Positions 1 through 29,833 of a stretch of DNA of 29,833 nucleotides are shown piece after piece (position 1 is the first letter of the stretch; every line of letters begins with the position of its first letter). The notes beneath the pieces are model-generated. The model was not told where the DNA came from and searched no databases. It saw nothing but the letters and a program-made list of their open reading frames with translations. Made by a program: the position numbers and the translations under genes. The stretch spans positions 1 through 29,833 of the IMG/VR virus record IMGVR_UViG_3300022925_003967, one strand, 5' to 3'. This DNA comes from a virus.

Positions 1-1
1 A

Positions 2-2488
2 GAGTTAGGCATCCCGAAAGGGACATCTAACTTTGACTTGTTGAGAAAGCTATGCTTGAAAGGCGTAAAAGATAGAGGTATTGACTTATTAGATAATAAG
101 CAAAAATACTATGATCGAGTGAAAATGGAGCTTTCTGTTTTAGAGGAGCTTGGTTTTGTTGAATATATATTATTGAATTGGGACGTTCTCAATTATTGTC
201 ACGAAAATGGAATACCCACGGGTCCAGGACGAGGTTCTGCCGCAGGATCTTTGGTACTATACTTATTAAGAGTTACGAATGTTGACTCAATCAAATATGA
301 TCTTTTCTTTGAAAGATTTGTTTCGAAGAGCCGAGCCAAACAAACAATTGTTGATGGTATTACCTATCTTGATGGTTCGCTCCTAGCTGATGTTGATAAT
401 GATATTTCTTATGATCGCCGCCAAGAAGTGATTAAATATATTGAAACAAAACACAAAGGAAGAACTTGTAAAATTTTAACACTAAATACTTTAAGTAGTA
501 AGCTATGCGTTAAAGAGTGCGGTAAAATTGTTGGAGAATTATCTGAAGATGATGTAAATAGTGTTAGCTCTATTATACCTAAACAGTTTGGCAAGGTAGC
601 TAAACTAGATGTAGCCTACGAAGAGAGTGAAAAGTTTAAAGAATTTGCGGATAAAAACGCAAAAGTATACAGAATAGCTAAAAAATTAGAAGGTTTAAAT
701 AAAAATACAGGAGTCCACCCATCTGGTATTGCAATCAGCTTTTATAATGTTGAAGAAATTATGCCTATGCAGAGAACGGGTGATGGCGATCTAATTTCGG
801 CTTATGATATGAATGATGTCGCAGCTTTGATGGTTAAGTTCGATATTTTGGGCTTACGCACTCTTTCGGTTGTGCATGAAACATGCAAACAGCTCGGCAT
901 CAAAATGGAGGATATTGATGTGCAGCTTCCAGAGATTTACGAAAACTTTAAGAATATTGAAGCCCCTAAAGGGTTATTCCAAATCGAAGCTAATACCAAT
1001 TTCAAAGTCTGCAAGAAAGTTTCACCAAGAAATTTAGAAGAACTATCTGCGGTTGTGGCTATTGCTCGTCCTGGTGCGCTTGATTATTTGGATGTATACA
1101 GCGAATACGTTAGCACAGGAGAGTTTCAATCAGTAAACGAATACTTTGATGAGATTCTTTCCTATACTGGAGGTATTCCACTATACCAAGAGCAGCTAAT
1201 GAAGATGGCTGTTAAGGTTGGCTTCACCTTAGATGAGTCTGAGCAGCTGAGACGAATAGTTGGTAAGAAGAAGGTGGAACAAATGTCTAAATGGAAAGAT
1301 AAGATTGCGGCCAAGATTCAGGAAAACAATTTAGATGAACAGGTAGGCGAAGTCTTGTGGAAGGTTGCAGAAGACTCAGCTAATTACTCGTTCAATAAAT
1401 CCCACTCAATTAGTTATGCTATTTTGGCGGCAATCACAACTCACCTTAAATTCAAACACCCACAGGAGTTTTTCTTGAGTTTGTTAAGGATGACAAAACA
1501 TGAACCAGATTCTCATGCTGAAATTTCATTAATTAATCAAGAGCTATGTCTTTTTAATATGAAACTCTTGCCACCTGATTTATCTAAATCCGACATCATG
1601 TTTGAGATCGAGGGTCGCGACATCAGGTTCGGTGTCAACAGCATCAAGGGAGTTTCTGAAAAAACCCTAGAAAGCTTAGTCGAATTTCGTAAGTCTCAAG
1701 ACACCAGTCAGAATAAGTACGACGTATTCCTCACAGCTAAGCAGTCTGGTTTAAATATTGGTGTGCTATCTGGATTAGTCCAAGGGGGAATGATGGATTC
1801 TTTTTGCGACTCAAAGGCGGCCATCCCAAACCGTTGTCGCTTAGTGCTAGAAGCTCAGGCGTTTAATATTCTTACGGATAGAGAAAAGCGTAATTTTGTA
1901 GAATTAGGAAAGAGGTTTGATTACGATGTATTGAAATCCATCCATTCTGTCGTGAAAGACTCCCTAGTAGCCGACGATGGCAAACCGTTAATGAAAGATT
2001 CTAGATTTAACACATTTAAAAAGAAATACGACGGATACAAAAAGATTTACGAAAAGAATAAAGATCACTTAAAGTTTGCGAATTGGTTTTTTGAACGTAA
2101 GTATCTTGGCTATAGCCACTCAACACAGATTAAAGATGTCTTTGAAAATTCTGGTGATCTATGTGATACTATTCAATTAAAGTCTGTCAATAACAACGAC
2201 AGGGTAAAACTGGTAGGGGTTGTAACCGACTGTATCTCCAGAACAAGCGCGGCAGGAAATAAATATATGAGAGTAGAAATACAAGATGACTTTGGTACAA
2301 TTGATTTTATGCTTATGAATAATAGACGCTCTGCCACGTTAGATAATTATTTAAACAATGGAGGCAAAAAACCCAAAGAAGAACAAATTGTGTTTATTTA
2401 TGGCAGCAAAGGGGAAGATATTATATTCGGTGATAGCATTACCATTCTCGATGAAAAAATTTACACAAAACTATCTGAAATTAAATAA
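2..2488 (+). CDS. dnaE: DNA polymerase III alpha subunit, DnaE type (5' end outside window)
   Basis: Replicative C-family polymerase. The frame is open to the left edge, so the PHP domain and true start lie outside; a TTG at 38 is only an internal codon. Residue numbers count from that TTG. The palm begins with GPGRGS at 62-67. The acidic motif ADVDND at 117-122 supplies the first two catalytic Asp (118, 120), and VKFDILGLRTL supplies the third (D269). Fingers motifs follow: YQEQ at 383-386, LRRIVGKKK near 404-412 and FNKSHS at 452-457. A helix-hairpin-helix-like segment lies near 535-550 and an OB-fold at about 720-765. A segment of about 14 residues between SRAK (98-101) and ADVDND looks like a small insertion compared with cellular DnaE. 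The stop overlaps the next ATG as TAATG, suggesting translational coupling. Catalytically intact as far as visible. The identification is from motifs I recognise; no search was run. Confidence 0.95.
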   Translation, partial: ELGIPKGTSNFDLLRKLCLKGVKDRGIDLLDNKQKYYDRVKMELSVLEELGFVEYILLNWDVLNYCHENGIPTGPGRGSAAGSLVLYLLRVTNVDSIKYDLFFERFVSKSRAKQTIVDGITYLDGSLLADVDNDISYDRRQEVIKYIETKHKGRTCKILTLNTLSSKLCVKECGKIVGELSEDDVNSVSSIIPKQFGKVAKLDVAYEESEKFKEFADKNAKVYRIAKKLEGLNKNTGVHPSGIAISFYNVEEIMPMQRTGDGDLISAYDMNDVAALMVKFDILGLRTLSVVHETCKQLGIKMEDIDVQLPEIYENFKNIEAPKGLFQIEANTNFKVCKKVSPRNLEELSAVVAIARPGALDYLDVYSEYVSTGEFQSVNEYFDEILSYTGGIPLYQEQLMKMAVKVGFTLDESEQLRRIVGKKKVEQMSKWKDKIAAKIQENNLDEQVGEVLWKVAEDSANYSFNKSHSISYAILAAITTHLKFKHPQEFFLSLLRMTKHEPDSHAEISLINQELCLFNMKLLPPDLSKSDIMFEIEGRDIRFGVNSIKGVSEKTLESLVEFRKSQDTSQNKYDVFLTAKQSGLNIGVLSGLVQGGMMDSFCDSKAAIPNRCRLVLEAQAFNILTDREKRNFVELGKRFDYDVLKSIHSVVKDSLVADDGKPLMKDSRFNTFKKKYDGYKKIYEKNKDHLKFANWFFERKYLGYSHSTQIKDVFENSGDLCDTIQLKSVNNNDRVKLVGVVTDCISRTSAAGNKYMRVEIQDDFGTIDFMLMNNRRSATLDNYLNNGGKKPKEEQIVFIYGSKGEDIIFGDSITILDEKIYTKLSEIK

Positions 2489-3984
2489 TGGATTTATCTA
2501 AATTCAACTTCACACCCTCGGCTCAAAAAGCAATTGAAGACTCAATATCTATAGCGGAAGAGTTTGGGCATCTCAAAGTTATTGATTTGCATCTTTTGTT
2601 ATCTATACTTAGGTTGGATCATAATAGTATAGATTTTGCTATAACGTCTAATAACCTAATTAAGGACGGGATTATCCAAGGTATAGAATACGCTGTAGAA
2701 AATTACAAAGAACCCAAAAGAAAGAAAAAAATATATGCACCAGAGATATTAGAAATTTTAAACAACTCTCAAAAATTAGCATCTAGGCTCAAAGATGAGT
2801 TTATTGGTATAGACCATATCTTAGTTTCTATACTTAGCACAAGAGAAGAAGTCGCTGATTTTTTAATTCACTTAAACATAGATTTAACTAAATTAATTAA
2901 TGACTTAAAAAAAATAATAAAAGATGGCATACCCAAAGAAAAAGTTCCATTAAGTATTGGTTCAAATACAACTCAACAAGAAATCACTTCATCTGAAATG
3001 GATGGGTGGTGCGAAAATCTAAATGAAAAAATAGCCCAAAAAGGAGAGTTTGAAATTTTTGGAAGAGATGCTGAGATTGAAAGAATTTTTGAAATATTAT
3101 TACGTAAAAACAAAAGCAATGTTATATTAGTTGGAGAAGCTGGAGTTGGAAAAACTGCTATTGTAGAAGGCATGGCTGAAAAAATCCTAAAAAGAGAATG
3201 TCCAGATCTTTTGCTACATAAAAATATACTTTCGTTAGACTTAACCTCTGTAATGTCTGGAACTATTTATAGGGGACAGATGGAAGAAAAACTTAAAAAA
3301 ATATTAGAACATATATCAACAGAAGATCATTATATTTTGTTTATTGATGAAATACACACCATAGTTGGGGCTGGCAGTTCAGAAGGTAGTCTAGATTTTG
3401 CCAACATACTTAAGCCAGCCCTATCTAGAGGCAATATATCATGCATTGGTGCTACAACCAAAGATGAGTATGATCGGTTTTTCAAAAAAGATTCTGCATT
3501 AAGCCGTAGGTTTGAATTAATTAATGTCAACGAACCAACCAAAGAAGAAACTTTTGAGCTTCTGAAGGTGGCTAAGAAATCTTATGAAAAATTTCATCAA
3601 GTAGAATATAGCGAAGAGTTGTTGGCAAAAATTGTAGAGCTTTGTGATATTTATTTAAGTAATAAAAAATTTCCAGATAAAGCTTTTGACATTATAGACG
3701 AATCTGGAGCTAGAACAAAAAAAGTAAACATGGTTCGTCCCCAGAAAGCAAAAGACATGGAGGACAAACTTATAGATATAGATTTCCAAAAAAGCGCCGA
3801 CTATGGTAAATTTCATAATAAATATGTAAAAATCTTAGAAAAATGGGGAGAAAGTTTGAAAAATAAAAGTTTTAATGTTGACATGGATACAATTTATGAT
3901 ATATTTGCTCTTAAGTTAAACACCTCTAAAGAAAACATAAAGGAAAACAAAAACGTGCCATCTTCTGGCAGAATAGGTTTTTAA
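2488..3984 (+). CDS. Single-ring ClpA/B/C-like AAA+ ATPase with Clp N-domain
   Basis: 498 aa. Two Clp-N-like helical repeats occupy about 1-150, with a linker to about 185. One AAA+ module follows: Walker A GEAGVGKT at 216-223, a pore-loop segment SGTIYRGQMEE at 258-267 (compare the YRGE/F loop of Clp D1 rings), Walker B ILFIDEIH at 283-290, sensor-1 GATT at 321-324, and an SRRFE arginine-finger segment at 339-343. Cellular ClpA/B/C carry a second AAA+ ring (D2) and exceed 750 aa; here the chain stops after D1 and about 60 further residues. No IGF/L-type ClpP-docking loop was recognised, so this is more likely a remodelling or unfolding ATPase than a complete ClpP partner. The start codon overlaps the polymerase stop (TAATG), tying it to replication expression. 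Its substrate is unknown. Confidence 0.9.
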   Translation: MDLSKFNFTPSAQKAIEDSISIAEEFGHLKVIDLHLLLSILRLDHNSIDFAITSNNLIKDGIIQGIEYAVENYKEPKRKKKIYAPEILEILNNSQKLASRLKDEFIGIDHILVSILSTREEVADFLIHLNIDLTKLINDLKKIIKDGIPKEKVPLSIGSNTTQQEITSSEMDGWCENLNEKIAQKGEFEIFGRDAEIERIFEILLRKNKSNVILVGEAGVGKTAIVEGMAEKILKRECPDLLLHKNILSLDLTSVMSGTIYRGQMEEKLKKILEHISTEDHYILFIDEIHTIVGAGSSEGSLDFANILKPALSRGNISCIGATTKDEYDRFFKKDSALSRRFELINVNEPTKEETFELLKVAKKSYEKFHQVEYSEELLAKIVELCDIYLSNKKFPDKAFDIIDESGARTKKVNMVRPQKAKDMEDKLIDIDFQKSADYGKFHNKYVKILEKWGESLKNKSFNVDMDTIYDIFALKLNTSKENIKENKNVPSSGRIGF

Positions 3985-4005
3985 CAGATAAACAAAATAA
4001 ATAAA

Positions 4006-4215
4006 ATGAATAAGACAAACCGTATTGTAAAAGCAATTAGCGCTAGTGGTGGCCGTTTTTTCGGCCTCACTACTCAACAAGGTGAAACACTCAACGCACA
4101 ATTTGTGCGCGAGACTCCCAATTATGTGGTAGTTCGAGATCGAAACGCTAAGGAGATTCGAAAGTTTGCCAAGACGAGCCTTAAAACGCTCTCAATGGGT
4201 AAGACTAAGATCTAA
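4006..4215 (+). CDS. Small basic protein of unknown function
   Basis: 69 aa, rich in Lys/Arg and Thr. The middle segment (about 15-50) alternates hydrophobic and polar residues in short strands, with the shape of a small SH3-like or other beta-barrel nucleic-acid-binding fold; this is inference from pattern only. It lies 21 nt after the Clp-like gene and is followed at once by a strong terminator, so it probably ends the replication operon. No good Shine-Dalgarno is present: the 15 nt upstream are almost all A/T. Its higher GC content and well-formed codons compared with flanking genes support real coding. No family recognised with certainty. Confidence 0.75.
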   Translation: MNKTNRIVKAISASGGRFFGLTTQQGETLNAQFVRETPNYVVVRDRNAKEIRKFAKTSLKTLSMGKTKI

Positions 4216-4220
4216 ATCAA

Positions 4221-4245
4221 AAGGCGGTAGAAATACCGCCTTTTT
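4221..4245 (+). terminator. Rho-independent terminator
   Basis: Perfect 9-bp stem (aaggcggta / taccgcctt) closed by a GAAA tetraloop and followed by a run of T. It starts 5 nt after the stop of the 69-aa gene and probably ends the polymerase-Clp-small-protein unit. Flanking A and T residues could lengthen the stem. Confidence 0.95.
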
Positions 4246-4263
4246 CGTGTAATATATAGTAAT

Positions 4264-5427
4264 ATGGAAAAGCAAGCTGGGTTTAAAAATTGTGTTTTTG
4301 TGGATTCTAATCCAAAGAATATAGACGAAAATGCGTCTGAATTTGAAAAAACTTTAATACTTCAGTATATTAGCGACCTCAAAAAGAGTGATCCAAGTAG
4401 ATTTAAACTTAAATTCTTAGGATTAAAAACTGAAATTAAAGTAGTAAACAGTAATTTTTTTTACAACAGCTATTCAATAACTTACGATATTGAAAAATAC
4501 TTATTAAAAATAAGCTTAGACCCAGGACACAAAAGATTAGAAACAGAAAAACAAGCACTAGAGTCAGTTAACTCCTTGGTTTGTCCAGAGATTATAGACT
4601 ATACACTAGATAAAAAGAATGATATAGAGTTTCTTCTTACCTCTTGGGAAAACGGAGAGAACTTTGAAAATTTAGGAATAGATGATTTTATTTATAATTT
4701 AGGTACATTTTCTGCTGTTTTAGATACAATTCACGAAAGCGATACAAAAAATATAGCATCGTTCGAAAGCAAGTTTGAAGAAAACGAATCTATCTCACTT
4801 ATTGAAGAAAAATTAACCCAAAAAGAATTAGATCTTTTCGAAAGCCTCTCGGGATTGAGGTTCAACAAACTCAATGATTTGTTTTTATTGATTAGGGAAA
4901 AATTCTTAATTAAATATAAAGAAGATATTCCTGTTCTGTGCCACTCTAACTTAAAATTTTCTAATATACTTTATCAATCCGAATATATCAAAGTTATAAA
5001 TTTTGAAAACAGTCATGTTTCGGATATCTATTATAGTTTGTTGAAAGTAATTAATAACACCCAACTTTATTATAGCGATAAAAAAGTTTATCAATTTTTA
5101 TGCAAATATCACGAAAACTCCAGAATACTGGGAGATTTAGACCTCGAAACTTTTATTCAAAATTTTGAATCAAAGAAAGAATTAAATAGAATGCTTCTCC
5201 TTCAGGATCTTGTTTGTAAGACAGTTTTTCATTTTTTCTCTTACGGAGCTTTTTCCAAGAAAAAACTATTAAGTCATTACCTCTATCTTTATTTAAACAT
5301 AAAACCAACTGTTGAAAAATTCCTGCCAGAATATATAGAATTTTTTGATAAGTTATTCTTTACCGCTACTGATTCTTTGAAAACTTACGATATCGATAAT
5401 ATTAATTTAATTCACAGGCAACCATAG
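4264..5427 (+). CDS. Aminoglycoside-phosphotransferase-fold protein, probable pseudokinase
   Basis: 387 aa. The layout resembles the APH/choline-kinase family: an N-lobe with the segment YLLKISLD (79-86, candidate ATP-anchoring Lys82), a hinge near TSWENGENF (126-134), then a Brenner-type loop HSNLKFSN at 227-234 and a metal-binding-loop equivalent INFEN at 245-249. In active members these read HxDxxxxN and I-D-F/W-E; here both Asp positions are Asn (N229, N246), while the loop Asn (N234) and the surrounding context are retained. Either the protein is catalytically dead and binds a ligand or partner, or it uses unusual chemistry. It stands between a terminator and a promoter, apparently monocistronic, just before DNA-binding and glycosyltransferase genes. 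The fold call is moderate because it rests on two motifs plus overall layout. Confidence 0.65.
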   Translation: MEKQAGFKNCVFVDSNPKNIDENASEFEKTLILQYISDLKKSDPSRFKLKFLGLKTEIKVVNSNFFYNSYSITYDIEKYLLKISLDPGHKRLETEKQALESVNSLVCPEIIDYTLDKKNDIEFLLTSWENGENFENLGIDDFIYNLGTFSAVLDTIHESDTKNIASFESKFEENESISLIEEKLTQKELDLFESLSGLRFNKLNDLFLLIREKFLIKYKEDIPVLCHSNLKFSNILYQSEYIKVINFENSHVSDIYYSLLKVINNTQLYYSDKKVYQFLCKYHENSRILGDLDLETFIQNFESKKELNRMLLLQDLVCKTVFHFFSYGAFSKKKLLSHYLYLYLNIKPTVEKFLPEYIEFFDKLFFTATDSLKTYDIDNINLIHRQP

Positions 5428-5456
5428 ATTAAAACAGATTTAATATCAATCATTCG

Positions 5457-5484
5457 TTGAATTTTGTCTGTATATTAATATAAT
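5457..5484 (+). promoter_or_regulatory. Sigma70-type promoter (TTGAAT-N16-TATAAT)
   Basis: The -35 is TTGAAT at 5457-5462 and the -10 is TATAAT at 5479-5484, separated by 16 nt. Only 7 nt separate the -10 from the ATG at 5492, so the expected transcription start falls about one base before the start codon. No Shine-Dalgarno lies between, so the transcript would be leaderless. Confidence 0.75.
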
Positions 5485-5491
5485 ACAGCAA

Positions 5492-5953
5492 ATGAAACAA
5501 CACGATATTTACAAACCGAATTCTTTTAATACGGGATGTGCGTTCTCCTTTAAAATTATAGAACAAGATAAAGAGGGAAACAAAGCAAAACCATCCCTTC
5601 TTGTACAATCCATTAAACAAGCATCATGGAACGAAAAAACAAGGAACGGATCTTTCAGTGCTAATGCAAAGAATCCAGAAAAAAATATTTACTTTAAGTT
5701 AAACGAAAACGAAGTTGGTGCAATGTTATATGCTATTGAAAATTATACAGAGTTTTCAGCTTTCCACACTTACAATGACGACAAAACTATAATCTCGTTC
5801 AAACCTTATACAAAGAAAGACGGCAAAAAAGCTTTCTCCTTTAGTGTTGTCAAAAACTCTACACTAAAATTTGGAATGGGAATAGAGCTTGGTGAGGCCA
5901 GAACACTCAAAGCATTGTTTGATTTGTTCTTGTTTAAATTGTTTAATTACTAA
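5492..5953 (+). CDS. Putative ssDNA-binding protein, PC4/Whirly-like
   Basis: 153 aa. A strand-rich core (about 18-125) holds a segment rich in Ser/Ala/Asn (GSFSANAKN near 53-61), then YFKLNENEVGAMLYAIENY (67-85), and the strand FSAFHTYNDDKTIISFKPY. This succession of strands followed by a helix with alternating basic and aromatic residues resembles PC4/Whirly-type single-stranded DNA binders. A C-terminal helix with several Phe and Leu could be a dimer or partner contact. It has its own promoter and apparently a leaderless start, and its stop overlaps the next ATG (TAATG). Position near a polymerase and a putative annealing protein fits an ssDNA role, but the family call is by pattern and remains tentative. 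Confidence 0.5.
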   Translation: MKQHDIYKPNSFNTGCAFSFKIIEQDKEGNKAKPSLLVQSIKQASWNEKTRNGSFSANAKNPEKNIYFKLNENEVGAMLYAIENYTEFSAFHTYNDDKTIISFKPYTKKDGKKAFSFSVVKNSTLKFGMGIELGEARTLKALFDLFLFKLFNY

Positions 5954-7641
5954 TGAAGAAGATTCTTTTTCACTCTAATTCCGCAAAAGCGTTTACTGGT
6001 TTTGGTAAAAACTCAAAAAACATTCTTCGCTATCTTCAAAAGACTGGAAAGTATGAAATTATTGAGTTTGCTAATGGATTAAAATGGGGGGATAAATCAT
6101 TAAGTTTGAGACCCTGGAAGGCTCAAGGGTCTTTGCCTAATAACCCAAAACTACTCCAAGAATTAAATAAAGACCCCAAAAGGGGTCGTGCTGCTAGCTA
6201 TGGCGCAGAAACAATCGATTCTGCCATTAAAGAATATAAACCAGATATTTATCTTGGTGTCGAAGATGTCTGGGCATTTGCTGGTTATTGGGACAAGCCT
6301 TGGTGGAAAAAAATAAATAGTATTATTTGGACTACATTAGATAGCCAACCTATCCTGCCACAAGCCTTAGAGTGTGCCGAAAAAACAAAACACTTTTATT
6401 CTTGGGCCTCTTTTGCAGAAAAAGACCTTAAAAAAATGGGACACGACCATGTAGGCACTCTTCATGGATCGGTCGAAACTAAGGATTTTTTTAAACATAG
6501 CAAGAATCGCAAAGAGGAATTGAGAAATAAATTTGGTTTGTCTGACAATTTTGTTATTGGGTTTGTTTTTCGCAACCAACTCAGAAAGAGTGTGCCTAAT
6601 TTATTAGAAGGATTTAAAAGATTCAAAAAGGACTGCCCAAAAGCCAAATTACTCCTTCATACGCACTGGTCAGAAGGTTGGGATATCCCAAGGTTAATTG
6701 AAGAGAAGGAAATAAATAAAAAAGATGTTTTAACTACATATTGCTGCAAACATTGTAGCGAATACGATGTTAAAGAATTTGTGGGCCAAGAGCAGGATTG
6801 TCGTTTTTGTAAAACAAAAAAATCAACTAACACAACAAATGTTTCTGTTGGGGTAAACGAAGAACAGTTAAATGATATTTACAACATAATGGACGTCTAT
6901 TGCCATCCGTTTACTAGCGGAGGTATGGAAATACCTATATTTGAAGCTAAAATGACAGAGCTTATTACGCTCGTCACTAATTACTCGTGCGGAGAAGATT
7001 CCTCTTCTCGGGAGTGTGGTAGCTTTCCTTTGGATTGGTCTGAATATAGAGAACCTGGGACCCAGTTCATTAAAGCCTCAACTCACCCAACTAGTATAGC
7101 AAAACAACTCAAAAAGGTTTGGCAAATGGGCCCTGAAAAACGAATAGACTTAGGTAAAAAAGGTAGAGAATGGACAATTAAAAATTATTCCACAGAATCT
7201 ATTGGTAAAAAACTAGAAGTTATTTTAGACTCTATGCCAGAAATTGATTACAACTTTGACTTTGACGAAGACAAAAAGCAAGGGGCGAGCTTAATAGATT
7301 TACTCAATGATGGTAACCGTATTGCTGTAGTTATCCCCCAAGACATTGGAGATGTTTTGTGGGTTAATTCTTTAATGAGTAATCTCAAAAAACTTTATAA
7401 CTCTCACGATATTTATGTTTTCACCAAACCTGAGTTTTTCTCCTATATAGAAGACAACCCATCGATTCATAAAGTTTTAACCTATTCTAAGGAAATTGAT
7501 AACATCTATTTTTTAGAAGGAAAAGGCGAACACAAAGGTTTTTTCGACATGGCTTTTTTCCCTCACCACGGAACCCAGGTTCTTTCAGATTATAGTCATA
7601 ATGGCAAAGACAAAAATCAGTTTGAATTATATGAAAATTAA
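5953..7641 (+). CDS. Glycosyltransferase: GT4-like domain, zinc-ribbon insertion and N-terminal half of a GT9 domain
   Basis: 562 aa. Residues 1-430 look like a GT-B, GT4-type transferase: an N-terminal Rossmann strand (KKILFHSN) and a glycine loop FTGFGKNS at 14-21, then a second domain (VIGFVFRNQLRKSVPNLLEG from 201) ending in a donor-binding segment GGMEIPIFEAK at 323-333. An insertion at about 262-290 carries two CxxC pairs (C265/C268, C283/C286), a likely zinc ribbon. Residues 455-540 start a second transferase, the N-terminal half of a heptosyltransferase-like GT9 domain (IAVVIPQDIGDVLW at 457-470), which stops at FELYEN. The missing GT9 half is at the start of the next ORF. Likely role: sugar transfer to host surface, virion protein or DNA base; the acceptor cannot be read from sequence. 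Start shares TAATG with the upstream stop. Confidence 0.85.
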   Translation: MKKILFHSNSAKAFTGFGKNSKNILRYLQKTGKYEIIEFANGLKWGDKSLSLRPWKAQGSLPNNPKLLQELNKDPKRGRAASYGAETIDSAIKEYKPDIYLGVEDVWAFAGYWDKPWWKKINSIIWTTLDSQPILPQALECAEKTKHFYSWASFAEKDLKKMGHDHVGTLHGSVETKDFFKHSKNRKEELRNKFGLSDNFVIGFVFRNQLRKSVPNLLEGFKRFKKDCPKAKLLLHTHWSEGWDIPRLIEEKEINKKDVLTTYCCKHCSEYDVKEFVGQEQDCRFCKTKKSTNTTNVSVGVNEEQLNDIYNIMDVYCHPFTSGGMEIPIFEAKMTELITLVTNYSCGEDSSSRECGSFPLDWSEYREPGTQFIKASTHPTSIAKQLKKVWQMGPEKRIDLGKKGREWTIKNYSTESIGKKLEVILDSMPEIDYNFDFDEDKKQGASLIDLLNDGNRIAVVIPQDIGDVLWVNSLMSNLKKLYNSHDIYVFTKPEFFSYIEDNPSIHKVLTYSKEIDNIYFLEGKGEHKGFFDMAFFPHHGTQVLSDYSHNGKDKNQFELYEN

Positions 7642-7661
7642 TATAACCGAGTCAATCACAG

Positions 7662-7670
7662 AAAAAAAAA
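7662..7670 (+). other. A9 homopolymer at the GT9 frame break
   Basis: Nine consecutive A follow the G at 7661. An ORF beginning at ATG 7631, overlapping the end of the upstream gene, runs into this tract in one frame; the large downstream ORF leaves it in another. One A fewer would join them into a continuous reading frame. It may be a slippage site, a real mutation or a sequencing/assembly error. Confidence 0.6.
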
Positions 7671-7673
7671 TAT

Positions 7674-8798
7674 ATGAGTCACATAGCTGAAGTTTACGCA
7701 AAAGATTTGGGTGTTAAAATTGGACGTCCGCATATAACCGATCATTTCTTCCCAGGTCTTCCAAATAAGTATATCACTATACAGTCATCAAATAACACGC
7801 TTGCGTCTGTATATAAAAATTGGGAAATCGTGGTTTTTTTAATTGCGCCCTATTTGCATAGTCGGGGTATTAAAATAATTCAAATTGGGAAACAGAAAGA
7901 CAAAGAAATAAAAGGTGTCGATTATTGTTTTTTAAAAACCAGCGACAAACAAACCAACCACATTATTAAAAATGCGGCAGCTCACATCGGACACGATAGC
8001 GCGTTTGGTCATATCGCTAGTATTTTTGATGTACCATCTGTCATTTTACATTTTAATTTATATCCAGAAAACTCTAAACCTATTTGGCATAAAAAAAATA
8101 AATGTATTAGCGTTTCCCCAGATTTTTCTAAGGTAAAACCCTCCTTTTCATTGGATTGTAATAGAATAAATGAAATTAAACCAGAAATAATAGCTCAAAA
8201 TACTTTAGATCAACTAAATATCTGTGAAAAAATTAAATTTAAAACAATCAGAGTCGGATCTAGTTTTCATAACACGGTTGTTGAAATTGTCCCTAACTTT
8301 TACAAATACTCCGATCAGTTAAAAGAAAAACCAATAAATATTCGCGGAGATATACATTGGGATGCCGCAAATGTAATAGAATGGTGTCGTTACAGTTTTG
8401 TTAATCTTTATATTAACTGCGTGTTTGATACAAATCTACTACAATATATGACCAACTTAAAACAAGTGGTTTATAATTGCACAGAAGACAAAAACACAGA
8501 CAACAGTGATTTTTTTAAAACCTTAAAAAATAATAAAATTAATGTAGTAATTAGATCTGACGAGTTAAATATTTCTGATGTTAGACTAAAGTATTTTGAT
8601 TTTAATGTGTTGGAAAATGATATCTCAGTCGAAAAAACTCACGCTTCAAAATTTTTATCAAATAAAAGTTTTGTCTCTAACGCTGAAGTTTTTAATTCAG
8701 AATCTTCTGCAAATAGACTTGACAAGTCAAACAATTTCACATATGATGAAGCCTCATCAAAAGAATTAGAAAGTTTATACCTATATGACGAAGAATAA
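7674..8798 (+). CDS. GT9 (heptosyltransferase-like) C-terminal half with an extra unknown domain
   Basis: 374 aa from ATG 7674. Residues 30-130 match the C-terminal Rossmann half of GT9 enzymes: YITIQSS at 33-39, GIKIIQIGKQ near 65-74, and the signature GHDSAFGHIA at 106-115 (typical GxDSGxxHxA), then VPSVILHF. This is the half missing from the previous ORF. Residues from about 200 on are unlike GT9; they hold repeated short strand-like segments and a polar Ser/Asn-rich tail, and I do not recognise them. The natural start may be ATG 7631 (MKINITESITEKK...), which overlaps the upstream stop and reaches this frame only if one A of the A9 run is skipped. The end overlaps the next start by 14 nt. 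Whether the two halves assemble into one enzyme, or the gene is broken, is open. Confidence 0.7.
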   Translation: MSHIAEVYAKDLGVKIGRPHITDHFFPGLPNKYITIQSSNNTLASVYKNWEIVVFLIAPYLHSRGIKIIQIGKQKDKEIKGVDYCFLKTSDKQTNHIIKNAAAHIGHDSAFGHIASIFDVPSVILHFNLYPENSKPIWHKKNKCISVSPDFSKVKPSFSLDCNRINEIKPEIIAQNTLDQLNICEKIKFKTIRVGSSFHNTVVEIVPNFYKYSDQLKEKPINIRGDIHWDAANVIEWCRYSFVNLYINCVFDTNLLQYMTNLKQVVYNCTEDKNTDNSDFFKTLKNNKINVVIRSDELNISDVRLKYFDFNVLENDISVEKTHASKFLSNKSFVSNAEVFNSESSANRLDKSNNFTYDEASSKELESLYLYDEE

Positions 8799-9528
8799 AT
8801 TATTTGGCCCAGATATCTGGAAGCGCGACGAACATGGACTCCTTGAGTCTGTTTCATATGCATTTAATAAAGATGGTTCCGTCAATTGGCGAGCCATGAT
8901 TAGCCCAGAACATCTATACCCAAACAAGGATCATTTTGAAATGCGCAAGATGCCAGTTCCAGAATCTACGGAAGGGTTAGATGACAACCAGCTTTTTATT
9001 AAGCTGGGCGGAATCAAAGAACTAGCAAAACTTCGTGGCATCAAGAGTGTTGGGTATAGCGTAGAAGAAAGCTCTGATGAGCGTTCAGTGGTTCGTTGTA
9101 TTATTAATTTTGTTCCTAATTATGAAAACCCAGATGCAGAAGGTCTTAGTTTTTCCTCCATCGCTAACGCTACAGTCCACAACACAAACGGGTTTGCTGC
9201 TAAGTTCTTGGAATGTATTGCAGAAAATCGTGCATTTGTCCGCACCGTTCGTAATTTCCTTGGTATTCATATTGTCGGAGCGGATGAAATCGATACCTCA
9301 AAAAATAAATCCCCAATTGTTGTTGCTCCTAGCTCTGGAGCGAAGGATATTAGCCCACAAGGGATTCTAAAAGAAAAAGCAGGTACAGACTTCAACTCGT
9401 TCCTAACTAAGCTACGTAAGCTTTATACGGACGGTAAATATGAGAATGATCCAGAAATTATCAAAACCTGGAAAGATTACAAAGACGTCCCAGCAAAAGA
9501 ATGTCGGAAGCTTTTAAAGTTAATTTGA
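8785..9528 (+). CDS. Putative Rad52-like single-strand annealing protein
   Basis: 247 aa. A basic/hydrophobic N-terminal half contains GGIKELAKLRGIKSVGYSV (75-93) and the strand VVRCIINFVPNY (102-113). The diagnostic-looking part is ANATVHNTN (128-136) followed by the helix FLECIAENRAFVRTVRNFLG (141-160) and GADEI (165-169). This order (strand, Asn-containing turn, helix with ExRAxxRxxRxxL, then a glycine-acidic end) is the pattern of Rad52-family phage recombinases. The C-terminal 60 residues are charged and may form a helical tail. In an area with a C-family polymerase and a candidate ssDNA binder, a recombination mediator is expected. It overlaps both neighbours, suggesting cotranscription with the GT and GNAT genes. 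Assignment is moderate; a search for Rad52/22-type models would settle it. Confidence 0.5.
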   Translation: MTKNKLFGPDIWKRDEHGLLESVSYAFNKDGSVNWRAMISPEHLYPNKDHFEMRKMPVPESTEGLDDNQLFIKLGGIKELAKLRGIKSVGYSVEESSDERSVVRCIINFVPNYENPDAEGLSFSSIANATVHNTNGFAAKFLECIAENRAFVRTVRNFLGIHIVGADEIDTSKNKSPIVVAPSSGAKDISPQGILKEKAGTDFNSFLTKLRKLYTDGKYENDPEIIKTWKDYKDVPAKECRKLLKLI

Positions 9529-9974
9529 AAAACGGCTTACACAAAATAGACGAAATCGAAGATTTGATTTCGATAACAAAAGAAATGTATGCTAAAATTG
9601 GCAAACATACTCATTTTGGATTTGAATTAAACCCGTCTTCTTTTTGCTCTTATTTTTCTAACCCGCAAAGATTTAAAGACTGTTTTTGTTTCGGATATTT
9701 TATTGACGGCAAAGTAGTTAGCTATATAATATGGATAAAAATTTACGACGCTAGAGTTAATAAAAAAATTATACAAGAATATATCTGGGGATCAGATCCC
9801 GAAACAAAAGGTTACGGCATTAAATTATTTAAAAAAAGTTTAGAATATATAAAAAATATATATAAATTTGATGTAGTTCTGGTAGGGAATAGTGATAAAA
9901 ACTCCAAATTAGAAAATTTTTATAAAAAAAATGGTTTTAAATTAGAAAATAACTTGTTTTATAAGATTAATTAA
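9501..9974 (+). CDS. GNAT-family N-acetyltransferase
   Basis: 157 aa. GNAT order: helical N-terminus, central strands (CFGYFIDGKVVSYIIWIKI, about 63-83), a strand-rich segment with EYIWGSDPETKGYGIKLFKK (acetyl-CoA loop of the Q/RxxGxG/A type, here KGYGI near 108-112), then VVLVGNSDKNSKLENFYKKN and the closing GFKLENNLFYKI typical of the last GNAT strands. The substrate is unknown. Its start lies inside the 3' end of the upstream gene (28-nt overlap), and its stop overlaps by 4 nt with the convergent tail gene on the other strand. It is very AT-rich compared with the gene before it. Position beside glycosyltransferases allows a role in acylating a surface sugar, but that is inference. Confidence 0.7.
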   Translation: MSEAFKVNLKNGLHKIDEIEDLISITKEMYAKIGKHTHFGFELNPSSFCSYFSNPQRFKDCFCFGYFIDGKVVSYIIWIKIYDARVNKKIIQEYIWGSDPETKGYGIKLFKKSLEYIKNIYKFDVVLVGNSDKNSKLENFYKKNGFKLENNLFYKIN

Positions 9975-10876
9975 TTATTAAATCTTAACAAAAACCCCTC
10001 TCTTGTTGCTCCATCAACACTTAAAAGAGAGCTAATACCAAACTCAGAAAAAATACCAGAAATATAGATTGCATTGTCGGTAACTGGGAAATTAGTAGTA
10101 TCGGAACTTACCAAAACAGCCCCCTCATCTCCAGATATTGTTACTGCATCATTAGTCCTCAATCTTAATCTCGCGCTGAAATCTAAAATAATATCACCGT
10201 CAATAATTATATTAGATCCAGTAAATATATCTACTTGACTAGATGATGTCAATTCAATGTCTCTTATGCTGTTTCTTGATATTCTATAAACATCTGTATT
10301 TATCAAAGTATTTTCCGCAAAACCCCCAAACATTTTCCCACCCACAGAAGGAGAAATATTCCTCTGTGTTAAATAATCCTTTCCTATTGCCCTATAAAAT
10401 ATATTCTCGCCCGTTCTGTTGTCTATTTGTTCGGCTGTTATTGGTAAATTAAAGAACACTCTATCAGCATCTTCGGATGATGGAGGCTCAAAAAGTTGCA
10501 GACTAGAGCTTGCAATAGCATTTGTGTTATCAAGAGTATCAGCATTAAAATTAGCAGTAGCGCCAGTAAAAATAACTAATTCTTTTATATTTCTTACTCC
10601 TGATTGATCATACTCTCCAGAAAAAAAACACTCAAGATTAATCTGGTTTTCTAGTAAAAGAAAATCGTCCGAAAACTGCCTATCCAATCCAGTGGGTAGC
10701 CTAAGTTGGTCTTCACCATATAAATTAAGTCCAGTTACTTTAAAATCTGGGAATTCCACATCGAAAGAACCAGAACCACTCTGGAAACCTAATTCGACAT
10801 TTCCTTCTACAAAAAATTCAAGCCTATATCCATCTCTTGCTGGATGCTCACCAACTACTGATTCGTTATATATCAT
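9971..10876 (-). CDS. Phage tail protein of unknown function, downstream of gpJ
   Basis: 301 aa, last gene of the leftward tail operon. It is rich in Gly, Ser, Asn, Asp and short beta-like segments (for example VELGFQSGSGSFDVEF near 27-42 and IIIDGDIILDFSARL near 226-240), as expected for a structural virion protein; no catalytic motif, signal peptide or membrane segment is visible. Its ATG overlaps the stop of the giant gpJ-like gene by 4 nt (ATGA), and an AGGA Shine-Dalgarno lies about 5 nt upstream, so it is translated with it. A role as tail-tip accessory or minor fibre is inferred from position only. It converges tail-to-tail with the GNAT gene. Confidence 0.75.
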   Translation of the reverse strand: MIYNESVVGEHPARDGYRLEFFVEGNVELGFQSGSGSFDVEFPDFKVTGLNLYGEDQLRLPTGLDRQFSDDFLLLENQINLECFFSGEYDQSGVRNIKELVIFTGATANFNADTLDNTNAIASSSLQLFEPPSSEDADRVFFNLPITAEQIDNRTGENIFYRAIGKDYLTQRNISPSVGGKMFGGFAENTLINTDVYRISRNSIRDIELTSSSQVDIFTGSNIIIDGDIILDFSARLRLRTNDAVTISGDEGAVLVSSDTTNFPVTDNAIYISGIFSEFGISSLLSVDGATREGFLLRFNN

Positions 10877-13800
10877 ATTGTTCCTGTGTTTCCTATTTGT
10901 ATAAAATTCAAATTCGAAGGTAAAGAATAATCAAAAATCAATTCACTTTGTTCTATTGCTCCCTTAATTTCTACTTTCGGGTATGTTAATGACGCGTCAG
11001 TAAGAAGGGGGAAATTATCACCACTAAGCGATATAATGAAATCCGTATTAGGACTTCCAGCATAATTGTCAAAGAATACAGAGGGATCACCAGGGGGAGT
11101 TTCAAAAATCTTTAAATAAGTTCCGCTCACATAGGACGTAGCTGCCCCAAACACATGAATACCAAACCCAACGGCGTCATCAGAAATATCAAAAGAATAA
11201 GACTTAAATCCCGCGTTTATCTCCGTTCTTTGTGAAACTTCATTGTTTAACGCATCCGTGAAATATATCCATGTTCGCCCAAGCTTTGTAGTATTTATAT
11301 CAACATTTACAAATGTCCCGCTCGGTATTGCCGATTCCAGTTCTATTACAGCATCATTATATTGACCATCCGCATCGTCATCGTTTCTAAAAAGAAATCT
11401 AATATCTCCTGCGGCCAAGTCTCCAGTATCTAAAGTTTCAAAACCCCCTGAAAATAAGAAATTATTTTTAAAACCATAAGATGTATTAGAATAATAGTCT
11501 TCGGCCACCGACTCTCCAGTTATAAAAGCTATATAATTATATATAATGCCCTGAGTTAAAGACTCACCAAACAAAGAAGAATTATTGTCTAGTAATATTT
11601 TTTCGTTTTTGCCTGGATATAAATCTCCAGTAAAGTTTGCCCCCGTAATCCCTGTGTTTGTATAGTCTACCACCCCGTCTAAGTACCCACTCATTGCTAC
11701 ATCTCTATCAATTGCAATTTGAAGCATGTGAAGATTACCATCATTTATCGCAGTGTCTATTGTTTTGAAATCTGTCCCGTTTATATTTATATAATTGCTA
11801 CCATCACCAGATTGAAACCAAGCTATTCCAGTTTGTCCGTCTTCAGACATATATTCCATAAGGTATTGCTTGCCAGTTAAATTTTCTGAAAATTTAGCCC
11901 AAGTCACAAAACTTAAATCGCTTTGATATTGTATAGGGGACTCTTCATAAATAATTATAGAATCTCCACTCAAAGCAGAAATAGGGGCCCCACTTAGTTC
12001 AATATACATTCCGTATGCATCCCCAGTTAAATCAAAAGACAAAGTTTGGTTGCCTGAGTTGAGTAATGTTTTTTCCGAAACAAAATTTGTTCCTGTGTCT
12101 GTGAATCCAACTAGTCCTTGCCCAGTGATTTGAGCGATATCTATTTCAACGTTAATTGTTGTATTGTTTGCTATTATTGACCCCAGTTCTATTGTAGCAT
12201 AAGCAATTTCTGGTCCTGAAGTGTTCTCAAATTTGAATCTAGTATCGCCTACGGTTAAATCCCCAGTATCTAAAACTTCGAACCCACTTGTGGATAAGAA
12301 ATTATTATTAAGATTGGCAAGTGTGGTATAGTCGGAATTTAAATCTAAAGTAACCTGATTGTATAAAGCATCATTATTATTGGATCTGATTCCAGGATCT
12401 ACATATTCTGTAACCATTGGATATGGCACAGCTCTGTTTACACCGCTATCTCTATGTATAACAACAAACCTATCATCAAACCCACTCTCAGGTTGAGGAA
12501 AAATCATTTGGTTTCTATACCCAAATTTATAATCAGAGGTGTTATTAAACTCCTGCATAATATCGTCCTGCAGGGGGAGAAAATCACTATACCCAGAGAC
12601 CGCTATATTTAAGGAGTTGATTGGATAAGAACTACTCTTTAATATATTAAACGGTTTGGTATCTACGGCTAGGTAACCGATTGTATTGAAATCGAAGAGC
12701 GGCCCTCCTTCAACATGACCCCTCCACTCGAAACCTGATCTTGTGATTGATCTCACTTCCGTTGATACGGGTCCTTCACCACTGAAACCAGCAGCATCAG
12801 TAGTATCTGACTGTTGATGCAAAACAACTATAGGCGGATTATTAAATTCTTTTTGAAAAGTCTCGCTCTTCCACGCCCCATCACTACCCTGGCCTAACTG
12901 ATTTACGTTTTGAACCTCAATAGTATTTAAATTTTCACCATAATTAAACGTCCCCTCAATTGCGGAAAAATAATAATAATTAGCTGGCTCCTTTGAATAA
13001 CTACGCACCCAAAAACCACTAATATCGGAAGATACAAACTCATGATGCTTTACGTCTTTTATCTTATCATATGAGCTTTCAAAAGGCGCATCTATAAATT
13101 GTTGAATAAAAACCATAGGTACAGGATCTGCATAAGCGGGCAACAAATATTCACCTGTTAATTCAAAATCTATTCGCTGGCCACTTTCGAGCATGTCCCC
13201 AGAACCACTTAATACAAAAAAGTTTCCTTGAAACTTTGTTGGGGGCACATCATATCTACCATCCCCAGAATAATCAAACGCTTCATCAATCTCTTGTTTT
13301 GTCACGGTAAAAGAATTTTCGTTTCCTAGCGTTTTAAAACCTTCTTTCCTAAGATTGCCTTGTAAATCATACAAATTGACAATTTGACTAAAAACCGAAT
13401 TCCTCACAGTAGACTCATCGTTTGAGAAATAATCTTCAAAAGACATATTAAGTGTAGATAGCACTCCTGGGTTATTTTCTATAAACGAAACTTGCCCCAA
13501 TCCAGTTTCTGATTGATTATTGTATTCTGTATTAAAATCAGTTAAAATATTTATATCTGAATAATCTACGTATGCGTCTGAAGCGGTGTTTAATCCAAAA
13601 TCTGAAGCTTGTGTTGTGAACGAGGTTACCGCCGCTGTAAGGCTTTTGGCTGGAATAGGACTAAGAGTTTCAGAAAAAACAACCACTTCGTATTCTCCTA
13701 TCTGGTCTATTTTAGAGCCACCCTCCAAAAGTATTCTTGTATTTGTTTGGTCGAAGTTTCTATCGTGCGTAGATATTATTTGATTCCCGTTTGGCTCTTC

Positions 13801-16800
13801 TAAATATACGATAAACCTCTGCCCAGCCTTTGTCTGTGCGTGAACTATATCTAAATACGCCCTTAAAGATCCATCTGCATTTGGTAAAAATGCACCATCC
13901 AAAGAAACCCCAGAAGGTGGGTTTGGCTGGCCAATATCTGAAATTTTGAAATCTGGCTGAAAAGTACTTTCATCTAAATCAAAAGCAACGTTTTCTTCTA
14001 TAAATTTAAATTTCCCAGTATGGTGTATTAAGCCGACAACATCATAACCCATTTCTGGGTTTTCCGAAACATTCATAACTCTAAAATATTTTGGCGCTCT
14101 ACCGCTTACATCTATTGAATACTTAGATCCAGGAATTATATCTGCAGGTTGTTCTGAAAACCATTGACTAGGCCCTAAGTAGACACCATTATTTCCAGAA
14201 AAAGTAGCTAACGCATCAATATGAATTGCTACTCCCTCGTCTAAAATATCATAACTAAGACCAGATCCACCTTGTACTATTTTTAAAGATGTCATTTGCG
14301 GGCTATGTATTTTTTGATAAACCTCATTATTCAATGGTGGGTTTTTATAAAACTCATCTATTCCGCTTTTACCGAAACCATTAAAAACATGAATGCTTCC
14401 TTCGCTAATAAGATCAAGTTGATCGCTATTTATAGAAGGTTCTACAATTATTGACGATGGTCCCTTTCCTGTTTTTGGATTACCGTTCAACGCGTAATCT
14501 GGATCAAAATACTGGGTTTCCCCAGATGTTCCCAATACTGTTCCGAAGTTTTTAGAAAAGTTTCTTAATTGGTCGTCGATTTTGATTATATCCCCAGGCT
14601 CTAACATTAAACCCTCATATCCGACATTGAATGTCACTGTTTCGGTCGCGTTTGTGGATTCGAATAATAAATATTTTGCCAATCTTTTTGCTTGAGCCCT
14701 AGAGGTTACGCCTATACCTGGAATTTGCTTTAGATTTATACCCAGTTGTTTTATAAGCTCTGGATCTTCGACATACTCTGTTTTGGGTGTGAAATTTGTT
14801 GTTTTGTCCAAAAAAGACACCTCTACCGCTGATAATTTTTGAGTTTTATCCGTGTCGGCGTATACAAACTGCCCATCCTTTACGTTTCCGTTATTAAACA
14901 TTAAGTGGGGCGGAAACCTTAAATTTTTTGGCGGTGTAAATTCATCGCTTTGTGCAGAAGTAACGGCAGCGTTCAAAGACTGTTCGTACTCTGCTGTTCT
15001 GTTAAAGTCTTCAAAAAAGTGTGGTCTATCAACCCTTACGCCAACAAAAGAATTGTTGTAATAAGTCATAGCTCCAAAAGTTCTAGATAAATCCTGCAAA
15101 ACTTCTATTGCATCTTTTTGGTCTTTTATATAAAGATTACAGCTAAATCTAGGTTCTAAACCCCCAAAACCATCATCCAGCCCCACGAAAACCCCGACAC
15201 CCAATTCTGTTGACTCCCGACTATAGTCATTCATTGTGACCGCATCACAATACATACCAATTTCATATAAAGACCATTTATCTACTATACTAGTGTCTCT
15301 AAGTTGCGCCCCTATACCATATCTAGTATTTACCAAAAGATCATAATAAATCCAAGCTGGATTATCTGTCCAATCAAATTTAAATGTCCCATCCCAAGGA
15401 CCTTGATAAATTAAGTTGCCTCGGGTATTAGTAGAGGTGGAAAACCTTCTATCAGTTCCGTCGCTATTTAATGGAAAATAATTAGATGGTATTAAAACCT
15501 TTTTCCCTTTCAATCTAAATGTTCTTTCTGGAATCTCTGGATAATATCTTGAGTCTATTGAAGTGGCGACGGTGCAAGAATTTGGATATACAAAATTTTC
15601 AAGCACTTTTTCTACTACGCTGTGTACCCCGCCATCACGTGCAACAATGCTTGAGATTGTTTCATACTCAATTTTTCTCACCTCTAAAAAAGTATATAAA
15701 TCATCAGTACCTAATAACGGCAAAGAAATATTCTCTAGTGATACTGTATAGGCGGATGTTACTATACCAGTCACTGATATTCGCCCGTTTCCGCTTCCAA
15801 TTTTAATTCCTTTAGCGGATCTAGTAGTAAATCTGGCTGGACCAAATGATTTTGTACCATCTTTTCGCACCACACCAACTGTTATTTCGAAGGTTATTGT
15901 TAAAGGTAGCTGTGTACCCATTTTAGATCTACCCTTTTCATTCTCCTTGGCCGTGGCAAAGCTTTTTGTGTCATATAACTGGTCTACCTGTAGGTTCACA
16001 TCTAAAGCTCTTATGTTTTCATCGTAATTTGTATACAAGTAAGTCTTTTCTAACTTTTCTTGCGGCACAAAATTTTGCCAATTTACAAAATCTCTTTTGG
16101 GTCCGCCCTCTTCTCTTACGTCTCTACTTCCTTCGCCTGTTCTCGCGCCGTCGTTATTGATGGTAGTGGGGGGATTGTCCAGCGATGATGTTAATGTACC
16201 GTTCTCGTCGACGCTTATTGTAGCAACTATCCTGGGCTCGGCACTAACCCTAATTTGTACAACCATGTAATCTTTATTATAATCATTTTGTGGAAAACCC
16301 ACAGGTATGTGATCTAAATAATTAATTACACTAGTAAGATCGTCACTAAGCAGCTGCACTTTATAATACGCAGCCTGCCCACAAGATGCCGTCGGAGTGC
16401 CCCCTAGCGAATCATCTTGTTTTCCGTAGTACCCTAAAGAAGAGCTAAAATACGATGTTGGATAATTACCATTAAAAACAGTGGTGTTCTGAATGTCCAA
16501 AGGGTATCTGTCGTTATCAAGAGCCCCTATTTTTAAATAGGATGAGCTTGTGTAGCATGAAAATAAATTTTGAATAGTACTATAGCAACATCTTCCCCAA
16601 TCGCTAGATGATATTGTGCGTCTTTCGTATTCGTATATCGGCCCCATATTATACGGACCCTTTACTGGTTGTTTAATGTTTAAGACTTTCTCTGGAAATC
16701 CCCCAAATAAAGGACTTGGTTGAAACTCTTCTCCCAATCTTAAGGATACATCATACTTACCCAAAGTAGATTTACTCGTCGAGTCCCTCAATGGTAAATC

Positions 16801-16905
16801 ATTAAAATAAACACCCTCATCAATGTTATTTTGCGAGACACCTATTACATTGAGTTCACTGCTAAATTCTTTTTTCGCTCTAAAGCATAATGAATAATCG
16901 ATCAT
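10873..16905 (-). CDS. Giant tail-tip (lambda gpJ-like) body protein with lectin-like C-terminal domains
   Basis: 2010 aa (lambda J is 1132 aa). The chain enters gpJ-like sequence at about residue 22: EGVYFNDLPLRD (29-40) is the segment that in intact gpJ directly follows an ISEGPIxGL motif, and that motif is in the separate gene 17135-18058. The core includes LSAVEVSFLDKTTNF (near 690), TEYVEDPEL, and a region ending in GLMLEPGDIIKIDD (about 766-779), all typical of gpJ. Fibronectin-III-like sequence begins near QPNPPSGVSL (about 993). Toward the C-terminus I see an H-type-lectin-like segment (EFNNPPIVVLHQQ, about 1345-1365), a LamG/concanavalin-like domain (SFVTWAKFSENL, about 1665-1790), and two copies of a domain of about 115 residues flanking it. 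Likely role: central tail tip and receptor contact, assembling on the L/I proteins. No Shine-Dalgarno before the ATG. Confidence 0.85.
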   Translation of the reverse strand: MIDYSLCFRAKKEFSSELNVIGVSQNNIDEGVYFNDLPLRDSTSKSTLGKYDVSLRLGEEFQPSPLFGGFPEKVLNIKQPVKGPYNMGPIYEYERRTISSSDWGRCCYSTIQNLFSCYTSSSYLKIGALDNDRYPLDIQNTTVFNGNYPTSYFSSSLGYYGKQDDSLGGTPTASCGQAAYYKVQLLSDDLTSVINYLDHIPVGFPQNDYNKDYMVVQIRVSAEPRIVATISVDENGTLTSSLDNPPTTINNDGARTGEGSRDVREEGGPKRDFVNWQNFVPQEKLEKTYLYTNYDENIRALDVNLQVDQLYDTKSFATAKENEKGRSKMGTQLPLTITFEITVGVVRKDGTKSFGPARFTTRSAKGIKIGSGNGRISVTGIVTSAYTVSLENISLPLLGTDDLYTFLEVRKIEYETISSIVARDGGVHSVVEKVLENFVYPNSCTVATSIDSRYYPEIPERTFRLKGKKVLIPSNYFPLNSDGTDRRFSTSTNTRGNLIYQGPWDGTFKFDWTDNPAWIYYDLLVNTRYGIGAQLRDTSIVDKWSLYEIGMYCDAVTMNDYSRESTELGVGVFVGLDDGFGGLEPRFSCNLYIKDQKDAIEVLQDLSRTFGAMTYYNNSFVGVRVDRPHFFEDFNRTAEYEQSLNAAVTSAQSDEFTPPKNLRFPPHLMFNNGNVKDGQFVYADTDKTQKLSAVEVSFLDKTTNFTPKTEYVEDPELIKQLGINLKQIPGIGVTSRAQAKRLAKYLLFESTNATETVTFNVGYEGLMLEPGDIIKIDDQLRNFSKNFGTVLGTSGETQYFDPDYALNGNPKTGKGPSSIIVEPSINSDQLDLISEGSIHVFNGFGKSGIDEFYKNPPLNNEVYQKIHSPQMTSLKIVQGGSGLSYDILDEGVAIHIDALATFSGNNGVYLGPSQWFSEQPADIIPGSKYSIDVSGRAPKYFRVMNVSENPEMGYDVVGLIHHTGKFKFIEENVAFDLDESTFQPDFKISDIGQPNPPSGVSLDGAFLPNADGSLRAYLDIVHAQTKAGQRFIVYLEEPNGNQIISTHDRNFDQTNTRILLEGGSKIDQIGEYEVVVFSETLSPIPAKSLTAAVTSFTTQASDFGLNTASDAYVDYSDINILTDFNTEYNNQSETGLGQVSFIENNPGVLSTLNMSFEDYFSNDESTVRNSVFSQIVNLYDLQGNLRKEGFKTLGNENSFTVTKQEIDEAFDYSGDGRYDVPPTKFQGNFFVLSGSGDMLESGQRIDFELTGEYLLPAYADPVPMVFIQQFIDAPFESSYDKIKDVKHHEFVSSDISGFWVRSYSKEPANYYYFSAIEGTFNYGENLNTIEVQNVNQLGQGSDGAWKSETFQKEFNNPPIVVLHQQSDTTDAAGFSGEGPVSTEVRSITRSGFEWRGHVEGGPLFDFNTIGYLAVDTKPFNILKSSSYPINSLNIAVSGYSDFLPLQDDIMQEFNNTSDYKFGYRNQMIFPQPESGFDDRFVVIHRDSGVNRAVPYPMVTEYVDPGIRSNNNDALYNQVTLDLNSDYTTLANLNNNFLSTSGFEVLDTGDLTVGDTRFKFENTSGPEIAYATIELGSIIANNTTINVEIDIAQITGQGLVGFTDTGTNFVSEKTLLNSGNQTLSFDLTGDAYGMYIELSGAPISALSGDSIIIYEESPIQYQSDLSFVTWAKFSENLTGKQYLMEYMSEDGQTGIAWFQSGDGSNYININGTDFKTIDTAINDGNLHMLQIAIDRDVAMSGYLDGVVDYTNTGITGANFTGDLYPGKNEKILLDNNSSLFGESLTQGIIYNYIAFITGESVAEDYYSNTSYGFKNNFLFSGGFETLDTGDLAAGDIRFLFRNDDDADGQYNDAVIELESAIPSGTFVNVDINTTKLGRTWIYFTDALNNEVSQRTEINAGFKSYSFDISDDAVGFGIHVFGAATSYVSGTYLKIFETPPGDPSVFFDNYAGSPNTDFIISLSGDNFPLLTDASLTYPKVEIKGAIEQSELIFDYSLPSNLNFIQIGNTGTI

Positions 16906-16909
16906 ATTA

Positions 16910-17095
16910 TTATTTTAACAGGTTGTTTAATTTTTCTTGGCGCTCCTTACAGGCCACACACTCTTGAATTTTTGTGCCAAATGTTTTGTCAATAATTTTA
17001 GCGATTGGTTGAGCAATAGAATGAACCTTATCGCCAAGCATCCTATCACTAAATATTTTTTTAAGCGCTTCTTTGCTGTTTTCGTATGTTTCCAT
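16910..17095 (-). CDS. Small cysteine-motif phage protein
   Basis: 61 aa, between the two parts of gpJ. A helical basic N-terminal half (KEALKKIF) is followed by a hydrophobic segment (VHSIAQPIAKIIDKTFG, 24-40) and a tail CVACKERQEKLNNLL (46-60). The CxxCKxRxxxLN tail is a pattern I associate with small uncharacterised phage proteins; two Cys alone would not make a full zinc site unless the protein pairs. The gap to the giant gene is only 4 nt, which supports real, coupled translation. Function unknown. Confidence 0.65.
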   Translation of the reverse strand: METYENSKEALKKIFSDRMLGDKVHSIAQPIAKIIDKTFGTKIQECVACKERQEKLNNLLK

Positions 17096-17113
17096 TATTG
17101 AATTTTTCTATAT

Positions 17114-17125
17114 GTTATTAATAAC
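17114..17125. repeat. 12-bp perfect palindrome GTTATTAATAAC
   Basis: Perfect inverted repeat in the 39-nt gap between the LRR-bearing J fragment and the 61-aa gene, inside a stretch of very low GC (9 G/C in 17101-17160 by hand count). It could be an operator, a scar of an insertion junction, or chance in AT-rich DNA. Confidence 0.4.
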
Positions 17126-17134
17126 CTTATAAGT

Positions 17135-18058
17135 TTAAACTAAATTAACATTTACATTTGTATTTCCACCAACTGTAATACCAGTTGCATTCGACCAGCC
17201 CGAAGTTCCAGTTGGTACATTTATAGTAAGAAGTGGCGCTGTGTTCGAGAAAACATCATTGACTACATCTATAACTGATTTAGGTATAGAGAGGTTAACA
17301 GTCGCTAAGTTAGAGCAGCCCAGGAATGCGCCAGTCCCGATGCTGGTGACGCCGTTGCCGATGGTCGCGCTCGTCAGGCTAGTGCAGCCTTCGAATGATA
17401 GTTGACCGATCTCGGTGATACTATTAGGTATGTTAATATTCGTCAGGCTTCTGCAGAAAGCAAATGTGTTTGTTCCGATAAAGTCAACATATGGACCGAT
17501 GTTGACGCTCGTTATGCCAGCGCAGGAATAGAATAAATCAAATTGACTTAGACCCAGTATTCTTCCTAAGCTCTGTACTGAAACTATGTTCGTATTCTCA
17601 CCAAAACCACCTTGCACAGCTCCTATTCTGATCTTCGGAACTGAAGGCCCCTTTATTTTTGCTTGATATGTTCCAGCAGAAGCGTAAGTGTGGAAAAAAG
17701 TTGTATATTGCGTTCCAGATAGTAGTTCGAAATTTCCATCACCCCATTCAATCACCCCTTCATAAAATAGATTATTATCCAGCGCCACCCCAATCACTGG
17801 GTCAATCGAAGCATTTACAGTAAATACTACGTCCGCGAGCAGGAAGTCACCACACCCACCATACAAAACTTTACTATTTTGATCTGTTAAACCCAAAATT
17901 GGTCCTTCACAAATTAAGTCTAAAGCCTCGTAAATTTGGAAACCAATTTTACTGAAAGTTCCATCGGGCGGCATTAAGTAAGATGGTATGGGCGAACCAC
18001 CGCTACCAGCCCCGCCAACACGTATTTTTTTCTTGAAAAGCCTATTATAAAAAGACAT
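17135..18058 (-). CDS. gpJ N-terminal fragment fused to PKD-like and BspA-type LRR domains
   Basis: 307 aa. Residues 1-65 are the gpJ N-terminus: a Gly-rich lead (VGGAGSGGSPIP), then PPDGTFSKIGF (30-40) and ALDLICEGPILGLTDQ (45-60), the motif that docks gpJ to the tail tube end. At about residue 66 gpJ similarity stops. A PKD-like domain follows (IEWGDGNFELL at 103-113 and HTYASAGTYQAKI at 123-135), then BspA-type LRRs (about 165-255) and a C-cap (LTINVPTGTSGW, then GGNTNVNVNLV) also present in two fibre-like genes on the other strand. The start shares TAATG with the gpI-like stop. Intact gpJ would continue into the region that here begins the 2010-aa protein, so the J gene appears split, the LRR part being cargo. 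The LRR DNA is about 60% GC in 17341-17400 against 15% in 17101-17160. Confidence 0.8.
   Translation of the reverse strand: MSFYNRLFKKKIRVGGAGSGGSPIPSYLMPPDGTFSKIGFQIYEALDLICEGPILGLTDQNSKVLYGGCGDFLLADVVFTVNASIDPVIGVALDNNLFYEGVIEWGDGNFELLSGTQYTTFFHTYASAGTYQAKIKGPSVPKIRIGAVQGGFGENTNIVSVQSLGRILGLSQFDLFYSCAGITSVNIGPYVDFIGTNTFAFCRSLTNINIPNSITEIGQLSFEGCTSLTSATIGNGVTSIGTGAFLGCSNLATVNLSIPKSVIDVVNDVFSNTAPLLTINVPTGTSGWSNATGITVGGNTNVNVNLV
17290..17580 (-). repeat. LRR-coding repeat block, minus-strand copy
   Basis: About four units of a roughly 69-bp (23-residue) BspA-type LRR with consensus IGxxAFxGCxxLTSxxIPxSVTS. The reverse complement of 17341-17400 shares runs of 21-22 identical bases with the plus-strand LRR genes (near 22374 and 23806), making it an inverted repeat relative to them. 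Confidence 0.8.
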
Positions 18059-18633
18059 TATCCCATATCCTCGCTCACTATATTTGTAGAAATAATATTA
18101 GACCCAACCCTTAATTCCCCATAAACCAACGGTACAGGAAAACCTTGGACCGCGTTATTAACCTTATTTGAGAAAATATAAGTAGAGGTATCTATTTTAG
18201 ATTCCACCTCTCGTCGCTTTGGGTCTTCTGGAGGGAAAAGAAGCATAATTATTCCTTGCAATATTAATGAGACACCCAAACTAAACAGAATACCGCCCAA
18301 TGTGCCGCCGATAAGAGTACCTGCTCCCGCCAACGCGAGACCTCCAACAATCAGTCCCACTGCACCAGCTCCCACTATAGAAGGTACAATATGAACCTCT
18401 TTTGGTGGACTAGAGGATAAAGCTTCTTGCAGTGTCTTGTATTTTGTCTTCGGGTTTTTGGGGTCTACATAACAATAATCCACATCTGATTTAAGGTAAG
18501 ACAAAATAGCATGTTTAAAGCCAGGGTTGTTTGCGTTGATTGCGGGTATTATCTCACTCAACCTTCTAACATTTAATTTATGATGAGTACCATAAATTTT
18601 GCCCAAAACTCCATGTATAATTATATTAGTCAT
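18058..18633 (-). CDS. Tail assembly protein, lambda gpI-like
   Basis: 191 aa. The N-terminal half (about 1-85) is a small mixed domain of the type found in tail assembly protein I. The middle (about 87-133) is a long Gly/Ala-rich hydrophobic stretch that could cross a membrane twice or form a hydrophobic hairpin, as in gpI. After FPPEDPKRREVES comes the C-terminal signature FSNKVNNAVQGFPVPLVYGE followed by VGSNIISTNI, very characteristic of the family. gpI acts with L, K and J to build the tail-tip complex and is usually absent from mature virions. It lies between the JAMM peptidase gene (8-nt overlap) and the J fragment (TAATG), in the lambda K-I-J order, with an AGGG Shine-Dalgarno upstream. 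Confidence 0.88.
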   Translation of the reverse strand: MTNIIIHGVLGKIYGTHHKLNVRRLSEIIPAINANNPGFKHAILSYLKSDVDYCYVDPKNPKTKYKTLQEALSSSPPKEVHIVPSIVGAGAVGLIVGGLALAGAGTLIGGTLGGILFSLGVSLILQGIIMLLFPPEDPKRREVESKIDTSTYIFSNKVNNAVQGFPVPLVYGELRVGSNIISTNIVSEDMG

Positions 18634-19015
18634 CCATCATATCCCTCAAATCATTTACACATTTTTCTGGTCTTTCAAAATATAACCTATCAAATAAATG
18701 GAAATTCTCTGTTTCTAACGAATAAATCAAAAAAGGGTACAAACAATTTAAAGAATTTTTTTCGTCTGTCTCTGATGGTTTTTCGTCAGAGTCTATATGG
18801 CTATGAAATATAGCAACCAAATCACCACTTAATTTTCTTTCGAGAAAATCGAACGGGCTAATCGTGAAATAACCATCATCACTGGAATGATTTATAACTT
18901 TTTGTAGAACCAGCTTTCCTTCTTCTTGGCAAATAAAACCACACACTTCCCTCATTGGGGAAGATTCTGAAAATTGTATTAAATCCTGCTTTAGTTTATC
19001 GTGGTTGGTATTCAT
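18626..19015 (-). CDS. JAMM/MPN-domain metallopeptidase, K-like tail assembly protein
   Basis: 129 aa from the ATG at 19015; the frame extends to a TTG at 19036, but ATG is the likelier start. The zinc-peptidase JAMM motif is complete: Glu23 in MREVCGFI, then H71-S-H73, seven residues, S81-x-x-D84. Lambda K joins an N-terminal JAMM domain to a C-terminal NlpC/P60 peptidase; here the chain ends after the JAMM domain. Probable role: proteolytic or structural step in tail-tip assembly, with Zn2+ as cofactor. It starts inside the end of the L-like gene and overlaps the gpI-like gene by 8 nt, so the three are translationally coupled. Confidence 0.88.
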   Translation of the reverse strand: MNTNHDKLKQDLIQFSESSPMREVCGFICQEEGKLVLQKVINHSSDDGYFTISPFDFLERKLSGDLVAIFHSHIDSDEKPSETDEKNSLNCLYPFLIYSLETENFHLFDRLYFERPEKCVNDLRDMMDD

Positions 19016-19964
19016 AGGTGCCAGGAAATCCCCCAAATCTCAAATCAACAGGATATCTAAATTTACAGTCGCTAATTTTTTTACCACATTCATCTTTTTG
19101 CCAATTTTTAGACTTTGCTGGGTAACTTTCGTTTCCTGTTGTATTGTTGTTAACACAAACGTAAAAAGTTTTCAATCTTTCAGCGGGCGCATTAAAATCA
19201 GTCTCCTCATCCGCTCTTAATGGCACACTTTCAATTTGTAAGTAAACAAAATCACCAGCGTTGTAAATGCTTGTACTCCGCCATAACCCCTTATCTGTTG
19301 CTGGGACCACGACAGCGCCCGAGGAATCTTTAAAATCTTCAGAATTATTTGTTTTTTTAGGGTCTCCACTATACCTACAACCATGTCCCCTATAAATCCA
19401 CGTACAATACCTAGCATAAACATTTCTATTTGGTATATAAACATTATCCATCTCCAAAACCGTTGATAATTCAAACTCAACAAAATCTTTTGTTTCAGAA
19501 ACTCTTCTGTTAATATAAAAAACTTCATCTGGTAATTGGTGGGTTAAATTAGCCGCAGAACTGTTCGTTCTTAGATCAAAAAAAGGATTTTCTCCACTTT
19601 CGAAATTTTCGTCATCTAAAAATTTCGCAAACGTTCTTTTTCTTATTACTTTCGCGCCAATAAAATTATTAAACAGTTTTAAATACTTCGACAACACTAG
19701 ATTATTGTTTGATACTCGCATTCTAGGTCTTGGCAATTCATTATCACCCCTAGAGGAAAACCCTTCCGTTTTTGCTGGTAAAGGAAAGTAATCAATGCCT
19801 TGCCACGTAACTTTTTTCCCAAGCCCTTTTTGTATTGGGGTAAAAGCAAAAACACTATATTGATCTTCTGGGAAATTATAATAAATTAAATAAAACTCCA
19901 AAAGCTGACTAGGCTCTGGAGACAATGCTTCCCTCGCTACTTCCCTATTTGTACCTTGTGACAT
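18996..19964 (-). CDS. Minor tail protein L-like with Fe-S cysteines and an inserted carbohydrate-binding-like module
   Basis: 322 aa. The N-terminal 170 residues match lambda gpL layout (ATPIQKGLG-like strand, RPRMRVSNN at 79-87, VEFELST at 162-168). The four Fe-S-type cysteines are present with gpL spacing inside each pair: C187 and C196 (CTWIYRGHGC), C293 and C300 (CGKKISDC), then RFGGFPG near the end. Between the pairs lies an insertion of about 85 residues (205-290) with W228, YNAGDFVYL, a FYVCVNNN strand and a final W288, the pattern of a chitin-binding type 3 / CBM5-12 module. Probable role: tail-tip hub below the tube, with the module displayed toward host or environmental glycans. 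First gene of the leftward tail-tip operon. The insertion reading is inference from pattern. Confidence 0.82.
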   Translation of the reverse strand: MSQGTNREVAREALSPEPSQLLEFYLIYYNFPEDQYSVFAFTPIQKGLGKKVTWQGIDYFPLPAKTEGFSSRGDNELPRPRMRVSNNNLVLSKYLKLFNNFIGAKVIRKRTFAKFLDDENFESGENPFFDLRTNSSAANLTHQLPDEVFYINRRVSETKDFVEFELSTVLEMDNVYIPNRNVYARYCTWIYRGHGCRYSGDPKKTNNSEDFKDSSGAVVVPATDKGLWRSTSIYNAGDFVYLQIESVPLRADEETDFNAPAERLKTFYVCVNNNTTGNESYPAKSKNWQKDECGKKISDCKFRYPVDLRFGGFPGTYEYQPR

Positions 19965-19989
19965 AGTTTACTTTACACTTACCGTGTAT

Positions 19990-19997
19990 TATTTATA
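19990..19997 (-). promoter_or_regulatory. T4-late-like TATAAATA box upstream of the tail-tip operon
   Basis: On the minus strand the 92-nt divergent gap (19965-20056) contains an exact TATAAATA, 25 nt before the ATG of the L-like gene, which allows a short leader of about 18 nt. T4-like late promoters consist of this box alone at -10. In AT-rich DNA a chance match is possible, and no sigma gene of that kind is in the window. The plus-strand gene has a weak ATGACA-like element at 20005-20010 and an AAGG ribosome site at 20047-20050. Confidence 0.4.
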
Positions 19998-20056
19998 ATA
20001 ATATATGACAAAAGAAGTTAAACATATATTTCTAGCTACCCGAAACAAGGATTAAG

Positions 20057-20554
20057 ATGCATAATTACACTTTTACAGAAGAGGTAGACAGCAAAGATTG
20101 TTACTTAATAACAAAGATACAATTTAAAAAAATAATAAAAGATTTCGACGAAAGAGAGTTCAAAAATAGTTTTGATCGGTTTTTTTGTGGGCAAGATAAT
20201 TATTACAATCTTTTTTTAAAAAAGGACGGCCAATTAATATGCGGAGCTTTGGGTTATATATATGAAAATAAAGTGTTTATGGAAACCTTCTTCTGGAACG
20301 AAATGTTTAAGGAATACGAGATGTATATAGTTCGAGGTTTTTTTGAAGAATTTTTTAAAAGAACTTCTGAAAAAAACATTTCTTGCGCAGTTTTGCCGTT
20401 ATATAGGAATAGAAGAAAATTTGAGTCATTTAAAAAACATAACCAAATCTTTTTTCGCTCAAAAGAAGAACTCGAAACAGAAGACCAACACATAAAAGAC
20501 ATGTATTCACAACATTATCTCTTAAAAATAAATTACGAATCATATTTTTCTTGA
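20057..20554 (+). CDS. Putative GNAT-like acyltransferase
   Basis: 165 aa. The middle reads like the central GNAT sheet (NLFLKKDGQLICGALGYIY, about 52-70, then FMETFFW), followed by a helix and the strand ISCAVLPLYRNRRKFESFKK that would correspond to the region after the cofactor site. The classic acetyl-CoA loop is not obvious, so the family call is weak. The start is supported by an AAGG element 6 nt before the ATG, one of the few clear ribosome sites here. It is separated by 1 nt from the sulfotransferase gene, so the two should act together, perhaps on the same surface molecule. Strongly AT-rich, like the sulfotransferase. Confidence 0.4.
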   Translation: MHNYTFTEEVDSKDCYLITKIQFKKIIKDFDEREFKNSFDRFFCGQDNYYNLFLKKDGQLICGALGYIYENKVFMETFFWNEMFKEYEMYIVRGFFEEFFKRTSEKNISCAVLPLYRNRRKFESFKKHNQIFFRSKEELETEDQHIKDMYSQHYLLKINYESYFS

Positions 20555-20555
20555 A

Positions 20556-21179
20556 ATGAGACAATTAAAACTAGGAAAAAATAAAAAAGTAAATTTTATA
20601 AGGATACCCAAAAATGCTAGCACTTCACTGTATAATTTTTTTGGTGTTACTAATACAATTAGAGACGATTATTTGACTTGTCCAGAAAGTGTTTATAAAA
20701 ATATTTTTGCGCCATCTCACTGCACATTTGACACAGCAATTGATTGTTTGGGCAATGAAATATTAAATCTTCCGACACTCGCTGTTGCTAGAAATCCTTA
20801 TGACAGAGCTGTTTCTTTTTATCATTTTTCCAAAAAATACTCTATTTTTTCTATTTATAACAAACCAGAATTAAGCTTTGTAGACTTCTTAGAAGAATTT
20901 TCAAACCAAAACGATGATTTTTTTCACGCTTGGCCACAAATGAAATTTTTTAAAAATCACCAAGTTGATGTGATTAAATTCGAAAATATTGAAGCAGATT
21001 TGTGGAATTTTCTCAAAAAAAATAATATAGATGTTTTTTATAAAAACGCTAAAAGGCAACTCAAAAAAGAAAACCAAACTATACACGAAAATTATAAAAA
21101 ATATTACTGCTCTAGATCCAAGAAAATAGTGAAAGAAATGTGGGGTGAAGATATTTCTTTTTTTTCTTACAAATTTTAA
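20556..21179 (+). CDS. Sulfotransferase family 2
   Basis: 207 aa. PAPS-dependent transfer of sulfate to a carbohydrate or similar hydroxyl group. The 5'-phosphosulfate loop is IPKNASTS at 17-24 (compare IPKTGGTS), and the 3'-phosphate site is ARNPYDRAVSFYH at 78-90, including the conserved Arg and Ser. Length and motif order fit bacterial and Golgi-type carbohydrate sulfotransferases of the Sulfotransfer_2 group. No signal peptide or membrane segment, so it should act in the cytoplasm. It follows a putative acyltransferase by 1 nt and precedes the fibre-like genes by 30 nt. GC is low (14 of 60 in 20581-20640 by hand count). The acceptor is unknown: host polysaccharide precursors and phage fibres are both possible. 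Confidence 0.85.
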   Translation: MRQLKLGKNKKVNFIRIPKNASTSLYNFFGVTNTIRDDYLTCPESVYKNIFAPSHCTFDTAIDCLGNEILNLPTLAVARNPYDRAVSFYHFSKKYSIFSIYNKPELSFVDFLEEFSNQNDDFFHAWPQMKFFKNHQVDVIKFENIEADLWNFLKKNNIDVFYKNAKRQLKKENQTIHENYKKYYCSRSKKIVKEMWGEDISFFSYKF

Positions 21180-21209
21180 TACAACAAGGCGTTTAGTGTA
21201 ATAAATACT

Positions 21210-21902
21210 ATGGCAGATAAAAAAACATCAGAAATTACGGAATTAATTTCAACTGACGCAGCAGCTGACCTCTTACCTGTTGTAGATACCAGCGAAGATG
21301 AGACCAAAAAGATTAGATTTAGTAATTTGCCACTGAGTGATTCGGCTAAAAACTCTGTGTATACGTATACTACAGACTTTCATGGCCCCACAGCAGAAAC
21401 ACGGAACATTACTGCTCCGTTGACTTACAATCAGTATTACGGCGATGATACTACTTTAACTAGTATCTATATTGGGAGCAATGTTCCCAGCATTGGGTTA
21501 TCCGCATTCATTCGTTGCGATGCCCTGAGGGATGTAACCATCGCTAACGGTATCACAAGTATCGGTCAAAATGCATTTCGGCTCTGCTCCGCTATCCAAA
21601 GTATCAATATTCCAGACAGCGTTACCAGCATCGGGCTTAGCGCACTTCAAAACTGCGATGCCCTGAACAGCTTAACCATTCCCAGCAGTGTGACTAGTAT
21701 TGGGGATAACGCTTTTCGTAATTGCGTTAACTTAGCGACAATTAACTGCAATGTAGATTTTTCTATTATAAATGACCTAGATAATGTTTTCACTAACACA
21801 CAGTCCCCTCTTACTATAAACGTACCAGCTGGACTTGGTTGGACAGATGCTGATGGCCAAACAATTGGCGGAAACACAAACGTGAACGTTAACATAATAT
21901 AA
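21210..21902 (+). CDS. Fibre-like protein 1: shared N-terminal module plus BspA-type LRRs
   Basis: 230 aa. Residues 1-62 form an N-terminal module (KTSEITELIST, LLPVVDTSEDETKKIRFSNL) of the kind that opens many phage tail-fibre proteins; it recurs in the next two genes. LRRs of the BspA type run from about 80 to 180 (for example ITSIGQNAFRLC, then SINIPDSVTSIG). A C-cap (SPLTINVPAGLGW, then GGNTNVNVNII) closes the chain and matches the cap of fibre 2 and of the minus-strand J-LRR gene. Probable role: receptor-binding or adhesion protein at the virion surface. No Shine-Dalgarno is near the ATG. The TGTAAT-N7-ATG upstream could be a weak member of the leaderless promoter set. Confidence 0.75.
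   Translation: MADKKTSEITELISTDAAADLLPVVDTSEDETKKIRFSNLPLSDSAKNSVYTYTTDFHGPTAETRNITAPLTYNQYYGDDTTLTSIYIGSNVPSIGLSAFIRCDALRDVTIANGITSIGQNAFRLCSAIQSINIPDSVTSIGLSALQNCDALNSLTIPSSVTSIGDNAFRNCVNLATINCNVDFSIINDLDNVFTNTQSPLTINVPAGLGWTDADGQTIGGNTNVNVNII
21450..21745 (+). repeat. LRR-coding repeat block in fibre 1
   Basis: About four to five 69-bp units encoding the 23-residue BspA-type LRR. More diverged than in fibre 3, and closer in base composition to the surrounding DNA. Confidence 0.75.
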
Positions 21903-21914
21903 AGTAAACCCACA

Positions 21915-22979
21915 ATGGCAAACAAAAAAATATCAGAACTCACAGAAATAACTTCAGCAGACTCGGCAGTAGATTTTTTACCAGTTGTAGACTCCAGCGA
22001 AAGTAAAACTAAAAAAATTAAATTAGCCAACTTTCCGCTCAGTGATGCCTCTAAAGATACCGCATACTCATACACGATAGATATTCAGAATGGCGTAGAG
22101 CAAACTCGGAATCTTGCAACTATTAGTAATTCAGATGGGTTCTACAATACAAATCAACCAGATAGTATTTATATTGGGACTAATGTAACCAGCATTGGAT
22201 TTGCGGCGTTTAGCAATAGTAATTTTGCAGGGGATAATTTAGCAAATCAGAGCGTCACGATTCCCGACAGCGTCACCACCATCGGAAGTTTTGCGTTTTA
22301 TTATTCTGCGCTAACGAGTGTCAGGCTTCCAAATAATCCTGCGTTTACCTCGATTGAGAGAGATACATTTGGTGGCTGCACTAGCCTGACGAGCGTCACC
22401 ATTCCAAACAGCGTCACCAGCATCGGGAGTAGCGCATTCCGTGGCTGCACTGGCCTGACGAGCGTCACCATTCCAGACAGTGTCATCAGCATCGGGAATT
22501 TCGCATTCGAGGGCTGCACTGGCCTGACCAGCATCACCATCCCCGACAGTGTTTCCACCATCGGACAAAGAGCATTTCAAGGCTGCGACAGTGCAGAAAG
22601 TCTCACCCTCCCAAATAACGCTAGCTTTACTACTATTGAGCAATTCACATTTGCTGAATTTAGGGCTTTACTGAGTTTGACCATACCCAATACAGTAACG
22701 ACTATCGGTTCATACGCATTCCGCAATCTTGATGTTTTGACAACTGTTGAAATTCCTAGTAGTGTCGCCAACATAGGAGAGAGAGCCTTTCAGGGTTGTA
22801 ATCTACTAAATACAATAAACTGCAATGTAAATAAAAGTATTATAGACAACGCAATTAATATTTTCCTCGGCACGGCATCTCCTCTTACTATTAATGTTCC
22901 AGTTGGCACTTCTGGTTGGGTAGCTGGTTCTGGCCTGAATATTGGTGGAAACGCAAACGTAACCGTTAATATAATTTAA
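21915..22979 (+). CDS. Fibre-like protein 2: shared N-terminal module plus BspA-type LRRs
   Basis: 354 aa. The N-terminal module (KKISELTEITSADSA, FLPVVDSSESKTKKIKLANF) is paralogous to those of its neighbours. LRRs fill about 80-300, with very regular units such as TGLTSVTIPDSVISIGNFAF and inserts of the LPNNPAFTSIERDTF type, which lengthen single repeats. The C-cap (ASPLTINVPVGTSGW, then GGNANVTVNII) is the same type as in fibre 1 and the J-LRR gene. Likely an alternative or co-displayed receptor-binding protein. It starts 12 nt after fibre 1 with no Shine-Dalgarno, so translation may depend on reinitiation. Confidence 0.75.
   Translation: MANKKISELTEITSADSAVDFLPVVDSSESKTKKIKLANFPLSDASKDTAYSYTIDIQNGVEQTRNLATISNSDGFYNTNQPDSIYIGTNVTSIGFAAFSNSNFAGDNLANQSVTIPDSVTTIGSFAFYYSALTSVRLPNNPAFTSIERDTFGGCTSLTSVTIPNSVTSIGSSAFRGCTGLTSVTIPDSVISIGNFAFEGCTGLTSITIPDSVSTIGQRAFQGCDSAESLTLPNNASFTTIEQFTFAEFRALLSLTIPNTVTTIGSYAFRNLDVLTTVEIPSSVANIGERAFQGCNLLNTINCNVNKSIIDNAINIFLGTASPLTINVPVGTSGWVAGSGLNIGGNANVTVNII
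22155..22815 (+). repeat. LRR-coding repeat block in fibre 2
   Basis: About nine 69-bp units. The three between about 22375 and 22590 are nearly identical to each other (gcctgacgagcgtcacc and ggctgcactggcctgac cores), pointing to recent unit duplication or homogenisation. Confidence 0.8.
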
Positions 22980-22991
22980 TCTTCAAAAATC

Positions 22992-25900
22992 ATGGCAGAC
23001 AAAAAAATATCACAACTAACAGAATTAACTTCAGCTGATCCAGTAATCGATGTGCTACCACTAGTAGACAGCGATTTAAATCAGACCAAAAAGATTAAGT
23101 TGGCAGATCTTCCTCTGAGTGATGCAGAAAAGGGATCTATTGTGCCATTCACTACGGATACTCAGGCTGGCGTGGAGCAAACTAGAAATCTTACAACTAT
23201 TACTAATTTAGATGGTTATGATGGTAACACGACATTAAATAGCGTCTACATTGGAAGTAATGTCACCAGCATCGGGGACTACGCATTCTATGGCTGCACT
23301 GGCCTGACGAGCATCATCATCCCCGACAGCGTTACCAGTATTGGGAGTTATGCATTCTATGACTGCACTAACATGGAGAGCGTCATCATTCCCGACAGCG
23401 TTACCAGTATTGGGAGTTATGCATTCGGAAATTCTACGCTAACAAGTGTTGAAATCCCCAAGAACGCCCTTATTCAGCCCTACTCATTCGCCAAAATGGC
23501 AACGCTAGAAAGCGTTAATATAGCCGACGGCTTCACCAGAATCGAGGATTACGCATTCCAGTTCGACACTAGCCTGACGAGCATCAACATCGGCCCCGAC
23601 GTCTACTACATCGGGAATTTTGCATTCTCTGGCTGCACTGGCCTGACGAGTATCGTTCTTCCCGAAGCCCCGTTCTCCCAGATCGGGATTGGCGCATTCT
23701 TTGGGTGTACTAGATTAGAGAGCGTCAACATTCCCGAAACTGTCAAACGCATCAGAGATAATACATTCTTTGGCTGCAGCAACCTGACGAGCATCATCAT
23801 TCCCGACGGCGTCACCAGCATCGGGAATGGCGCATTCTCGGGCTGCACCAGCCTGACGAGCATCATCATTCCCGACGGCGTCGAAACCATCGGAGATGGC
23901 GCATTCCGTTTTTGCTCTGGCCCGACAAGCATCAACATCCCAGACGGCGTCACCAGAATCGAGAATAGCACATTCGCTAACTGCAGCAATCTAACGAGCG
24001 CCATCATTCCCAACAGCGTCGAAATAATGGGGCTTAGTGTTTTTCTAGAATGCACTAGCCTGACGAGCGTCACCCTCCCAAATAATGTTAATTTTACCAG
24101 CATCAGGGATAGCGCATTCCGTGGCTGCAGCAGCCTGACCAGCGTCACCATTCCAGATAGCGTCACCAGCATCGAGGATCGCGTATTCAAGGACTGCACC
24201 AGCCTATCTACAATCAACTGCCTAGCTACAACTGCTCCTATCTTGGGTTCTGATGTGTTTTTGGGTGTAGCGGCTACAGAAATTCAGGTTCCAGTTGGAG
24301 CAATCGCATCATACGCTGCTGCGGGCGACGGCGTCACATACGGTGGATTAACCATTGTCGAAGCATCTTTGACTTTTTCTTTAATTGATAATAAGTACAG
24401 TGTTGAGAGTTGCGATGTAGAAACTAGCGGACCGTTAGTAATTCCTAGCACCTACCAAGGTCTATCTGTCGTCGGCATCAAGAATTACGCATTCTTTGGC
24501 TGCAGCAATCTTACGAGCGTCACCATTCCCGACAGCGTCGAAACTATCGGGGATTTTGTATTCGGTAACTGTACCAGCCTGACGAACGTCAACATGGGCA
24601 ACGGTGTCACTAGCATTGGTGATTCCATGTTTAATGGCTGCACGAACTTAGAAAATGTCACGCTTCCAATCAATAACGACTTTACCTCCATTCCAGAATT
24701 CGCATTTTTCTCTCTCGCTAAACTAGCCAGCATCACCATCCCCGACAGCGTCACCAGCATCGGTCAATTCGCATTTCAGAACTGCACGGGCTTGTTGAGT
24801 GTCACCCTCGGCAACAATGTCGCCATCATTGATCGCGGCTCGTTCCAAAATTGCGGCCTGACGAGCGTCATCATTCCCGACAGCGTCACCAGCATCGGGC
24901 TTCAGGCATTTCAAGATTGCATCGGTCTAGAAAGTGCCACCCTACCGAACAATGCTGGCTTCAACCAAGTCGTCGTTAACTTATTCTATAACTGCACTAG
25001 CTTGTCGAACATTATCATTCCCGACAGCGTTATCAGCATCGCGGGTTCCGCATTCGGTAACTGCACCGACCTGACGAGCGCCACACTTCCTAGTAGCGCG
25101 ACTTACATCGATGTTTTCGCATTCAGTGGCTGCGCTAGCCTAACCAGCTTTGTGGTTGCTGTCGACAATCCAAATTACAGTTCGACAGGACCACTGTTGC
25201 TCAACAAGAATGGCACTGAGTTGATTGCTGGCCCAGGTGCTAGCGGTGACTTCACTATTCCAAACGGCATCACCACCATTGCGGTGAATTCATTCTATAG
25301 CAATAAAGTCCTGACGAGCGTAACCTTTCCTGACAGCGTCACCACCGTCGGGGCTAACGCATTCTATAGGTCCAGCTTCTTAACGTCCATAATTTTTGAA
25401 TCGATGTCTGCCCCTACAATTGTGAGGGGTGCATTCAGCCGAATATCAAGCTATGCAACTATTCAGTATCCGAACGGAGCAACAGGATATGCGGCTTCCT
25501 ATGACGGCGTACCGACTGAGGAAGCGGATGCGACTGCGGAGTCTTTATACACTTATTCGGTCAACCCCGACAACGTATCGGTGACGATTACCGACTATCC
25601 CGAAACCGCAGATGGCGAGCTTCAGATTTTAGATACTATTTATGGGTACAGCGTCACCAGCATCGGGTCTCTAGCATTCTCGAACTGCACTAGCCTGTCG
25701 AGCATTATCATCCCCGACAGCGTCGAAACTATCGGGGATTTCGCATTCAATCAATGCACTGGCCTGACGAACGTCAACATGGGTAATGGTGTCACTAGCA
25801 TTGGTAGTTCCATATTTGGTGGCTGCACGAACTTAGAAAATGTCACGCTTCCAATCAATAACGACTTTACCTCTATCCCGCAATACACATTTTCATCTCT

Positions 25901-26555
25901 CGCTAACCTGACCAGCATCACCGTTCCTGATAATGTTAGTATCATCGGGGATGCCGCATTCAATGGATGCAGTGGCCTGACAAGCGTCACACTTCCAAAT
26001 AATAACAATTTCACCAGTATCGAGTTTGGTACATTCGGTGACTGCACTATCCTAGCGAGTATCATCATTCCAAACAGCGTCACCAGCATCGGGGATGGCG
26101 CATTCGGTGGCTGCACTGGCCTGTCGAGCGTCACACTTCCAAATAATGTTAACTTCACCAGCATCGGGTTAGGCGTATTCCAAGACTGCGCTAGCTTGTC
26201 GAGCATCACCATTCCCGACAGCGTCACCAGCATCGAGGATGGCGCATTTAATGGCTGCATTGGCCTGATCAGCATTACTATCGGTAACAGCGTCTCCACC
26301 ATTGGGACTGGCGCATTCCAAAACTGCACTGACCTGACGAGCGTCGTTCTCCCCAATAGCGTCACCAATATCGAAAATGCTGCATTCTTTAATTGTTCAA
26401 ATCTAACAAACCTAGACTGTTACGCTGTTTCAGCTCCATCCTTGGGTGGTAGCTTCGTATTTTTTGGCTCGGGCTTAACTAGTATTCACGTCCCAGTAGG
26501 AGCAACAGGATACGGAACTACATATGGAGGTTTGACGGTCGTCTCCGATTTATAG
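22992..26555 (+). CDS. Fibre-like protein 3: giant three-module BspA-type LRR protein
   Basis: 1187 aa. The shared N-terminal module (KKISQLTELTSADPV, VLPLVDSDLNQTKKIKLADL) is followed by three LRR arrays. Array 1 runs to about residue 408 and ends in a cap with IQVPVGAIASYAAAG; array 2 starts after a strand-rich N-cap (FSLIDNKYSVES) and runs to about 805, including a DNPNYSSTGPLLLNKNG segment typical of BspA proteins, and ends with YPNGATGYAASYDG; array 3 starts after another N-cap and ends with IHVPVGATGYGTTYGG. The final cap is of a different type from fibres 1 and 2. No signal peptide, membrane anchor or catalytic motif. BspA-type LRRs elsewhere bind host proteins and glycans; here receptor binding is inferred. 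GC reaches 38 of 60 in 23821-23880. The stop TAG overlaps no other gene, and a promoter follows at once. Confidence 0.78.
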   Translation: MADKKISQLTELTSADPVIDVLPLVDSDLNQTKKIKLADLPLSDAEKGSIVPFTTDTQAGVEQTRNLTTITNLDGYDGNTTLNSVYIGSNVTSIGDYAFYGCTGLTSIIIPDSVTSIGSYAFYDCTNMESVIIPDSVTSIGSYAFGNSTLTSVEIPKNALIQPYSFAKMATLESVNIADGFTRIEDYAFQFDTSLTSINIGPDVYYIGNFAFSGCTGLTSIVLPEAPFSQIGIGAFFGCTRLESVNIPETVKRIRDNTFFGCSNLTSIIIPDGVTSIGNGAFSGCTSLTSIIIPDGVETIGDGAFRFCSGPTSINIPDGVTRIENSTFANCSNLTSAIIPNSVEIMGLSVFLECTSLTSVTLPNNVNFTSIRDSAFRGCSSLTSVTIPDSVTSIEDRVFKDCTSLSTINCLATTAPILGSDVFLGVAATEIQVPVGAIASYAAAGDGVTYGGLTIVEASLTFSLIDNKYSVESCDVETSGPLVIPSTYQGLSVVGIKNYAFFGCSNLTSVTIPDSVETIGDFVFGNCTSLTNVNMGNGVTSIGDSMFNGCTNLENVTLPINNDFTSIPEFAFFSLAKLASITIPDSVTSIGQFAFQNCTGLLSVTLGNNVAIIDRGSFQNCGLTSVIIPDSVTSIGLQAFQDCIGLESATLPNNAGFNQVVVNLFYNCTSLSNIIIPDSVISIAGSAFGNCTDLTSATLPSSATYIDVFAFSGCASLTSFVVAVDNPNYSSTGPLLLNKNGTELIAGPGASGDFTIPNGITTIAVNSFYSNKVLTSVTFPDSVTTVGANAFYRSSFLTSIIFESMSAPTIVRGAFSRISSYATIQYPNGATGYAASYDGVPTEEADATAESLYTYSVNPDNVSVTITDYPETADGELQILDTIYGYSVTSIGSLAFSNCTSLSSIIIPDSVETIGDFAFNQCTGLTNVNMGNGVTSIGSSIFGGCTNLENVTLPINNDFTSIPQYTFSSLANLTSITVPDNVSIIGDAAFNGCSGLTSVTLPNNNNFTSIEFGTFGDCTILASIIIPNSVTSIGDGAFGGCTGLSSVTLPNNVNFTSIGLGVFQDCASLSSITIPDSVTSIEDGAFNGCIGLISITIGNSVSTIGTGAFQNCTDLTSVVLPNSVTNIENAAFFNCSNLTNLDCYAVSAPSLGGSFVFFGSGLTSIHVPVGATGYGTTYGGLTVVSDL
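24501..24760 (+). repeat. Direct duplication, copy 1 (partner 25686-25945)
   Basis: This segment and 25686-25945 align without gaps at an offset of 1185 bp (395 codons). They share the non-LRR signature segments encoding NVNMGNGVTSIG and LENVTLPINNDFTSIP. Differences concentrate in variable LRR positions. It suggests that array 3 arose from array 2, or that the two exchange sequence. Confidence 0.75.
25686..25945 (+). repeat. Direct duplication, copy 2 (partner 24501-24760)
   Basis: Second copy of the 260-bp direct repeat, in array 3 of the same gene. The run encoding NLENVTLPINNDFTSIP is almost unchanged, while the unit before it differs at several codons. Confidence 0.75.
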
Positions 26556-26583
26556 TTGACTTTTAAAGACTTAGATATATCAT
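26556..26583 (+). promoter_or_regulatory. Sigma70-type promoter (TTGACT-N16-TATCAT)
   Basis: The -35 TTGACT starts directly after the stop of fibre 3 and the -10 TATCAT ends 6 nt before the ATG at 26590. The predicted transcription start is the A of the start codon. No Shine-Dalgarno is present, so the sulfotransferase mRNA would be leaderless. Confidence 0.6.
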
Positions 26584-26589
26584 AATAAT

Positions 26590-27390
26590 ATGAGTAAAAA
26601 ATTACATTTCGTATCTGGTCTTCCACGAGCTTGCTCCACACTGCTCTGTAATTTACTTGCGCAGAACCCAAGAGTTCACGCTACGCCTACTAGTGCCTTG
26701 CACGAAATCGGGTATATAGCTCGCCAAGTCTTTCAGACTGAAGAGGCAAAGGCAGTGGATATGGAAAAAGTTCTTGAGCCTATGTATTTGGATTACGTTA
26801 AGGCTGGATGTGAGAACGCATTTAATAGTATCACAGACCGCCCAGTAGTTGTAGATAAATGTCGCTCTTGGATTGGTCACCTAGATCAACTTTTTAAGGT
26901 GTGGCCAGACGCAAAAGTTCTTGTCCCAGTCCGCGATGTACGCGGCATTTTTTCTAGTATGGAAAAGAAACGACAGCAGCATCCAGAAGTTTTTAACGGA
27001 GCGGAGCAACAGAACCCACAAAGCTGGACAACTATCGATAAACGTGTTCAAGGTTGGCTACAAAGCCCCCCAATTGGTATTGCAATCGAGAGATTACATG
27101 AAGCTGCCGAAAGATTTGGTGATAAATTAATGTTTGTTCATGCTGAAGACTTAACAGAAGACCCACAAAGTGTAATGAATAATGTATGGGAGTTTCTTGG
27201 AGAAGAGCCTTTCGTTCACAACACTTCCAACGTAGAACAATACACCAAAGAAAATGATGTAGGTTTCCCATATGGGGATCATGTTATTCGCCAAGAAGTA
27301 AAACCACTAAAAAAAGATTGGCACGAAACACTTGGCCGCCAACTCTCAGAACAACTTAACCAAAAATTTAACTGGATCAACGAATTATGA
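26590..27390 (+). CDS. Sulfotransferase (PAPS-dependent), second type
   Basis: 266 aa. The 5'-phosphosulfate loop is SGLPRACSTLL at 9-19, and the 3'-phosphate segment is VPVRDVRGIFSSME at 112-125 with Arg115 and Ser122/123. The chain layout (early P-loop-like motif, helix-rich middle, ED-T/S segment HAEDLTEDPQSVM near 185-197, C-terminal region NDVGFPYGDHVIRQE) fits the Sulfotransfer_1/3 group, unlike the type-2 enzyme at 20556. Such genes are known in marine phage genomes, but their acceptors are not established. It has its own promoter, and its stop overlaps the next gene by 4 nt (ATGA). Higher GC than the type-2 enzyme suggests a separate origin. Probably cytoplasmic. Confidence 0.85.
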   Translation: MSKKLHFVSGLPRACSTLLCNLLAQNPRVHATPTSALHEIGYIARQVFQTEEAKAVDMEKVLEPMYLDYVKAGCENAFNSITDRPVVVDKCRSWIGHLDQLFKVWPDAKVLVPVRDVRGIFSSMEKKRQQHPEVFNGAEQQNPQSWTTIDKRVQGWLQSPPIGIAIERLHEAAERFGDKLMFVHAEDLTEDPQSVMNNVWEFLGEEPFVHNTSNVEQYTKENDVGFPYGDHVIRQEVKPLKKDWHETLGRQLSEQLNQKFNWINEL

Positions 27391-27965
27391 AAAACGCCCT
27401 AATTAACACCGAAACAAGACGAATCATCGAAGTGCAAGAAGATTCATATGAAGATGGTTATTATGATGTCAACTACCAAGAAGTAGTGCAAATCTCTAAT
27501 GCAAAAGCTGCAACTTTTGAGGCTTCAGACGAACCACTTTTTCTGATTAACAATAATATTGTCACTTTTCAAGAAAAGATAGAGATCGAACGACTAGAGC
27601 GACGGGAAGAAAGATTTACTGAATATCCTGATATGTTTAAATCTAGAAAGTTTGCAGAGATTAAAAGAGCTAGAGATGCGGAATATAACTCTATTCTCAC
27701 GACTAGTGATGGTTTTCAATTTAAAGCCGACCTAGAAACCATCATCGACACAAAAACAATTATCGAAATCCTGCCAGACGGCGGCTCTTTCCCAGATTAT
27801 AAAAACGCCGATGGTTCGTACAATACAATTTCAAAGGCTCAGTTTCAAACAGCAATTTCGGAAGGTATTCAAAGAAAGTCGGCAGCATTTTCTCGTGAAA
27901 AAGAACTTAACGAAGCAATCGCTAACGCCACTACTTTCGCAGAATTAAGTGCTATTATTTGGTAA
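27387..27965 (+). CDS. DUF4376-like phage protein (possible tail-fibre assembly factor)
   Basis: 192 aa. The second half resembles DUF4376: a basic helix ERLERREERFTEYPDMFKSR, then RARDAEYNSILTTSDGFQFK (94-113), a spacer with a GSFPDYKNADGSYNTIS turn, and closing helices rich in Ala/Glu. The first half has a strand-rich domain that in related proteins often binds the fibre (LINTETRRIIEV, then an acidic DGYYDVNY turn). Such proteins usually sit directly downstream of tail-fibre genes and may act as fibre chaperones; here a sulfotransferase lies between, and the 4-nt ATGA overlap couples the two. The role is inferred. Confidence 0.55.
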   Translation: MKNALINTETRRIIEVQEDSYEDGYYDVNYQEVVQISNAKAATFEASDEPLFLINNNIVTFQEKIEIERLERREERFTEYPDMFKSRKFAEIKRARDAEYNSILTTSDGFQFKADLETIIDTKTIIEILPDGGSFPDYKNADGSYNTISKAQFQTAISEGIQRKSAAFSREKELNEAIANATTFAELSAIIW

Positions 27966-28210
27966 TGAGAATAACTATAAAAGCTGACCCCTCAAAATCG
28001 AGAGGTAAGTCTTACTATTGGAATTTAGCCGAGGCTGTGTCGCAAGGACTAGCCTCGGTTTTTGGCTTAAATGCTAATCTAACTTTTTCTGCCTACTGTG
28101 GCTACTGGCAACAATTAAATTTACCAGTAAGAGGAAAATTTTATAAATTTATTAATTTTTTATTTAGAGATAAAAAGCATTGTGAAAATGCTTGGAAGAA
28201 TTTAACTTGA
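27965..28210 (+). CDS. Small phage protein of unknown function
   Basis: 81 aa from the ATG at 27965 (TAATG overlap with the upstream gene); a TTG at 27959 in the same frame is less likely. The segment DPSKSRGKSYYWNLAEAV (8-25), with a following GYWQQLNLP and NFLFRDKKHCENAW, is like small uncharacterised proteins I have seen in tailed phages. Possible amphipathic helix at 20-33, but no clear membrane span. A terminator-like hairpin is embedded in its coding sequence (28029-28063). Last gene before the promoter at 28207. Confidence 0.6.
   Translation: MRITIKADPSKSRGKSYYWNLAEAVSQGLASVFGLNANLTFSAYCGYWQQLNLPVRGKFYKFINFLFRDKKHCENAWKNLT
28029..28063 (+). terminator. Terminator-like hairpin inside a coding sequence
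   Basis: 8-bp perfect GC-rich stem (ccgaggct / agcctcgg), 14-nt loop, then TTTTT. It lies within the 81-aa gene, so either it stops part of the transcripts of the tail/sulfotransferase unit before the next promoter, or translating ribosomes suppress it. Confidence 0.5.
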
Positions 28211-28234
28211 CAACGTTGTTTTGTGTGCTATAAT
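28207..28234 (+). promoter_or_regulatory. Strong sigma70 promoter (TTGACA-N16-TGcTATAAT)
   Basis: Consensus -35 TTGACA at 28207-28212 and consensus -10 TATAAT at 28229-28234, 16-nt spacer, with an extended -10 TG at 28226-28227. The ATG at 28242 follows after 7 nt. It is the best promoter in the window and starts the small-gene region. Confidence 0.9.
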
Positions 28235-28241
28235 TGAGCAT

Positions 28242-28433
28242 ATGAATACTACATGGACTGACCAACAACGCGGCGCTTTCTGGAAGAAAGACGGAAAAAA
28301 TGGCAAGTATCTCGCGGGATACGTTGTTATTGATGGCAAGAAGATGCCAGTAACCGTCTTCCCGAATAAGTACAAATCCAAAGATAACCAACCAGAGTTT
28401 ATCATCTACGAGACTTTTGGACAAAATGGATAA
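28242..28433 (+). CDS. Small GALW-type phage protein (DUF736-like)
   Basis: 63 aa from ATG 28242, chosen because the promoter at 28207-28234 puts the transcript start at or next to it; an in-frame TTG at 28221 lies inside the promoter and is ruled out. The order GAFWKKDGKNGKYLAGYV (11-28), KKMPVTVFPNKYKS, and QPEFIIYE matches a widespread pattern of short phage/plasmid proteins (GALWkK...kYLsG...i.vF.NkyK...PD..iY). They look like one small beta-domain; function unestablished. The end overlaps the next gene by 8 nt. Confidence 0.75.
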   Translation: MNTTWTDQQRGAFWKKDGKNGKYLAGYVVIDGKKMPVTVFPNKYKSKDNQPEFIIYETFGQNG

Positions 28434-28653
28434 AAATCTTCAATCAACCTACTGCATGCTTGATTCGTTCGTGCAATCTGGCGAAATAACAGATTTGCGC
28501 AAAACTTATTTTGAGAAGATAGCTCTTCCAGCAATGCGGGAAGTTAATCCAGAGTGGAAGCCCAAAACAATACAAGAGGCTTATTTAATTTTAAAAAATT
28601 ATCTTAATAAAGAAAAAAGCACCAAACCAAACTTTTTTGTTGACATTGATTAA
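28426..28653 (+). CDS. Hypothetical small phage protein
   Basis: 75 aa from ATG 28426; a TTG at 28417 in frame is the less likely start. Mostly helical (about 5-62), with LRKTYFEKIALPAMREVNP and TIQEAYLILKNYLNKE, then an acidic end. It overlaps the preceding gene by 8 nt (ATGGATAA), so translation is coupled. No family recognised. Its last 14 nt hold the -35 of the next promoter. Confidence 0.65.
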   Translation: MDKNLQSTYCMLDSFVQSGEITDLRKTYFEKIALPAMREVNPEWKPKTIQEAYLILKNYLNKEKSTKPNFFVDID

Positions 28654-28667
28654 ATTTTAGGCATTAT
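28640..28667 (+). promoter_or_regulatory. Sigma70-type promoter (TTGACA-N16-CATTAT)
   Basis: Consensus -35 TTGACA at 28640-28645, 16-nt spacer, -10 CATTAT at 28662-28667 (a TTATAT at 28664-28669 is an alternative with an 18-nt spacer). The ATG at 28675 follows after 7 nt, the same geometry as the promoters at 5457 and 28207. Confidence 0.6.
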
Positions 28668-28674
28668 ATGTTGT

Positions 28675-28839
28675 ATGTCTAAAAAAATAAAACCAGGTGC
28701 TGATTTAAGAGCGCCGAATGCAACAAAGAGAAAACTCATGGGACGCTCAAGCGGCGCACTTGTCCACAACGATCATGTCGGTCATTTGGTAACTCCAAAG
28801 ATTGACAAGGCTATCAAAAAAAATCTGGATAAGAAATGA
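28675..28839 (+). CDS. Small basic protein of unknown function
   Basis: 54 aa, very basic: a Lys/Arg-rich N-terminus (KKIKPGADLRAPNATKRKLM), a central stretch with HNDHVGHLV and a Lys-rich tail. The start is set by the promoter 7 nt upstream. It could bind nucleic acid, or a His-rich metal site, but no family is recognised. Coding is supported by the promoter and by non-random codon choice rather than by similarity. Confidence 0.6.
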   Translation: MSKKIKPGADLRAPNATKRKLMGRSSGALVHNDHVGHLVTPKIDKAIKKNLDKK

Positions 28840-28858
28840 CTGTAAATATAAAACAATT

Positions 28859-29119
28859 ATGATGAGATATAACGAGGTAGAATTTAGACCAGCAACCGTG
28901 GACAGGGAAGCCGAGATTGTTGCTTGGATTTACAATAAAGAATTAGATAAGGAAGCTTGTATCACTCTCTGTTGGATCAAGGAAGATCACGAAGGTTACT
29001 ATATGAAAACTGTCGGGAATCGATATGTTGAGTATGACGATATGGAAGCATTGAATCACGTTGCTAAGTATGCAATGAGGTCTTTGAATGTACAATTTGA
29101 ATTTGAGGAAAGATTATGA
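28859..29119 (+). CDS. Hypothetical small phage protein
   Basis: 86 aa from ATG 28859 (a second ATG follows at once at 28862); the same frame is open back to a TTG at 28802, but that would overlap the 54-aa gene. A small alpha-beta protein: strands near EVEFRPATV and ACITLCWIKEDHEGYYMKTV, then a helix ending in AMRSLNVQFEFEERL. No family recognised. The stop overlaps the next start (ATGA). Confidence 0.65.
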   Translation: MMRYNEVEFRPATVDREAEIVAWIYNKELDKEACITLCWIKEDHEGYYMKTVGNRYVEYDDMEALNHVAKYAMRSLNVQFEFEERL

Positions 29120-29217
29120 GTGAAGTAATATATATAATCACCGCAGCAGTTTCAGTTGCTGCATTCTGTAGATTTGTGTGGTGGGTAGTTAATGTTAATC
29201 CAGAGAAGAAGAAATAA
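29116..29217 (+). CDS. Very small single-span membrane protein
   Basis: 33 aa. An almost wholly hydrophobic segment at 4-26 (VIYIITAAVSVAAF, then FVWWVVN) ends in a PEKKK tail, as in a one-pass membrane peptide with the basic end in the cytoplasm. It overlaps the previous gene by 4 nt (ATGA) and is 2 nt from the next, which supports real translation. Function unknown. Confidence 0.55.
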   Translation: MSEVIYIITAAVSVAAFCRFVWWVVNVNPEKKK

Positions 29218-29219
29218 TT

Positions 29220-29375
29220 ATGAAAGAAGCACTAAAACTAATCCTTGAAGCAATGGTGTATCGTATTCAACGAGAGAAAGCATCTGAAGAAAAGTCTATT
29301 GATTCATTTGTATCTCATACTAAAGCAAAGAAAATCGCACGTGAGCGAATGATTAAAGCAATCGAAGAACTATAA
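29220..29375 (+). CDS. Small helical protein of unknown function
   Basis: 51 aa, predicted almost entirely alpha-helical and highly charged (EALKLILEAMVYRIQREK, then SHTKAKKIARERMIKAIEEL). It could be a short coiled coil or DNA/RNA-binding helix pair. It follows the membrane peptide by 2 nt, and its TAA overlaps the next ATG (TAATG). No family recognised. Confidence 0.6.
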   Translation: MKEALKLILEAMVYRIQREKASEEKSIDSFVSHTKAKKIARERMIKAIEEL

Positions 29376-29500
29376 TGAAAAAATCATTCAACGAACGAAA
29401 GAACGACAACGGACCACTTCAGCTACACGAAAAGGTGATCATTAGCTCATTTTCACTATGCATTTTTGTATGCCTCTGTATCTGGTTGAGTTGTCTATAA
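29375..29500 (+). CDS. Very small membrane protein
   Basis: 41 aa: a polar, basic N-terminus (1-20) and a C-terminal hydrophobic span (VIISSFSLCIFVCLCIWL, 21-38) with three Cys in the span. The orientation is compatible with a tail-anchored peptide. Joined to the upstream gene by TAATG. Function unknown; such peptides are common in phage early regions. Confidence 0.55.
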   Translation: MKKSFNERKNDNGPLQLHEKVIISSFSLCIFVCLCIWLSCL

Positions 29501-29503
29501 ATT

Positions 29504-29833
29504 ATGAAAATTACAATAGAGCATTACGAAGAAATATTTACCTACGAAAGTACCCACGATTCAATGGGTCTGCCAGAACTAACTGATAAGTTTTACGGTC
29601 TGTGCATTGCCGCTGGGTATCATCCAGATACTGTAGGCGAGTGCTTCTTTGAAAAAGGTCGAGAAATGACAGAGCATCTTTATCCAAATGATAAAGCCGA
29701 AGTTAATTTTGATTCTGCTGAAGATGTGGTGTCTTCAGGTGTCTCTGATCCAATTCAAAGCAGTTGGGCTGGATGGCCATATATTGTAGTTAAAAGCCGA
29801 TACAATGAGGATCGAAAATTCACTATCATAGCT
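29504..29833 (+). CDS. Hypothetical phage protein, truncated by the window end
   Basis: 110 residues visible from the ATG at 29504, with no stop before 29833. Acidic, with a helix-like segment LPELTDKFYGLCIAAGYHP (25-43) and GECFFEKGREMTEHL, then an acidic stretch and strand-rich SSWAGWPYIVV. No family recognised. It starts 3 nt after the membrane peptide. Confidence 0.6.
   Translation, partial: MKITIEHYEEIFTYESTHDSMGLPELTDKFYGLCIAAGYHPDTVGECFFEKGREMTEHLYPNDKAEVNFDSAEDVVSSGVSDPIQSSWAGWPYIVVKSRYNEDRKFTIIA

Follow-up and report, generated by a model that had tools for sequence, protein, structure and literature searches.

The window, meaning the whole stretch of DNA analyzed here, is a 29.8-kb virus fragment from IMG/VR (29,833 nucleotides) that carries lambda-type tail genes. 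Its genes lie in the order DNA polymerase III alpha, a Clp-type AAA+ gene, a 69-amino-acid (69-aa) open reading frame (ORF), a pseudokinase with the fold of choline/aminoglycoside kinases (CAKs), a 153-aa gene, a group 1 glycosyltransferase (GT), (DUF6165), a GT9-like gene, "rad" (a label only), GNAT, and tail genes. The pseudokinase ORF occupies positions 4264 to 5427 on the + strand and is open from ATG through stop, with 387 codons (387 aa); its assignment draws on the reading frame, homologues, an AlphaFold2 (AF2) model, and a fold search. The conserved upstream neighbor, the Clp-type gene (2488 to 3984, + strand), is of the protein-unfolding ATPase type, encodes 498 aa with one AAA+ module, and ends in GRIGF. 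Between the two lies the 69-aa ORF (4006 to 4215, + strand), which is basic, was recovered from 18 of 22 loci, is 41 to 88% identical across those 18 relatives, and has no PHROG match. Just upstream of the pseudokinase start, a perfect hairpin (GGCGGTA-GAAA-TACCGCC) is followed by five T residues (4219 to 4244, + strand) in a terminator-like arrangement, and thus the pseudokinase of the window may be transcribed apart from Clp. Downstream, the conserved 153-aa gene (5492 to 5953, + strand) carries the label ssb; it has no profile match, and our guess is that it encodes a PC4/whirly-like single-stranded DNA-binding protein. The group 1 GT gene (5953 to 7641, + strand) is the next cluster neighbor.

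Several further features of the window and its relatives were observed. Several proteins encoded at 17135 to 18058 and 21210 to 26555 contain BspA-type leucine-rich repeats, as seen by eye in the translations; one of them has a tail-gene-like N terminus, and the number of repeat proteins is unusual for a phage. Two sulfotransferase-family genes are located at 20556 to 21179 and 26590 to 27390 (Sulfotransfer_1/_2 and Sulfotransfer_3). Shine-Dalgarno-like sequences are missing upstream of most window genes, a weak hint that the host may not rely on them. Moreover, the nearest relative (L001, 428 to 4216) has a DNA polymerase III alpha that is about 400 aa longer than that of other relatives and that contains an intein-like insert, which starts with CVTGDTRF and ends with VVANGMIIHN before a C.

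CAKs carry HxD and IDxE motifs at the sites that read HSNLKFSN and INFE in the window protein. The catalytic-loop motif HSNLKFSN (residues 227 to 234; 4942 to 4965, + strand) has N229 (AAC) in place of the catalytic Asp, and the metal-site motif INFE (residues 245 to 248; 4996 to 5007, + strand) has N246 (AAT) in place of the metal-binding Asp, such that neither Asp expected of an active CAK is present. To pair residues, the family profile was aligned with HMMER to APH(3')-IIIa (1j7i) and LicA (4r77) and numbers were counted off the alignment; the alignments that fixed the register had E values of 2e-5 for LicA and 0.0015 for APH(3')-IIIa. By this pairing, N229, N234, and N246 correspond to D190, N195, and D208 of APH(3')-IIIa, and the CHID...IDWE of LicA pairs with CHgN...INFE of the phage family. 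That the Asp pair is near universal in active CAKs is taken from published work and from the alignments to these two PDB entries rather than from a count made here. The original prediction, that both motifs lie in an intact ORF and that both catalytic aspartates are lost, was thus confirmed from the sequence in its first part and borne out by profile alignment in its second. The nearest relative, which is 62% identical and comes from another metagenome, has HSNLKFSN and INFE unchanged, and therefore N229 and N246 reflect neither chance nor sequencing error.

Single-sequence searches scarcely placed the window protein. The best that profiles returned was an E value of 0.036 for Pfam Pkinase, 4.7e-6 for NCBIfam GntI, and 1e-3 for ThiK, with scores far below the profile cutoffs (26.1 versus 357 for GntI and 18.2 versus 299 for ThiK). 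A phmmer search of the PDB gave no useful match, and Pfam APH (PF01636) gave no match in the window protein and hence no score at its curated cutoff. AF2 run with 50 homologues, however, gave a full two-lobed CAK fold (pLDDT, 89.3; pTM, 0.89); a poor model made from 5 sequences (pLDDT, 61) was left out. The top structural neighbors of the model were choline kinases (Z 20.8 over 312 residues at 10% identity), and aminoglycoside phosphotransferases were also among the best. Choline/ethanolamine kinases, represented by human ChoK alpha and Streptococcus pneumoniae LicA (Z 19.7), have the overall fold in common with the phage family at Z 19.7 to 20.8, but the family differs in having both Asp residues replaced, in its 10 to 14% identity, and in lying beside Clp and replication genes. 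The best Foldseek matches were APH(3')-Ia (E 8e-11), APH(3')-IIIa, and APH(2''), which share the residue-level alignment, whereas the phage family has lost their catalytic Asp pair and matches Pfam APH weakly, in no more than 13 of 50 members. In addition to two lobes, the window protein and its family have a VAIK-type lysine, K82 (4507 to 4509, + strand), and a helix-C glutamate, E95 (4546 to 4548, + strand). We conclude that the protein has the APH/choline-kinase fold, as had been proposed from its sequence.

Close relatives were collected by a direct scan, which gave the one at 62% identity, and then by scans with the neighboring glycosyltransferase and an early profile. Fifteen contigs carry close orthologues in a shared gene order, and the 15 distinct close sequences include that of the window, to which the relatives are 45 to 62% identical. 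N246 is invariant in this clade; at residue 229, 14 sequences have N and one has D, the latter being an identical protein in two contigs. A query of residues 60 to 178, which holds neither motif, recovered the same 15 contigs, and the Asn pattern of the close clade is therefore not a search artifact.

To extend the family, IMG/VR was scanned with a profile built from the 153-aa gene downstream, which found 397 relatives, with 80 loci kept, and an iterated HMM search of the ORFs of those loci, with later additions, gave 56 distinct homologues from uncultured phages, all with intact frames and with identities down to about 15%. Wider members were found mostly by the ssb-based scan followed by the HMM search, every match having an E value of <1e-40; the exceptions L028, L029, L136, and L137 were retrieved by motif-containing patterns. 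Bias from INFE-containing patterns was considered and ruled out, on the motif-free query for the close clade and the ssb-based scan for most wider members. Across the 56 homologues, K82 is present in all 56, S84 in 54, E95 in 53, the loop His H227 in 52, and N234 in 41. Position 229 is N in 34, S in 6, K in 5, D in 5, A in 3, R in 2, and G in 1, and position 246 is N in 39, D in 6, H in 4, C in 3, K in 2, S in 1, and G in 1. No homologue has Asp at both positions, and Asn at both is seen most often (29/56) without being the rule. When sequences are weighted for redundancy (44 effective sequences at 80% identity), Asp accounts for 11% at each site and the Asn pair for 55%. One subclade has an Asp shifted one position earlier, at 245, and counting it still yields no member with two Asp residues. 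A quick tree, made after the motif columns had been removed, requires no fewer than 5 switches between Asp and other residues at 229 and no fewer than 3 at 246; its deep branches are long, and it does not settle the ancestral state. Thus, the expected conservation of Asn held for N246 in the close clade, but the Asn pair is too narrow a definition for a family in which both positions vary and are never both Asp.

If the aspartates had been lost by degeneration, the gene might be a functionless, decaying ex-kinase, as the missing catalytic residues and the lack of a detected copy in some related phage contigs would allow. In the close clade, however, AAT and AAC both occur at each Asn site, and dN/dS was 0.07 to 0.19 in ten pairs, where dS approaches saturation as pairs become more distant and the close pairs (0.07 to 0.14) weigh most. 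The synonymous variation at both sites and these ratios indicate that selection acts on the protein. Decay was therefore highly implausible and was rejected, given dN/dS well below 1 and the intact frames and synteny conserved across the family. We conclude that purifying selection rather than random decay maintains the gene, as originally supposed.

A selected protein could still be an enzyme, either an atypical CAK that phosphorylates or one that AMPylates like the pseudokinase-like SelO, with Asn and backbone groups, or else a moved acid, holding metal and substrate. Retention of the pocket lysine, helix-C Glu, loop His, and N234 is consistent with such activity, as are an HxD that is intact in five members and a loop around the lost Asp that is among the best-conserved parts of the protein in the close clade. 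Moreover, kinase activity does not in every case depend on the metal-site (DxD) motif (PMC2860764). Because 5 of 56 members keep the HxD Asp and 6 of 56 have Asp at 246, weak or altered activity is possible in some members. Nevertheless, unrelated residues (K, R, H, S, A, and G) fill the key positions in related members that share gene order, which fits relaxed catalytic constraint, and no substitute acid near the catalytic loop is conserved family-wide. There, E248 reaches 55%; the acids that are well conserved (D86, position 68, and E129) sit in the N-lobe or hinge. Active-site acids supplied from elsewhere, which would have spoken against the original prediction, were thus not found as a conserved replacement near the loop, and an enzymatic role for the family seems rather unlikely.

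CAK-fold pseudokinases are already known among the bacterial spore kinases (BSKs), and the phage family is a further variant. In the BSKs (YutH, YsxE, CotS, and YtaA), which have the CAK fold, loss of the same Asp has occurred repeatedly, and five that lost the D166(PKA) equivalent are predicted pseudokinases (PMC2860764); as in the phage family, a noncatalytic role is presumed. BSKs differ in host and context, being cellular proteins of the spore coat in Gram-positive spore formers, and no sampled phage member keeps both Asp residues. The CotS family profile did not match the window protein and matched 2 of 50 relatives weakly (best E, 5.7e-5), which gives no ground for BSK membership. By the criterion used for spore kinases, a kinase fold that lacks the D166(PKA)-equivalent Asp along with further catalytic motifs (PMC2860764), the pseudokinase status of the phage protein is well supported.

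One noncatalytic role would be to bind a small molecule, such as a sugar, nucleotide sugar, or choline-like group, in unphosphorylated form for glycosyltransferases that modify glycans or DNA. The nearest folds are small-molecule binders, and the cluster includes group 1 GT and GT9-like genes. Among the CAK-fold spore kinases, moreover, there are members that have links to glycosyltransferases and whose ligands may be pseudosubstrates (PMC2860764). Some related phage contigs, however, have the GT genes with no detected pseudokinase, and the tight neighbor of the pseudokinase is Clp rather than GT, so that we consider this role unlikely.

The cluster of polymerase, Clp, pseudokinase, ssb, and GT genes is kept across relatives, and 25 of 34 long records contain exactly one copy of the pseudokinase. 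Among + strand genes of 150 aa or more, it comes directly after Clp in 41 of 44 contigs, a set that includes some near-duplicates. In L028, L050, L066, and L069, it lies behind "rad" instead, and L059 retains a truncated Clp with no pseudokinase copy detected. The Clp genes themselves come in two forms. All listed copies of the short single-module form of the window's clade, including those of the window, L059, and L060, end in IGF, the letters of the ClpP-docking loop, and this end is possibly a relocated ClpP-docking tail or a ClpP blocker. Complete Clp genes of wider relatives encode 769 to 838 aa with two AAA+ modules and have other C termini.

Flanking by the polymerase and Clp genes and the ssb-labeled gene could also mean that the protein regulates phage DNA replication, in a role comparable to that of the CAK-fold cell-cycle regulator CcrZ. 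The NCBIfam CcrZ profile did not match the window protein and matched 5 of 50 relatives weakly (best E, 7e-6), so membership is not indicated. CcrZ, GntI, and ThiK are CAK-type kinases with weak profile likeness throughout (best E, 1e-6 to 7e-6), and CcrZ matched no more strongly than ThiK, APH(3'), or GntI, a signal of the superfamily and not of a role. We regard a CcrZ-like function as quite improbable. The suggestion that a phage pseudokinase might act on host antibiotic resistance or metabolism found no support in anything observed; the genomic context is a Clp-type ATPase, DNA polymerase III alpha, an ssb-labeled gene, and glycosyltransferases.

We conclude, with a probability of about 0.62, that the gene encodes a CAK-fold pseudokinase of an unnamed family in a large group of uncultured tailed phages, kept for binding, perhaps as a partner of Clp or replication proteins. 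This reading draws on the fold, the paired Asp loss throughout the sample, retention of Lys-Glu and the loop His, purifying selection, and a near-fixed place behind Clp. Of the binding or decoy role first suggested, binding is made probable by fold, Asp loss, and selection, and nothing found speaks for a decoy. The pseudokinase would transfer no phosphate; its retained K82/E95 pocket would still hold a ligand, most likely a nucleotide, and ligand occupancy would shape a protein-binding surface. From gene order, the partner may be the phage Clp-type ATPase, for which the pseudokinase would be an adaptor or regulator that delivers or protects proteins, or perhaps another product of the replication cluster. 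Jumbo phages have been reported to encode the Clp adaptor ClpS (PMC7824862), and this precedent together with the 41/44 adjacency is circumstantial reason to favor a Clp adaptor or regulator. The Clp role is weakened by the four members that follow "rad," by L059, and by the hairpin that separates the pseudokinase from Clp in the window. A more specific version, in which a nucleotide-sensing adaptor pairs with the single-module, IGF-ending phage Clp to redirect or block host ClpP proteolysis, is doubtful.

The family lies outside current collections. PHROGs has no family model for the pseudokinase, which likewise falls under no PADLOC or Pfam family, and PADLOC returned one weak homing-endonuclease match only. 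Searches with tblastn of the INPHARED cultured phages gave no match for the window pseudokinase, a divergent pseudokinase, or the ssb gene, and two pattern scans of GTDB genome contigs, of limited sensitivity, gave no cellular relative. No phage CAK pseudokinase was found in the open-access literature; subscription papers could differ. Work on pseudokinases has been mostly in eukaryotes, and the CAK-fold pseudokinases that we found described are bacterial spore-coat proteins, whereas the family described here is carried by phages and has dozens of distinct members. The catalytic pair is complete in no sampled member, and the Lys-Glu pair of the putative nucleotide pocket is nearly invariant. 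The family thus offers a natural set of active-site variants for asking what a kinase fold does without phosphate transfer, and the adjacent Clp-type ATPase is a concrete, testable candidate partner.
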